Positions 1 through 50,213 of a DNA stretch of 50,213 nt are shown piece after piece. The notes under the pieces are model-generated. The model searched no databases. It saw only the letters and a list, made by a program, of their open reading frames with translations, and was not told the DNA's origin. How positions within the stretch are numbered: position 1 is the first letter of the stretch; every line of letters begins with the position of its first letter. Source of the stretch: a virus; the IMG/VR virus record IMGVR_UViG_3300023082_000258, positions 1-50,213 of that record. One strand, given 5' to 3'. The position numbers and the translations under genes were made by a program.

Positions 1-366
1 TCAGCGGGGTGGCATCGCGGTCCGGGAACAGCTCGACGACGGCTCCGGAACCATCTTCCTTCCAAGCAGAATGTTGCGAGTTCGAGTCTCGTCGTCCGCT
101 CCAACACCATCGCCCCCATCGTCACCGGTGGGGGCGATGCCTGTCTCCAGCCACTCCACCGGCACACCGGTCCGCAGCGCCCACAGCATGAGCGTGCGTC
201 GATCGACCTTGGTCCGCTCGGCGAGGTAGTTGCCGATGGTGTTGCGGGAGACGTCGAAGTACTCGGCCATCTCTTGGACGCCGAGGCCGGCGTGGTCGAG
301 CGAGCGGCGGAGACGATCACCCACGCGCCACTCAGGCACTGGGGAGGTGTTGGGCATCTGTGTCAT
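1..366 (-). CDS. Cro/CI-like HTH repressor overlapping attP
   Basis: This 121-residue protein is the likely lysogeny repressor. Residues 14-70 form a helix-turn-helix domain of the XRE/Cro type, with the recognition-helix-like stretch EYFDVSRNTIGNYLAER at 35-51. It is the only minus-strand gene at this end and is divergent from an excisionase/Cro-like gene, the usual arrangement of a phage switch. I chose the ATG at 366 because a -10 element (373-378) sits 6 bases upstream, which implies a leaderless mRNA; ATGs at 381 and 357 are alternatives. Oddly, codons 88-103 are antisense to the 3' half of a tRNA-Gly gene (the attP core), so the DETRTRN stretch is tRNA-derived. The last 18 codons lie beyond the core and would be replaced by host sequence after integration. 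Role is inferred; the HTH is clear. Confidence 0.75.
   Translation of the reverse strand: MTQMPNTSPVPEWRVGDRLRRSLDHAGLGVQEMAEYFDVSRNTIGNYLAERTKVDRRTLMLWALRTGVPVEWLETGIAPTGDDGGDGVGADDETRTRNILLGRKMVPEPSSSCSRTAMPPR
58..103 (+). other. attP: attP core: 3' half of tRNA-Gly(TCC)
   Basis: The sequence matches the 3' half of a tRNA. It has an anticodon loop CTTCCAA (59-65), the 3' strand of the anticodon stem GCAGA (66-70), a T stem-loop GCGAG-TTCGAGT-CTCGT (76-92), an acceptor strand CGTCCGC (93-99), discriminator T and an encoded CCA (101-103). Bases 1-57 do not complete the tRNA: there is no D arm or matching GCGGACG strand at the right distance, and the 5' anticodon stem has a mismatch at 57. 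This is therefore phage sequence ending in a tRNA half, as in attP sites of tRNA-integrating tyrosine recombinases. The integrase stop codon at 50213 would lie 57 bases upstream if the ends join. Confidence 0.8.
108..139. terminator. 11-bp perfect hairpin beside attP
   Basis: CATCGCCCCCA (108-118) pairs perfectly with TGGGGGCGATG (129-139) around a 10-base loop. It lies 4 bases after the CCA of the tRNA half, where a tRNA terminator would be, and inside the repressor reading frame. No T-run follows on either strand. In the circular form it would lie downstream of the integrase; in the prophage it would be separated from it. It may be a terminator or an mRNA stability element; this is inferred from structure only. 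Confidence 0.45.
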
Positions 367-401
367 GCATTCATTGTGCATAGGTCTGTGCGAACGCGCA
401 A
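366..401 (-). promoter_or_regulatory. Leaderless promoter of the repressor
   Basis: On the minus strand, -35 TTGCGC (401-396) and -10 CACAAT (378-373) are separated by 17 bases. The repressor ATG at 366 begins 7 bases after the -10, which predicts a leaderless transcript. The -10 is overlapped by operator-like repeat A (374-386), so autoregulation is plausible. Confidence 0.5.
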
Positions 402-451
402 GCAGAAAGCGACACGCGGGACATAGGTCTTTGCCATTGACCTGTGCATTG
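374..451. promoter_or_regulatory. Three operator-like repeats in the divergent control region
   Basis: Three related elements share the core (T/A)(G/A)CA(T/C)AGGTC: TTGTGCATAGGTC at 374-386 (plus), GGGACATAGGTC at 418-429 (plus) and CAATGCACAGGTC at 451-439 (minus). The first covers the repressor -10. The second abuts the -35 of the rightward promoter, and the third lies in its spacer. This is the expected layout for repressor/Cro operators. Binding is inferred. Confidence 0.6.
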
Positions 452-459
452 CTTAAGGT
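431..459 (+). promoter_or_regulatory. Rightward early promoter
   Basis: A -35 TTGCCA (431-436) and a -10 TAAGGT (454-459) are separated by 17 bases. The ATG of the next gene (466) is 6 bases after the -10, so the transcript may be leaderless, although AAGG at 455-458 could also act as a weak Shine-Dalgarno. Operator-like repeats flank and overlap the element. Confidence 0.5.
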
Positions 460-465
460 CAGGGC

Positions 466-651
466 ATGGACAACAAGACTTACCTCGGCTCGCAGGAAGT
501 CTGTGCGCAGCTCGACATCCACCAGTCGACCCTGAGTCGCTGGGTCGCTGCAGGCCGAATCGTGCCTGCCATGAAGATGCCTGGCGCCAGCGGCGCCTTC
601 CTCTTCGACCAAGGCGAAGTCGACCGCCTCGCGCAGGAACTCGCCGCATGA
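466..651 (+). CDS. Excisionase/Cro-like HTH protein
   Basis: This 61-residue protein is a single winged helix-turn-helix of the MerR/excisionase (helix_turn_helix_17) type. It shows LGSQEVCAQLDIHQSTLSRWVAAGRI, then a hydrophobic beta-wing and a C-terminal VDRLAQEL helix. Such proteins bind phage attachment or operator DNA as Xis or Cro. It is the first gene of the rightward early operon and sits directly after the operator region, so it could antagonise the repressor, direct excision or both. Its stop overlaps the next start by four bases (ATGA). Assignment to the fold is firm; Xis versus Cro is undecided. Confidence 0.7.
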   Translation: MDNKTYLGSQEVCAQLDIHQSTLSRWVAAGRIVPAMKMPGASGAFLFDQGEVDRLAQELAA

Positions 652-992
652 TCATCGAGCCCCGCGACCTCGAAGCCCGCCGCTTGGTCCCGCTCGACGT
701 CGACCCGACCGCGAGCCTCGACGAACGCTTTGAGGCGTTCCACCGCCTGAACCCCTGGGTCCTCGTCGCGCTCGAGCGTCGCGCTGCGAAGTGGATCGAT
801 GCCGGTCACAAGCGGTGCGCGATCGCGATGCTCGTCGAGAACCTTCGCTACGAGTACGGCACGCAGACCGTCGGCGACGCCTTCAAGTTCAACAACAGCT
901 ACCGGTCGCGCTACGTCCGGCTCATGGTCGGCCGCCACCCCGAGTGGGCCGACTCGTTCGAGACCCGCGAACTCGCGACCGCGTCCCCCTGA
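648..992 (+). CDS. Conserved actinophage protein near the switch
   Basis: This 114-residue protein resembles a hypothetical family often seen beside immunity genes of temperate phages. Typical features are the pattern NPWVLVALERRA, a central AIAMLVENLRYEY helix, FKFNNSYRSRYVRLM and a final HPEWADSFETREL. The function is unknown to me. It is strongly helical and rich in basic residues around 60-95, so a nucleic-acid role is possible. Its start overlaps the preceding gene by four bases. Recognition rests on memory of the family pattern rather than on a search. Confidence 0.65.
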   Translation: MIIEPRDLEARRLVPLDVDPTASLDERFEAFHRLNPWVLVALERRAAKWIDAGHKRCAIAMLVENLRYEYGTQTVGDAFKFNNSYRSRYVRLMVGRHPEWADSFETRELATASP

Positions 993-998
993 TCGCGT

Positions 999-1098
999 CC
1001 GGCGCAGCAGGTCTCTCCCGACCTTCCCCACGCTGCGCCGGGCTGCTCAACCCCACGCAAGACGAAGGGCCCCAATCGGCGCTCACCGGGGGCCCTTC
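999..1098 (+). promoter_or_regulatory. Structured leader: two stem-loops between early genes
   Basis: This gap (993-1123) holds two strong hairpins. CCGGCGCAG (999-1007) pairs with CTGCGCCGG (1033-1041) and encloses a smaller stem AGGTC/GACCT (1009-1013/1019-1023). GAAGGGCCCC (1064-1073) pairs perfectly with GGGGCCCTTC (1089-1098). The second resembles an intrinsic terminator but lacks a T-run. Together they may terminate or attenuate transcription between the switch genes and the early operon, or act as an antitermination site. Confidence 0.5.
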
Positions 1099-1123
1099 AA
1101 CACAACTACGAGAGGAATCTTAC

Positions 1124-1402
1124 GTGAACACCAACGATCCAATCCCCACCCACGGCACCGTGTCGCTCACCGACAACACGACGCTCGACGCCGGCCTCCT
1201 GATCAACCGCGACGACGTCGTGGTCGGGGCCCGCGTCTACACGTACAAGCCCGGCGAGATCCTCGCCGAACACATGTACCTCGATGGTTCGATCTGCGCC
1301 GTCACCCCCGAACAGCTCGAGCACCTCGCGAACACCCTGCGCGACGTCGCCCGCCAACTGCGCGAGGCCCGCACCGTCCAGCCCGTCACGGCGGGCATCT
1401 GA
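1124..1402 (+). CDS. Hypothetical early protein (92 aa)
   Basis: I do not recognise this protein. It reads as a beta-rich N-terminal half (GTVSLTDNTTLDAGLLINRDDVVVGARVYTY) followed by a C-terminal helix (TPEQLEHLANTLRDVARQLREA). The GTG start is set by AGAGGA at 1111-1116, seven bases upstream, and by the hairpins just before it. It is the first gene after the structured leader and overlaps the next gene by one base (TGATG). Confidence 0.7.
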   Translation: MNTNDPIPTHGTVSLTDNTTLDAGLLINRDDVVVGARVYTYKPGEILAEHMYLDGSICAVTPEQLEHLANTLRDVARQLREARTVQPVTAGI

Positions 1403-1563
1403 TGCGCGCCGTGTGGGCGCTGTACGCCCTGGCCGTTGCGGCGATCGTCGCGTACGACCGCGGCTCCGGCCCGCGGAGCCTCCTGCTCGTGACCGCGATG
1501 GTGATGCTCGTCGCCGCGGTCGCCCGCCTCGCTCTCTTCGCTCGAGCGGCGGAACGCGCATGA
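1402..1563 (+). CDS. Small membrane protein (53 aa)
   Basis: Two hydrophobic segments (about residues 4-18 and 26-47) separated by a short basic loop (YDRGSGPRS) predict a two-pass inner-membrane protein. There is no recognisable family. It overlaps the previous stop by one base and the next start by four, so it is translationally coupled. The following gene is also a small membrane protein, and the pair may form one unit. Confidence 0.65.
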   Translation: MRAVWALYALAVAAIVAYDRGSGPRSLLLVTAMVMLVAAVARLALFARAAERA

Positions 1564-1706
1564 ACCAGCTCTGCGAGGCGCTCCTCGCCCTGATCCTGCT
1601 CGTGGCGTTCGCCGCTGCCGTCGGTCGCCCCTGGATCGACAACCCCACCCTCATCGCCTGGCATGACGGCGACCTCCACCCCGAAGACGAAGACGGAGAC
1701 CTCTGA
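1560..1706 (+). CDS. Small single-pass membrane protein (48 aa)
   Basis: One hydrophobic helix (residues 4-21) is followed by a short acidic tail (DGDLHPEDEDGDL). The protein is too short for a family assignment. It is coupled by an ATGA overlap to the preceding membrane gene and by TGATG to the next gene. Confidence 0.6.
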   Translation: MNQLCEALLALILLVAFAAAVGRPWIDNPTLIAWHDGDLHPEDEDGDL

Positions 1707-1945
1707 TGGGCACCACACCTGACAAGACCCCCACCGCCCCGAAGGCGAAGAAGTCCGCCGCCCGGGCTGTCCACCTCCTCGTCCAGACCGGCGAAGACGG
1801 CAAGATCACCGCGCTGGAGAACTTCTCCGGAGAGCTCGATGCCCGTCGCCGCCTCGACGGCCGGCCCTCGTGGCAGTACGTGAAGCTCACACCCGGCAGC
1901 ACTTACTCCGTGAACGAGCTCGGAGGGGTGTCGACCGATGGCTGA
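1706..1945 (+). CDS. Hypothetical early protein (79 aa)
   Basis: The N-terminus is lysine/alanine-rich and low-complexity (residues 1-20). A small beta-type domain follows (HLLVQTGEDGKITALENFSG) and then a conserved-looking WQYVKLTPGSTY. The function is not recognisable. The gene overlaps the next by eight bases. Confidence 0.6.
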   Translation: MGTTPDKTPTAPKAKKSAARAVHLLVQTGEDGKITALENFSGELDARRRLDGRPSWQYVKLTPGSTYSVNELGGVSTDG

Positions 1946-2177
1946 CGCATCAGCACGCGTGCCCATGGAGGTCACGGTCAGCAGGGCCCGCAAGCGCGAC
2001 TTCGTCCAGATCGGAAGCCGCATCTTCAACCGCCGGCACATCGTGGCTCTCACCAACATGGGCGCACACAAGACCGTCGTGCACACCGCGACCGGTGACC
2101 ACTCCGTCAACGTCCGTCTGGCGTACGCGGCGAAGGCCCTCGGTATCGGGGACTTCGACGAGCAGGCAGGTCTGTGA
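1938..2177 (+). CDS. Hypothetical early protein (79 aa)
   Basis: The protein has basic, beta-rich segments (KRDFVQIGSRIFNRRHIVAL; KTVVHTATGDHSVNVRL) and a short C-terminal helix. The pattern suggests a small beta-barrel, comparable to LytTR-like or SH3-like DNA-binding folds, but this is only an impression. It sits between two other small beta-rich genes in the early operon. Confidence 0.6.
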   Translation: MADASARVPMEVTVSRARKRDFVQIGSRIFNRRHIVALTNMGAHKTVVHTATGDHSVNVRLAYAAKALGIGDFDEQAGL

Positions 2178-2410
2178 TGGTAGGCGTGCTGCCGGGCACC
2201 GTGGAGCGGCCCACGATCACCGTCACCGACGAGGACGTTCGTGTCCTCGTGCGCGGCGAGACCATCGCGAAGCTCGTCCAGCTCGACAAGACGAAGCGGT
2301 GGGTCATCGCGATCAAGGGCGCGAAGCACCAACCGCAGGAGTCGTGGCGGTTCCGTGAGCAGGCCATCGAAGGCGTTCGGGCGTACTACCGCCACGGGGT
2401 GCCGAAGTGA
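2177..2410 (+). CDS. Hypothetical early protein (77 aa)
   Basis: The sequence alternates beta strands and charged turns (PTITVTDEDVRVLVRGETIAKL) and then has a basic C-terminal half (KTKRWVIAIKGAKHQP, FREQAIEGVRAYYRHG). The function is unknown. A GTG at 2174 is an equally possible start; ATG at 2177 gives a one-base overlap with the previous stop. Confidence 0.6.
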   Translation: MVGVLPGTVERPTITVTDEDVRVLVRGETIAKLVQLDKTKRWVIAIKGAKHQPQESWRFREQAIEGVRAYYRHGVPK

Positions 2411-3240
2411 GCGCCGAGATCAAGGGCCTCCGCACCCACGAGCTCATGGCTCGTCTGCGGCGCCACTACATCGCCCCATCAGGCATGCCGGGCGGTGTGT
2501 TCGTTCCCGAATGCGGCAAGAACGGCGCATGGGGTGCTAGCAGTCGATGCGACGCCCTCTACGCAGGATTCACCAGCACCAGCGGCCGCATCCTGATCGG
2601 CCACGAGGTCAAGGTGAGCCGAGCCGACTGGCTGCACGAACTGAAGCAGCTCGAGAAGGCGGACGAGTGGGCCGACCAGTGCCACGCCTGGTACCTGGTC
2701 GTTGCCGAGCCGGGGATCGTGCACGACGGCGAGTTGCCCAACGGCTGGGGCCTCATGGCGCCCACCTCGAAGACACGGACCCGGCTGACGATCCTGACGC
2801 CGGCGCGGATCCACGCGGACCGCAACCCGTCGTGGGACGCGGTTCGTTCGATGATGGCACGCCTCGACACCCTTCAAGCCGCAGCAGTAGCCGAGCACTG
2901 GAAGGTCGCGCAAGCGGACATCAACGCCCAAGTCGAGCAACGCCTAGCCGCTCGTCCCCTGCCCGTCACGTCACCGGAGGATCAGCATCGTCTGCGTCGT
3001 GTCGACGAACTCGAGGCGTCCCTCGGCATAACAGTCAGTGACTGGGACGCCACTGATCGACTGTTCATCCAGCCGTCGCGTCTCGCGCAGGCAGTAAAGC
3101 TGCTCGAGGCGCTCGAACAGGCGGGACACAGTTACCAGGGCCTCGGCCGTCTCGCCGACCAGCTCGCCAAGCACTCCACGCACCTCAGGGACGCGCAGCA
3201 CCTGGTCGCAACCCTTCTGCCTGAGGCGGTGACCGCGTGA
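2407..3240 (+). CDS. MmcB-like PD-(D/E)XK nuclease-family protein
   Basis: Residues 40-120 resemble the MmcB/restriction-endonuclease-like fold. RCDALYAGFT contains an acidic residue, and SGRILIGHEVKVSRADWL carries the EVK that matches the (D/E)XK of PD-(D/E)XK nucleases. The pattern CHAWYLVVAEPGIV follows. MmcB-type proteins typically read IKxSRxDF followed by a hydrophobic strand, as here. The C-terminal 130 residues are helical and of unknown role. A nuclease or DNA-repair role in phage replication or recombination is inferred; the catalytic set is only partly visible. Confidence 0.6.
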   Translation: MSAEIKGLRTHELMARLRRHYIAPSGMPGGVFVPECGKNGAWGASSRCDALYAGFTSTSGRILIGHEVKVSRADWLHELKQLEKADEWADQCHAWYLVVAEPGIVHDGELPNGWGLMAPTSKTRTRLTILTPARIHADRNPSWDAVRSMMARLDTLQAAAVAEHWKVAQADINAQVEQRLAARPLPVTSPEDQHRLRRVDELEASLGITVSDWDATDRLFIQPSRLAQAVKLLEALEQAGHSYQGLGRLADQLAKHSTHLRDAQHLVATLLPEAVTA

Positions 3241-3518
3241 TGCCTTGCACGCGAGGGATGAAGGTCGCGACCGGGGAGCCGAAGACGGGGTGCCGTGCGG
3301 CGTGCCTGCATCGGCTGCTCGTCGATGAGCACCGGGTCGACCGGCACAACTGGGAGCTGATGCGGGAGGAGGCGTCGAACGGTCACGCCACAGAGGCCGC
3401 GGAGTTCGAGGCCGAGCACCCAGGGCCGACCTTCAAGGCGCGGCTGATCGCGAACAAGCGGCCCGAACCAGCCGACGTCGAGTCCATCGCACGCGACCGA
3501 GATGAGGCGGCAGCATGA
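3240..3518 (+). CDS. Small cysteine-containing early protein (92 aa)
   Basis: Cysteines cluster near the N-terminus (PCTRG and GCRAACLHRLL), possibly a metal site. A helical, acidic remainder follows. I do not recognise it. The start overlaps the preceding stop by one base, and the next gene begins within its stop codon. Confidence 0.6.
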   Translation: MPCTRGMKVATGEPKTGCRAACLHRLLVDEHRVDRHNWELMREEASNGHATEAAEFEAEHPGPTFKARLIANKRPEPADVESIARDRDEAAA

Positions 3519-3691
3519 TCAGGCACACGTTCCAGATCGGCCAGACCGTGAAGGTCGGCAAGGGCGAGCACGTCTGGACGATCACCGGGTTCTTCGGCGA
3601 GTTCGGTGACATCGCCTCACTGACCCGGGCCGACCTGCCGTCGTCGAACAGCTCGGCCAACATCACGCGCCTGGTCGAGGTGACGCCGTGA
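3515..3691 (+). CDS. Small SH3-like beta protein (58 aa)
   Basis: The sequence begins FQIGQTVKVGKGEHVWTITGFFG and continues with IASLTRADL and ITRLVEVTP, which fits a small five-stranded barrel. No family is assigned. The gene fits exactly between two neighbours with four-base overlaps on both sides (ATGA at 3515 and GTGA at 3688), which supports it as real despite its size. Confidence 0.6.
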   Translation: MIRHTFQIGQTVKVGKGEHVWTITGFFGEFGDIASLTRADLPSSNSSANITRLVEVTP

Positions 3692-3960
3692 ACATCAGCG
3701 AAGCAAACGACTGGTTCAAGGCTCTCCGTGCGTTGGAGACCACCGCGTCCGGCAACGCTCGCGAGGATGGCTTCGCCGCGGCCCGCCGCCTAACCGAGCG
3801 CGCGAACAAGGCGCTGTCCGCTGGCCCGAACCCCGACCAGGTGCGACTCCTGGTGTTCGGGATCCGCGACGCTGTCGACGAGGCCGCCGACCACGGGGTG
3901 ATCGCCGAGCTCGGCGATCGGACCGTGAAGACGGTCAAGCCCGCCGGGGGTGTGCTGTGA
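3688..3960 (+). CDS. Hypothetical helical early protein (90 aa)
   Basis: This mostly helical protein (residues 3-70) has a short basic/glycine C-terminus. It starts at GTG within the previous stop and is followed by the ParB-like gene with a GTGA overlap. It may be a partner of that protein, but nothing in the sequence shows this. Confidence 0.55.
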   Translation: MNISEANDWFKALRALETTASGNAREDGFAAARRLTERANKALSAGPNPDQVRLLVFGIRDAVDEAADHGVIAELGDRTVKTVKPAGGVL

Positions 3961-4715
3961 GCATACCGAAGCAGACCGCCACCATGCTGCCGCTCGCGTT
4001 CCTGACGGCGCACCCGAACAACGTCCGCAAGAACGTCGGCGACATCAGCGAGCTGGCGGCGTCCATCCGGCAGAACGGGCTTGTGCAGCCGATCGTCGTC
4101 ACTGAGCTTCCGAACCGCAAGGGCCAGTACCTGATCCTCGCTGGCCATCGGAGGGCGAAGGCGTGCGAGCGGGCCGGGATGAAGCAGGTCCCGTGCATCG
4201 TGCGGCACGACGTCAGCCACCTGGCCGACCACCTGACCCTGATGCTGGTCGAGAACTGTCAGCGCACGAACCTCGGACCGGTCGAGAAGGCCGACGCGAT
4301 CCGCGAGCTGATGGACCTCGGTCTCACCCAGGCGGAGGTCGCACGCCAGACGGGCATGCACTCGTCGACGGTGAACTCGCTCATCCTCATCAACGAGCTC
4401 GACGAGGACTCCCTCGAAGCGGTCAAGGCCGGCGACATCACCGTCGGTGCCGCACAGGAGGCGGTGCGCAAGGAACGCGCAGCGTCCCGTGAACGCCTAG
4501 GCGACCCCGCCAGGGGCCGGCCGGTGCAGGTCGACCCGCCGCACTTCCGCCGATCGCACCCGCTGGCCCGGCACGTCAACGACCTGTGTGACCACTCGAC
4601 CCGGCCGAAGGTCGGCGAGGTCGGGTGCGGTGAGTGCTGGGAGGAGATCATCCGGACGGATGCACTCGGAGGAATCGGGGGGGGGGTCCGCTCCGATGCC
4701 GACACCAGCTCGTGA
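3957..4715 (+). CDS. ParB-like DNA-binding protein
   Basis: Residues 9-100 form a ParB/Spo0J N-domain: FLTAHPNNVRKNVGDI, ASIRQNGLVQPIVV and the signature AGHRRAKACERAGMKQVPC (box II GHRR). A helix-turn-helix follows at about 118-145 (LTQAEVARQTGMHSSTVNSLI). The last 60 residues include a possible metal site (CDH...GCGECW) and end in GGIGGG, encoded by a ten-G run at 4677-4686. No ParA is present, so segregation is unlikely. Phage ParB-like proteins may act as DNA-binding regulators or nucleases. Start is GTG within the previous stop. Confidence 0.8.
   Translation: MSIPKQTATMLPLAFLTAHPNNVRKNVGDISELAASIRQNGLVQPIVVTELPNRKGQYLILAGHRRAKACERAGMKQVPCIVRHDVSHLADHLTLMLVENCQRTNLGPVEKADAIRELMDLGLTQAEVARQTGMHSSTVNSLILINELDEDSLEAVKAGDITVGAAQEAVRKERAASRERLGDPARGRPVQVDPPHFRRSHPLARHVNDLCDHSTRPKVGEVGCGECWEEIIRTDALGGIGGGVRSDADTSS
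4677..4686 (+). repeat. Ten-G homopolymer in the parB-like gene end
   Basis: Ten consecutive G residues sit in the last codons of the ParB-like gene, 10 bases before the ATG of the next gene (4696). A length change or ribosomal/polymerase slippage here would switch the ParB frame into the downstream HTH frame. It is also a common site of sequencing error. Confidence 0.9.
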
Positions 4716-4935
4716 GGTCGACGAGGTCGCTGTGCAGCGCCGCATCGACGGCGACCACAGCGTCCAGCTCAACGTCGGCGAGAAGCGCGAGGCCATCCGT
4801 CGGCTACACGCCCGCGGCTTCGACGATGGGCAGATCAGCGACGCGCTCGGCCACCACAAGAAGGTCGTGCTCCGCATCCGCCAGGAGCTCGACCTGCCCC
4901 ACAACTACGACGCGTACGAGGTAGCGAACAGATGA
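4696..4935 (+). CDS. Small HTH protein after ParB (79 aa)
   Basis: A helix-turn-helix is visible in the middle (KREAIRRLHARGFDDGQISD, then ALGHHKKVVLRIRQEL), with a short polar N-terminus. The start is uncertain: ATG 4696 lacks a nearby Shine-Dalgarno, and ATG 4660 in the same frame is an alternative. The reading frame is open upstream through the G-run, so it could also be made as a C-terminal extension of the ParB-like protein by slippage. The next gene overlaps by four bases. Confidence 0.6.
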   Translation: MPTPAREVDEVAVQRRIDGDHSVQLNVGEKREAIRRLHARGFDDGQISDALGHHKKVVLRIRQELDLPHNYDAYEVANR

Positions 4936-5138
4936 CGACACAGACGATCGGTCTCGGCTCCTGGGTCGTACACCCCGAGCACGGCTTCGCGCAGGTGTGG
5001 GACGTGTGGGCGCCCGACGACAACGATCCCGAGGTGCCAGACGAGGACGACGACCGCGTGATCATCGCGACGGGCACCGAGTGCTTCGAGGTGCGCCGCG
5101 ACACCCTGACGTTGGCCGAGATGGGTGACGTCGCGTGA
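4932..5138 (+). CDS. Small barrel-like early protein (68 aa)
   Basis: The pattern IGLGSWVVHPEHGFAQVWDV, then an acidic loop and VIIATGTECFEVRRDTLTL, resembles an SH3/CarD-like barrel. The acidic loop (about residues 27-42) is unusual. The function is unknown. It overlaps both neighbours by four bases. Confidence 0.55.
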   Translation: MTTQTIGLGSWVVHPEHGFAQVWDVWAPDDNDPEVPDEDDDRVIIATGTECFEVRRDTLTLAEMGDVA

Positions 5139-5935
5139 AGTGCATCCGACGCGCCCATTCCCGATGGTCAACCTGCCGCTGCGACCACTGCATGGCGGTG
5201 ATGCGCAGAATCGGGAAAGCCGCCCGCGCCGGCCTCCTCGACAGGGTTCCAGCTACTGCAGCATGGACGCGGATCGACGTGTGGCTCGAGGCCGGATTCG
5301 AAGCGGCATGGATCGAGACCGCGTGCGGGATCCCACGGGCGTCCATCCAATCCGCGATCATCGAAGCCAGGAACTTGGGGATCCGCCGCAACTTCGGGGC
5401 CCGCTACTCCGCCCAGATCGTGAACGCTGACATCTGGACAGCCACAGCCGGCCGCACATCCGCGATCGGATCACGTCGTCGCCTGCGGGCCCTGCAGGTG
5501 ATGGGCTGGACGAACGAAGCCATCGCCGCTGAGACGGGCATCAGCTTCGTCACCTTGGCCAGCATCCAACGCGGGTCAGCGACGAAGGTTCACGCCCGCC
5601 TGTACCACCCGATCCGTGAGGCGTACGAACGTCTCGCCGACGTCGACGGCGGCTCGAAGTACGCGAAGATGCGCGCCACGAAGCGAGGGTTCCTCCCACC
5701 CGCTGCGTGGGACGACCCCGACACCGATCCCGACACCGACCAGCAGGACGACGTCGTGGACGACGTGGCCATCGAACGCGCGCTCCAGGGCGTCGACCCC
5801 TTGTCCCTCACCGCCGCGGAGCGCAGAGAGGCCGTGAAGCGCCACCTCGCCGCCGGCGGCACTGCCACGAGCTTCCAACGCATCACGGGCATCGTCGCGT
5901 CCCGCTACACCGAACAGGAGTCCATCCCCGCATGA
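5135..5935 (+). CDS. Phage HTH DNA-binding protein with N-terminal zinc-like motif
   Basis: Of 266 residues, the first 20 carry CIRRAHSRWSTCRCDHCM, a likely zinc site. Two helix-turn-helix-like units follow: VWLEAGFEAAWIETACGIPR (about 49-70) and LQVMGWTNEAIAAETGISF (about 120-140). An acidic DPDTD repeat follows at about 192-200, with a helical C-terminus. Actinophages commonly encode such proteins before a replication initiator. A role in transcription or replication control is inferred. The stop overlaps the initiator-like gene by four bases. Confidence 0.65.
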   Translation: MKCIRRAHSRWSTCRCDHCMAVMRRIGKAARAGLLDRVPATAAWTRIDVWLEAGFEAAWIETACGIPRASIQSAIIEARNLGIRRNFGARYSAQIVNADIWTATAGRTSAIGSRRRLRALQVMGWTNEAIAAETGISFVTLASIQRGSATKVHARLYHPIREAYERLADVDGGSKYAKMRATKRGFLPPAAWDDPDTDPDTDQQDDVVDDVAIERALQGVDPLSLTAAERREAVKRHLAAGGTATSFQRITGIVASRYTEQESIPA

Positions 5936-6738
5936 GTATCGAAGCAACCGCGTGGGCCCTGAAGAAGGCCGACGTCCCCGACCCGATCGCGCACCTGGTG
6001 CTGATCGGGCTGGCTGATCACGCCGCCGACGACGGCACCGGTTCGTGGCCGTCGATCGCGACCCTGGCGAAGTACGCACGCTGCTCTGAGCGGTCCGTGC
6101 AGCGCAAGCTGCGGGCGCTCGAAGAGATGGGAACGATCGTCCAGGGCGACCAGCGGATCGTGCAGCATGTTCGCTCTGATCGGAGGCCGATCGTGTGGAA
6201 CCTTCCGATCTACGGGGTGACCGTGAGTCACCCCGTAGAAGTGGCCCACGGGGTGACAGCCCAGGCTCCACGGGGTGACAGCCCTGTCGTCCACGGGGTG
6301 ACAGCCGTGTCACCCGAACCGTCCTTTAACCATCCTGAACCAGCAGCGGCACGCGGCAACGATTCTCGACCAGAACAGATCAACGAGCTGCACGCCGGCT
6401 TCGCCGCCCACGCAGCCCTCGACTCGATCTCGTTCACGATGCGAGCCGTCGACGTGACCACCGTCTGCGCCCTCGTGGACCACCACGGTGTCCAACGACT
6501 CGTTAGAGCAGCCCTGGCCACGAAGACCGGGAACGTCCGCCGGGCGACCGCGTTCATCGAGACCTGGTCAGACCTCAAGGCCGGCTTCCTGCCATCCGAG
6601 ACCGTGACCGCGATCGGGCCCCTGTGCCCGGAGTGCGCCGACACCGTCGCCCGCTGCGACGTCATCGCCCGAGACCAAGACCCCGAGCACCGCTGCCGCG
6701 GCGCCGAAGACCGCTACGACGAGAGGCACACCGCATGA
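5932..6738 (+). CDS. Replication-initiator-like winged-helix protein
   Basis: The first 85 residues are a helix_turn_helix_36-type winged helix: KADVPDPIAHLVLIGLADHA, GSWPSIATLAKYARCSERSV, then QRKLRALEEMGTI. Phage O-like or DnaD-like initiators have this N-terminus. A low-complexity linker (residues about 90-135) repeats HGVTA and is encoded by iteron-like DNA repeats. The C-terminal part is helical and ends in a cysteine motif (CPECADTVARC). As with lambda O, the origin could lie within the gene. It is the largest early gene and precedes a DnaQ-like exonuclease. Confidence 0.65.
   Translation: MSIEATAWALKKADVPDPIAHLVLIGLADHAADDGTGSWPSIATLAKYARCSERSVQRKLRALEEMGTIVQGDQRIVQHVRSDRRPIVWNLPIYGVTVSHPVEVAHGVTAQAPRGDSPVVHGVTAVSPEPSFNHPEPAAARGNDSRPEQINELHAGFAAHAALDSISFTMRAVDVTTVCALVDHHGVQRLVRAALATKTGNVRRATAFIETWSDLKAGFLPSETVTAIGPLCPECADTVARCDVIARDQDPEHRCRGAEDRYDERHTA
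6210..6315. repeat. Iteron-like repeats, candidate replication origin
   Basis: CCACGGGGTGACAGCC occurs exactly three times, at 6246-6261, 6268-6283 and 6291-6306, spaced 22 and 23 bases. Just upstream, CTACGGGGTGAC (6210-6221) faces its perfect inverted copy GTCACCCCGTAG (6227-6238). A further inverted GTCACCC lies at 6309-6315, so the GGGGTGAC core appears six times in about 105 bases. A T/A-richer stretch (CCTTTAACCATCCT) follows at 6322. Position inside an initiator-like gene suggests an origin. Confidence 0.6.
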
Positions 6739-6959
6739 AGCTCACAACCATCTGGACACTGCCAGCCATGACGCTGGCAGAACGCGTCCGCCGCACGCTG
6801 GATCTGTTCGACATGAAGATCGCCTCCGCGCTGCCGAAGCGGGTGAAGTACTGGGCCTTCATCCAGTCCGGCTCGTCGGCTATGGAGCCGCACGAGGTCG
6901 TCGGTAGCCAGGGCTTCATGGATTTGTTGCAGCGGCTCGAAGGAGCGCCGCGCTCGTGA
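6735..6959 (+). CDS. Hypothetical early protein (74 aa)
   Basis: Helical N-terminal half (LAERVRRTLDLFDMKIA) and a C-terminal half with VKYWAFIQSGSSAM and GFMDLLQRLEG. No family is recognised. It is coupled by ATGA to the initiator-like gene and by GTGA to the exonuclease gene, which suggests a replication-module role. Confidence 0.55.
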   Translation: MKLTTIWTLPAMTLAERVRRTLDLFDMKIASALPKRVKYWAFIQSGSSAMEPHEVVGSQGFMDLLQRLEGAPRS

Positions 6960-7480
6960 CCCTTGTCTACCTTGACACCGAGACGACCGGCTTGGACCCG
7001 AACAAGCACGAGGTCTGGCAGATCGCATACGCCATCGACGGCGACGACGTCCGGACGTCACACGTGGCGCACCACGGCCTCACGGCCGACGCGACTGCGC
7101 TCGAAATGAATCACTACTTCGACGAGATGCCCCTGGAGAAGCTCCACGGCGCCAACAGTCAGATGTGGGAGTGGCTGCTGTTCCAAAACCTCCACGACGC
7201 GACGCTCGTCGGAGCGAACCCGTCGTTCGATGCCGCGTTCCTCGCGAACCGCTGGGGTAAGGCGCCCTGGAGGTTCCGACTCCTCGACGTTGAGGCGTAC
7301 GCAATGGGTGCGCTCGGCTTCGACGAACCCCGCGGCTTGGCCACCATCTCGAACACTCTCCGCGATCAGCATGGTTACGAGATTCCATCACCGGACCACA
7401 CCGCGGCTGGTGACGTCGCGGCCCTCCGGGCATGCCACCTCGCGCTTCAGTCCATCTATGTCGACCTGAAGGAGAACTGA
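6956..7480 (+). CDS. DnaQ-like 3'-5' exonuclease (DEDDh)
   Basis: At 174 residues this fits the RNase T/DnaQ fold. The four acidic metal ligands and the histidine are all present: D7 and E9 in YLDTETTGLD (ExoI), D92 in GANPSFDAAFLANRW (ExoII), and H148 and D153 in PDHTAAGDVAAL (ExoIII, DEDDh type). It should hydrolyse DNA or RNA from 3' ends, as a proofreading or nucleotide-recycling enzyme. It has a GTG start within the previous stop. Confidence 0.85.
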   Translation: MTLVYLDTETTGLDPNKHEVWQIAYAIDGDDVRTSHVAHHGLTADATALEMNHYFDEMPLEKLHGANSQMWEWLLFQNLHDATLVGANPSFDAAFLANRWGKAPWRFRLLDVEAYAMGALGFDEPRGLATISNTLRDQHGYEIPSPDHTAAGDVAALRACHLALQSIYVDLKEN

Positions 7481-7483
7481 CCG

Positions 7484-7777
7484 ATGAGCAGCATGATCCC
7501 GATCGGCATCCCGCCGTCCGCCGTACGCAACAACCCGACCGCCCGCGCGGTCCACGTCGGTCCGCCGCCGGGCATCTCCGACGACGACTGCGGCACCCCC
7601 GAGGTCCTCGTCGGCGACTCTGAGGAGGGTTACCCGTTCTTCGCCGACTACTGGCGCCCGACTTCGGGGCAGCTGCAGACACTGATCGACGGCGGCTACC
7701 TCGAGCTTCGCCAGTACGTACCCCGCATGATCATGCACTCGCTCACGGTCCTGCCGGCCGAGGACGACGACCTCTGA
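7484..7777 (+). CDS. Hypothetical early protein (97 aa)
   Basis: A proline-rich N-terminus (IPIGIPPSAVRNNPTAR) is followed by acidic loops and a compact C-terminal part (YWRPTSGQLQTLIDGGYLEL). I do not recognise it. There is a three-base gap after the exonuclease, and it shares one base with the next start. Confidence 0.55.
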   Translation: MSSMIPIGIPPSAVRNNPTARAVHVGPPPGISDDDCGTPEVLVGDSEEGYPFFADYWRPTSGQLQTLIDGGYLELRQYVPRMIMHSLTVLPAEDDDL

Positions 7778-8100
7778 TGGACGACGTCAACGCCGAACTC
7801 CTCGACCTGATCTTTGAGGCCGAGCGACGCGGCCTGATCAAGATCCGCACGAAGGGGGCCGACAACGAGCATGGTGGAGTCAGCCGGGCGAAGTTGATGG
7901 ATCTCATCAACGGGTCCGCCTGGCTCAAGGACCGCCGCGGCGAGCCGTCTTGGCAGCAGGTCCGTGCCGAGCACTGCACGGCGCTGATTCGGTTCCGCGA
8001 GCACCTGCTCGAGAACGACGGTTACCGCGACCCCGAGCACGACCCCGTGGTCTACGCGATTAACGCTCGTCTCGCCCTCGTCCAGAAGGGCCACGCATGA
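7777..8100 (+). CDS. Hypothetical early protein (107 aa)
   Basis: Mainly helical, with ELLDLIFEAERRGLIKIRTK at the N-terminus and a WLKDRRGEPSWQQVRAEH segment in the middle. The charged, basic pattern is compatible with nucleic-acid binding, but the function is unknown. It is translationally coupled to both neighbours. Confidence 0.55.
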   Translation: MDDVNAELLDLIFEAERRGLIKIRTKGADNEHGGVSRAKLMDLINGSAWLKDRRGEPSWQQVRAEHCTALIRFREHLLENDGYRDPEHDPVVYAINARLALVQKGHA

Positions 8101-8429
8101 ATATGGCGAAGCTACGGCGTAAGAACGCCGTCCTCGAAAGTCGTCTCGCGATGGCCGGTGATGTGTGGCGTGGCATCACGGCCGAGAACCGCTCACTAGT
8201 CGAGCAGGCCGCCGCGGCTGAAGTCGAAGCGATCCAGACCCGCCGCAAGGACCTTGCACGCATCGCTGCGATCCACCGCACGGTCCAGCGCGCCTCGACC
8301 GGTAGCCGCCGCGGCATCCGGAACTACTGCGAAGAGTGCAACGTTCCGTTCCCGTGCCGCACCGTCGAGACGATCGGACGCATGGGCGACGAGCTCGACG
8401 CTCTCTACCGCGCGGCGAAGGCGGCGTGA
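8097..8429 (+). CDS. Coiled-coil protein with a Cys pair (110 aa)
   Basis: Residues 1-65 form a long basic helix or coiled coil (KLRRKNAVLESRLAM onward). The C-terminal part contains CEECNVPFPC, a probable zinc knuckle. The role is unknown. It ends one base into the following HNH-like gene. Confidence 0.55.
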   Translation: MNMAKLRRKNAVLESRLAMAGDVWRGITAENRSLVEQAAAAEVEAIQTRRKDLARIAAIHRTVQRASTGSRRGIRNYCEECNVPFPCRTVETIGRMGDELDALYRAAKAA

Positions 8430-8779
8430 TGGCGACCAACGGCCCCGCCCCGGAGATCTGCGCGCTCGTCGACGAACGCGCGGGGGAGTGCTGCGAGATG
8501 TGCGGCCGCCACGCCCAGGGCGGCTCCCGCCACCACCGCCGGTCGAAGCGCGTCCGCCGGCCCGACACGAACATGCCAGCGAACCTCGTGCTCCTCTGCG
8601 GCTCCGGCAGCACCGGATGCCACGGCTGGGTCCACACGCACGTCCGCGAAGCCACCGAGCTGGGCCTGATCGTCTCCCAGTGGGCCACACCCGCTGACGT
8701 CCTCGTCGTGCTCACCACCGGAATCGTCTACCTCGACGACTACGGCAACTACGTACCCACCGAAGGAGCAGCAGCATGA
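8429..8779 (+). CDS. HNH-type zinc-binding protein
   Basis: This 116-residue protein has CEMCG (about 22-26), SRHHRRSKRV, a conserved N in MPANLVLLCGSG and a final CHGWVHTH. These are the order and spacing of the HNH/McrA-like endonuclease motif with its two zinc-binding cysteine sites. Short HNH proteins of this kind are frequent in phage genomes and may nick DNA. It lies inside the early operon with one-base and four-base overlaps, so it does not look like an intruding homing element. Confidence 0.65.
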   Translation: MATNGPAPEICALVDERAGECCEMCGRHAQGGSRHHRRSKRVRRPDTNMPANLVLLCGSGSTGCHGWVHTHVREATELGLIVSQWATPADVLVVLTTGIVYLDDYGNYVPTEGAAA

Positions 8780-9072
8780 TGCCGTACCCGGACAACCAGA
8801 GGACCGTAAAGGTCCGTATCCGCGCGGAGGAGCTCGGCCAGCTGCTCGGCATCCCCGCCGGCGCGCACATCGTCGCCGTCCAGTCCCGCATCGACCCGCC
8901 GAGCATCGACGTGCTCGTCTGGTCGGCCGACTTCCCACTGAAGGAGTACGACCCCGACTCCGAGTCGCCCTACGCCTACTCGGAGGTCGTGGTCACCTCG
9001 CAGGATGACGCCCCGATCCACGTCGAGCGCATCTGGCACTGGCCCACCACGGCCGAAAGCGGTGGCGCATGA
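8776..9072 (+). CDS. Hypothetical beta-rich early protein (98 aa)
   Basis: The pattern VKVRIRAEELGQLLGIPAGA and IDVLVWSADF, followed by YSEVVVTSQDD, suggests a compact alpha/beta or beta-sandwich domain. Small proteins of this pattern occur in actinophage early regions, but I cannot assign a function. Confidence 0.55.
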   Translation: MMPYPDNQRTVKVRIRAEELGQLLGIPAGAHIVAVQSRIDPPSIDVLVWSADFPLKEYDPDSESPYAYSEVVVTSQDDAPIHVERIWHWPTTAESGGA

Positions 9073-9293
9073 GCACGCGCACCCCGATCGAACGGACTCA
9101 ACGCATCGCCACGACCGTCGAGACGCTCGCCGAGGCGTGGGCCTTCGTGATGGCACACATCGACGACGTTGGCCCGGACCCATCGGTCCAGATCGACCCC
9201 GTCTGGTCGCGTCCGTTCGAAGCCGACGACGACGCCGAGTGGCCGCGGCACTTTTCGGTCGTCGTCTCCGGGATGGTCGAGGATCCCGCATGA
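9069..9293 (+). CDS. Hypothetical early protein (74 aa)
   Basis: Helical N-terminal half (ERTQRIATTVETLAEAWAFV) and a short beta-rich C-terminal half ending HFSVVVSGMVEDPA. The function is unknown. It is part of the tightly coupled run of small early genes. Confidence 0.5.
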   Translation: MSTRTPIERTQRIATTVETLAEAWAFVMAHIDDVGPDPSVQIDPVWSRPFEADDDAEWPRHFSVVVSGMVEDPA

Positions 9294-9679
9294 CCAGCAT
9301 CAGCGAGACCTGCGCATGCGGTTCGGTGCATCGAATCGATGACCCGCAGGAGAACTGGACCGCCGCAGCGTTGCAGGAGTCCTTCGCCTTGTGGCGCAGC
9401 TCGCACCAACACGCGATCGCGAGGGATCGTGGACTGTGCATGGCCGAGGGGCCAAGCTTCCAAGGCCCATCTCCTCACACCCCGCTGTGCGCTCTCCCCG
9501 CCGGCCACCTAGGCGCCCACCACGACGGCCTCGACGGCATGGACTGGAAAGACCGAAACGAAGCTGCCGCCAGCGAACCTCCCCACATCGAGGACCACAC
9601 CGGATATCCGGTGCAGGCCCAGCCGACGGACACGTTCCTCGGCTTCATCACCCCCGCCATGGATGGAGACGACAGATGA
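9290..9679 (+). CDS. Cysteine/histidine-containing early protein (129 aa)
   Basis: An N-terminal CACGSVHRI motif and later CMAEG and PLCALPAGHLGAHHDG segments suggest metal binding. The latter phrase resembles a short histidine-rich motif (CxxPxGHxGxH) found in many actinobacterial hypothetical proteins. A polar C-terminus follows. The exact role is unknown. Confidence 0.55.
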   Translation: MTSISETCACGSVHRIDDPQENWTAAALQESFALWRSSHQHAIARDRGLCMAEGPSFQGPSPHTPLCALPAGHLGAHHDGLDGMDWKDRNEAAASEPPHIEDHTGYPVQAQPTDTFLGFITPAMDGDDR

Positions 9680-9924
9680 TCACTGAGGACTTCTGCGACG
9701 TGGGCGACTCGCCGTCCTACTCCTGCCACCACTGCCGCCCCGACGGACCCGTCCCGCCGACTGTCGTCGAGCGAACCGCGGCGATCGTGCGCCGCATCGA
9801 ACGCCGCGAGGCCCTGACCACGATCACCCCCGTGATCCCGACGCCGATGGACTTCGCCGACTGGGCCGAGTCCGTCACGTCCCGCCCTGACGACAACGGC
9901 AAGCTCGAGCGAGGCAACGCGTGA
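9676..9924 (+). CDS. Hypothetical early protein (82 aa)
   Basis: The N-terminus carries SCHHCRPDG, a possible half zinc site. A basic helix (VERTAAIVRRIERREAL) and an acidic C-terminus follow. No family is recognised. It is coupled by four-base overlaps on both sides. Confidence 0.5.
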   Translation: MITEDFCDVGDSPSYSCHHCRPDGPVPPTVVERTAAIVRRIERREALTTITPVIPTPMDFADWAESVTSRPDDNGKLERGNA

Positions 9925-10919
9925 GCGACGAGACCACTACCGCAACCCCGGGCGCCACACAGGCAGACCTCGGCGACGAGCTCACGAAGCTCGTCGGGTG
10001 CTACACCCAGTTCGTCATCGAGGCCACGTACAAGGCCAACGACCGCGAGATGCCTGGTGGTGACGCGATGCAGGCCATGGCGCCGGCTGCGAATTTGCAG
10101 GCGTGGGAGCAGGGGTTCGAAGCTGCGGAGCGCCTAGCTGAGGTGAAGCTCGACCGTGGCCGCGCGGCGGAGGCCGCCGAGCTGCTGGCGTACGTCTTCG
10201 ACCAGTTCGACACCGACACCCACCCTGAGCTGATCCTCACCGATTGGGAAGCGCAGATCCGCCACGAACGCGGAGACGACGTCAGCCTGCGCTCCGACGT
10301 TCTGAAGGCCGCCGCCTACATCCGCCGGTCCATCCCCTGGCTGTACAGCCTCAACGACAAGGGCCGGCCAGTGTTCGTCGAGCACGAGGCGCTGCACGCC
10401 GACCTGAAGAACGTCCGCAAACACCTCGAGTCCATCCTGAAGTCCGGGAACCGGGCCGAGTTCACCCGCGTCCACTGCATCTCCGACGCCTGCGAAGCGG
10501 CCGTCACCGAATCCGAGGACCGCAAGACCACCCCACGGCTCATGAAGATCTGGGCTGCACAAGTGCGCTGGGACCGGTACCGCTGCCCTGTCTGCCGAAC
10601 CGAGTACGACCAGCAGCAGTTCAAGATGGCCGAGTCGCAGAACCTCCACTCAGCGGGCGCCGAACGGTACGTCACACCGTCTGACGCCATGAAGGCCAGT
10701 GGCGTCCCGAAGGACACCCTGTACTCGTGGATGCGTCGCGAGAACGTGAGAATCACGAAGGAGGAGGGCAGCGGCCACACCCTCGTCTGGTGGCCTGACG
10801 TGCGCGACCGTGCGGTCGAACGCACCGCACGGCTCAAGCTCGAAGCCGCACGCCGTGTCGAGCGCGCGGCCGCGAAGGAAGCCGACGCGCACGTCGAGGC
10901 TGAGAGGATGCAGGCATGA
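9921..10919 (+). CDS. Phage DNA-binding protein with zinc finger and HTH (332 aa)
   Basis: The N-terminal 150 residues are helical. Cysteines HCISDACEA (about 185-193) and YRCPVCRTEY (about 220-229) look like a zinc-binding pair. A helix-turn-helix of the MerR/excisionase type follows (VTPSDAMKASGVPKDTLYSW) and the protein ends in a basic coiled coil rich in alanine and arginine. Proteins with this arrangement are common and uncharacterised in actinophages. A regulatory role in the early-to-late switch is possible, since the gene is near the end of the early operon. Confidence 0.6.
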   Translation: MSDETTTATPGATQADLGDELTKLVGCYTQFVIEATYKANDREMPGGDAMQAMAPAANLQAWEQGFEAAERLAEVKLDRGRAAEAAELLAYVFDQFDTDTHPELILTDWEAQIRHERGDDVSLRSDVLKAAAYIRRSIPWLYSLNDKGRPVFVEHEALHADLKNVRKHLESILKSGNRAEFTRVHCISDACEAAVTESEDRKTTPRLMKIWAAQVRWDRYRCPVCRTEYDQQQFKMAESQNLHSAGAERYVTPSDAMKASGVPKDTLYSWMRRENVRITKEEGSGHTLVWWPDVRDRAVERTARLKLEAARRVERAAAKEADAHVEAERMQA

Positions 10920-11332
10920 GCGCGCTGACTGAGTTCCTGCTGGCACGGATCGCCGAGGACGAGGCGGTCGCGCGAGATGCTGGCGGTGACGAGTGGCGCG
11001 AAGCCGACGTCGAGTATGGCCGTGAAGCGTACTCAGGGCTGCAGGTCTATCGGCGGAACGGCCGCCCGATCGCGGAAGCCTACCTGCTCGACGCGACACT
11101 TGGTCGCCACATCGCCCGCCACGACCCCGCCCGAGTCCTCGCCGAGTGTGCGGCGAAGAGGGCTATCGTGGCTGAGCACGTGGCGTACTTCGAGGTGTGC
11201 GCCGTCTGCTACGACCAGGACGCTTCATCTCCTGGTGACTTCGTGATGAAGGCCTATCCCTGTGACACCCTCCGTGCCCTCGCCAGCGTCTACGCCGACC
11301 ATCCGGACTACCGATCGGAGTGGGCGCCGTGA
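10916..11332 (+). CDS. DUF6221-like actinophage protein
   Basis: The pattern FLLARIAEDEAVARDAG at the start, HIARHDPARVLAECAAKRAIV in the middle and YPCDTLRALASVYADHPDYR at the end matches the DUF6221 family, which is widespread in actinobacteria and their phages and has no known function. Length (138 residues) fits. Assignment is from memory of the motif. Confidence 0.75.
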   Translation: MSALTEFLLARIAEDEAVARDAGGDEWREADVEYGREAYSGLQVYRRNGRPIAEAYLLDATLGRHIARHDPARVLAECAAKRAIVAEHVAYFEVCAVCYDQDASSPGDFVMKAYPCDTLRALASVYADHPDYRSEWAP

Positions 11333-11556
11333 GCCACCACCTACGCATCGTCTCCGACCCTGACCTCGGGTCTATCGCGGAGGTCATCGACGACGAAACG
11401 GGACAGGTGCTCGGTTCATGCGCCGATAGCCCGCGCCGAGCGGATGGCCTGATGGTGATTGTGGATGAGACCAGCATCTTCGAGCACGGCTACCTACTCC
11501 CGTGGCACAGCGCCCCGCGGGATGGCGACACGCAGGCTGATCCAGAACTGTCATGA
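11329..11556 (+). CDS. Hypothetical protein, last of the early run (75 aa)
   Basis: A beta-rich small protein (HLRIVSDPDLGSIAEVID, LMVIVDETSIFEHGYL). GTG start lies within the previous stop. It ends at 11556, right at the start of the phased repeat/promoter region, so it marks the end of the early operon. The function is unknown. Confidence 0.55.
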   Translation: MSHHLRIVSDPDLGSIAEVIDDETGQVLGSCADSPRRADGLMVIVDETSIFEHGYLLPWHSAPRDGDTQADPELS

Positions 11557-11581
11557 CTGTGTGGTATCGGTGTGGTCTAAT
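11553..11581 (+). promoter_or_regulatory. Candidate late promoter
   Basis: A -35-like ATGACT (11553-11558) and a -10-like TCTAAT (11576-11581) are spaced by 17 bases, with a predicted start near 11588. It lies immediately upstream of the packaging genes, where a late promoter would be expected. It overlaps the TGTGGT repeats, so an activator or repressor could act here. Confidence 0.5.
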
Positions 11582-11587
11582 TGTGGT
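11560..11587 (+). repeat. Three TGTGGT repeats with 11-bp phasing
   Basis: TGTGGT occurs at 11560-11565, 11571-11576 and 11582-11587, exactly one helical turn apart. A short dyad TGGTG-CA-CACCA (11584-11595) follows. Same-face repeats beside a promoter and before terminase suggest binding sites for an activator or for the terminase small subunit. Confidence 0.6.
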
Positions 11588-11603
11588 GCACACCATTCTC
11601 AGG

Positions 11604-11620
11604 GTTCGGCGACCCCGAAC
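11604..11620. promoter_or_regulatory. Small hairpin in the HNH leader
   Basis: GTTCGG (11604-11609) pairs with CCGAAC (11615-11620) across a five-base loop, within the 115-base gap before the HNH gene. Its role is unknown; it could be part of the mRNA leader or of a packaging site. Confidence 0.35.
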
Positions 11621-11671
11621 GCAGGCTGTGCAGGGCGTGACCATCACCGCCATCACGAGCCGAGCCTGACC

Positions 11672-11971
11672 ATGTGGGACTCGGACGGCAGCAGGAACAA
11701 CGCCGCGCACAAGGCATGGCGCGTCGAGGTCCTCGACCGTGACGGCTGGTCCTGCCAGCTGCAGCACAGGCACTGCGAGGGCCGAGCCAACGAGGCTCAC
11801 CACCTCGTCCGCCCTGCCGTGCGCCCCGACCTGGAGTACGACCCGGGCAACGGCGTCGCCGCGTGTCCGTCGTGCCACAAGGTCGAGACTCAGAAGCAAG
11901 CGACCGAAGCTCGACGTGTGTCGAACGCTCGAGCGCGACGACCGCGCGAGCAGCATCCCGGCCTGAGCTGA
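11672..11971 (+). CDS. HNH endonuclease next to terminase
   Basis: This 99-residue protein has the classic phage HNH layout: WRVEVLDRDGWSCQL, then the H-H of ANEAHHLVRP, the N of DPGNGVAAC and CPSCHKVET with a zinc-binding CxxC and the last H. Small HNH nucleases encoded beside terminase are needed for genome packaging/cos cleavage in several phages such as HK97. The position directly before the small terminase fits. The ATG at 11672 is chosen because the HNH fold begins directly after it. Confidence 0.85.
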   Translation: MWDSDGSRNNAAHKAWRVEVLDRDGWSCQLQHRHCEGRANEAHHLVRPAVRPDLEYDPGNGVAACPSCHKVETQKQATEARRVSNARARRPREQHPGLS

Positions 11972-11982
11972 CCGGCTGAGCA

Positions 11983-12012
11983 CCCCCGGGTGGGGAGCCC
12001 CCTCCCCGGGGC
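11983..12012. other. GC-rich hairpin, candidate cos region
   Basis: Within the 216-base gap between HNH and small terminase, a G/C-only block contains a stem GGGGAG (11992-11997)/CTCCCC (12002-12007) and flanking CCCCG/CGGGG. Cos sites of actinophages are GC-rich and lie in this gap, so cohesive ends may be cut nearby. It could equally be a terminator for the HNH gene. The rest of the gap holds only the repeats at 12144-12180. Confidence 0.35.
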
Positions 12013-12143
12013 GTTGCTGTCCTCCGGAACACACTGCCGCTCGGATCCTGTACGGGTCTGGGAGTTGAGCCACCTCGCCCCACGATCTGCCGCACCGCCG
12101 GCCCCGCGGCTCCCGCCGCCCAGCAGAACCCCTCGCGCCGCGA

Positions 12144-12180
12144 TCCCGACATGGGAGTCGGCGCCGTCCCGACATGGGAG
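12144..12180 (+). repeat. Repeated TCCCGACATGGGAG, start-associated motif
   Basis: TCCCGACATGGGAG occurs at 12144-12157 and 12167-12180, 23 bases apart. The core CCCGACATGGGAG recurs at 16978-16990 just before the scaffold gene. The second and third copies supply the Shine-Dalgarno GGGAG for the genes starting at 12188 and 16996. The motif is a short dyad (CCC-GACAT-GGG). It resembles the start-associated sequences known from some mycobacteriophages in position, not in sequence. Confidence 0.6.
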
Positions 12181-12187
12181 GTACAAG

Positions 12188-12844
12188 ATGGCAGGCACAG
12201 GCCCGGCCCCGAAGCCCGCCGACCAGCGCGCGCGTCGCAACGCGACAGTCGGCATGACGCAGCTCCCCTGGAACGGTCGCAGGGGTCGCGCCCCGGCGTG
12301 GCCGCTCATCGACGACCTCGACGCTGTCGTCGCTCGCGACATGGCGAAGCGCGACGCTGACGAGGCGCAGGAGGATCTGCGCATCCTTGCGGACACCGGC
12401 GAGCTCGAGGTGATGGCTGCCGGCGATCGTCGCAAGCTCGAGAGCGCATACGAGCGGCTCCGCCACAAGCATCTGATGCTGGACGCGAAGATCGAGGCGC
12501 AGAAAGAACTGCAGCTCGGTCTCTGGAAGGACCTGTGGAAGACGCCGCAGGCCACTCAGTGGCAGAAGTTGTCGTGGACTCGCGACGTCGCGCAGTACGT
12601 GCGCCACAAGGTCTTGGCTGAGCTGGGATCGCTCGATGACGCCAAGGAAGCGCGCCAGCTGGCTGACCGTCTCGGTCTGTCGCCGCTGTCGCTGCTGCGG
12701 CTCCGCTGGGAGATTCAGTCGAAGCCCGAGACAGCGAGTGCCTCGCGCACCCGGTCGGCCTCGACGAAGTCGTCGCGTGCTCGGCGTGGGCCGCTCACCG
12801 CGGTGCCGGATCTTCCGGCGCAGTCGCCTGCACCATCTGAGTAG
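12188..12844 (+). CDS. terS: Terminase small subunit
   Basis: This 218-residue protein immediately precedes the large terminase. Residues 1-40 (RARRNATVGMTQLPWNGRRG, then PAWPL) match the usual N-terminus of actinophage small terminases. The rest is helical with AQEDLRILADTGELEVMAAG and a basic, serine-rich tail. It should bind the packaging site and deliver DNA to TerL. The start is fixed by GGGAGG at 12176-12181, six bases before ATG. Confidence 0.7.
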   Translation: MAGTGPAPKPADQRARRNATVGMTQLPWNGRRGRAPAWPLIDDLDAVVARDMAKRDADEAQEDLRILADTGELEVMAAGDRRKLESAYERLRHKHLMLDAKIEAQKELQLGLWKDLWKTPQATQWQKLSWTRDVAQYVRHKVLAELGSLDDAKEARQLADRLGLSPLSLLRLRWEIQSKPETASASRTRSASTKSSRARRGPLTAVPDLPAQSPAPSE

Positions 12845-12846
12845 CG

Positions 12847-14556
12847 ATGCCATGGAAGCCCTCGGCTCCTGGCGAGGTACCGACGCTCGGCTGGTACGTC
12901 ATCGACTGGATGACGGAGATGCTCGCGCGGCCCGCCGTCCTGGAGTACGAGCCGTTCGTCCCGTACCTCGAGCAGGAGGACTTCCTCCTCCGCTGGTACG
13001 AGATCGATCCCCTCACGGGCCGGTTTCGCCACGACCGCGGCTTGCTCGGCAGGCCGCGCGGCTGGGGTAAGTCCCCGATCCTTGCGGCGATCGCCGCGGC
13101 GGAGGGTCTCGCGGATGTTCTGCCGGACGGTTGGGATGCGGACGGCCAGCCAGTCGGCAAGCCGTGGACGACCGTGCGCACACCCTTGGTTCACATCGCT
13201 GCTGTGTCCGAAGAGCAGACGAAGAACACATGGCAGCCCCTGCTAGAGATGCTGCGCGAGGGCCCGGTCATCGACGAGTACCCCGGCCTCGAGCCGATGG
13301 ATACGATGGTCAACCTGCCGCGCGGCAAGATGCAGCAGGTCACAGCGTCAGCCCGCACCATCAAGGGCGCACCATCGACGTTCGCGGTCCTCGACCAGAC
13401 CGAGGAGTGGGTGCCGTCCAACGGTGGCCCCACGCTGGCGCAGAACATCCGGACGAACACCAGCAAGAACGGCGGCCGGACGCTCGAGTCTCCGAACGCG
13501 TTCATCCCTGGCCAACACTCAGTCGCTGAGGCGTCGGCGGCGTTCGCCGACTCGATCAAGTCGGGCAAGGCGCTGACCAAGGCATTTCTGTACGACCACC
13601 GCGAAGCGCCGGCCGACACCGACCTGTGGGAGCGCGAATCGCTGGTCGCGGGGATGCGTGTCGCCTACGGCGACTCCTCGGCGCACCCGGACGGTTGTGT
13701 GATCCACGATCCACCGTGTGCGCCTGGGCACGCGGATCTCGAGTCACTGGTAGTCCGCATCTGGGACCCCGCGTCCGACCCGCAGGTCTCGCGGAGCGAC
13801 TTCCTCAACCAGATCACCCACGCGTCGGACTCGTTCATCAGCCGGCCCGAGTGGAACTCGCGATCCATCCAGACGCTCGCTGATGCGGACGATCCCGTCG
13901 AGGTCGCTCCGCTCGCCAAGGGCGACATGATCACGATGGGCTTCGACGGCTCACGCAAACGCAAGCAAGGTGTCACTGACGCCACGGCCCTCGTCGGGTG
14001 CCGCGTCTCGGACGGCCTCACGTTCCCGATCGGGATATGGGAACAGCCGTCCAACGCCGGCGACGAGTGGCGCATCCCAACCGACGCGGTCGACGCCGCC
14101 GTCCGCGAAGCGTCCGCAACGTACAAGGTCGTCGGCTTCTACGCCGACCCCGCGAAGTGGGACGGCTTCGTCGCCCAGTGGGAAGCCCGCTACGGCGCCG
14201 ACCTGCTCGTGAAGTCGACACGGTCCAACCCCATCGAATGGTGGATGACCGGCGGTCGTGCGCGACTCGTGACCAGGGCGCTCGAGCAGTTCCTCGACGC
14301 GGTCCTCAACGGCGAGCTGATCCATGACGGGAACCGCACCCTCGCGGCTCACATCCTCAACGCGCGCCGCCGCAAGGTCACTGGCGGCTGGGGCATCTAC
14401 AAGGAGTACCCGGACTCTCCGAACAAGATCGACGCTGCGATCGCCGCAGTGCTCGCGTGGCAGGCGCGCATGGACGCTGTCGCCGCCGGCGTGCTCGAAC
14501 AACCCAAGCGCACATCCACCAAGGTGGGTCGCCTCGATCGAGGCCGCAGACAGTGA
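12847..14556 (+). CDS. terL: Terminase large subunit
   Basis: This 569-residue packaging motor has a Walker A-like GRPRGWGKSP at 69-78 and a Walker B with catalytic acid in FAVLDQTEEW at 179-188. The C-terminal RNase H-like nuclease begins at MGFDGSRKRKQGVTDATALV (first metal-binding D) and includes GFYADPAKWDG and NKIDAAIAAVLAW (final acid). The order and length match HK97-like/phage terminase. It hydrolyses ATP to translocate DNA into the prohead and cuts the genome end. Start is two bases after the terS stop, with a later CCATGG-like ATG. Confidence 0.93.
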   Translation: MPWKPSAPGEVPTLGWYVIDWMTEMLARPAVLEYEPFVPYLEQEDFLLRWYEIDPLTGRFRHDRGLLGRPRGWGKSPILAAIAAAEGLADVLPDGWDADGQPVGKPWTTVRTPLVHIAAVSEEQTKNTWQPLLEMLREGPVIDEYPGLEPMDTMVNLPRGKMQQVTASARTIKGAPSTFAVLDQTEEWVPSNGGPTLAQNIRTNTSKNGGRTLESPNAFIPGQHSVAEASAAFADSIKSGKALTKAFLYDHREAPADTDLWERESLVAGMRVAYGDSSAHPDGCVIHDPPCAPGHADLESLVVRIWDPASDPQVSRSDFLNQITHASDSFISRPEWNSRSIQTLADADDPVEVAPLAKGDMITMGFDGSRKRKQGVTDATALVGCRVSDGLTFPIGIWEQPSNAGDEWRIPTDAVDAAVREASATYKVVGFYADPAKWDGFVAQWEARYGADLLVKSTRSNPIEWWMTGGRARLVTRALEQFLDAVLNGELIHDGNRTLAAHILNARRRKVTGGWGIYKEYPDSPNKIDAAIAAVLAWQARMDAVAAGVLEQPKRTSTKVGRLDRGRRQ

Positions 14557-14570
14557 CGGAGGGAGGCCCC

Positions 14571-15992
14571 GTGGAGAAGAAGCCCGCGCACGGCAGCCCC
14601 GACTGGTGGTTCAAGGTGCTCGCGACCCGACTGGTTGATCGCCGCATCGGCCGGACCAACGGTAAGAAGTGGGACCGTTCGCAGCTGAAGTCCACCAAAT
14701 CTCGTCCGGGTCTTGAGCTGCTCGACGCCTACCGTCGCGGTGAGCCGCCCCTGCAGAACGTCGCCTCCGAGTGGCAGCCCCACGTGCGGGAGTTCATGCG
14801 CGTGAACCGCCTCCACATCGCGGACCTGCTGGTCGCCTCGTCAGCAAACCGTATGCAGCTGCGTGACTTCCGCACCGCGGCCGCTGACGACGAGGTCGGA
14901 GACCAGAGGGCACGCGACATCATGCGCCTCAACGGCATGAAGGTGAAGGCCCGTGACCTGCACACCGACATGTTGGCGCTCGGCGATGCGTACACGATCA
15001 CCACACCGAAGACGGCTGACGAGAAGTACGCCCGCATCACGGCGGAGTCGCCGCTGGAGGTCATCACGGCTCACGACCCCGTTACGGGCGAGATCGTCGC
15101 TGGCTTGAAGCTGTTCCGCGACGAATTTGACGGCGACGACATTGCGTACCTGTACCTCCCGGGTGTGATCAAGCGCGCGACCAAGCCCGGCGTCACCACG
15201 ATCACGGCGAGCGGGTTCCGCTTCTCCGACAAGTGGTCGTGGGACGACCAGTTCGGTCAGGACAAGACCGGCGAGGAGCTCGTGCCCGGCAACCGTCTCC
15301 CCATCGCCCGGTTCCAGAACCGCGACGGCGTCGGCGAGTTCGAACGCCACCTCGGCACCCTCGATCGCATCAACGACAAGATCGCGAACGAGTGGTGGCT
15401 GGGCAAGCTGCAGGCGCACCGGCAGGGCGCAGTCAAGGGCCTGCCCGATAAGGACGACGAAGACGAGGACATCGACTACACCGACGTCTTCATCCGTGAC
15501 CCCGCGGCCCTGTGGCGCGTCCCGAAGGACGTCGACTTCTGGGAGTCCAACACGACGGACATCACTTCGTTGAGCAACTCGATCCAGAAGGACCTCGAGC
15601 GCCTCGCAGCCGTCACGCAGATCGCGCTTGCGTCCATCACGCCCGACGCGGCAGACGGATCCGCCGAAGGTGCAGCGTTGATGCGTGAGGAGCACGTCTT
15701 CAAGGTGGAGGACCGCCTCGACCGTGCCGCCGGCGGATGGGCGCAGACCATGAGCCACGCGTTCTACTTCTCTGACGACGAGGATCGGGCCGAGCTCTCC
15801 CAGCTCGAGGCGTTGTGGGGTCCGATCGAACGGTTCAGTCTCGAGCAGAAGTCGCAGGCCGCCTCCCAGGTGAATGGCATCCTCCCGACTGAGGCGATCT
15901 ACACCGACATCCTTCAGTATCCGCCCGCTGAGGTCGCAAACCTGCGCGTCATGCGTGGCCGCGACATGCTCTACCAGGGCACGCCTGTCTGA
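14571..15992 (+). CDS. Portal protein
   Basis: This 473-residue protein fits the SPP1 gp6-like portal family. It has an N-terminal region with LLDAYRRGEPPLQN, NRLHIADLLVASSANRMQLR, a central DPVTGEIVAGLKL, and the C-terminal helical ITPDAADGSAEGAALMREE typical of the family. It should form the dodecameric DNA channel at the head vertex. The GTG at 14571 is preferred because GGGAGG (14561-14566) lies four bases upstream; an in-frame GTG at 14553 overlaps the TerL stop. Confidence 0.88.
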   Translation: MEKKPAHGSPDWWFKVLATRLVDRRIGRTNGKKWDRSQLKSTKSRPGLELLDAYRRGEPPLQNVASEWQPHVREFMRVNRLHIADLLVASSANRMQLRDFRTAAADDEVGDQRARDIMRLNGMKVKARDLHTDMLALGDAYTITTPKTADEKYARITAESPLEVITAHDPVTGEIVAGLKLFRDEFDGDDIAYLYLPGVIKRATKPGVTTITASGFRFSDKWSWDDQFGQDKTGEELVPGNRLPIARFQNRDGVGEFERHLGTLDRINDKIANEWWLGKLQAHRQGAVKGLPDKDDEDEDIDYTDVFIRDPAALWRVPKDVDFWESNTTDITSLSNSIQKDLERLAAVTQIALASITPDAADGSAEGAALMREEHVFKVEDRLDRAAGGWAQTMSHAFYFSDDEDRAELSQLEALWGPIERFSLEQKSQAASQVNGILPTEAIYTDILQYPPAEVANLRVMRGRDMLYQGTPV

Positions 15993-16957
15993 TGGATCAG
16001 CAGACGCAGGACCAGGTCGAGCGTCTGATCGCGGCCTACGCGGCGCAAGCCGCTCTGCAGGATCTCCGGGCACGGGAAGCGGCCGCATCGTTGTGGACTG
16101 GCTTCGCTGAGTGGTACAGCGCGGCAGCGGTCGCCGAAATCGCCTCTCAGGCTGCCGCGCAGTCGGTCGCCGGCCAGCAGGTCGCCGCGGGCCTCGCGCA
16201 GCAGTACGCCGCCACCCTGGTGAACCTGATGCGCGGGCCCACCGGCCGTCCGGCCGGTCCCCGAACCCGTTCGGTCCCCGCAGTCAGGCAGGGCGCCGAC
16301 CTGCTCGAGGTGTACAGCCGCCCAGCTGCGAAGTTCCGCCGGCAGTACGCCTTCACCGAAGACGACCAGGCGGCCACCACGGCGGCCCTTGAGCGTGCGC
16401 AGGAGCTCATCGAGACCGATCAGCTGCTCACACGCCGTGAAGTCACCCAGCAGACGTTCAAGTCGCTCGGCGTCAGACGACTCCGCAGGGTCATCCACCC
16501 GGAGTTGTCTGAGAGTGGCACGTGCGGCCTGTGCGTGGTGGCTTCGACCAGGACCTACGCCGTCGACGAGCTCATGTCGATCCACCCGCCGCACTGCAAG
16601 TGCACGTCCGCACCGGTCGACGGCGACGACGACCCAGGGCAGGTTCTCAACGAGAAGGATCTGCCCGGCTTGTACGCCGCCGCGGGCGGGACTTCGGCCG
16701 CCAAGCTGAAGCGGATCCGTGTCCGTCAGCACGGCGAGTACGGCCCGACCCTCGTCGACGCGGACCACTCATTCCGCGGCAAGCGGCAGGTCGGGCTCGA
16801 CGACGACCCGGAGCGGGCCATCAAGATGCTCGCCCAGCTCCGCCCCGTCCTGACCAGCCTGGAGGGCCGTGAGGCCGCCGGCGAAGACGTCACCGAGCCG
16901 CTGCGCTACCAGCGCGGCCTGATCGCTCGACTCGAAGCGGTCGCACCACCCCAGTAG
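15992..16957 (+). CDS. MuF-like head morphogenesis protein
   Basis: Helical residues 1-160 are followed by the MuF-type signature: SESGTCGLCVVASTRTYAVD and LMSIHPPHCKCTSAPV, cysteines and histidines that likely bind metal. Proteins of this kind follow the portal and enter the head as minor capsid components; some are maturation proteases, which I cannot show here. It overlaps the portal stop by one base. Length (321 residues) is normal. Confidence 0.75.
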   Translation: MDQQTQDQVERLIAAYAAQAALQDLRAREAAASLWTGFAEWYSAAAVAEIASQAAAQSVAGQQVAAGLAQQYAATLVNLMRGPTGRPAGPRTRSVPAVRQGADLLEVYSRPAAKFRRQYAFTEDDQAATTAALERAQELIETDQLLTRREVTQQTFKSLGVRRLRRVIHPELSESGTCGLCVVASTRTYAVDELMSIHPPHCKCTSAPVDGDDDPGQVLNEKDLPGLYAAAGGTSAAKLKRIRVRQHGEYGPTLVDADHSFRGKRQVGLDDDPERAIKMLAQLRPVLTSLEGREAAGEDVTEPLRYQRGLIARLEAVAPPQ

Positions 16958-16977
16958 CCCGCCATGGGCGCCCACCA

Positions 16978-16990
16978 CCCGACATGGGAG
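16978..16990 (+). repeat. Third copy of the CCCGACATGGGAG motif
   Basis: This copy lies six bases before the scaffold start and contains its GGGAG Shine-Dalgarno. The other two copies precede the small terminase gene 4.8 kb upstream. Confidence 0.6.
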
Positions 16991-16995
16991 ACAGC

Positions 16996-17763
16996 ATGAA
17001 CACCACCTGCCCGCGCATCACCAAGCCGGCCGACCTCCACGCTCCTGGCGCGATCGAGCAGCTCATCGCCTTCCACCGCCAGACCTTCGGCGGATGGACG
17101 ATGGAAGATCCCACCGATCCTCCGACCGATCCCCCCACGGACCCGCCCACGGACCCGCCGACCGATCCCCCGAAGGATCTCGGGTTCCCGGCGAACACGC
17201 CCGTCGCCGAGATGACGGTGGCGCAACAGGCCGCCTACTACCAGGACAAGGCCCGCAAGCACGAGGACCGCAACAAGGAGTGGCAGCGCACCTTGGGCGG
17301 GAAGACCGCGGCTGAGGTGGCTGCCGAGCGAGCCGAGCTCGAGACACTCCGAGCCGCCAGCCTCACCGACAGCGAGAAGGCCGTCGAGGACGCGAAGAAG
17401 GCCGGCAAGGCCGAGTCGGATGCCCAGTGGGGCACGAAGCTCGTGGCCGCCAAGTTCGAAGGCGCGCTGTCGCACCTCGACGAGGACCGCATCAAGACGA
17501 TCTTGGACACCCTCGATCTCTCCAAATTCATCACCGACAACGGCGACGTGGACACCGACAAGGTGAAGTCCACGGCCGCCGCACTGGCCCCAGCCGACAC
17601 GGGAGCGGGCAACGAAGACAGGCGCGACTACGGCGGAGGACGCCGCGGGCCTGGAAGCGGATCCGGAGGCACAGGCGGCTCAGCACCTGGTGGCGGCATC
17701 GCCGCCAGGCGAGAAGCCCTCCGCGCCGAACGAGAAGCCAAGAAAACCAACTCCAACGTCTGA
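16996..17763 (+). CDS. Scaffolding protein
   Basis: This 255-residue protein lies directly before decoration and capsid genes. It is highly charged and helical (residues 80-150, including AAEVAAERAELETLRAAS) and ends in a glycine-rich stretch and a basic tail, as typical phage scaffolds do. Residues 36-62 contain five to six TDPP repeats, an unusual extended linker. It should guide capsid assembly and leave or be degraded afterwards. The ATG at 16996 is chosen over 16984 because the Shine-Dalgarno lies between them. Confidence 0.75.
   Translation: MNTTCPRITKPADLHAPGAIEQLIAFHRQTFGGWTMEDPTDPPTDPPTDPPTDPPTDPPKDLGFPANTPVAEMTVAQQAAYYQDKARKHEDRNKEWQRTLGGKTAAEVAAERAELETLRAASLTDSEKAVEDAKKAGKAESDAQWGTKLVAAKFEGALSHLDEDRIKTILDTLDLSKFITDNGDVDTDKVKSTAAALAPADTGAGNEDRRDYGGGRRGPGSGSGGTGGSAPGGGIAARREALRAEREAKKTNSNV
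17103..17175 (+). repeat. TDPP-coding tandem repeat
   Basis: Twelve-base units encoding T-D-P-P repeat about five times in the scaffold gene (variants of ACGGACCCGCCC and ACCGATCCCCCC). Such arrays expand and contract easily. Confidence 0.7.
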
Positions 17764-17776
17764 AAGGACACCAGTC

Positions 17777-18142
17777 ATGCCCGGTCTCAAGACCAAGCAG
17801 TACGGCACCGGTGACTACTCCTGGATGCGGAACACCGACGGCCTCGACGAGGCAATCACCGGTGTCATCGACATCTCGGACTTCACCGCCGGCACGCACT
17901 TCCCGGACGGCTACCTCCGCTCCGGAACCCCCGTCCGCATCGACGACCTCGACGACATCCGCCCCTGGGCCGACGTCTCCGGCGCCGTCCTCGGCTTCCT
18001 CAAGGGCGACTTCAAGACGGACGGCGTCGAAGACGTCAACGTCGCGGTCATCACGCGAGGGAACATCAAGACCGCCAAGCTGCCGGTCACCTTCACCGTC
18101 CCCACCACTGCGGTCCAGTACCGCTTCTTCTTCGGGAGCTGA
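17777..18142 (+). CDS. Head decoration protein
   Basis: This 121-residue beta-rich protein sits between scaffold and major capsid, the position of lambda gpD-like decoration proteins. Its sequence includes GVIDISDFTAGTHFPDGYLR, SGTPVRIDDLDDIRPW and the closing VPTTAVQYRFFFGS. It should cap capsomers and stabilise the head. AAAGGA (17763-17768) acts as the Shine-Dalgarno. The assignment rests on position and size. Confidence 0.65.
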   Translation: MPGLKTKQYGTGDYSWMRNTDGLDEAITGVIDISDFTAGTHFPDGYLRSGTPVRIDDLDDIRPWADVSGAVLGFLKGDFKTDGVEDVNVAVITRGNIKTAKLPVTFTVPTTAVQYRFFFGS

Positions 18143-18148
18143 CGAACC

Positions 18149-19198
18149 ATGCCACTCTGGACTGATCTCATCGATCCCGTCGAGGCCACCGCCATCGCCC
18201 GGGAGGAGCAGTACGAGATCGAGCGCCGCCGCGGCGGCACGCTCGCTCGATTCCTGCCCAACGTGCTCGTCGACTCCGACCACGTCAAGTTCTACCCGGG
18301 CGTCAACGGCCTGGTCGACGCTGCGCGCTACCGCGCCTTCAACGCCCGGCCCGAGGTCGGCAAGGGGCAGGGAGCCAAGGCCAGCACCATCGACCTGCCC
18401 TCCATCGCCCGCACCGAGCCGATCGACGAGCAGACGCAGAAGGACTTCCGGCGCCTGTCCGACGACCGGATCAAGAAGAGCGTCGAGTCCGCGATCCGGC
18501 GGAACGTGCAGGCCATCTCCCAGACCCAGGAGATCGCCCGCGGCAAGGTCATCGACGCGGGCGCCCTGCTCGTCGACGAGGACAACTTCTACATCAACGA
18601 CGTGTTCGGTCGTGACGGCGCACTGTCAGTCGCAGCTGGCACGGGCAACTGGTGGGCTGACGCGGCGGTCGACCGCCTGTCGGCGCTCAGCGCCTGGTCG
18701 GACGTCTACGCGACGTTCAACGACGACAGCCGTCCCGGCCGTCTCGTGTTCGGCAGCCGCGCCGCCTACAACGCGTTCGCGGCCGGCAACCAGTTCAAGA
18801 CGCTGGTCGGCGCCGCCGCGTCGCGTCCGCCGCTCGCCGGGGAGGTCACGTCGTATGTCGCGTCCGCCGGCCTGCCGGAGTTCGAGATCTACGAGCGCCG
18901 CGTGTCGATCGAGGGCACGATGACGGCCGTCCTCAACCCCAAGAAGGTCTACTTCCTGCCCGAGCCGGTCGACCCGGACGAGGAAGAGGGCTCACTCCTG
19001 GGCGCCACGTACTGGGGACTCACCATCTCCGCCGGGTACGAGGGTTGGGGTATCGAGGAGGACGAGCAGGCCGGCATCGTCTGCGGCGTCTTCAAGGACG
19101 AGAAGGTCGGTTCCTCGATCGAGGTGGAGGGGGACTCGATCGGTGAGCCGATCGCGGCCAACCCGAACGCCGCGATGGCGATCCAGGTGCTCCAGTGA
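18149..19198 (+). CDS. Major capsid protein
   Basis: This 349-residue protein resembles the lambda gpE-like (Phage_cap_E) family. It starts LIDPVEATAIAREEQYEIER and has the typical FLPNVLVDSDHVKFYPG, a long basic helix (DFRRLSDDRIKKSVESAIRR) and a C-terminal VYFLPEPVDPDEEEG, TYWGLTISAGYEGWGI and NPNAAMAIQVLQ. It forms the icosahedral shell. It is followed at a GTGA overlap by a small coiled-coil gene. Confidence 0.88.
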   Translation: MPLWTDLIDPVEATAIAREEQYEIERRRGGTLARFLPNVLVDSDHVKFYPGVNGLVDAARYRAFNARPEVGKGQGAKASTIDLPSIARTEPIDEQTQKDFRRLSDDRIKKSVESAIRRNVQAISQTQEIARGKVIDAGALLVDEDNFYINDVFGRDGALSVAAGTGNWWADAAVDRLSALSAWSDVYATFNDDSRPGRLVFGSRAAYNAFAAGNQFKTLVGAAASRPPLAGEVTSYVASAGLPEFEIYERRVSIEGTMTAVLNPKKVYFLPEPVDPDEEEGSLLGATYWGLTISAGYEGWGIEEDEQAGIVCGVFKDEKVGSSIEVEGDSIGEPIAANPNAAMAIQVLQ

Positions 19199-19629
19199 GC
19201 GCCGTCATGAGGTACACGGTCATCCGGCCTCACCCGGTGACCGGCGTCGTGTCGATCCTGCGGGAGGGTGAGCCCGTGCCCGACTGGGCCGACGACCTCG
19301 TCCACGAGGACGACCTCGTCGAGGTCGAAGCCCCGGCCGCCGTCAAGCCCTCGGGCACCGACGACGAGCGGGTCACGGAGGCCGAAGAGGTCGCACGAGT
19401 GGCCACCGAGGCACTCACGACCGCGGAGTCGCGGATCAGCGAGCTCGAGGACGAGCTCGAGGCCGCGATCGCCGAGAAGGTTGCCGTCCGCGGCTACCCC
19501 GACGGCGACCCTTCCGAGGACTGGAAGGGCGACGAGCTCGACGCCTACGCCGCCGCGAAGACGGTCGACATCAGCGCGGCGAAGAACAAGGCCGAGAAGG
19601 CCGCCGCACTGCTGGCAGCGCAGAACTGA
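19195..19629 (+). CDS. Capsid-adjacent coiled-coil protein (144 aa)
   Basis: The first 45 residues are beta-type (MRYTVIRPHPVTGVVSILRE). Residues 60-100 form an acidic coiled coil with ELEDELEAA, and the C-terminus is alanine/lysine-rich. Proteins with this position often act as head-tail or capsid accessory factors. I do not recognise the family. Confidence 0.55.
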   Translation: MSAVMRYTVIRPHPVTGVVSILREGEPVPDWADDLVHEDDLVEVEAPAAVKPSGTDDERVTEAEEVARVATEALTTAESRISELEDELEAAIAEKVAVRGYPDGDPSEDWKGDELDAYAAAKTVDISAAKNKAEKAAALLAAQN

Positions 19630-19645
19630 CGGGAAGGGGCGCCGC

Positions 19646-20041
19646 ATGGGACTCACACTCAGCCTCCCCGAGCTCGAGGCCCAGTGGCGCCCCATCCCTG
19701 ACGAGCAGACGGAGAAGGCAGAGGCGCTCATTCAGCGCGCGATCTCTCTTCTCCGTCTGCGGGTCCCCAACCTCGACACGAGGGTCGATGAGAACTCCGA
19801 CCTGATGGTCGTTGCCAAGGGCGTCGTGATCGACATGATCAAGCGCGCCCTGCCCGCCGACGGCGACGACACCGGCGGCGGCGAGGTCAGCCAGCACCTA
19901 CAGGTCGCAGGGCCCTTCACGGACCAGAAGCTCTTCCGCACGGCATCCAAGAACCTGTACATCCTCGACCAGGAGCTCGCTCTACTCGGCCGCCGCGGTG
20001 GCCGCCGGGTCGGAACGATCTACACCCCGCCTGGTCGATGA
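19646..20041 (+). CDS. Head-tail connector, Gp15/Gp19-type
   Basis: At 131 residues, with LTLPELEAQWRP-like N-terminus (LTLSLPELEAQWRPI), a helical ALIQRAISLLRLRVPNL and a conserved VVIDMIKRAL, it fits the phage Gp19/Gp15/Gp42 adaptor family that binds beneath the portal. GGGAAGGGG (19631-19639) precedes the ATG. The gene is followed by stopper, gp10-like and terminator genes in canonical order. Confidence 0.75.
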   Translation: MGLTLSLPELEAQWRPIPDEQTEKAEALIQRAISLLRLRVPNLDTRVDENSDLMVVAKGVVIDMIKRALPADGDDTGGGEVSQHLQVAGPFTDQKLFRTASKNLYILDQELALLGRRGGRRVGTIYTPPGR

Positions 20042-20400
20042 ACTTCCCCTACGGCTTCACCGCCACCGTCGAGCGCCCCACAGGCTTCGACGACGAGGGC
20101 ATCTCGCTCGAGTCCGAGTTCCCCGACAAGACCATCGCGCGGTGCGCTCGCGACCAGGTGAGCACTGTCGAGACCGTCGACGGCGCGCAGGTCGTCGTCA
20201 CCAAGGAGCGGATCCTGTGTGACGACCCTGACGCCGATGTTCACGAGTCTGACGTGCTGATCCTGCCGGACGGCACCCGCTGGAACGTCACCGGCGAACC
20301 AGACCGCCCCAGCAGCCCGTTCTCAGGCTGGAACCCCGGGTGCGTCATCCCCGTCGAGCGCGCTGCCGGCGCCACACCCCCTCAGCCCATCGAGGAGTGA
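20038..20400 (+). CDS. Head-tail stopper-like protein
   Basis: The 120-residue beta-rich protein (FTATVERPTGFDDEGISLE, VVVTKERILCDDPDADVHES, VLILPDGTRWNVTGEPDRP) matches the usual neck stopper/HK97 gp7-like pattern. The WNVTG-DRP phrase is typical. The position after the connector fits. The assignment is by position and pattern. Confidence 0.65.
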   Translation: MNFPYGFTATVERPTGFDDEGISLESEFPDKTIARCARDQVSTVETVDGAQVVVTKERILCDDPDADVHESDVLILPDGTRWNVTGEPDRPSSPFSGWNPGCVIPVERAAGATPPQPIEE

Positions 20401-20402
20401 CC

Positions 20403-20765
20403 ATGGCCGACGTCGAGTACAAGCACGACTACCGCGCCGTGCCGCAACTGGCCAGATCGGCCGAGATGCACATGGTCATGATCGATAAGGCGTTCGACGC
20501 GAAGGACTTCGCGGTTTCGATCAGCCCCGACGCGCCCCCCTACGGCGAGGGGTACATCGCCTCGTTCGAGGTCGACGGCTCCAAGTACGAGACCATCAAC
20601 GGTTTCAAGCGCGCGGTCGCGCAGCTGGTCAACACGTCGGACCATGCCTGGTACGTCGAGCGAGGCACCGACCGGTCGTCCGGAATCTCTTCGACGGCCC
20701 CGTCGCCCTACGGGCGCGGTCACCATGTGCTGTCCCGCACCATCGACTTCCTAGAGCACTCCTGA
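20403..20765 (+). CDS. HK97 gp10-like tail completion protein
   Basis: This 120-residue protein lies between stopper and tail terminator. It contains YIASFEVDGSKYETINGFKR, HAWYVERGTDRSSG and GHHVLSRTIDFLE, which match the pattern of gp10-like minor tail/neck proteins (a YVExGT phrase before a terminal helix). A role in connecting head and tail is inferred. Confidence 0.65.
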   Translation: MADVEYKHDYRAVPQLARSAEMHMVMIDKAFDAKDFAVSISPDAPPYGEGYIASFEVDGSKYETINGFKRAVAQLVNTSDHAWYVERGTDRSSGISSTAPSPYGRGHHVLSRTIDFLEHS

Positions 20766-21196
20766 TGGCGGTCGACGCGTGGGGGTTCGAACCCTTCACG
20801 GACGAAGACCTCACCGGAGACATCGAGGTCGCTCTCAAGGCGTACCTGAAGCCGGCCGGCCGAACCGTGACACAACTGATGTCCTGGGACAAGCCCGGCG
20901 ACCTGCCGGCCATCCGGATCCAGCGCATCGGCGGCGGCCAAGGCGACGACGCGGAGACCACGGACCTGCCGCGCGTGCTCATCAACTGCTACGCCATCCC
21001 GACGCGTGACAACCCGCGCGCGTCACAGCGAATCGCTGCGGACGTCGAGCGGCGCATGACAGCCATCCATGGCCTGTGGGTCGACGGCACCGTCCTCGAC
21101 TCCGCCACCAAAGACTCCGGACCGGTCACACGGTTCTGGGACGACCCATCCATCCGGGTCACCGAACTCATCTACAGCGTCACCGTGCGCATCTGA
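20765..21196 (+). CDS. Tail terminator-like protein
   Basis: The 143-residue protein has an N-terminal VALKAYLKPAGRTVTQLMSW, LPAIRIQRIGGG, VLINCYAIPTRDNPRASQRI and a final VTELIYSVTVRI. This alpha/beta pattern is typical of gpU/terminator-like proteins directly before the tail tube gene. It caps the tail tube and stops its growth (family knowledge). Overlap with the previous stop is one base. Confidence 0.65.
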   Translation: MAVDAWGFEPFTDEDLTGDIEVALKAYLKPAGRTVTQLMSWDKPGDLPAIRIQRIGGGQGDDAETTDLPRVLINCYAIPTRDNPRASQRIAADVERRMTAIHGLWVDGTVLDSATKDSGPVTRFWDDPSIRVTELIYSVTVRI

Positions 21197-21209
21197 AGAA
21201 GGAGCCATC

Positions 21210-21857
21210 ATGGCATTCGAAGACGTCGCTGGTTTCAAGGACCAGCTGATTCGCAAGGCCCTCCGCGGCGCCGGGTTCGTGGCACCGTATGCGACCGCCG
21301 CCCTGGAGACCATCTCGGGCCCGTCCGGCGCGCTCGTCATCCCGTCGGGCTACGTCAGCCTCGGCAAGCTCTCCACCGACGGCGCCGAGCGCACGACCGA
21401 CCAGGAGATCACCGACATCCGCGGCTGGGGCGACAGCGCCCCCGCGCGACGGGACATCGACAGCGAGACCGACTCGATGACTATCACCGCGATCGAGACC
21501 AAGAAGCGGGTCATCGAGCTGTCGGAGAACATCGACCTCACCGGCGTGGTCCCGGACACCAACGGCGAGATCTCGTTCGACAAGCCCAACACCCCCGTCA
21601 CGAGGGACTGGCGCTGGCTCGCCCTGGCCAAGGACATCAACAAGGCCAACGGCCTCGAGGTGTTCTGCGGGATCCACTACCCGAAGGCCAACTTCAACCG
21701 CAACGGCAGCCAGACGTTCCAGGCCGGCGACAACCCCCTCGCCTACCCCCTGAGCGTCAACGCCCTCCAGGACGCCGCGGCGGGCACCGCAGTCCGCATC
21801 TTCTGGGCCGGTCCCGGACTCGCGGGCCTCGTCGCCGACATGGGCTTCGTGGCCTGA
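21210..21857 (+). CDS. Major tail tube protein
   Basis: This 215-residue protein is preceded by GAAGGAG (21198-21204) and starts with the tube-like pattern of phage tail proteins: GYVSLGKLSTDGAERTTDQE, DIRGWGDSAPARRDID, SETDSMTITAIETKKRVIEL. It lies between the terminator and chaperone genes, and the strong ribosome-binding site fits a highly expressed structural gene. It polymerises around the tape measure. Confidence 0.82.
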   Translation: MAFEDVAGFKDQLIRKALRGAGFVAPYATAALETISGPSGALVIPSGYVSLGKLSTDGAERTTDQEITDIRGWGDSAPARRDIDSETDSMTITAIETKKRVIELSENIDLTGVVPDTNGEISFDKPNTPVTRDWRWLALAKDINKANGLEVFCGIHYPKANFNRNGSQTFQAGDNPLAYPLSVNALQDAAAGTAVRIFWAGPGLAGLVADMGFVA

Positions 21858-21883
21858 CCATCACCACTCACCAGGAGATCAGC

Positions 21884-22255
21884 ATGAACGCACAGAACCC
21901 GGAAGACCTGACAGTCCCGCAGCTCAAGAGCGAGATCGAGAAGCGCAACAAGGACCGCGTCGACGAGGACAAGATCCCGTCCGACGGCAAGCAGGCAGAC
22001 CTCGTCGCCGCGCTCCAACTCGACGACGAGCAGAAGGCCGGCGTGTCGGGCCCCGACGCCACCGTTCCCGCCCAGTCGTCCGTGGACGCCGACGGTGAGC
22101 CGAAGGAGGTCGTCCAGGACCTCGTGACCCTCGTGCACGACGACCACGACGCCGTCGTGAAGGTGCTCAAGCCGTCGGCCGACTACACCAACTACGTCCG
22201 TGGGTACGGCTACCACGAGGCCGACGGCGGCACGAAGGCCGAGGCGTCCGAGTGA
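21884..22255 (+). CDS. SAP-like tail-region protein (123 aa)
   Basis: An N-terminal LTVPQLKSEIEKRNKD, followed by IPSDGKQADLVAALQ, resembles a SAP/HeH helix-extension-helix motif. The C-terminal half is acidic with a NYVRGYGYHEADGG end. SAP-like proteins are frequently encoded between tail tube and chaperone genes; role unknown. AGGAG (21871-21875) lies upstream of the ATG. Confidence 0.6.
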   Translation: MNAQNPEDLTVPQLKSEIEKRNKDRVDEDKIPSDGKQADLVAALQLDDEQKAGVSGPDATVPAQSSVDADGEPKEVVQDLVTLVHDDHDAVVKVLKPSADYTNYVRGYGYHEADGGTKAEASE

Positions 22256-22560
22256 GCAACGCACAGAAGAAGACCTCGGGCAGCTTCAGCCTCAAGAAGT
22301 ACAAGGACGACGCCGCCAAGGTCGCGAAGGAGGCCGGCCCGTTCGTCCTCGACGTCGACACGGACCGCCAGATCACGATCCCCCGCCCCGACGCCAACAC
22401 GATGCTCCTCATCGAGGAGTCGGTCGGATCGCGGGCCGTGATCAGCCTGATCTGTGGCGACGCGGCCGACGAGATCTTCGAGCTGTTCGGCCCAGAGGAC
22501 TTCACCGCGATCAACGCGTTCGGTGACGACCTCCAGGAACACTTCGGCATCGGGAAGTGA
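22252..22560 (+). CDS. Tail assembly chaperone, gpG-like
   Basis: This 102-residue protein begins SGSFSLKKYKDDAAKVAKEA, then FVLDVDTDRQITIPRPDANT and ends DDLQEHFGIGK, which matches the first tail assembly chaperone of many actinophages. It helps wrap the tape measure. No programmed frameshift is visible: both alternative frames meet stops soon after 22560 (22571 and 22590). A large hairpin follows directly. Confidence 0.7.
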   Translation: MSNAQKKTSGSFSLKKYKDDAAKVAKEAGPFVLDVDTDRQITIPRPDANTMLLIEESVGSRAVISLICGDAADEIFELFGPEDFTAINAFGDDLQEHFGIGK

Positions 22561-22566
22561 CTCACA

Positions 22567-22620
22567 CCCCTGAGCGGCCATGCGGCCGGTAGCGCGCTAC
22601 CGGGCATGGGCGCTCAGGGG
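22567..22620. promoter_or_regulatory. 54-base near-perfect hairpin between chaperone genes
   Basis: CCCCTGAGCG (22567-22576) pairs with CGCTCAGGGG (22611-22620). One G-G mismatch, a 6-bp stem CCATGC/GCATGG, a two-base bulge and a perfect inner palindrome CCGGTAGCGCGCTACCGG (22586-22603) follow. It begins six bases after the gpG-like stop, has no T-run and ends with AGGGG, which can serve as the Shine-Dalgarno of the next gene. It may control translation or mRNA stability. Confidence 0.65.
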
Positions 22621-22627
22621 TCCGTTC

Positions 22628-23329
22628 GTGCTTCACCACGCCGGCGGCAAGGTGAAGGTGCGGTGGCCATCCGCGGACACCCTGCTGGGCTACAACCCGG
22701 ATGCAAGTCGCGCGGCTCGGGCACAAGCTCTGGGCGGCCGCTCGACCGAAGAGCTGCTCGCGGTGGTCGGTGATCAGGACTTCGCGGTCCTCGACTTGAT
22801 CCTCAAGGATCTCGCCCAGTACTTCGGATGCACCAGAGCGCACCGTCTGCTGTCGCTACTCGACAGGTACGGCGACGTCATCGCACAGGACCTGGCCGCC
22901 CTGTACCAGCTCGACGTACTCGACGTGTTCCGCGGCGGCGTGGTCCCCGACGAGCTCATGCACAAGATCGACGGACTCCCGCGGTACTCGCGACTCTCGG
23001 AAGCCCTCGCGCAGGACGACGAGCTCGCGCGCCACAGCCAACCCGCCGACGACAGTGCCACCGCTGCCCCAGAAGTCCGGTTCACCGAGTGGACCCCAGA
23101 AGCCGAACGGCTCGCAGTCGTCGCCGACCGCCTCGGCGCAATCTTGTCGGCGATCGCCGCGATGGCCGGCACCAAGTACTCAGTGCCTCCCGAGCCGCGC
23201 CCCGTCGGCGCGCTTAGCCGTCTACGCGAATCCGAGGAAGACGACAGCTACCGCGACATCGTGGCCGCCGTCGAAGAAGCACAGGAACGCTGGGCGGCCG
23301 CCCAGACACAGACACCTGAGGAGGGCTGA
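22628..23329 (+). CDS. Second tail-chaperone-position protein
   Basis: The protein lies between the gpG-like gene and the tape measure, where the second chaperone product normally is. It is helical (STEELLAVVGDQDFAVLDLI, LAQYFGCTRAHRLLSLLDRY, VIAQDLAALYQLDVLDVFRG) with an acidic C-terminus. I chose GTG 22628 because AGGGG (22616-22620) lies seven bases upstream. ATG 22580 in the same frame gives 249 residues but falls inside the hairpin arm and lacks a Shine-Dalgarno. It is separately translated rather than frameshift-fused. Confidence 0.65.
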   Translation: MLHHAGGKVKVRWPSADTLLGYNPDASRAARAQALGGRSTEELLAVVGDQDFAVLDLILKDLAQYFGCTRAHRLLSLLDRYGDVIAQDLAALYQLDVLDVFRGGVVPDELMHKIDGLPRYSRLSEALAQDDELARHSQPADDSATAAPEVRFTEWTPEAERLAVVADRLGAILSAIAAMAGTKYSVPPEPRPVGALSRLRESEEDDSYRDIVAAVEEAQERWAAAQTQTPEEG

Positions 23330-26300
23330 TGGCTGTACGCGCAGGGCAGGCGTTCATCGTCATCGGCCCCTCGTTCCGTGGCTTCAAGACGAAGACCGAG
23401 ACCTGGGTCAAGACCAACATGAAGGCCGTCGACATTCAGGTGAACCCTGTGCTGTCGAAGAAGCCGATCGTGACGCGGCCGCAGAAGCCGGTGAAGGTCC
23501 CTGTCGACGTTGACCGGTCTCGGTTCGATCGCTCCATCGCGGCCATCGAGTCCAGGCTCGATCGACTCACCCGTGGTCGGTTCCTGATCAACGTAGGCAT
23601 CGCTCTGTCCCCGATCGCTGCGCCTGCCCTGGCGGCAGCCGTGGGTGGTGGGATCGCGGGTGGTGGGATCGCTGCGGCCGGTCTCGCCGGCATCGTCGGC
23701 ATGGCGACAGTCGGCGCCGCATCCCTGAAGCGCGTCACCGCCGCACAGGAGCAGGTCACCACAGCCACAGCCGCCAGCACGGCGGCCGTGAAAACCCTCC
23801 AGGGCGCCCGGCAGTCTCTCGCATCGGCTGAGCGTTCGGCCGCCGCTACCCGCATAGCTGCCGCACGGTCCGTAGCGAACGCCGAGCGGGGTGTCGCCGA
23901 CGCACAGGCGAAGCTCGCCGACTCCCAGCTGAACGTGCGCAGGGGTCTCCGCGACCTTCACGAAGCTCGCCGGCAGGCTGTCCTCGACCTGCAGGACCTT
24001 CAGGACAAGACCGCGGACAACGCCCTGTCGCAGGAGTCGGCCGAGATCGGTCTGCTCGAGGCGCAGCAGGAGCTCGCGCGCGTCCAGGGAGACGCCAAGG
24101 CCACCGACCTCGACCGGCGGAAGGCTGCACTCGGCCTCGCCGAAGCGCAGGACCGCCTGAACGACGCGAACAAGACGGCCGCGAAGGACGCCGCCGATCT
24201 CGCGAAGGCCCAGAAAGACACCTTCCAGGACAGTAACCCCGACGTCATCGCCGCCCGCAAGGCGCTCGAGGACGCCGAGAAGGACCGCGACGCCGCCCAG
24301 CAAGGTGTCCGCGACGCCCGGCGCCAACTGTCCGAGGCGCGGGCCGACGCGTCCCGCCAGATCGCGGACTCCAACGCTGCTGTGGCAGCTGCCGGTGCCG
24401 AGGTCGCAGCCGCTCAGGCGACCGCCGCCGACGCGCAGGCCGCCCAGGCGAAGGCACTCGCCGCGATGTCACCGGCGCAGAAGGCCGCCGCGGCTGGCAT
24501 GGACCGGCTCAAGTCCACCTGGAGCGCCTTCCAGGACGTCACAGACCCGTTCGTCCTCCCGGCGCTGGTGGCGGGCATGGACGCTCTGGGTAAGGGCCTC
24601 TCTCCGCTCGCTGCGTTCATGGAGCCGGTGTCAGCGGCGGCCGGCCGCATGTTCTCCGCCTTCGGTGACGCGCTCGGCTCCAAGGGCTTTTTGGCCTGGT
24701 CGACGAGCTTCGGCGAGTTCTCTGCCTCGATCGCCGGGGACGCGACACAGGGCATCCTGAACCTTGCCCGCGGCTTCGGGTCGCTCATGACGGCGTTCAT
24801 GCCCCTGTCGAAGGACATGTCCGGCGGGCTGGTCACTCTGACTGCCCGGTTCGCCGAGTGGACTGCGGGTCTTCAGGGGTCGTCGGGGTTCAACGGTTTC
24901 GTCGACTACGTTCGCGAGAACGGTCCCCTGCTGATCTCGACCCTCGGCGAAGTCGGGCTGGCCATCATCGCGATCGGCAAGGCTGCCGCGCCGCTCGGAC
25001 ACCAGCTGCTCGAGATCATCACCAGCGTCTCGCGGTTCATCGTCGTATTCGCCGCCGCACACCCGCAGATCACCGCCGGAGTGGTCGGGTTCGTGGCCCT
25101 CTCGTCTGGTGTTTCTGCCGCGGCTGGCCCACTGTCGAAGATGATCCCCCTGGTCAAGACGGCCGGCGGTGGCGTTCTGGGCCTGGCAAAGGCGACGGGC
25201 ACCGCGTTCACGTTTGGCAAGGACTTCGCCGGTGGCCTGATCAACCAGCGCAACGCCCTCAAGACCGGCGCATCGTGGGCCACAACGTTCGGCTCCGCGA
25301 CGCGTCAGGGCGCCACCAACACAGTCCTCGCCGCACGCGCCACTGGTTCGTTCGTGATCCAGCAGGGCGCCCTCGGCCTGGCTTACGCTCGCAACCTCAT
25401 CGCGAGCGCACTGATCACCGCGGGCATGATCGCCCAGCGTGTCGCCACCGTGGCGGTCACGGCCGCCACGCGAGCTTGGGCGGCCGGTCAGTGGCTTCTC
25501 AACGCCGCCCTGACCGCCAACCCCATCGGACTCGTCATCGTCGGCCTCGTCGCGTTCGGTGCACTCGTGGTCACGCTGTACAAGAAGGTCGGCTGGTTCC
25601 GCGCGGGCGTCGACGCCATGTGGTCCGGACTCCAGACTGGCTTCTTCTGGGTGCGCGACAACTGGAAGCTTTTGGCCGTCCTGCTGACCGGTCCGATCGG
25701 TGGAGCGGTCGTGCTGATCACGAACAACTTCGACAAGATCAAGACCGGTCTGACCAAGGTGAAGGACGCCTTCACCACTGCCAAGGATGGCATCTCATCG
25801 GTCTGGTCGGCCGTGTCTGACGCGGTGACGAACCCCTTGGACACCATCAAGAAGGCCCTCAACGTCTTCTTCAAGGGCATCGACAAGATCGCCGAGTTCT
25901 TCGGTCTGAACTTCGACTTCCGCTTCGAGGTCGGCGACGATGAGAAGAAGCCGAAGAAGGTGCCGTCCGGCGACGATCATCGCAAGCCGAGCGTGAAAGC
26001 CGCCACTGGCGGCGTGCTTCCCGGCTGGTCGCCCGGCCGCGACATCCACACGTTCATGTCGCCAACCGGCGGCAAGCTGGAGCTCTCCGGCGGCGAAGCG
26101 GTCATGCGGCCCGAGTGGACCGCCGCCGTCGGTGGACCCAAGGCCGTCAGCGCCATGAACAAGGCCGCCATCCGCGGAGGTCAGGCGTTCGCCGACGGCG
26201 GCGTGTTCTGGCCGACGAAGAACAAGCACTGGACTACCTATAGCGGACACGACGGCCTCGACTTCAACGGAGCCGGCAACGGACTCGGCGCCCCGTACTT

Positions 26301-27063
26301 CGCGGCCAAGTCCGGCACCATCGCGTACACCGGCACCGCTCGTGGGTACGGCAACGCGGTCTTCCTCGCGACCGACGGCGGCCCGACCCTCACCTACGGT
26401 CACTCGTCTCGCGTGGACGTGCGACAGGGTCAGCGCGTTACCGCCGGCAAACAGATGGGCCTTATCGGCTACAGCGGCAACGTGCGTCCCGCCGGGCCGC
26501 GCGGCTCACACCTGCACTTCGGCCTCGTCGGCGAGGGGCCCGACGAAGGAGCCGCGGCTCTCGCGTTTCTCGGAGGCGCGGCCATGCCGTCCGGTGGCGG
26601 AGGAGGCGGAGGAGGGTTCGATCCCATCGGCGCGGTCAAGAAGGCCGTCCTGGAGGCCAAGGAACTTTCTGAGTCCATCAGCGCGGGCCCATTCGGCAAC
26701 ATGCTGAAGAAGGCCCCCGGCACGGTCGGTGGCCTGGCAGTGGACTGGGCAAAGAAGAAGCTCAACCCACTCGACGACATCAAGGACGGCCTCGACAAGG
26801 TCTTCGACAACGGAGGCATCGCCTCCACGCGCGGGCTTCTGGTCAAGGACACCATCCGTCCAGAGCGTGTCTTGTCGCCGTCTCAGACCGCCGCACTGGA
26901 GGACGGGTTCCGGAACCTCCGTCCCGGCGAGGGTGGCGTGCAGGAGCTCACCGGTCAGGTCGAGATCCTCAACGTCGCGGAGATCGTGTCGGGCGTCGCG
27001 ACGAAGGCTGTCGGGGACGCGAACTTCCAAACCCGCCGAGGACTGAGGACACCGAGACGATGA
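23329..27063 (+). CDS. Tape measure protein with M23 peptidase domain
   Basis: At 1244 residues this is the longest gene. Residues 90-380 form alanine-rich coiled coil, followed by hydrophobic helices (about 520-800) typical of tape measures. Residues about 960-1070 are a lysostaphin-like M23 metallopeptidase: H974 and D978 in SGHDGLDFNG, then H1061 and H1063 in SHLHFGLVGEG, which complete the zinc ligands. A glycine run (PSGGGGGGGGF) follows. It sets tail length and probably locally opens peptidoglycan during DNA entry. It starts with an ATG overlapping the previous stop. Confidence 0.92.
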   Translation: MAVRAGQAFIVIGPSFRGFKTKTETWVKTNMKAVDIQVNPVLSKKPIVTRPQKPVKVPVDVDRSRFDRSIAAIESRLDRLTRGRFLINVGIALSPIAAPALAAAVGGGIAGGGIAAAGLAGIVGMATVGAASLKRVTAAQEQVTTATAASTAAVKTLQGARQSLASAERSAAATRIAAARSVANAERGVADAQAKLADSQLNVRRGLRDLHEARRQAVLDLQDLQDKTADNALSQESAEIGLLEAQQELARVQGDAKATDLDRRKAALGLAEAQDRLNDANKTAAKDAADLAKAQKDTFQDSNPDVIAARKALEDAEKDRDAAQQGVRDARRQLSEARADASRQIADSNAAVAAAGAEVAAAQATAADAQAAQAKALAAMSPAQKAAAAGMDRLKSTWSAFQDVTDPFVLPALVAGMDALGKGLSPLAAFMEPVSAAAGRMFSAFGDALGSKGFLAWSTSFGEFSASIAGDATQGILNLARGFGSLMTAFMPLSKDMSGGLVTLTARFAEWTAGLQGSSGFNGFVDYVRENGPLLISTLGEVGLAIIAIGKAAAPLGHQLLEIITSVSRFIVVFAAAHPQITAGVVGFVALSSGVSAAAGPLSKMIPLVKTAGGGVLGLAKATGTAFTFGKDFAGGLINQRNALKTGASWATTFGSATRQGATNTVLAARATGSFVIQQGALGLAYARNLIASALITAGMIAQRVATVAVTAATRAWAAGQWLLNAALTANPIGLVIVGLVAFGALVVTLYKKVGWFRAGVDAMWSGLQTGFFWVRDNWKLLAVLLTGPIGGAVVLITNNFDKIKTGLTKVKDAFTTAKDGISSVWSAVSDAVTNPLDTIKKALNVFFKGIDKIAEFFGLNFDFRFEVGDDEKKPKKVPSGDDHRKPSVKAATGGVLPGWSPGRDIHTFMSPTGGKLELSGGEAVMRPEWTAAVGGPKAVSAMNKAAIRGGQAFADGGVFWPTKNKHWTTYSGHDGLDFNGAGNGLGAPYFAAKSGTIAYTGTARGYGNAVFLATDGGPTLTYGHSSRVDVRQGQRVTAGKQMGLIGYSGNVRPAGPRGSHLHFGLVGEGPDEGAAALAFLGGAAMPSGGGGGGGGFDPIGAVKKAVLEAKELSESISAGPFGNMLKKAPGTVGGLAVDWAKKKLNPLDDIKDGLDKVFDNGGIASTRGLLVKDTIRPERVLSPSQTAALEDGFRNLRPGEGGVQELTGQVEILNVAEIVSGVATKAVGDANFQTRRGLRTPRR

Positions 27064-29006
27064 CTTTCACGGTCACGCCAGAACCCGATCACCTGCCGCC
27101 GCGGGTCAGGATCGATGTGGGCACGGACGACCCGGACAAGCCGTTCGAATCGCTGATGGTGTACCGCGACGGTCATCTGCTCCGTGAGCAGCCGGTCCCG
27201 GGCGGCCCGCAGGCGGTGGCGTTCGACTATGAGGCCCCATTCGGCGTCCCTGTCACCTACACGGTGGAGGGCGGAATGCTCCTGCCCTCAGAGCCCGATT
27301 GGACCGAGAACTGGGCAGATCTCGCTGACTGGGAAGGTCAGACCGAGGCATTCACCGTGGCCGACGGGAAGGCGTCGTCCATCTTGACCGGTGCGGCCAT
27401 CACTCGTGCAGCTGCCGGCACGATCGAGCGCGTTGAGGTGACGGACCCGTCCTATGTGCGACTGGAGCTCCTAGGCGTGTCCGGGGCCGTCGTCGCATCT
27501 GTGCAGGTCGGCGTGAACACTGTGGCATCGGGAATGAGCGCGGCGACGGTCCCTGGGAGCGGGTCGTTCAGCCTCATCCTGACGAACGGGACCATGCTCG
27601 TAGTTGGACCTGGTGCGTCCGCAGCTGTCACGTATGACGGCGACCCTGTGACAGTCCGGGTCGTGGGTCTCGGAGTCAGCTATCCCGAGGCTCCGTCGAT
27701 CCCGATCCCAGCCATTGCGGCAGGCATCGCCACAGACAGCGCGGGGAACGTCTACGTCTCTGACGTTGCGGAGGGGCGTGTTCGAAAGTTGAGCCCCGCC
27801 GGGACGCTGCTGATGTCGATCACCACGCCACAGCCATCCAAGGTGTTCGTCGGTGTCGCGGACAAGATCTACGTCACGAGCGTCGGCGATCGGGGCTTCC
27901 GGCGTTTTGCTGCCGATGGTTCTCCCGAGCTCACACGCAGCCTCGGCTACACCCCTCAGGGCATCACCGCGGACTCGTCCGGCCGGATCTTCGTCACTGA
28001 TGGGCAGCATTCGATCCTGGAGTACGGCCCGGGGGGCGGTGCGGCAGGCGAGTTCGCGGCCGCACCAGTTGTCCGTGACCTCGGTGTCGACGCTGCGGGC
28101 AACGTGTACGTCGTCTCGAACGGTGCGCAGATCCGCAAGTTCAACCCCTCGGGAACCCTGACCCAGACGTTCGCTGTGGCCGGCGCTCAAAGCATTGACG
28201 TGGCAGCCGACGGCACCATGTACGTGGCATGTGGGGACGGAACGGTTCGCAGGATCGACCCCGCAGGGTTTGCCGAGGCCACGATCGCTACCGGTCAGAT
28301 CGCTGGTGTTGCTACTGACTCTGACGGTGACGTGTACGTCGCGAACGCGACAGCAGCGACCGTTAAGAAGTTCATCGCGACCACGCCGTCGGTCGGATCT
28401 ATCACCGAGACCCCCACCTCCAGCCCCGAACCGTTCTTTGGGTCGTTGACAGACTCGCTCGACGTCACCGAGGCGTGGCTGATCCACCCCACTTTCAACA
28501 CGCTCTCGTGCTCGATCGACGCCGGCCAGCACAACTTCCGCGACGTTGGAATCAACGTCGCCAGAGCCACCAAGAGCGCACTGACCCGTGCCAGCAAGGC
28601 GGCACGTCACGACCCGCAGGACGCAGAGTTCGCTGTCGTCTTTACCAGCGGTGCACGCTCGCCGGGCGAGTGGGAGATGCTCCTTCACGCCCGAACACTC
28701 CCGGACCGGGACACTGTCACCGCTCTCTGCCGTGACCAGTCGCCACTGCTGCTGCGCAGCCCAGCTGGATGGGTGTGGGACCTGCCCGACGGGTGGTACT
28801 CCGTCGGCGACCTGGGGGAAACACGCCCGCGCGAGGGCCTGCACCACGCCGACCGCCAGATCAGCCTCCCGTTGACGCCCGTCCCCGAACCAACTGCGCG
28901 GCTCGCGGCGTCTTGGACGTTCGCGCAGGACCTGATGCGCAACCCCACGTTCGCCGACTCTCTGGCCGAGTTCCCCACCTTCCTCGAAAGGCTGGTCGGT
29001 CCCTGA
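27060..29006 (+). CDS. Distal tail protein with NHL-repeat propeller insert
   Basis: The 648-residue protein follows the tape measure, where Dit-like proteins lie. Its N- and C-terminal parts (1-215 and 440-648; PPRVRIDVGTDDP, PSEPDWTENWADLADWEG, DSLDVTEAWLIHPTFNTLSC) look like the actinophage distal tail/minor tail family. Residues about 220-437 contain six NHL-type units such as GIATDSAGNVYVSD, GITADSSGRIFVTD, LGVDAAGNVYVV and GVATDSDGDVYVAN, which should form a beta-propeller. This insert may bind a surface ligand. Its DNA has visibly more T-ending codons than its neighbours, a possible sign of acquisition. Confidence 0.78.
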   Translation: MTFTVTPEPDHLPPRVRIDVGTDDPDKPFESLMVYRDGHLLREQPVPGGPQAVAFDYEAPFGVPVTYTVEGGMLLPSEPDWTENWADLADWEGQTEAFTVADGKASSILTGAAITRAAAGTIERVEVTDPSYVRLELLGVSGAVVASVQVGVNTVASGMSAATVPGSGSFSLILTNGTMLVVGPGASAAVTYDGDPVTVRVVGLGVSYPEAPSIPIPAIAAGIATDSAGNVYVSDVAEGRVRKLSPAGTLLMSITTPQPSKVFVGVADKIYVTSVGDRGFRRFAADGSPELTRSLGYTPQGITADSSGRIFVTDGQHSILEYGPGGGAAGEFAAAPVVRDLGVDAAGNVYVVSNGAQIRKFNPSGTLTQTFAVAGAQSIDVAADGTMYVACGDGTVRRIDPAGFAEATIATGQIAGVATDSDGDVYVANATAATVKKFIATTPSVGSITETPTSSPEPFFGSLTDSLDVTEAWLIHPTFNTLSCSIDAGQHNFRDVGINVARATKSALTRASKAARHDPQDAEFAVVFTSGARSPGEWEMLLHARTLPDRDTVTALCRDQSPLLLRSPAGWVWDLPDGWYSVGDLGETRPREGLHHADRQISLPLTPVPEPTARLAASWTFAQDLMRNPTFADSLAEFPTFLERLVGP

Positions 29007-30112
29007 TGCAAACGCACAGTCCACGGTTCGCTGCAACCGCGCAGGCTGGAGGGAAGCGACTCGCCAGCGTGACCTGCACCCCACCGGGCGGCGACACCGT
29101 AAGCCTGCACTGGAATAGCGCGAGTGTGTCCTGCGATCTGACGTCAGCCTCCCGGTACTCCGCTCCACTGCGCCTGACACCGTCTGACAAGTTCGACGTG
29201 TTCGAGCTGGTCACCACGCCGGGTGCAAGGTTCGCGATCGACGCTGGTTTCAACTACGGCGGCGGGGTCACGGAACTGCTGCCGATGGGACGGTACGAGC
29301 TCGCCCGCGACAGCGCGGGCCTGTTCGGCACAGACATCGCCGTGGACCTTGTTGACGACTGGGCCAAGCTGGAACGAGACGAGTATGACGGCCCGTTCAC
29401 CCCGGCCGCAGGGCTCCGCGCCGACATCATCGCCGCCGCTGTGTTGGAGACGCTTCCCGGCACGCAGATCAAGGTCTACGCGACGGGCGGCACGTACACG
29501 CCCACGGACCTGTCCTGGGAGTCCCGGACCACCCTCATCAACGACTTGGCCACAGATGGCGGTCTCGACTGCTACTTCGACGGTGCCGGAGCATTCGTGA
29601 TCCGCCTCGAGCCCACGATCAACCTGAGGGCACCCGTCTGGACATTCAGGTCCGGAACGGCGTCCAACATCACCGAGGGTGAACGAGAGTTCCCGTTCGA
29701 TCGCCTTTACAACAGGGTCATCGTCCTGCCGATGGACGAGACCCAGGAATGGGCGGCTCAGGTCGTTGAGCTCACCGACACGGACCATCCGCTGCACAAG
29801 TCCAAGTACGGACGGTCGACGTACAAGCACCGATCCCCGAGCATCGGTTCCGCAGCCGAAGCACTCTCGACTGCTATGACTCTCCTGCGACGCGTCCAAG
29901 GGCGACCCGAGACGGTGTCCATCTCCTCGTTCGGGATGCTGGCGCTCGAGTCCGGCGACACCGTCAGCATCGCCACTGATGACCGGCCCTACGGCAGAGG
30001 CATCGCTGCAGTGCATCTCCTCGACGGAGTGTCGTTCGACCTTGACACGTTCGGTCTGACCGCGGCCACCAGATCTTCCGACGCCACGGCGATCGACGAG
30101 GAGGCCGCATGA
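29006..30112 (+). CDS. Minor tail protein (DUF5047-like)
   Basis: This 368-residue protein starts FAATAQAGGKRLASVT and shows LRLTPSDKFDVFELVTTPGA, LPMGRYELARDSAGLFGTDI and IKVYATGGTYTPTDLSWESR, patterns of the DUF5047/tail-hub-like proteins that follow distal tail proteins in actinophages. It probably belongs to the baseplate. The ATG overlaps the previous stop by one base and the next gene by four bases. Confidence 0.65.
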   Translation: MQTHSPRFAATAQAGGKRLASVTCTPPGGDTVSLHWNSASVSCDLTSASRYSAPLRLTPSDKFDVFELVTTPGARFAIDAGFNYGGGVTELLPMGRYELARDSAGLFGTDIAVDLVDDWAKLERDEYDGPFTPAAGLRADIIAAAVLETLPGTQIKVYATGGTYTPTDLSWESRTTLINDLATDGGLDCYFDGAGAFVIRLEPTINLRAPVWTFRSGTASNITEGEREFPFDRLYNRVIVLPMDETQEWAAQVVELTDTDHPLHKSKYGRSTYKHRSPSIGSAAEALSTAMTLLRRVQGRPETVSISSFGMLALESGDTVSIATDDRPYGRGIAAVHLLDGVSFDLDTFGLTAATRSSDATAIDEEAA

Positions 30113-30333
30113 GCGACCAGCTCGCCGGCGAGATCCTCGACCTGATCCCCGACAACGGTGCGCGACTTGTGCCGGTCACATGCGTCGCGACCTCCCCGTT
30201 CCAAGTGTCTATCGCCGGCCTCCCCGACTGGACCCCCGCCAGACGCGTGGCAGGCCAGGACTTCGCACTAGGCGACAAAGGCATGGCCCTCTGGGCTCCG
30301 CCGCTGGCCCCGATCTGCTTCAGAACGATCTAG
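30109..30333 (+). CDS. Small tail-tip protein (74 aa)
   Basis: A beta-rich small protein (ARLVPVTCVATSPFQVSIAG, ALGDKGMALWAPPLAPICFR) in the tail tip region. Genes of this size and pattern sit between hub and tail-fibre genes in many phages, but the function is unknown. Coupled to the previous gene by ATGA. Confidence 0.55.
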   Translation: MSDQLAGEILDLIPDNGARLVPVTCVATSPFQVSIAGLPDWTPARRVAGQDFALGDKGMALWAPPLAPICFRTI

Positions 30334-30341
30334 GAGAGACC

Positions 30342-30773
30342 ATGCCCACCACTTCCCGCCTCGACCTGCGGTTCCCAGTCATCGGTGCCGAGAACAACCC
30401 GCCTCGGTTCCTCCAGGAGCTCGCCGAGGACGTCGAAGATCGGGTCCTGGAGACCGCGATCGTCGAGTTCGGCTCTGGCCGGGTATGGGGCACAGCCTTC
30501 AACCCTGAGCTGCACCGCGCGAAAGTCTTCATCGACACCGTCGTAGGCGAACCTTCCGCTGGCGGCGACATCACACTGATCGCCAACCTGCCATCGCATT
30601 TCGCCGGTCTGGGGGCTGCTGTGGTGTCGTTCGGAGACATCACCACCGGTCGTGAAGTAATCCCTTGGATCTACTCCAACGACATCCTCGTCGCGCGCGT
30701 CATGAACAGCAGCGGCGCTGGCATCACCTCGGGCGGGCAGCGCCTGAACCTCGTCGCCTACGGATGGGTCTGA
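30342..30773 (+). CDS. Minor tail protein (143 aa)
   Basis: The protein begins RLDLRFPVIGAENNPPRFLQ and contains VEDRVLETAIVEFGSGRVWG and FGDITTGREVIPWIYSN. This is a common pattern in short tail proteins encoded just before fibres. GGAGAG lies upstream of the ATG. A structural role in the tail tip is inferred from position. Confidence 0.6.
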   Translation: MPTTSRLDLRFPVIGAENNPPRFLQELAEDVEDRVLETAIVEFGSGRVWGTAFNPELHRAKVFIDTVVGEPSAGGDITLIANLPSHFAGLGAAVVSFGDITTGREVIPWIYSNDILVARVMNSSGAGITSGGQRLNLVAYGWV

Positions 30774-30833
30774 CCACATGACAATCAGCCACGCCCCGAT
30801 CAGCTGGCCCTACAAGACGACGGAGAACATCTG

Positions 30834-33800
30834 ATGGCTGACTTGGACTACGTCTACCTGGTTGGCCGCCTTGGCCTGGTGGTCGGCGACACCTCCGATT
30901 CCGGCGAAGACCCTGACACCACCTGGTGCGACGAGGGAACTGTCAACTTCACCCCGAAGATCACCTACACGAAGGTCGTCGGGGGGAGCCCTGCGCCTTG
31001 GGCTGGCGGAAACTCCGTCATCGACACGACGCTCAGCGACGAAGGCGCCGTGACACGCAACGGCGTTCGCCGCGTCAAGCTCGTCGATCTGACGTCGGAC
31101 AAGGTCAACCCCCATGTCAGCGACGGACGAGCCACGCACAGCGTCGAGTTCGTCAACGTCAAGGCCAACGGCACCCGCGTCTCGTTCGAGAAGCAGGACA
31201 TCCGCATCGCCGCCGACACCGCCGAAGCCCTGCCCGCGGACGTCGCGGAGTTCTACGGCCTCCCCGCTGGCACCATGGCATGTGACCTGACAAAGCTGCT
31301 CCCCGTCCCGACGGGCAACGGCACCCCGATCGTCGTCGGACCCAAGGGCACGAGTATCGAGACCCTCACCGTCGAGGGCGGCGACCTGATCGTCGAGCTC
31401 GACGACGGCAGCACCCAAAACGCCGGCACTTTGCCGGTCGGACCGGGCGGATCGCCGGCTGGGATCGCGGCCGCACTTAACGACTCTGCCGGCCCCGCGG
31501 GGCAGGCACTTGCTGCCAACATTGCGAGCGCCACGACCGGCAAGCAGGACGTCGCGACGCTCAACACCGACGTGGCCGCAAGGGTCGCCGGAGCGGGTGC
31601 GACACGTGACGCGGTCGATGCCCGCGCTGGTGCTATCGTCCCGTCCCTCGTCCCGCCCGCCGTGGCGAACGTGCTGTCCACCACGCCGTCTGTGGTCGAC
31701 GCGATTAACGCCGCGGCGGCCGGTCTGGACTTCGTGACCAAGCCGCAGTTCGTTCCGGACGCGACCGCCGACAACACCGTGTTCGGCTTCCCGAACAACA
31801 CGCGGTCCACTGGTTCGTCGCTTGTCGAGCAGGCTGCGGTCAACCCGACCGGCTACGCCGCGGGGACGGACCTTAACGGCAAGACATCGACCGCAGGCAG
31901 CAAGACGATCACCACACGCGCCGCATCCGGCACCGGAGCGGTCATCACCTCGGACGGAACCCGCATGGGTCCATCGGGTGGCACGCAGACCCCGGTCCTG
32001 ATGTCGGTGGACGTCGGGTCTCCGTTCGGCACGTCGCGCCTCGTCCTCGGCCCGCTCGCTGCACCCGCCTCGGTCCACGGCCAGGGACCGTTCATCGGTT
32101 TCTCGATCAGCGGCTCCACGATCCACTACCTGCGCGTCTCGATGTCCGGCACGTCACGGGCGTACCTCGTCCACAAGACCGACAGCACCACCGGCTACGC
32201 AGGACTCGCTGGCACTGTCCTCATCACGACCGCCGTGGTGGCTCAGCTGGGCGACGTCGTTGACCTGTCGCTGCGTGCGGACGGTCGGGTGGCCCTGACG
32301 GTCAACGGCACCGAGATCGGCTCGTACACGCTCACCGGCCCCGAGCTCGCGATCTACGGCAGCAGCTCGAGCACGATCGCAGGCGCCTGGTTCAACCCGA
32401 CCATCAGCACCGGCAAGCTCGCGGGCAAGTGGTCGTTCCTCCAGCCCGTCACCGCGACCGAGACCCGCCGCATGGTCACGATCGGCCCGGACAACGTCCT
32501 GCCCCGGCCCGTGCGCGACCGGCTGCCTGGTGCCGTGTTCGACATCCGCGACTACGGCGCGAAGGTCGACGGCATCTACCTGCGCGACGCGGTCACCACG
32601 GCAGGCGCGGCCACGGTCTCGTCCGTGGCCCGCCCGTTCACGTCCGCCGACGTCGGCAAGACCATCGCCGTCATGGGCGCTGGCCCGGTCGTCGCGAACG
32701 CCAACGACGGCGTGTGGATCAGCACTATCGCGTCCGTGACCTCCGGTGTCGCGACGCTGGGCAGCAACGCCACCGCGAGTGTCAGCGGCGCACGGTGCAT
32801 CTTCGGCACCCCCGACGATGCCGCGTTCGCCGCCGCACAGACCGCAGCAGTCGCAGCAGGGGGCGGGACGGTCTACTTCCCGCAGGGCCGAACCATCGCG
32901 ACACTGCCCCTGAACGCCCTGAGCTACGTCAACTGGCGCGGCGCCGGCCGCGAGGTCGCGTGGGTCCACGTCATCGCCGACCGCGCGGGTAACGGTGCCG
33001 TCGCTGGCACGGCGGACTGGCTCACCTGCTCAGGCCGCAGCCCGTCGACCCCGCTGATCGGCGCGCACTTCTTCGACTTCGCCATCGAGGCCGAAGCGAT
33101 GATCCACACCGCCGGCTACGGGTCCGCGATCAAGCCGCTGAACATCTACTACGTGCAGCGGTGCTCGATCCAGCGCATGCTGATCCGCAACACCCCTGCC
33201 ACGTCGATCCCGTTCGACCACTCCTACGACCAGTGCCTCATCGCGCACAACTACATCCTGAACCCCGGACGCCTCGCACCCTCAGGGGTCGGCCCCGGCG
33301 GCTCGGGCATCGGTGCAGGCACCAAGGGCGTCGGAGCGACCGAACCGACCCTGATCCACGACAACGTCATCGTGGGCTCCCAGACCGCGGCCGCTGCTGG
33401 CCCCGGCCACAACGGCATCTTCACCGAGGGCCAGGAGGGCGCGGACCCGGACCTCGGCACCAACGGCTACAAGATCGTGAACAACACGGTCATCGGGATG
33501 CCCTACGGCATCAGTGACACCGGCTCGACCGGCACGCTGATCGACGGCAACACGATCGTCGGCTGCGGTCGCGGTGTCAGCCTCAGGAAGACCTCGCTCG
33601 CTGACGCCTACCCCGGCCTGCACGCGATCATCGTCAACAACACCATCCGCGGCTGCACCGGCCCGCTCGACACCGACGGCATCGGCATCTCGATCGTCGA
33701 CAGCGGCACCTCACCGCAGGGTGCCATCCGCGACTACCTCCACACGATCATCGCCAACAACCAGATCATCGAGAACAAGTCGTGGGGCATCGCCGTCAGC

Positions 33801-34151
33801 GCGGTCGCGTCGGCAGGACGTCACTTCACGGGCGTCACCATCCGAGGCAACCAGATCCGCTCCAACGGCTCCTCAGGCATCCGGCTCTCGTCGTCCGGTG
33901 GCGGCAAGCTGCGCTACTTCGCGATCACCGACAATCAGATCGTGGGCAACGGCAAGCGGGCGGTGTCGGGCGAGCAGGCCGCGATCATCATGCCGGCCGG
34001 GACAGTGCTCGAGGGTGGGCGCATCCAGGACAACGACATGTACGATCTCGCCGGCACACCTACGCAGCTCGACCGCATCGTCAGCACCGGGGCGACGCTC
34101 ACCGCGGTGCGCGTCCAGGGCAACACGGGTGACGCGCTGGTGACGGCATGA
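30834..34151 (+). CDS. Tail fibre/tailspike with beta-helix domain
   Basis: This 1105-residue protein begins with a short tail-attachment region (residues 1-150, FTPKITYTKVVG, KQDIRIAADTAEALP). A low-complexity segment with coiled-coil-like TAAGAATVSS-type alanine repeats follows. From about residue 568 (VFDIRDYGAKVDG) it reads as a right-handed parallel beta-helix, with repeated N-rich turns such as IVNNTIRGCTG, IIANNQIIENKSWG and ITDNQIVGNG. This fold is shared by pectate lyases and tailspikes that bind or cut surface polysaccharide. Catalytic residues cannot be identified by reading. A lamin-G/concanavalin-like region may lie at about 380-530. Confidence 0.8.
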   Translation: MADLDYVYLVGRLGLVVGDTSDSGEDPDTTWCDEGTVNFTPKITYTKVVGGSPAPWAGGNSVIDTTLSDEGAVTRNGVRRVKLVDLTSDKVNPHVSDGRATHSVEFVNVKANGTRVSFEKQDIRIAADTAEALPADVAEFYGLPAGTMACDLTKLLPVPTGNGTPIVVGPKGTSIETLTVEGGDLIVELDDGSTQNAGTLPVGPGGSPAGIAAALNDSAGPAGQALAANIASATTGKQDVATLNTDVAARVAGAGATRDAVDARAGAIVPSLVPPAVANVLSTTPSVVDAINAAAAGLDFVTKPQFVPDATADNTVFGFPNNTRSTGSSLVEQAAVNPTGYAAGTDLNGKTSTAGSKTITTRAASGTGAVITSDGTRMGPSGGTQTPVLMSVDVGSPFGTSRLVLGPLAAPASVHGQGPFIGFSISGSTIHYLRVSMSGTSRAYLVHKTDSTTGYAGLAGTVLITTAVVAQLGDVVDLSLRADGRVALTVNGTEIGSYTLTGPELAIYGSSSSTIAGAWFNPTISTGKLAGKWSFLQPVTATETRRMVTIGPDNVLPRPVRDRLPGAVFDIRDYGAKVDGIYLRDAVTTAGAATVSSVARPFTSADVGKTIAVMGAGPVVANANDGVWISTIASVTSGVATLGSNATASVSGARCIFGTPDDAAFAAAQTAAVAAGGGTVYFPQGRTIATLPLNALSYVNWRGAGREVAWVHVIADRAGNGAVAGTADWLTCSGRSPSTPLIGAHFFDFAIEAEAMIHTAGYGSAIKPLNIYYVQRCSIQRMLIRNTPATSIPFDHSYDQCLIAHNYILNPGRLAPSGVGPGGSGIGAGTKGVGATEPTLIHDNVIVGSQTAAAAGPGHNGIFTEGQEGADPDLGTNGYKIVNNTVIGMPYGISDTGSTGTLIDGNTIVGCGRGVSLRKTSLADAYPGLHAIIVNNTIRGCTGPLDTDGIGISIVDSGTSPQGAIRDYLHTIIANNQIIENKSWGIAVSAVASAGRHFTGVTIRGNQIRSNGSSGIRLSSSGGGKLRYFAITDNQIVGNGKRAVSGEQAAIIMPAGTVLEGGRIQDNDMYDLAGTPTQLDRIVSTGATLTAVRVQGNTGDALVTA

Positions 34152-34309
34152 GCGAGCAGACCGCCTGGATAGTCTTCGCGATCCTGCTCGTCTGCCCTCC
34201 CAGCGCGGACCGCAAGGACGTCGGATGGGGAGAGCTCGCCAACAGCGTTGCCCGCCTGGGCCTCGCCGTAGCCGTCATCGTCGTCCTTGCTACGTCAGCC
34301 TTCGGATGA
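34148..34309 (+). CDS. Small membrane protein after tailspike (53 aa)
   Basis: Two hydrophobic segments (about 6-17 and 36-52) frame a polar loop (PSADRKDVGWGELANS). It starts with an ATGA overlap on the tailspike stop, so it belongs to the late transcript. Its 3' end overlaps the 3' end of the convergent gene by 20 bases. It could be a holin-like or superinfection-related peptide; function unknown. Confidence 0.6.
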   Translation: MSEQTAWIVFAILLVCPPSADRKDVGWGELANSVARLGLAVAVIVVLATSAFG

Positions 34310-34748
34310 TCTCCGCGGCTGCGGCGACACCGCCCAAGCCGCCGCCGACGTACATCAGGATTACTCGGCCGAGTAGTTCCAGGTCCTGCAACGCCTGACG
34401 AGCCCTCTCGCGAGTCGACAACCCGTCCGCAGGAGCGAGTCCCTTCGCAGCCAGTTCGGCAAGGGCAGCCTCTTCGTCGCGGGCCGTCTCGATCGCTGCT
34501 ATTCGTGCCGACAGTTCCCCCAGCTCGACCATCGTTGCGGTGCCGACGTACTCCGCCATCTTCACGAGCCGACCATCATCGGTCGTGGAGTAGGTGCCGT
34601 CGCTGCCGTCGGTCTGGTCTGTCATCGCTCCGCAGTTCGGGCACTCGAATCCGATGTTCATCGCGTTGCCCGCGAACGTGTTGTTCCGCATGTCGATGCC
34701 GAGTTGCGTTGAGTACCCGCACCGCTTGCACGTCACGTTCAGGACCAT
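34290..34748 (-). CDS. Minus-strand moron: zinc ribbon plus membrane anchor
   Basis: This 152-residue protein is the only minus-strand gene between 366 and the right end. Residues 7-10 (CKRC) and 36-39 (CPNC) form a zinc ribbon. A helical middle (about 60-120) and a hydrophobic segment near the C-terminus (about 127-147, VILMYVGGGLGGVAAAAEII) follow, so it may be membrane-tethered with a cytosolic zinc domain. ATG 34748 is chosen because a TACGCT -10 (34760-34755) sits six bases upstream; an ORF start at 34808 is longer but covers the promoter. Its isolation in the late region suggests expression from the prophage. Confidence 0.65.
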   Translation of the reverse strand: MVLNVTCKRCGYSTQLGIDMRNNTFAGNAMNIGFECPNCGAMTDQTDGSDGTYSTTDDGRLVKMAEYVGTATMVELGELSARIAAIETARDEEAALAELAAKGLAPADGLSTRERARQALQDLELLGRVILMYVGGGLGGVAAAAEIIRRLT

Positions 34749-34754
34749 CGCCGC

Positions 34755-34804
34755 AGCGTAGCGGCACTGCGGACCATCCACCCTGATCGAGCGGACCATC
34801 CACC
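34755..34804 (-). promoter_or_regulatory. Moron promoter with two direct repeats
   Basis: The -10 TACGCT lies at 34760-34755 on the minus strand, 6 bases before the ATG. GCGGACCATCCACC occurs twice (plus-strand coordinates 34769-34782 and 34791-34804), 22 bases apart, or two helical turns. One copy covers the expected -35. No good -35 hexamer is visible, so the repeats may be activator or repressor sites. Confidence 0.55.
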
Positions 34805-34823
34805 CCATAAGTGCCCCCCGCTC

Positions 34824-34866
34824 TGGTCAATCCCAAGTCGAAGCCCGAATCACTTGGGATTGACCA
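34824..34866. repeat. Perfect 15-bp inverted repeat
   Basis: TGGTCAATCCCAAGT (34824-34838) is exactly complementary to ACTTGGGATTGACCA (34852-34866), with a 13-base spacer. It lies between the moron promoter and the lysis cassette. It is less GC-rich than its surroundings. It could be a bidirectional terminator, an operator or a recombinase site. Confidence 0.7.
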
Positions 34867-34882
34867 AGCACCTTCCAAGTCC

Positions 34883-34910
34883 AGCCCCGTCGAGATCTCG
34901 GCGGGGCTTT
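34883..34910 (+). terminator. Terminator-like hairpin before lysis genes
   Basis: AGCCCCG (34883-34889) pairs with CGGGGCT (34902-34908), enclosing the palindrome CGAGATCTCG and followed by TTTCC. It fits an intrinsic terminator on the plus strand, perhaps separating tail from lysis transcription. Confidence 0.55.
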
Positions 34911-34931
34911 CCTATGCCCAGGAGGCTTCCC

Positions 34932-34952
34932 GTGACCGAACGTTGCCGCTGA
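34932..34952 (+). CDS. Possible six-codon leader peptide
   Basis: A strong Shine-Dalgarno AGGAGG (34920-34925) is placed six bases before GTG 34932, which opens a six-codon frame (V-T-E-R-C-R) ending in TGA at 34950-34952. That stop overlaps the ATG of the membrane gene at 34952, which has no Shine-Dalgarno of its own. This looks like a leader peptide coupling translation of the first lysis gene. Confidence is low because of its size. Confidence 0.35.
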   Translation: MTERCR

Positions 34953-35155
34953 TGCAGATCCCCTCCCGAGTCGTCGTCGCGATCCTCCTGGCCATGGTCT
35001 CCCTCCTGGTCCTGGTCGTCGTCGTCGGCCTCATCCGCGACCAGGTCGACACCAACGGCCTCGCGATCGTCCTCACACCCGTCATCACCGGCATCCTCCT
35101 CGGCTCCGGCATCCGCTTCGGCCGCCCGTCCGAGAAGAAGGACGACGAGGCATGA
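34952..35155 (+). CDS. Holin-like membrane protein (67 aa)
   Basis: Two transmembrane segments (about 7-26 and 36-53) and a basic, charged tail (FGRPSEKKDDEA) are the plan of small phage holins. It is the first gene of the lysis cassette and is coupled to the next gene by ATGA. Start at ATG 34952 overlaps the stop of a short leader frame. Confidence 0.6.
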   Translation: MQIPSRVVVAILLAMVSLLVLVVVVGLIRDQVDTNGLAIVLTPVITGILLGSGIRFGRPSEKKDDEA

Positions 35156-35682
35156 GCACCCTCGCCTGGCTCATCGTCGCGTTCATCACCGGCACCGCCA
35201 CCGGCGTCACCTGGCGCGAGTCCTACGACATCCTCACCGGAAAGCGAGACCCCATGGCCACCATCCGCCGCGCACTCCGCCCGAACGTGCCACTCCTCGC
35301 GGTCATGCTCACCATCTCCATGGTGTTCGTCGCGTCAGTCGGCGTCGGCATCATCGTGAAGGACACCGGCGACCGCCGCGCTGAACGCTGCCAGGTCGAG
35401 TTCAACCAGAAGACCGCCGACGCCCGCGACGCCCGCGTCGGGATCTCCACCACCGACGTCATCCCCGCGCAGACCGCCTACGTCGAGGCAGACCTGCAGT
35501 ACCAGCGCGGACTCCTGGAGACCGTCACCACCGAAGGCAAGACCGTCGACGACATCGCCGCCGTGATCAGCGCCCGGGTGGCCGCGACCCGCTCGTACCT
35601 CGACGCGCTCGAGGCCCAGGCGAAGGTCGCGCAGGACAACCCGTACCCGCCGGCCGACTACTGCACGAACACGGACCGATGA
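35152..35682 (+). CDS. Lysis-region membrane protein (176 aa)
   Basis: Two hydrophobic segments (about 5-20 and 47-70) are followed by a long helical, charged external or cytosolic domain (about 75-165) with one cysteine near each end (ERCQVEF and YCTNTDR). This could be an antiholin or spanin-like/membrane-tethered lysis factor. No family is recognised. Confidence 0.55.
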   Translation: MSTLAWLIVAFITGTATGVTWRESYDILTGKRDPMATIRRALRPNVPLLAVMLTISMVFVASVGVGIIVKDTGDRRAERCQVEFNQKTADARDARVGISTTDVIPAQTAYVEADLQYQRGLLETVTTEGKTVDDIAAVISARVAATRSYLDALEAQAKVAQDNPYPPADYCTNTDR

Positions 35683-36002
35683 GCGTCGAGCTCGCGGAGT
35701 TCTTCCGCTGGGGGTACGCCATCCTCGCGATCATCTGCGCCACCGGGTTCATCGCCACGCTCATCGTGCGGTGGGACGTGCTGCACGCCGGCGAGAAGAT
35801 CCTGCGGTCGGGTCTGATCATCGAGCACCTGGTCATCACCTACGCCGCCTACGTCGCGCTCAAGCCGCCGGCGTACCCGCCGACGATCGTCGGTGCGCTG
35901 CTGACGTGCTCGATGATCATCATCGTCCTCGGCTTCGCCGTGTGGATCGCGGACGCGCTGATCCCAGGCGACGTCGACATGCACCGTCTCAGCGACCGCT
36001 GA
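35679..36002 (+). CDS. Lysis-region membrane protein (107 aa)
   Basis: Three hydrophobic segments (about 10-30, 45-62 and 69-92) predict a multi-pass membrane protein without a clear family. It lies directly upstream of the endolysin and is coupled to the previous gene by four bases, so a holin or antiholin role is likely but not shown. Confidence 0.55.
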   Translation: MSVELAEFFRWGYAILAIICATGFIATLIVRWDVLHAGEKILRSGLIIEHLVITYAAYVALKPPAYPPTIVGALLTCSMIIIVLGFAVWIADALIPGDVDMHRLSDR

Positions 36003-36017
36003 CCCGCCCCACCCTCT

Positions 36018-36038
36018 GACCCTGCCGCCGGCGGGGTC
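36018..36038 (+). terminator. Hairpin before the endolysin gene
   Basis: GACCCTGCCG and CGGCGGGGTC (36018-36038) are nearly complementary, with one T-G wobble and a minimal loop. It lies in the 61-base gap before the endolysin. There is no T-run, so attenuation is possible but weakly supported. Confidence 0.35.
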
Positions 36039-36063
36039 CTCGTCATGCCCCAGGAGGCACACC

Positions 36064-37332
36064 ATGTCCTACATCCACGGCACCGCGCTCGTCACCGCCG
36101 CCCGCAAGATGAAAGGGCAGAAGAAGTACTCCGGCATGTGCCAAGCGTTCAGCATCCTGACCTCGAAGACGGGCTCGAGCACACCCGACTTCGACGGCGA
36201 CGGCGACCACGACGCCGTCGACTGGTGGAAGCACGCCGTCAAGCACGGCAAGGTCGTCCTCGCGAAGGACATCAAGAACCTCGCGGACGTCCCGGCCGGC
36301 ACGCTGGCCTACTGGACGGGTGGATCGCGCGGCTACGGCCACGCCGCCCCGACGACACCGGGCGGCAACGTCGTCTCTACCGATGCGCCGAAGTGGGGCA
36401 CGATCGGCGAAGTCCCCATCAGCTGGATCGCGAAGAACTGGGGCAACGGGCTCAAGTTCGTCGGCTACATCGTGAACGACGGCTACGGCCACCAGATGGT
36501 CGACACCGCGTCGACGCCGAAGCCGACCCCGCCGAAGCCCGCGCCGGTCAAGGTCCCGAAGCCCACGACCCGACCGACCGACGTCGTTTCGCACACCGAG
36601 TGGAACCTCGGCGGCCTCGACGTCGTCGGCCGCGGCGCCGAGACGTTCGCCGCGCGTATCGACAGCATCACCACCGAGATGTCCGAGATCGGTTCCGACG
36701 TCTTCTCGCTCCTCGAGATCCGCACCGAGCACCTCGCGAAGTTGAAGCGGGCGCTCGACAAAATCGGGTACAAGGTCGCTGTCTACGGCAAGGCCCGCGC
36801 CGTCGTCGTCCGCAAGGCGATGAAGGTCGGCCGCACCGCGGTCTACACGCTGCCCGAGAAGGGCCCTGCCAACGACGCCCGCCACGTCGTCTTCGCCGAG
36901 GTCTACGTCGGCGCCAACGCCTGGCTATTCTCGGCCGGACACTTCGAGCACCGCACCGGCGCCGCGTACGACAAGACCCGCGTCACCCAGGCAAAGCAGG
37001 CCGCCGCGAAGGGTGTCCGGCTCGCGAAGAACTGGGACATCGACCCGACCCGCGTCTCGTTCGCCGACGACGAGAACTCGAACCGTCAGGTCCTCGAGCA
37101 GGCCTACGAGCCCGCCGGCTACTTCGACGTCTTCGACGGTGCGTGGCAGGCCGACAACGAGGCCACCGCGACCTTGCCCGGCTGGTCCGGCGCCACCCCC
37201 GACGGCGAGCGGATCGACAAGATCAAGGGTCACCGCAACCGGCCCCGCCGTCGTGCTCACGTCCGCAAGGCCGCAGTCCGGCTGAGCGACCACATCCCCA
37301 CGACAGTCGTCTACGGGACCACCACGAAGTAG
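36064..37332 (+). CDS. Endolysin: cysteine peptidase plus EEP nuclease-like domain
   Basis: Residues 1-145 resemble a CHAP/NlpC-type cell-wall peptidase, with nucleophile candidate C26 in YSGMCQAF and H93 in LAYWTGGSRGYGHAAP. A proline/lysine linker (151-171) follows. Residues 175-420 show all endonuclease/exonuclease/phosphatase (DNase I-like) motifs: N181 in EWNLGG, E218 in FSLLEIR, H293 in FSAGHFEHR, D336 and N338 in FADDEN, and S408-D409-H410 in RLSDHIP. Such a fusion is unusual. The first domain should cut peptidoglycan; the second may cut DNA or another phosphoester. AGGAGG lies upstream (36051-36056). It is followed by a holin gene. Confidence 0.78.
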   Translation: MSYIHGTALVTAARKMKGQKKYSGMCQAFSILTSKTGSSTPDFDGDGDHDAVDWWKHAVKHGKVVLAKDIKNLADVPAGTLAYWTGGSRGYGHAAPTTPGGNVVSTDAPKWGTIGEVPISWIAKNWGNGLKFVGYIVNDGYGHQMVDTASTPKPTPPKPAPVKVPKPTTRPTDVVSHTEWNLGGLDVVGRGAETFAARIDSITTEMSEIGSDVFSLLEIRTEHLAKLKRALDKIGYKVAVYGKARAVVVRKAMKVGRTAVYTLPEKGPANDARHVVFAEVYVGANAWLFSAGHFEHRTGAAYDKTRVTQAKQAAAKGVRLAKNWDIDPTRVSFADDENSNRQVLEQAYEPAGYFDVFDGAWQADNEATATLPGWSGATPDGERIDKIKGHRNRPRRRAHVRKAAVRLSDHIPTTVVYGTTTK

Positions 37333-37340
37333 GAGGCACC

Positions 37341-37709
37341 ATGTCCAAGATCCTCGAGCTCATTCGCTCTGTCATCGGCCGCGAGCCCGCGCTCGTCGTC
37401 TCCGCCGTCGGCGCGCTACTCACGTTCCTCGTCACGTTCGGCCTCCCCGGCCTGACCGCCGATGACGCGACCAACATCCTCGCCGTCGTCTCCGCGATCG
37501 GCACTGCGATCGTCGGCTGGGCCACCGTCAACACCCGCCTGTCCATCGTCGTCGGCATCGGCCGCACCCTGCTGATCCTCGCGACCGGGTACGGCCTGCA
37601 CCTCAGCCAGGAGCAGGTGGGCCTTGCCGTGCTGGTCATCTCCTCGTTCGCGGCGCTGTGGATCCGCGACAAGAACGCGCCGGCCGACACCGCGATCTCG
37701 GTCTCGTGA
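37341..37709 (+). CDS. Holin
   Basis: Four hydrophobic segments (about 15-35, 43-60, 66-84 and 90-107) in 122 residues, with charged ends and position right after the endolysin, match the typical actinophage holin. AGGAGG (37331-37336) sits directly upstream. It would open the membrane at the time of lysis. Confidence 0.7.
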   Translation: MSKILELIRSVIGREPALVVSAVGALLTFLVTFGLPGLTADDATNILAVVSAIGTAIVGWATVNTRLSIVVGIGRTLLILATGYGLHLSQEQVGLAVLVISSFAALWIRDKNAPADTAISVS

Positions 37710-38002
37710 CTGACGCCCGTGTCCCCAACGTCGCGCCGTCGGGCTGGGACAGTCGCGAGGAAGTCGCCAACGCCAAGGCTCTGCTGACGTACCCGGACGG
37801 CACAGTCCGCTTCGAGCACGTCTGCGACCGCGGCCAGCGGGGTGTCATCATCTGCGCACCGCTCCTGCAGCTCGGTCACGGCCACACGCTGACCCGCAGC
37901 CCGGACGTCGCCGACGACCCTCCCACCGTGCACCCGTCGATCCTCTGCGACGACTGCGGCACGCACGGTTTCGTCGAGCACGGCGTCTGGCGGGACTGCT
38001 GA
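37706..38002 (+). CDS. Hypothetical protein after holin (98 aa)
   Basis: The protein is polar with one C-terminal CDDCGTHGFVEHGVW zinc-like half-site and a GQRGVIICAPLLQLGHGHTL stretch. It starts at GTG within the holin stop, so it belongs to the lysis transcript. No family is recognised. Confidence 0.55.
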   Translation: MTDARVPNVAPSGWDSREEVANAKALLTYPDGTVRFEHVCDRGQRGVIICAPLLQLGHGHTLTRSPDVADDPPTVHPSILCDDCGTHGFVEHGVWRDC

Positions 38003-38112
38003 TGTTCGCCGTCCGTGGTGCGGTCGCGCGGTTCGCCGCCACGATCGTGTTCTTCATCGAGTGGGGACGCGACACCGCCCTCGAGCACGCACGGTCACGC
38101 CGCATCACCTGA
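38002..38112 (+). CDS. Small membrane peptide at the end of the late operon (36 aa)
   Basis: A single hydrophobic segment (about 9-20, FAATIVFFIEWG) with a basic C-terminus. It starts one base before the previous stop ends (TGATG) and ends just before a strong terminator. It is too short to classify. Confidence 0.45.
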   Translation: MFAVRGAVARFAATIVFFIEWGRDTALEHARSRRIT

Positions 38113-38130
38113 CCACCCAGCACCAAGCGC

Positions 38131-38164
38131 AGCGCCCCACCCCTTCACCGGGGTGGGGCGCTTT
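38131..38164 (+). terminator. Strong terminator of the late operon
   Basis: AGCGCCCCACCCC (38131-38143) pairs perfectly with GGGGTGGGGCGCT (38150-38162) around a six-base loop, followed by TTT and CG. This is a 13-bp stem, the clearest intrinsic terminator in the window, and it closes the packaging-to-lysis block. Confidence 0.8.
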
Positions 38165-38179
38165 CGTCGTTCCCTGGGC

Positions 38180-38192
38180 TACGGTGTCGCTC
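38180..38192 (+). promoter_or_regulatory. Leaderless promoter element (TACGGT)
   Basis: TACGGT (38180-38185) lies seven bases before the ATG at 38193, directly after the terminator. No -35 hexamer is recognisable. It shares the TAC-N-N-T form and spacing with three other accessory-gene starts. Confidence 0.5.
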
Positions 38193-38495
38193 ATGAACGA
38201 CGACGAGCTCTCCGACATCGCCTCAGGTGTGGAAACCCACGACGTCGTCGCGAAAGCGATAGGCGCGCAGCTGGAGATGCTGCGGCAGGTGCCGCGGCAC
38301 CCATTCTTCGAAGCGTTCACTGCCGACGACGTCGCCCGGTCAATCGCCGACCTTGAGAACGATCAGAGGCGCCTCCGCGTCCACTCCGTCGTAGATCCAC
38401 GAAGCACCGACCTCGACGTGCCGGCGCTGTGCGCTGCGTGCGGAGAACCTCGTCCGTGCGCTGTCGTACTGGAGCTCCGGCGCGTGTACGGCTGA
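38193..38495 (+). CDS. Separately promoted zinc-like protein (100 aa)
   Basis: An acidic helical protein (residues 1-75) ends with CAACGEPRPCAVVLELRR, a likely zinc site. It has its own promoter after the late terminator and is followed by the promoter of the recombinase gene, so it is a stand-alone unit. The function is unknown. The ATG at 38193 is set by the -10 spacing. Confidence 0.55.
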   Translation: MNDDELSDIASGVETHDVVAKAIGAQLEMLRQVPRHPFFEAFTADDVARSIADLENDQRRLRVHSVVDPRSTDLDVPALCAACGEPRPCAVVLELRRVYG

Positions 38496-38498
38496 CCC

Positions 38499-38527
38499 TT
38501 GGATTCGTCTGGACCCCGACGTAACAT
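38499..38527 (+). promoter_or_regulatory. Recombinase promoter
   Basis: TTGGAT (38499-38504) and TAACAT (38522-38527) are separated by 17 bases and match sigma-70-type hexamers better than most in this window. The predicted start near 38534 gives a leader of about 80 bases containing a hairpin. Confidence 0.6.
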
Positions 38528-38542
38528 CGTGTCTCAAAGGGC

Positions 38543-38574
38543 GAGCCGCCCGGTGCTGGAACACCGAACGGCTC
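38543..38574 (+). promoter_or_regulatory. Hairpin in the recombinase leader
   Basis: GAGCCG (38543-38548) and CGGTG (38551-38555) pair with CACCG (38562-38566) and CGGCTC (38569-38574), with a symmetrical CC/AA internal loop and a six-base loop. It lies within the 5' leader, about 40 bases before the start codon. It may regulate translation. Confidence 0.5.
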
Positions 38575-38612
38575 AGACGCCCGCCATATCGACTGAACCG
38601 AATGGAGACGCC

Positions 38613-39533
38613 ATGCGTCACGCTACTGCAATGCCCGTGCTCGACCCCAGAGGACCGATCCCTCGCCACGAGCTCGCCGCCATGAACTATCTGGCCGGCT
38701 TCTCAGGGGCCACCCTGGACAACTACCGCTACCTGCTCAAGATCTTCTTCGAGTGGTGCGCTCAGCACGAGCTCGACCCGCTCGACGCCACCCGCGCGCA
38801 CCTCGAGCTGTACATGCGGTACTGCGAGCACGAGCGCAAGAATCACATGTCGACGATCCACGCGAAGGTCGGCGTGCTGATGGGCTACTACGACTTCGCG
38901 AACGAGGACGGGCTGATCGAGAAGAACCCGGCCCGTCGCGTCCGCCGACCCGCGTACTACCGCGACGAGGCGTCGATCATCGGTCTCGACCGCACGGAGA
39001 TCACCGCGATGATCAAGGCCGCTGAGGCCGAGTCCGGCTCCGTCCATGCGCTCATCGTGCTGATGGCGATCCTCGGCCTCCGCCTGTCCGAAGCGACCGG
39101 CGTCCGGATCGAGGACTTCGGCGAGGTCGAACGCTCCCACACCGTGCTCCGCATGACGGGCAAGGGGAACAAGGCCGCGACGATCCCGCTCCCGGCGCCG
39201 GTGCTCCGCGCCCTGATGCGGGCGAAGGGCGACAGGACCCACGGGGTGCTGTGCCTCCGCGAGTCCAACGGCCTGCCGTACACCGGCGCGGCCGTCAGGA
39301 AGGCCGTCCGCCGGCTCGCGAAGCAATGCGGCATCACGAAGCCCGTCCGACCGCACCTGCTCCGCCACGGAATGGTCACATCCGCGCTCGATGCCGGTGT
39401 CCCGCTCCGCGACGTGCAGGTCGCCGCCAGACACTCCGATCCCCGCACGACCATGCGGTACGACCGCGCCCGGCTCAACCTCGACCGCCACGCCTCGTAC
39501 ATGGTCGCGGGGTACCTGATGGGCGGCGCGTAG
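38613..39533 (+). CDS. Tyrosine recombinase 1
   Basis: This 306-residue protein is complete. It has a core-binding N-domain (residues 20-115; TLDNYRYLLKIFFEWCAQHE) and a catalytic domain with R157 in LGLRLSEATG, K184/K187 in GKGNKAA, H248-L-L-R251-H252, H274 in AARHSDPRTT and nucleophile Y283 in MRYDRARLNL. It should cut and rejoin DNA by a 3'-phosphotyrosine link. It lies after the late terminator, not at attP, so it may be the integrase of an ancestral module, a resolvase or an invertase. GGAGAC lies just before the ATG. Confidence 0.88.
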   Translation: MRHATAMPVLDPRGPIPRHELAAMNYLAGFSGATLDNYRYLLKIFFEWCAQHELDPLDATRAHLELYMRYCEHERKNHMSTIHAKVGVLMGYYDFANEDGLIEKNPARRVRRPAYYRDEASIIGLDRTEITAMIKAAEAESGSVHALIVLMAILGLRLSEATGVRIEDFGEVERSHTVLRMTGKGNKAATIPLPAPVLRALMRAKGDRTHGVLCLRESNGLPYTGAAVRKAVRRLAKQCGITKPVRPHLLRHGMVTSALDAGVPLRDVQVAARHSDPRTTMRYDRARLNLDRHASYMVAGYLMGGA

Positions 39534-39556
39534 CCGCTTCTATTCGACGAATTGAA

Positions 39557-39588
39557 GCCCCACCCTGCTGTGGCAGGGCGGGGCGTTT
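39557..39588 (+). terminator. Terminator after recombinase 1
   Basis: GCCCCACCCTGC (39557-39568) pairs with GCAGGGCGGGGC (39573-39584) with one A-C mismatch and a four-base loop, followed by GTTTCG. It ends the recombinase transcript. Confidence 0.7.
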
Positions 39589-39604
39589 CGTCATGCCCGC
39601 CCTC

Positions 39605-39617
39605 TACTCTCGACCAC
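39605..39617 (+). promoter_or_regulatory. Leaderless promoter element (TACTCT)
   Basis: TACTCT (39605-39610) is seven bases before the ATG at 39618 and follows a terminator, so the gene should be transcribed on its own. A -35 is not recognisable. Confidence 0.5.
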
Positions 39618-39788
39618 ATGCAGCTCACCGCCACCATCCGCACCCGCCCCGAATCCGGGGCCAAGAACGTCGACGGACTAGCCATGGAGGTCATCACCAC
39701 CACCGCCACGTACTACGACGACGCCTTCGCCGAACTGCAGGCCCGCGTCCCCGAAGGCTGGCAGATGCTCTCCGTCCGGTCTCACTGA
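39618..39788 (+). CDS. Small separately promoted protein (56 aa)
   Basis: A small beta-rich protein (QLTATIRTRPESGAKNVDGL, VPEGWQMLSVRSH). The phrase VPEGWQMLSVR resembles short DUF-type proteins of actinobacteria, but I cannot name it. The next gene starts one base before its stop ends, so the two are cotranslated. Confidence 0.5.
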   Translation: MQLTATIRTRPESGAKNVDGLAMEVITTTATYYDDAFAELQARVPEGWQMLSVRSH

Positions 39789-40120
39789 TGGGCCAACGCC
39801 GCGGCGGCCGCGGGCTCGACCCGGAGCGTGCGCTGGAGATCTCCATCCAGGGCACCGCCGGTCGACTCGCCGGCGACGACGTGCCAGTTCTCGACGCGAT
39901 CGCGCAGCTGCGCGAGCTCGCGGGCGATCGCGTCGACCTCCTCGCTCAAGCGGCAGGTGCGAAGATCGGTGGTTACCTAGGCACGTCGCTCGCCAACCCT
40001 CTGCACCTCAAGGCGGCTTACCTCTTGGTCCTCGCCAGCGACGGTGCGGAGCACGCCACCCTGGTCGCCGCAACTGAGGAAGCCATGCGCAACGCGGGCG
40101 GTTCGGCCTACACGCTGTGA
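39788..40120 (+). CDS. Small helical protein (110 aa)
   Basis: Residues 15-105 are helical with ALEISIQGTAGRLAGDDVPV, IAQLRELAGDRVDLLAQAAG and YLLVLASDGAEHATLVAATE, and an N-terminal GQRRGGRG. It is coupled by TGATG to the preceding gene. The function is unknown. Confidence 0.5.
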   Translation: MGQRRGGRGLDPERALEISIQGTAGRLAGDDVPVLDAIAQLRELAGDRVDLLAQAAGAKIGGYLGTSLANPLHLKAAYLLVLASDGAEHATLVAATEEAMRNAGGSAYTL

Positions 40121-40147
40121 ACGACCCCGGCCCCGCCGGAAGTCGCC

Positions 40148-40160
40148 TACGCTGCTGGCC
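40148..40160 (+). promoter_or_regulatory. Leaderless promoter element (TACGCT)
   Basis: TACGCT (40148-40153) lies seven bases before the ATG at 40161. It is the same form as the elements at 39605 and at the minus-strand moron. A -35 is not recognisable. Confidence 0.5.
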
Positions 40161-40574
40161 ATGATGATCCGCCTGGTACCCGCCTCTTTCGCGCTCCTCG
40201 TCCTCACTGCCTGCGGTGGATCGGACGGCCCCAAGGTCGAGAACGCAGCCGACCTGATGAAACTCGCCGAGAAGGCCGGTGTTGAGTGCCCCGGCGAATG
40301 GCGTCAGGCGGACAACGACCAGGTGATGGGACTGCTCGGCGCCGACGACGTGTACAGGTGCGGCGACTTCTACGACGACCCGAACCAGAGCGACGAGGAG
40401 TACGTCATCGTCGCGACCTTCCCGGACGAAGAGGCCCGCGACGCGATGGCCAGCAACCTCGCAAGCGACGACGGGCCTGAGGGCTTGCGTACTTTCGTGT
40501 CCGACTCGTGGCTCTTGGCCTCGGCAGACGCAGACAAGATGGCCTCCGCCGCCGACGGCGAGATGCTCAACTAG
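40161..40574 (+). CDS. Lipoprotein, candidate lysogenic-conversion factor
   Basis: The 137-residue protein has a signal peptide and lipobox: RLVPASFALLVLTACGGSDG, with C20 as the lipidation site. The mature part is acidic with CPGEWRQADNDQV and YRCGDFYDDP, probably a disulfide pair. It should be anchored on the outer face of the membrane. It has its own promoter and terminator. Surface lipoproteins encoded by prophages often block superinfection, which is possible here but not shown. Confidence 0.72.
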   Translation: MMIRLVPASFALLVLTACGGSDGPKVENAADLMKLAEKAGVECPGEWRQADNDQVMGLLGADDVYRCGDFYDDPNQSDEEYVIVATFPDEEARDAMASNLASDDGPEGLRTFVSDSWLLASADADKMASAADGEMLN

Positions 40575-40591
40575 CTGCTCGCGCCCATGCT

Positions 40592-40627
40592 GCGCCCCGC
40601 CGGTCCTTGCGACTGGCGGGGCGCTTC
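40592..40627 (+). terminator. Terminator after the lipoprotein gene
   Basis: GCGCCCCGCC (40592-40601) pairs perfectly with GGCGGGGCGC (40615-40624), followed by TTC. It separates the lipoprotein unit from the next operon. Confidence 0.7.
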
Positions 40628-40668
40628 TCCGTGCGTTCGGCGGTGATCTTCTCAAGATTCTTCGTGAG

Positions 40669-40708
40669 GATAATCAAGGTTATCTGCCAAATGCGCTACT
40701 CTTGAGCA
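40669..40708 (+). promoter_or_regulatory. Promoter region of the right-hand operon
   Basis: TACTCT (40697-40702) lies six bases before the ATG at 40709. Upstream is an A/T-richer stretch and an inverted repeat GATAA-TCAAGG-TTATC (40669-40684), which could be an operator. The surrounding bases (about 40635-40695) are clearly less GC-rich than the rest of the window. No -35 is obvious. Confidence 0.5.
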
Positions 40709-40969
40709 ATGCACAGCATCGATCCATCCGACAATGGCAGGGAATCCGCCGATATCGGCGCGACTTCGCCCTCAACGCGCGATCTGGCAGCGTCCGCGCG
40801 TGACGAGCTGCAACGCCAGCACCTGATCCTGGGCAACGCACACCAGGACTACACCGCCGCCGCTCTCCTCGACGTGCTCGTCCAGATGCACGACGAGACC
40901 GGCATCGACATCGAGACCCTGCCCCAAGTCCGTGAGTTCTCCGAGACCGTGCTGGGCGTCTTGCTGTGA
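40709..40969 (+). CDS. First protein of the right-hand operon (86 aa)
   Basis: A polar N-terminus (residues 1-30) is followed by helices DLAASARDELQRQHLI and YTAAALLDVLVQMHDE. It starts at a leaderless-type ATG. The function is unknown. The next gene overlaps by four bases (GTGA). Confidence 0.5.
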   Translation: MHSIDPSDNGRESADIGATSPSTRDLAASARDELQRQHLILGNAHQDYTAAALLDVLVQMHDETGIDIETLPQVREFSETVLGVLL

Positions 40970-41121
40970 GCGACACATACGAGATCGAGCTGTTCGTGCA
41001 GCCGAAGCGCGGCACCTACTTCTGGGAGCTGGTGCTGACAACGACGGGATTCGTCGAGGCGCTGAGTCGGTTCCTGGACGAGCGCAAGGCCGCTCACGTC
41101 GTCCGGATGGGTGTCCGATGA
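40966..41121 (+). CDS. Small protein (51 aa)
   Basis: A short beta-type protein (YEIELFVQPKRGTYFWELVL, TTGFVEALSRFLDERKAAHV). The size and both four-base overlaps support a real gene. The function is unknown. Confidence 0.45.
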   Translation: MSDTYEIELFVQPKRGTYFWELVLTTTGFVEALSRFLDERKAAHVVRMGVR

Positions 41122-41462
41122 GCGAGACCTTCGGCCCGCGCACCATGGCCGCGATCGACCTGCTCCGCCGAACAGGTCTCGGCGCGCTCGACATCCGCTT
41201 CCAGGACGACCACTTGCCGATCGTGTGGATCGCAGTTGGTACGTGGCAGGACAGCAAGCACGAGGCGGCCGCGGGCATGAACCCCGACCTCGCGGTCCTC
41301 CGCCTCTGCGAGACCGTCGTCGACGGCGGCCAGTGCACGCACTGCGGCAAGGTCGCCGGCTTCTCAGCCGACGTCGACCACCTGCCCGGCGGCGACTTCG
41401 TCTGCTGGTACCAGTGGGACCCCGAGCTCAAGACCTTCCGCCGCGGATGTGAAGGCTCATGA
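41118..41462 (+). CDS. Cysteine-containing protein (114 aa)
   Basis: The C-terminal third has CTHCGKVAGFSADVDHLPGG followed by DFVCWYQWDPELKTFRRGC, so a zinc-type site. The N-terminal part is helical and begins SETFGPRTMAAIDLLRRTGL. The pattern is common in actinophage proteins with no known role. It is part of a group of zinc-type genes in this operon. Confidence 0.55.
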   Translation: MSETFGPRTMAAIDLLRRTGLGALDIRFQDDHLPIVWIAVGTWQDSKHEAAAGMNPDLAVLRLCETVVDGGQCTHCGKVAGFSADVDHLPGGDFVCWYQWDPELKTFRRGCEGS

Positions 41463-41683
41463 CGGATCTACGTGCTCCGCTGCCGATCGGCACTCCCGTG
41501 CTGGCTTACCCGGGCATCCGCCCGGACGACCCGTTCGCCCGCGCGATCCGCCCGAAGGTGCTGGACACCGTAACCCGGTCGGAGGTCTGGGAAGTCGGCG
41601 GAACGCTCGTCGTCAGCGTCGAGGGCTACGCCGGCGGAATCGCGCTCTCGCACATCGACCGGAAGAGCGACGCAGATGAGTGA
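41459..41683 (+). CDS. Small hypothetical protein (74 aa)
   Basis: A beta-rich protein (LPIGTPVLAYPGIRPDDPFA, VWEVGGTLVVSVEGYAGGIA). The opening phrase IGTPVLAYPG suggests a small barrel. The function is unknown. It overlaps the next gene by eight bases. Confidence 0.5.
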   Translation: MTDLRAPLPIGTPVLAYPGIRPDDPFARAIRPKVLDTVTRSEVWEVGGTLVVSVEGYAGGIALSHIDRKSDADE

Positions 41684-41969
41684 CCACGACGAGCTGCTGG
41701 CGATCGTGACCGCCGAGGGCATCGCAGAGGACCGAGCACCGCACGTTGTGGTCGAGCTGCTGGCGTCGACGTGGCTCGCGAAGCGTGACCGCGCCATCCA
41801 GGCGGCCGAGCGCGAGCGGATCGTCGCGGAGATCGAGACCGTCGGTCAGGCGAAGGCCGCGTGGCTCGAGCACCTCCTGTTCTCGCCTCACATCGTCGAG
41901 GCCGCAGAAGCCGCATACCGCCACGCGATGACCATCGCGGGCGCCACCACCACCGAGGAGAAGTCATGA
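41676..41969 (+). CDS. Small helical protein (97 aa)
   Basis: A helical protein with LAIVTAEGIAEDRAPHVVVE and AERERIVAEIETVGQAKAAW. No domain is recognised. It is coupled to both neighbours. Confidence 0.5.
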   Translation: MSDHDELLAIVTAEGIAEDRAPHVVVELLASTWLAKRDRAIQAAERERIVAEIETVGQAKAAWLEHLLFSPHIVEAAEAAYRHAMTIAGATTTEEKS

Positions 41970-42358
41970 GCACGCGACTGGAGTACGAAGTCACCGCCCT
42001 GCGGGAGCAGATCATGCTGAAGTGGGAGGAGAAGATCGCCGAGGCCGAGGCCGCCTACCGAGCGTCCCAGGACCTCGAGGGCCGCCGCGACGAGTGGCGG
42101 GCCAAGGCGGAAGCCGCGCTGCGCGATCTACACGCCCGGCTCGAGACTGCCCGTGACAACGAGCTGGAGTCGTTCAAGGTCGGACCTTGCCCCCGTAACG
42201 ACTCGTACACGCGGCCACTCGACAGACTCAAGCAGCGGACCGAAGAGGCGATCGATGCGCGGGATCGTGCGCTGGGTCGGCTGGACTCCGTCAAGCCGTC
42301 GAAGGACGGCACGCTGTCGCTGACGGCGAACATGCTCCGAGAGTGGTTCTCGCTGTGA
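41966..42358 (+). CDS. Coiled-coil protein (130 aa)
   Basis: Charged, long-helical sequence throughout (EKIAEAEAAYRASQDLEGRR, LHARLETARDNELESF), with one turn (KVGPCPRNDSYT) in the middle. It probably oligomerises. The role is unknown. Confidence 0.55.
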   Translation: MSTRLEYEVTALREQIMLKWEEKIAEAEAAYRASQDLEGRRDEWRAKAEAALRDLHARLETARDNELESFKVGPCPRNDSYTRPLDRLKQRTEEAIDARDRALGRLDSVKPSKDGTLSLTANMLREWFSL

Positions 42359-42567
42359 TCACCGAGAAGTGCCCGACGGGCTGCGGCCGGATGGTGGAGG
42401 CCGGGAAGGTCATGTGCGGGTCGTGCTGGTCGCGTGTCCCGAAGCCGATCCAGCGGAAGGTCTACTCGACGTGGCGCGCGCTCCGCAACGGAGCCAAGGA
42501 CGAGGGCCCCACACTCCGCTACGACTACGAGACCGCCCGCGAAGCAGCGGTCGAGGCCATCCGATGA
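42355..42567 (+). CDS. Zinc-binding phage protein (70 aa)
   Basis: The first 25 residues contain KCPTGCGRMVEAGKVMCGSC, two CxxC-type pairs typical of a zinc ribbon, then WSRVPKPIQRKVYSTWRALR and a basic helix. This compact protein occurs often in actinophage genomes and resembles small nucleic-acid-binding zinc proteins. It starts at GTG within the previous stop. Confidence 0.65.
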   Translation: MITEKCPTGCGRMVEAGKVMCGSCWSRVPKPIQRKVYSTWRALRNGAKDEGPTLRYDYETAREAAVEAIR

Positions 42568-43031
42568 TCCCCGAAGCGTTCGACGTTGTCGGTGTCCGGA
42601 TCGAGCTGCTGATCACGGGGTGGATCGGTGTCGCCTTGATCCTTATCGCCGTGGCGCTGGCAGCCATGGACTACTTCTTCGGTTGGGACGAGCTCGGCTT
42701 CGTCGCCGGCATCTTCTCCGGTGCCCTCGGCCTCGTCGCTGGCGTGGTCTGGATCATCTTCATGGTTCCGTTCAGTGGCGAATACCAGCACATCTACCGC
42801 GTCGACGGCCGCGTCGAGTCCGTCTCCAACGTCCTCACCGAGTCCAGTGGCGACCTGACGAGGACGCCCGTCATCACCCTCGACACCGTCGACCGGTCAC
42901 TGACGATCGACGACCCGCGCGCTGTGAACCTCGCCGGCAAAGACGTCACCCTCACGTGTCGCATCGAGTGGCACTACCAGGCGGCCGATCGCTACTCCTG
43001 TGACATCTACGCCATCGGTGGTGCCCGATGA
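42564..43031 (+). CDS. Membrane protein with external beta domain (155 aa)
   Basis: Two hydrophobic segments (about 11-32 and 42-63) are followed by a beta-rich domain (about 70-150; YRVDGRVESVSNVLTE, VITLDTVDRSLTIDDP, LTCRIEWHYQAADRYSC). The layout suggests a membrane-anchored protein exposed on the outside. No family is recognised. Confidence 0.6.
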   Translation: MIPEAFDVVGVRIELLITGWIGVALILIAVALAAMDYFFGWDELGFVAGIFSGALGLVAGVVWIIFMVPFSGEYQHIYRVDGRVESVSNVLTESSGDLTRTPVITLDTVDRSLTIDDPRAVNLAGKDVTLTCRIEWHYQAADRYSCDIYAIGGAR

Positions 43032-43186
43032 TCCGTCGCGCACGCATCGGCTACCACCAGCTGCGCCTCCGTGCGCTCGAGGCCAGCGCGTCGCTCGGCC
43101 TGCTGTCGACGCAGCGTCGTCACCGGCTGCAGAAGGGCATGGCCCGCCGGCTCAACGCGCTCACCCTGCTGGGGGTCGAGATCTGA
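43028..43186 (+). CDS. Small basic protein (52 aa)
   Basis: An arginine/leucine-rich helical peptide (RRARIGYHQLRLRALEASAS, RRHRLQKGMARRLNALTLLG). It could bind nucleic acid. It is located immediately before the HerA-like gene and shares one base with its start. Confidence 0.45.
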   Translation: MIRRARIGYHQLRLRALEASASLGLLSTQRRHRLQKGMARRLNALTLLGVEI

Positions 43187-44877
43187 TGGTCGGCCTGAAC
43201 ATCGCCCCCGGTCTGTCGCTGCCACTCGAGGCCGTCACGGAGACATTCGCGATCCTCGCGAAGCGCGGCTCCGGCAAGACGTACACCGCCGCGGTGCTCG
43301 CCGAGGAGATCATCGGCGCCGGCCACCCCTGCGTAATCGTCGACCCCGTCGGGGTCTGGTGGGGGCTGCGGTCATCCGCCGACGGCAAGTCCCCCGGTCT
43401 GCCGGTCGTCATCTTCGGCGGTGAGCACGGCGACGTCCCGCTCGACGAGAAGTCTGGCGACATCATCGCCGACGCCATCGTGTCCGAACGGTTCTCCGCC
43501 GTCCTAGATTTGTCGCTGCTCAGCAAGGCTGGATCGAAGCGGTTCATGACGGCGTTCATCGACCGCCTGTACCACCGCAACCGCGACCCGCTGCACATCA
43601 TCGTCGACGAGGCCGACGCGTTCGCGCCACAGCGCACCGGCGCGGACGGGATGAAGCTGCTCGGCGCCATGGAGGACCTCGTCCGCCGGGGCCGAGCGCG
43701 CGGCATCGGCTGCACCCTCATCACCCAGCGCCCGGCGGTCCTGAACAAGGACGTCCTCACACAGGCAGAGGTCCTGATCTGCCTGCGCATGAACGGCGTC
43801 CGCGACGTCGCTGCGATCGACGAGTGGGTGCGGCTCCACGCCGACGAGGACGAGGCCCGCGAGCTCAAGCGGTCCCTGCCGTCCCTCGACATCGGCACGG
43901 CCTGGATCTGGTCACCCGGATGGCTGTCGATCCTCGAGAAGATCCACGTCCGCACCCGCACCACGTTCGACTCCTCAGCCACACCGAAGGTCGGCCAGAA
44001 GCGCATCGTCCCACGGCAGATGGCAGACGTCGACATCGCCGCCCTGGGCGACAAGATCGCAGCCACCGCGGAGGAGGCGAAGGCCAACGACCCGCGAGAG
44101 CTCAAGGCTGAGGTCGCCCGGCTTCAGCGCGAGATCGCGAAGCGTGACGCCGCGCCGGCTGTCGAGCCGGTCGTCGAGCGTGTCGAGGTCCCGGTCCTCA
44201 GCGAGGACGACCGCCTCGCGCTCGCCGCCCTCGCCGGAAAGCTCGGCACGGTGCAGGAGCGGATCTACGAACTGCTCCGAGGAGTCGACGTCGCAGGCGG
44301 ACCCACCGCGATGAAGCCCCGACCGCACGCGGCCCCCGACCGGGTACGCCCGCCGGCCTCAGTCCGGACTCGTCCGCCGGCCACGCCGCGCGCCGCGGCA
44401 GCTGAGGGAGACGTCAAGCTCGGCAAGACCGAGAGGTCGATCCTGTCGGTGCTCGCCCAGCACGGCCCCCGGACACACAACCAGCTGGCGCTCCTGACGG
44501 GCTACTCCGCGAAGGCGTCGACGATCGGCGTCGCCCTGGGCAAGCTGCGCCGCATCGGGTTCGTGCTCGACGGCCAGCCGATCACCGCCACGGCCGACGG
44601 CATCGACTGGATCGGCGACGACTACGAGCCACTGCCCACCGGCGCCGACCTCATCGACTACTGGCGCAACAAGTTCGGCAAGACCGAACGGGTTGTACTC
44701 GACGCGATCATCGACGCCTGGCCGAACAACACCAGCCAAGCCGAGATCGCCGAAGCCACCGGCTACTCGCCGACCGCCTCCACCATCGGCGTCGCGCTCG
44801 GCCGCCTCCGCAAGGTCGAAGTCGTCGACGGTTGGCGACTCAGCGACGACTTCGCAGACTCGGCCGGTCTCGCATGA
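43186..44877 (+). CDS. HerA-like ATPase with two winged helices
   Basis: Of 563 residues, the first 330 form a HerA/FtsK-superfamily (DUF87) motor: Walker A AKRGSGKTYTAA at 25-36, Walker B LHIIVDEADAF at 136-146 and a sensor in ITQRPAVLNKD at 179-189, where Q181-R182 are typical. A coiled coil (about 355-390) and a proline-rich linker follow. Two tandem winged-helix domains share GKTER...QLALLTGYSAKASTIG and QAEIAEATGYSPTASTIG. HerA motors translocate DNA, usually with the NurA nuclease; none is adjacent. Related ATPases occur in phages and in defence islands. The function here is open. Confidence 0.8.
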   Translation: MVGLNIAPGLSLPLEAVTETFAILAKRGSGKTYTAAVLAEEIIGAGHPCVIVDPVGVWWGLRSSADGKSPGLPVVIFGGEHGDVPLDEKSGDIIADAIVSERFSAVLDLSLLSKAGSKRFMTAFIDRLYHRNRDPLHIIVDEADAFAPQRTGADGMKLLGAMEDLVRRGRARGIGCTLITQRPAVLNKDVLTQAEVLICLRMNGVRDVAAIDEWVRLHADEDEARELKRSLPSLDIGTAWIWSPGWLSILEKIHVRTRTTFDSSATPKVGQKRIVPRQMADVDIAALGDKIAATAEEAKANDPRELKAEVARLQREIAKRDAAPAVEPVVERVEVPVLSEDDRLALAALAGKLGTVQERIYELLRGVDVAGGPTAMKPRPHAAPDRVRPPASVRTRPPATPRAAAAEGDVKLGKTERSILSVLAQHGPRTHNQLALLTGYSAKASTIGVALGKLRRIGFVLDGQPITATADGIDWIGDDYEPLPTGADLIDYWRNKFGKTERVVLDAIIDAWPNNTSQAEIAEATGYSPTASTIGVALGRLRKVEVVDGWRLSDDFADSAGLA

Positions 44878-45386
44878 CGGCCCGTCAGGATTGGGTCCGC
44901 GACGGGAAGCCGTTCAGTGGCGAGGCGGACCTCGAGCACGAGTGGGCGAAGCGGTGGCGGATCCCGCTGGTCCACTCGTGGAACCCTCGGTGGAAGTACG
45001 AGGTCGCGCTAGTCGTCCCACCGGTGACGGTCTGGGACCACATCAACTTCGTGTGGCCCACCGAAGCCGAGGCCGCCGTCATCGGCTGGTTCATCGAATG
45101 CCGGATGGATTACTACAACGACCGGTGGCGCAAGCAGATGCGCCACCGGCCCCTGGACGTCGACGACAGCACCAACACCGTGATCCTCGCGAAGGTCGAC
45201 GACCACTGGCACTACGCGATGGCCACCTGGCGTAGCGGCCCGCCTCTGGCCCCGCTGCCGTATCCCACGGAGAACGCCGGCCCGTCGTACGTCGGCCGCG
45301 AAGGTCTCATCGAGCTCATCACGAAGCGGGTCTTCGGGCATCACGACTGGTCCAAGCACGAGCCCGTCCCGCACAAGGAGAACTGA
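44874..45386 (+). CDS. Unknown partner gene after HerA-like (170 aa)
   Basis: A tryptophan-rich protein (WKYEVALVVPPVTVWDHINF, WHYAMATWRSGPPLAP) with a basic middle. It is coupled to the HerA-like gene by a four-base overlap. I see no nuclease motif and cannot assign a fold. A functional link to the ATPase is only suggested by position. Confidence 0.55.
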   Translation: MTARQDWVRDGKPFSGEADLEHEWAKRWRIPLVHSWNPRWKYEVALVVPPVTVWDHINFVWPTEAEAAVIGWFIECRMDYYNDRWRKQMRHRPLDVDDSTNTVILAKVDDHWHYAMATWRSGPPLAPLPYPTENAGPSYVGREGLIELITKRVFGHHDWSKHEPVPHKEN

Positions 45387-45721
45387 TGGCTGAGTCCGCG
45401 CACTTCCCACCGAGGGGCAACCCGTCCGACCTCAACGAGCTCGCCACCCTCGCCGAGTCCGCCGACCCGTCAGGGTTCATGGTCCTCGACGTCCGCTACG
45501 GCGTCGCGAGTGCTGTCCTGAACTCCGAGTGGCTGGCCGAACGCGAGAGGCAGATCCGCGCTGACGCCTGGGACGAGGGACGCATATCCGGTGACCCGTA
45601 CCAGCGTCGCGGCAACCCCGACGAAGCCCAGAACCCGTACCGGACCCGCGACGAAGGGTCCAATGCCGCCGTGAAGCTGCTCCGCGACATCTTCAGCAAC
45701 GACCACGAGGAGACATCATGA
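45386..45721 (+). CDS. Hypothetical protein (111 aa)
   Basis: A proline-rich N-terminus, a beta stretch (GFMVLDVRYGVASAVLNSEW) and a helical C-terminus (EGSNAAVKLLRDIFSNDHEE). The function is unknown. The ATG overlaps the previous stop by one base. Confidence 0.5.
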   Translation: MAESAHFPPRGNPSDLNELATLAESADPSGFMVLDVRYGVASAVLNSEWLAERERQIRADAWDEGRISGDPYQRRGNPDEAQNPYRTRDEGSNAAVKLLRDIFSNDHEETS

Positions 45722-45942
45722 CCACCACCCGTGAGAACGTCGCCATGATCCAGATGCGCGCCCACTCAGCCAGCCTGATCACGGACTGGCTGGTCGAGCA
45801 CGACCAGCTGGTCGCGAAAACCGAGCGCGAGCGCATGGCCGACGTGGTCGAGGCTGACTGCTCTTCGATCACCGAGGAGTACGGCGCATGCGACGACTGC
45901 ACAGCGATCGCCGAGACGATCCGGAAGTCGGTGGCAGCATGA
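45718..45942 (+). CDS. Small protein with a Cys pair (74 aa)
   Basis: Helical throughout, with C-terminal CSSITEEYGACDDCTAIAET carrying three cysteines. It starts at ATG overlapping the previous stop by four bases. The function is unknown. Confidence 0.5.
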   Translation: MTTTRENVAMIQMRAHSASLITDWLVEHDQLVAKTERERMADVVEADCSSITEEYGACDDCTAIAETIRKSVAA

Positions 45943-47408
45943 CCGCCCAGCAGGTGAGCGACGAGATGCTGGAAGCAGCGGTGCGTGAGTACGCGGCGGC
46001 CTCCGACATGGACCGGGGATCTCGGATGCTGGCGGCGCTCGAGGCGGCTCTACGCCATGCCGCGGACGCCCCTGCGGCGGTCGAGCTCGACCGACTCCGG
46101 CGCTGGAAGGCCGAAGCGTCGGTGGTCCTCATCGGTTGGGAGCGCGTCCACGAGGCTCTCGGCCGACCAGGAATCGGCCAGGTGAAGTCCGAGGCGGTGC
46201 TCGCTGAGGTCGAGCGGCTGCGAAAGTATGCGCCGTCGCCTGAGATGGAGGCGGTGCTCGATCGATCGTCTTTCGGCACAGATGAGGCCGAAACTGCACG
46301 CGAGTCGGTCAGTCCTGATAGTGGTCGTGCGGTCGTCAGGATGGCCGAGCTGATGCGTGAACGTGACTTCCGCGCGACACAGGTCGACGAGATCGAGTCC
46401 GTCCTCGAGATGGTCAAGGACCGGTTGGACGAGTTCACATACGACGAGCTGTCATCCATCGTGAGCGACGCCCCGAGCGACGACCATGGCGACACCATCC
46501 GAAGCCCGCTGCGGCGCGAGCGCGACGAGGCTCGAACCGCCCTGGGTGCAGTCGCGGCGCTGGCGGACGAGTGGGAAGCAGCGACCGACGACGGCGAGTG
46601 GCAGGACCGCCTCCGCGCTGTCCTCGCTCCCGTGTCCGGTGCGGTCGAGGTTGAGCACGTGCTGCGACCCGATCACGCAGAGGTGATGGCCGACTTGACC
46701 GCACGGGCTCACGCGGCGACGTCGCCGGGTCAGGCGTTCTATCTCGCAGCCCTGGCCGTCCACTACGCCCGCGGTGAGACGTTCCCGGTCGACAGCGCCT
46801 ACGCCGGCATCGTCCGTGCTCGTCGGATCGTCGAGGACATCAGCGGTGTCGGGATCAAGGACCACGCCCTGTACGGCCCGGATGCGGTCGCCAAGCCGGA
46901 CGACAGCCACGATCTCAGTGCGGCACGCAAGAGCCTGATCGAGGCTGTCGCACGTCGCCTTTGCCGGCTCGACGGCGTGTGGGATGAGGACGACATCCTG
47001 CCCGCCAGCTACGGCGAGAACATCCCAGCGTGGGACGAGTACACGGGGCGCGCATACGAGGTGCTGGACGAGGTCGACGAGTCGCAATGGCTTGCCGATC
47101 GAGTCGGTGTCCACGTCGTCCCGGTCGCCAAGCATGAGCAGGAGGTCGCGGCGAAGGCGTGGGCCCTAGCATTCGCGCGACTGCACCGCCCGAACTACGT
47201 CACCGAGGAGATCGGCCCACTGCCCTTGCATTGGCGCACTCGCGTGAAGTGCGACGGCGACGACTGCGGCTTCTACGCCGAGGATGACTCGTGGTACGTC
47301 GCGCTCGATCGACACAGCCAGCACGTGGCCGACATGCTGACGGCCAACCTCGCCGCCCGCACTCAGGACGCCGACCCTGACACGCACGAGCAGGGAGACC
47401 GACGATGA
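45939..47408 (+). CDS. Large coiled-coil-type protein (489 aa)
   Basis: Long helical segments dominate (residues 1-240; DEMLEAAVREYAAASDMDR, LEMVKDRLDEFTYDELSSIV), then several alpha/beta segments and a C-terminal cysteine pair (CDGDDCGFYAEDDSWYVALD). Internal patterns such as DDGEWQDRLRAVL recur in actinophage genes of unknown role. The length is unusual among its neighbours. It might be a composite of several shorter phage genes. Confidence 0.6.
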   Translation: MTAQQVSDEMLEAAVREYAAASDMDRGSRMLAALEAALRHAADAPAAVELDRLRRWKAEASVVLIGWERVHEALGRPGIGQVKSEAVLAEVERLRKYAPSPEMEAVLDRSSFGTDEAETARESVSPDSGRAVVRMAELMRERDFRATQVDEIESVLEMVKDRLDEFTYDELSSIVSDAPSDDHGDTIRSPLRRERDEARTALGAVAALADEWEAATDDGEWQDRLRAVLAPVSGAVEVEHVLRPDHAEVMADLTARAHAATSPGQAFYLAALAVHYARGETFPVDSAYAGIVRARRIVEDISGVGIKDHALYGPDAVAKPDDSHDLSAARKSLIEAVARRLCRLDGVWDEDDILPASYGENIPAWDEYTGRAYEVLDEVDESQWLADRVGVHVVPVAKHEQEVAAKAWALAFARLHRPNYVTEEIGPLPLHWRTRVKCDGDDCGFYAEDDSWYVALDRHSQHVADMLTANLAARTQDADPDTHEQGDRR

Positions 47409-47713
47409 GCGCGCCGAAGCCAGTGCGGCCTGGTGATGCATGCCTGTTCTATCGCGACGGGGTGCGCTGTGCCGCCCAAGCCAATCATGCGGGCGACCAT
47501 CGGTATCCCACCACTGAGGCGCAGGTCGCCTGCAAGCACTGCGGACGACCGATCGCCAACTTTCAGCACCTAGAGGGTCGGCAGCGGGGACTCATGCGCT
47601 GCGACTCGCTGGATAGCGGCCTGCCCTACGGCTACAACGCCGAGGCCCCTGACGAGCCGTGCACGATCGCTTGCCTCGGCTCCAGTGCTGCAACCACGGA
47701 GGCCACGTCATGA
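47405..47713 (+). CDS. Zinc-finger protein (102 aa)
   Basis: Several cysteines are placed as CLFYRDGVRCAAQANHAGDH and VACKHCGRPIANFQH, then MRCDSLDSG and EPCTIACLG. Two zinc sites are probable. It is coupled to the large helical gene by four bases. The function is unknown. Confidence 0.55.
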   Translation: MSAPKPVRPGDACLFYRDGVRCAAQANHAGDHRYPTTEAQVACKHCGRPIANFQHLEGRQRGLMRCDSLDSGLPYGYNAEAPDEPCTIACLGSSAATTEATS

Positions 47714-48225
47714 GCGACGACACCACGACACCGATCCCAGCCGAAGCGATCAAGGCCGCCGCGCGTGCTATCCGCGACAAAATCACGGTGGGACCGTTTG
47801 GCCCGAACGCGCTCAGGATCCTGAACAGCGGCGGCGCCACACACCTGAACGGCGGTGAGGCCGACGAGGCCGCACGTGTCGCTCTCGCCGCTGCTGCCCC
47901 GGTGTTCTTCGCCGCCGGCCGGACGACGACCGCGTGCGGCTTCGACCCCGAGCAGCACGCGAGCTCGTACAACCAGGGCTACGAGGAAGCCGTCGCCCAG
48001 GGACTCGCTGACGACCCATCGATCGCGGCTGACTGGCTGGCCGCCCGTGACGCCAGGCTCCTTGCCGCCGAGAGCGAACGCATCGCTTCGCTCCTGTCCG
48101 AGCAGGCCTTGCTGCGGTTCGACGCCGCTGGACCCCACGACAAGCGAGGTGCCGCCTTCTGGGATGCGGCGGCCTACATCCGTGAACGTGCCGCTAAGAC
48201 AGCGACGGAGCCTGACCATGGATGA
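47710..48225 (+). CDS. Hypothetical protein (171 aa)
   Basis: An alanine-rich helical protein (AEAIKAAARAIRDKITVG, EADEAARVALAAAAPVFFAA, LAARDARLLAAESERIASLL). No family is recognised. Its end overlaps the start of the next gene by eight bases. Confidence 0.5.
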   Translation: MSDDTTTPIPAEAIKAAARAIRDKITVGPFGPNALRILNSGGATHLNGGEADEAARVALAAAAPVFFAAGRTTTACGFDPEQHASSYNQGYEEAVAQGLADDPSIAADWLAARDARLLAAESERIASLLSEQALLRFDAAGPHDKRGAAFWDAAAYIRERAAKTATEPDHG

Positions 48226-48403
48226 ACTGCTGAACGGGGCCGATGTCGACTGGGACTTCATCGCGAGCAGCGAGCTGCAGATGCAGCAGCAGTCCCTGCC
48301 GGCGGTGTTCCGCCGGACGTTGCCAGCTCCGCTGGATGCGCAACCGCTGACGGAGTCAACGATCCGACGGCGCATCATCGCGGCTGGGCGGTGGCGTCGA
48401 TGA
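48218..48403 (+). CDS. Small protein (61 aa)
   Basis: A short helical protein (DELLNGADVDWDFIASSELQ) with a basic end (STIRRRIIAAGRWRR). The basic tail may bind nucleic acid. It is followed by a zinc/winged-helix gene with a four-base overlap. Confidence 0.5.
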   Translation: MDELLNGADVDWDFIASSELQMQQQSLPAVFRRTLPAPLDAQPLTESTIRRRIIAAGRWRR

Positions 48404-48729
48404 TGACCGACGCGGGTGAGCTGGTGCAGCTCGTGACGTGCATGATGTGCCGCCACCAGGTCGCGGGTGTCGATGACGATGGGGCGTGCCCGGGCTGCCG
48501 GGCGCAGATGCTGCTGTCGCCGTCGCAGCAGCGGCTGCTGCGCACGATCCGCCGGTTGTCTGCCGGGCGTCGCGGCGCGCACTTCACTGTGGGTGAGATC
48601 GCCACGGCCTCGGGCCAGACCCGCAGTCCGAGCTACGACAACCTGCGGGCCCTTCGCCGGCATGGCTTCGTGGACTGGGTCGACGGCGCCGCCGCGACGA
48701 TCCACCTCACGAGAGGTCTCGGACGATGA
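48400..48729 (+). CDS. Zinc ribbon and winged-helix protein (109 aa)
   Basis: Residues about 16-38 contain CMMCRHQVAGVDDDGACPGC, a zinc ribbon. A winged-helix follows (LLRTIRRLSAGRRGAHFTVG, EIATASGQTRSPSYDNL, RALRRHGFVDWV). This combination indicates a DNA-binding regulator. ATG 48400 overlaps the previous stop; GTG 48391 and ATG 48403 are alternatives. Confidence 0.65.
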   Translation: MMTDAGELVQLVTCMMCRHQVAGVDDDGACPGCRAQMLLSPSQQRLLRTIRRLSAGRRGAHFTVGEIATASGQTRSPSYDNLRALRRHGFVDWVDGAAATIHLTRGLGR

Positions 48730-48899
48730 GCGCCAGCAACCAGGGCATGGTCGCCCACTGGTTCTTCCCGGGCGGACATCCCGGCAGCGGAGGCATCTTC
48801 TGCGAGGAGTACGCGACCGGCGACGACGTGCTCGACCAGACCAACGGGAAGCCGACAGACGTCGACTGTCCCGAGTGTCTGGAGTGGATGCACGCATGA
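48726..48899 (+). CDS. Small zinc-type protein (57 aa)
   Basis: Single cysteine in GIFCEEYATGDDVLD and a C-terminal DVDCPECLEWMHA with CxxC. Possibly metal-binding. Both four-base overlaps support it. The function is unknown. Confidence 0.5.
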   Translation: MSASNQGMVAHWFFPGGHPGSGGIFCEEYATGDDVLDQTNGKPTDVDCPECLEWMHA

Positions 48900-49057
48900 G
48901 CGACGTGGACGTGCCGCGCATCGGGAAGGTTCCCGACTGCGATCACCCGACGTGCCGGCTCAACGGGTCGAGGCGTATCCGGGACCTCCGCTGGCCCGAC
49001 GCATGGCTGATCGTGTGTTCCCTGCACACCGAGTGGCGTCCGTGGGACCGCGAGTGA
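48896..49057 (+). CDS. Small zinc-type protein (53 aa)
   Basis: The sequence KVPDCDHPTCRLNGSRRIRD and LIVCSLHTEWRPW contains three cysteines with histidines and may bind zinc. It is coupled to the next XRE-like gene by a GTGA overlap. The function is unknown. Confidence 0.5.
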   Translation: MSDVDVPRIGKVPDCDHPTCRLNGSRRIRDLRWPDAWLIVCSLHTEWRPWDRE

Positions 49058-49419
49058 TCGACTCGGAGATCCTCGAGCAGCTGTGGGCCGCGGGCCAGCT
49101 GGTGCCGCACCGCATCACGATGGCGCTCGACATGAACGGCTTGCAGGGGCCAGAGGTCGACCGGCTCTGCGAGGCGGAGGAGCCCGAGGTCGACGAGTGG
49201 GAGGCCGGCCTGCGCTACCCGCGGCTCGTGCAGGTCCGGGCCCTGGCCGATCTGTGCGACGTGCACCCACTGTGGTTCTTCCGCCAGTACGACCAGGACC
49301 GCGGCCGAGAGCCGGCGTTCATGTGCAGCCCGAGGAAGTGTGAGGTCATCCGAGACGACGGAGTTGAGCGTGTGCTGGAGTACCCGATGGATGTTGTCCG
49401 CGCGACGGTGGGCGGTTGA
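49054..49419 (+). CDS. XRE-like HTH protein upstream of integrase
   Basis: Residues 15-75 resemble an XRE helix-turn-helix region: LVPHRITMALDMNGLQGPEV, then LCEAEEPEVDEWEAGLRYPR and LVQVRALADLCDVHPLWFF. It may be a second regulator of the lysogeny module. The rest is a short C-terminal domain (FMCSPRKCEVIRDDGVERVL). It is translated from GTG 49054 within the previous stop and is followed closely by the integrase. Confidence 0.6.
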   Translation: MIDSEILEQLWAAGQLVPHRITMALDMNGLQGPEVDRLCEAEEPEVDEWEAGLRYPRLVQVRALADLCDVHPLWFFRQYDQDRGREPAFMCSPRKCEVIRDDGVERVLEYPMDVVRATVGG

Positions 49420-49421
49420 GG

Positions 49422-50213
49422 ATGGAGACCATGGACGAGCTGAGTGAGGCGCACCTGCAGCACCTGATCGATGAGCGGAAGCCGGACAACACGATCAAGG
49501 CGCGCCGGCGGGTCCTGCGCCTGGTGGGCAACGCTGGCACGGCGCAGCGTGAGGAGATCGAAGCGTGGTGGAAGACCAGGGCTGATCTTGCTGAGGCGAC
49601 GCGTGCTGCGGACCTGTCGCAGCTGCGCGGGTTCTACAAATGGTGCATGCGGTGGGAGCACCGGTTCGACGACCCCACAATCAGGATCGACGCACCGAAC
49701 GTCCCGAACAACCTGCCGCGGCCGATCAACCGGCACGACTTCGACATCCTCCTGAACGGTCTCGACCCGGAGATGCGTCGCGCGGCATGCCTGGGCGCGT
49801 ACACGGGGATGCGAGTGTCTGAGGCTGCGGCGGTCGACTGGTCGAACGTCGACGACGAGCTTCACCGCATCACTGTGCTCGGCAAGGGCCAGAAGTCGAG
49901 GCTCGTCGCGTACTCCCCGGTCCTGCTCGACGCGTTGCTGCCGAACACCGGCGGCAACGTCGTCACCGCCGGCGGGACGCCGTACACGGCGGCGCAGCTG
50001 GAGCGGAAGGTCAACCGCGCCATCGAGCGGCTCGGCGTCGACGCCACCTTCCACCAGCTGCGCCACCGATACGGCACCCTCGCGTACCAGGCCACCGGGG
50101 ACCTCATCGCCGTAGGCCGGCAGATGGGCCACACGTCCCCGGTCACCACGGCGATCTACGCGGCCGCTTCGGACGCTGTCGCGGACAAGATCGCGCAGGC
50201 GGTCGTTCGGTAG
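49422..50213 (+). CDS. int: Tyrosine recombinase 2, candidate phage integrase
   Basis: This 263-residue recombinase has a core-binding N-domain (1-95) and a full catalytic set: R131 in YTGMRVSEAA, K155/K158 in LGKGQKSR, H211-Q-L-R214-H215, H237 in MGHTSPVTTA and nucleophile Y246. It lacks a separate arm-binding domain and is short, like XerC/D-type enzymes. Its stop codon is at the window end, 57 bases from the tRNA-Gly attP core if the ends join, so it is the likely integrase. TTG 49416 (four-base overlap) and ATG 49431 (GGAG upstream) are alternative starts. Confidence 0.87.
   Translation: METMDELSEAHLQHLIDERKPDNTIKARRRVLRLVGNAGTAQREEIEAWWKTRADLAEATRAADLSQLRGFYKWCMRWEHRFDDPTIRIDAPNVPNNLPRPINRHDFDILLNGLDPEMRRAACLGAYTGMRVSEAAAVDWSNVDDELHRITVLGKGQKSRLVAYSPVLLDALLPNTGGNVVTAGGTPYTAAQLERKVNRAIERLGVDATFHQLRHRYGTLAYQATGDLIAVGRQMGHTSPVTTAIYAAASDAVADKIAQAVVR

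Follow-up and report, generated by a model that had tools for sequence, protein, structure and literature searches.

The window analyzed here is an IMG/VR virus contig of 50 kb (50,213 nucleotides in full) from a soil-type actinophage, in which the terminase, tape measure and tail genes lie 5' of a lysis cassette and a tyrosine integrase lies 3' of it. Within this cassette we identified a gene whose product appears to join an NlpC/P60-CHAP-type cysteine peptidase, through a proline-rich linker, to a candidate EEP (DNase I-like) domain (Table 1). The first-pass annotation had taken positions 36064-37332 as one gene, and the open reading frame is indeed intact. GC3 is 0.90-0.97 in each full 60-codon bin, from the first domain through the linker to the second, so we can read the ORF as a single coding frame; the uniform codon-position GC rules out two genes joined by a frameshift or an assembly artefact.

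Table 1. Features of the lysis cassette and of the lysin-EEP fusion gene in the window.
Feature	Position	Strand	Evidence
Three small ORFs with predicted membrane segments, 5' of the fusion gene	34811-35155, 35152-35682, 35679-36002	+	hydropathy
Intergenic block sharing 93% identity with the one preceding the L103 lysin-EEP gene; possible exchange junction	35999..36074	+	sequence comparison
Lysin-EEP fusion gene, 422 aa	36064..37332	+	single ORF, uniform codon-position GC, AGGAGG at 36052-36057
NlpC/P60-CHAP-type cysteine peptidase domain, residues 1-148	36064..36507	+	homology, invariant triad, AF2, Foldseek
C26 (GMCQ), presumed catalytic cysteine	36139..36141	+	invariant in 22-sequence alignment
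H93 (GYGH), presumed catalytic histidine	36340..36342	+	invariant in 22-sequence alignment
D107 (STD), presumed third catalytic-site member	36382..36384	+	invariant in 22-sequence alignment
Proline-rich linker, residues 149-170	36508..36573	+	sequence
C-terminal EEP (DNase I-like) domain, predicted, residues 171-422, 252 aa	36574..37329	+	sub-cut-off PF03372, nine-sequence alignment and null test, Foldseek PDB/BFVD
N181, EEP motif WN	36604..36606	+	motif position, nine-sequence alignment
E218, metal ligand position	36715..36717	+	invariant in nine-sequence alignment
H293 (SAGHF), first catalytic histidine position	36940..36942	+	H in every alignment row but L058
D336-E337-N338 (D-x-N motif)	37069..37077	+	D336, N338 invariant in nine-sequence alignment
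D385 (ERID), further EEP acid position	37216..37218	+	invariant in nine-sequence alignment
S408-D409-H410, terminal EEP motif	37285..37293	+	D409, H410 invariant in nine-sequence alignment
Holin gene, 122 aa, directly 3' of the fusion gene	37341..37709	+	PHROG phrog_9752 holin, E=3.4e-15; two hydrophobic segments

The lysis cassette and the N-terminal peptidase

A strong ribosome-binding site (AGGAGG) precedes the fusion gene, and that of its 3' neighbor, also AGGAGG, overlaps the fusion gene's stop codon. The three small membrane ORFs upstream (34811..36002) are probably the rest of the lysis cassette; PHROGs gave no lysis match for any of them, and the middle one (35152-35682) had only a weak match to a "secreted protein". 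No signal peptide or membrane segment was found in the fusion protein itself, nor did we see a hydrophobic membrane-docking segment.

The earlier reading of the protein as a lysis endolysin with a cysteine peptidase is borne out by the holin gene directly 3', by the predicted fold, by the presumed catalytic triad and by the lysin A homologues, and the protein is almost certainly the endolysin of the cassette. A defence-system reading was rejected, as PADLOC gave no match.

The peptidase assignment of the N-terminal domain draws on homology and modelling. In a whole-protein scan, no model of Pfam, NCBIfam or PHROG passed its cut-off, and none of the three revealed a recognizable cell-wall-binding domain in the fusion protein. 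The NlpC/P60-CHAP Pfam models gave no match for the fusion protein, and the homologue L025 matched CHAP below cut-off (E=0.0024). Homologues were collected with a DNA pattern for GG[ST]xGYGHxA, which led to 56 viral loci, 29 of them carrying a homologue of the N-terminal domain, and C26, H93 and D107 are invariant across 22 aligned lysin-family sequences. AlphaFold2 modelled residues 1-150 at a pLDDT of about 75-95, and the best PDB matches of this model in Foldseek were the NlpC/P60 autolysin domains Acd33800 and Acd24020, together with MepS, CwlO and PlyPy. Fold and triad thus support the cysteine peptidase proposed at first, which we predict to be an NlpC/P60-CHAP enzyme with a papain-like fold and a Cys-His plus polar residue active site. 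Using an N-domain homologue as query, we reached 64 phage records, mostly of Microbacterium and Arthrobacter phages, in many of which the gene is annotated as lysin A or endolysin.

The tape measure protein of the window (23329-27063) contains a metallo-endopeptidase/endolysin-like segment at residues about 970-1070 (PHROGs), which is probably an entry-stage wall peptidase, separate from the lysis enzyme. L004 has the lysin N-domain at 27-482 on the minus strand, as the C-terminal portion of a tape-measure-like protein whose open frame runs to 2209 aa. The window has two integrase-like ORFs (38499-39533 and 49368-50210), as does the related phage L103 (IMGVR_UViG_3300023082_000259, reached through a tail protein of the window), whose two are likewise related, and the Arthrobacter phages BillyTP, Isolde and Auxilium have two annotated integrases near their lysis genes. 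Last, a near-perfect inverted repeat of 56 bases lies at 22566-22621 of the window, with arms about 90% identical in a self-BLAST.

Identification of the C-terminal domain

By automatic sequence matching alone, the EEP assignment would be thin. Direct queries with the fusion protein returned no match in Pfam, NCBIfam, 50,697 phage records or IMG/VR peptide scans, and none in PHROGs with either the whole protein or the C-terminal domain; sequence matches in the PDB were antibody chains and were dismissed as chance, and those in actinobacterial genomes involved either the N-domain only or chance similarity in the C-domain (G296, a glycosyltransferase-like ORF). PF03372 reaches 14.5 bits on the C-domain against a cut-off of 24.5 bits (E=6.5e-4 within one genome, 0.031 in a full Pfam scan), and PF08924 scores slightly above it on the window protein, over 48 residues. 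BLASTP found no match between the EEP domains of the fusion protein and of L103, and a profile-profile comparison of the C-domain with other EEPs was not significant (P=0.15, an unrelated segment giving 0.43).

The catalytic residues tell more. The first-pass annotation had named a proline linker and, as every EEP signature, N181, E218, H293, D336/N338 and SDH 408-410; all of these residues are where it placed them, but the list was incomplete, since D385 had been overlooked. In an unguided MAFFT alignment of the C-domain with eight phage EEP-like proteins, exactly seven columns are invariant (E218, D336, N338, I384, D385, D409 and H410), that is, only catalytic residues and one neighbor, I384. 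Alignments of two to five EEPs, or of cut fragments, misplaced the motifs, and because only the nine-sequence alignment registered them we ran a null test. The real domain aligned in 7 of 7 catalytic columns, while the best of 300 shuffled versions reached 6 (three of them did) and the best of 33 segments from other window proteins reached 5. An ordered-motif pattern with loose spacings matched none of 20,000 shuffles of the domain and just 2 of 1,127 ORFs of at least 200 aa, the fusion gene and a Pfam-supported EEP; this pattern was drawn up after the sequence had been seen, which flatters its result, and the unguided MAFFT test is the fairer one.

Structure prediction leans the same way, at low confidence. 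A first AlphaFold2 model, built on an alignment without EEP rows, left the C-domain unfolded, and a second one with EEP rows in its alignment gave the EEP domain a pLDDT of 46. For this low-confidence model the best 50 PDB matches in Foldseek were all EEP enzymes, with E values down to 1e-7, among them TDP2, neutral sphingomyelinase, nocturnin and AP endonuclease; its BFVD matches were mostly annotated EEP proteins, one of them from Streptomyces phage Yosif. Neither a model devoid of the EEP motifs nor an inactive version of the fold was what emerged, at the low confidence of this model. One could still argue that the domain is no EEP at all and that its motifs are a chance pattern, in line with the sub-threshold Pfam score, the insignificant profile-profile score and the low model confidence. 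Such a coincidence seems very unlikely given that the domain matched all seven catalytic columns when aligned without guidance, and given the EEP-only set of best 50 PDB matches and the better-scoring EEP that L103 carries at the same place. The complete catalytic set, the nine-sequence alignment and the Foldseek matches therefore uphold the C-terminal EEP domain originally proposed, and we consider an EEP fold, a four-layered alpha-beta architecture, very likely.

Whether the fold is used for catalysis is a separate question. With a pI of 9.4 the domain is basic, and a stretch of charge +10 lies between D385 and the SDH motif (residues 386-408). It also sits where a wall-binding domain would be, so it might be a mere polyanion-binding anchor that attaches the lysin to teichoic acid or other wall polymers rich in phosphate, for which catalysis would be irrelevant. 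This reading seems improbable, as all catalytic positions, metal ligands included, have been kept in a domain whose remainder has diverged past recognition, the opposite of what it predicts. We can assume instead that the EEP domain is probably catalytically active.

EEP domains linked to lysins and as free genes

A search for other lysin-EEP fusions, suggested in the first-pass annotation, uncovered a second fusion with a different peptidase, in L103, and two lysin/EEP gene pairs. The L103 gene (17045-18295, 416 residues) codes for an M15-like peptidase, named from the motifs GGTHSTGGAFDI and GMAHVHG, then a proline linker and an EEP domain (residues 182-389) that PF03372 matches over its whole length, below cut-off (E=0.013); a holin-like ORF comes next. 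In L058, a separate EEP gene lies directly behind a lysin of the N-domain type, its GTGA start overlapping the lysin stop, and its product begins with a proline linker; this EEP is above the Pfam cut-off (25.7 bits in a whole-protein scan). L037 has adjacent genes for a lysin and an EEP. This pair (5389-7074) is located among head genes, 5' of a capsid-like ORF, an odd site for lysis genes. The L103 fusion and the L058 and L037 gene pairs indicate that the linkage of EEP and lysin is recurrent. As no EEP was found in L105 and L106, which are M15 relatives of the L103 N-domain, nor in the CHAP-like relatives, the EEP domain is joined to two unrelated peptidases.

EEP-like genes are also found on their own in actinophages. 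L101 has a tandem pair (9989-10750 and 10762-11532), and free EEP-like proteins occur in L038, L040 and L063, as well as in Streptomyces phage Yosif (L133, 1675-2373), where gp5 is a free EEP annotated as hypothetical, near an HNH gene and upstream of the terminase gene. Several of these free relatives are basic, and the free EEP-like proteins that were tested had no PHROG match. The EEP domain therefore also circulates alone in actinophages, and together with the separate EEP genes behind the lysins of L058 and L037 this could favor an accidental or moron-type fusion, in which a cytoplasmic EEP (for host DNA breakdown, nucleotide or signal cleavage, or phage exclusion) is simply read through from the lysin gene. 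We find this very improbable, as the fusion recurs in L103 with a different peptidase and a proline linker, and the separate gene of L058 starts inside the lysin stop codon and has a proline linker of its own.

The DNA around the lysin genes may explain how they vary. In the 76 bases that lead up to the lysin gene, the window and L103 are 93% identical; the figure is 92% for a 116-base block where the cassette begins and 91% for the DNA of the integrases, while the lysins themselves cannot be aligned. Short non-coding blocks of the window (34795-34909, 35999-36074 and 38131-38171), 92-100% identical to L103, flank the otherwise unalignable lysis genes. Near-identical flanks around unalignable lysins suggest that lysin genes or modules have been exchanged by recombination between conserved intergenic blocks, with an EEP tail on both sides. 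We would give even odds to an actinophage endolysin class in which the wall-binding module has been replaced by an active EEP phosphodiesterase, kept while the peptidoglycan cutter is swapped, so that lysis acts on two substrates, peptidoglycan and either DNA or an envelope phosphodiester.

The usual description of an endolysin combines peptidoglycan-cutting with wall-binding domains, and a cell-wall-binding domain is common, but not universal, in the endolysins of Gram-positive phages. Among the 50,697 phage records there was no lysin-EEP fusion, and a text search of open-licence endolysin literature (PMC9371310, PMC5968864, PMC11674121, PMC9671378 and PMC11705968) turned up no endolysin with a nuclease, DNase or phosphatase domain, the single match being a DNase reagent. 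The lysin-EEP protein is, in outline, a new and recurrent endolysin variant of actinophages, for which an earlier report may exist outside the open-licence literature.

Substrate, lysis model and comparison with known enzymes

The best explanation as a whole, which we favor tentatively and at somewhat less than even odds, is a two-enzyme endolysin whose EEP domain acts at or after lysis, with DNA as the favored substrate. The fusion protein would accumulate in the cytoplasm up to the point at which the holin opens the membrane, and the NlpC/P60-CHAP domain would then cut peptidoglycan cross-links or stem peptides, as its family suggests. The EEP domain, which stands in for the usual wall-binding domain and is most likely an active, metal-dependent phosphodiesterase, would work at or just after lysis, cutting the host DNA that spills from the burst cell, so that virions would be freed from the DNA gel and packaged phage DNA would be spared. 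More speculatively, something such as low calcium, as with DNase I, may keep the domain inactive before release.

DNA is our first choice because the domain and several of its free relatives are basic, nuclease activity is common among EEPs and one free relative is encoded near DNA-packaging genes; as the main EEP substrate it remains a tentative choice, with a little under an even chance. Against it, a cytoplasmic DNase endangers unpackaged phage DNA before lysis, which is why an activation step such as calcium would be needed, and the basic charge fits teichoic acid as well.

The main rival substrate is an envelope phosphodiester, since the EEP domain stands exactly where the wall-targeting domain usually sits. 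The EEP would then be an active phosphodiesterase that attacks wall teichoic acid, linkage units or phospholipids after the holin step. It would add a third step to lysis, with a role like that of LysB or of the lipase/esterase genes that lie close to the lysis cassette in some actinophages. Neutral sphingomyelinase, a member of the EEP superfamily, was among the Foldseek matches, and an envelope enzyme would do no damage in the cytoplasm ahead of lysis. In Arthrobacter phages whose integrases are related, lipase or esterase genes lie near lysin A, and actinophage lysis is known to involve LysB, which acts on envelope lipids (PMC9671378). This account seems rather unlikely to us all the same, as the lysin has no visible hydrophobic membrane-docking segment and, in other actinophages, free EEP proteins show no link to lysis genes; we also know of no EEP enzyme that acts on wall teichoic acid.

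If the EEP domain is active on either kind of substrate, these actinobacteria are lysed with the help of a second hydrolase built into the endolysin, and the fusion would be a natural antibacterial protein with two activities. The long-standing question of virion escape from released host DNA would become testable, or a new phosphodiester target in the wall or membrane would appear.

Compared with known systems, the closest parallels of the peptidase half are the lysin A proteins of Microbacterium and Arthrobacter phages (such as Gina gp44 and Eileen gp25), which have a homologous N-terminal peptidase and the same genome position, after the tail genes and near membrane proteins. Unlike the fusion protein, most of those inspected are 247-310 aa long with short, unrelated C-termini, and a PF03372 search of nine lysin A phage records found no EEP anywhere in them. 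Several lysin A homologues also differ in having Asp at the position of the catalytic His93 (AGDVVIS in place of the GYGH His in L087, L088, L089, L090, L093 and L095, all from Microbacterium phages); their active site may be different, or the assignment may need checking. The NlpC/P60 and CHAP hydrolases (Acd33800 and Acd24020 of C. difficile, MepS, CwlO and PlyPy) have the predicted fold and the Cys-His site in common with the N-domain, at 10-19% identity, and the structures listed contain no EEP domain.

The C-domain, in turn, shares the ordered set N, E, H, D-x-N, D and S-D-H with the EEP superfamily (PF03372) and differs from it in its sub-cut-off Pfam score, its lack of cysteines and its attachment to an endolysin; DNase I proper is a Ca2+/Mg2+-dependent endonuclease and has, in its secreted form, a structural disulfide, whereas residues 171-422 contain no cysteine. 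The L103 lysin differs from the fusion protein in its M15-like peptidase, which replaces the NlpC/P60-CHAP one, and in an EEP that BLASTP cannot align. Both have the same order of peptidase, proline linker and EEP, followed by a holin-like gene at the same place, and the two phages share near-identical intergenic DNA and a near-identical integrase.
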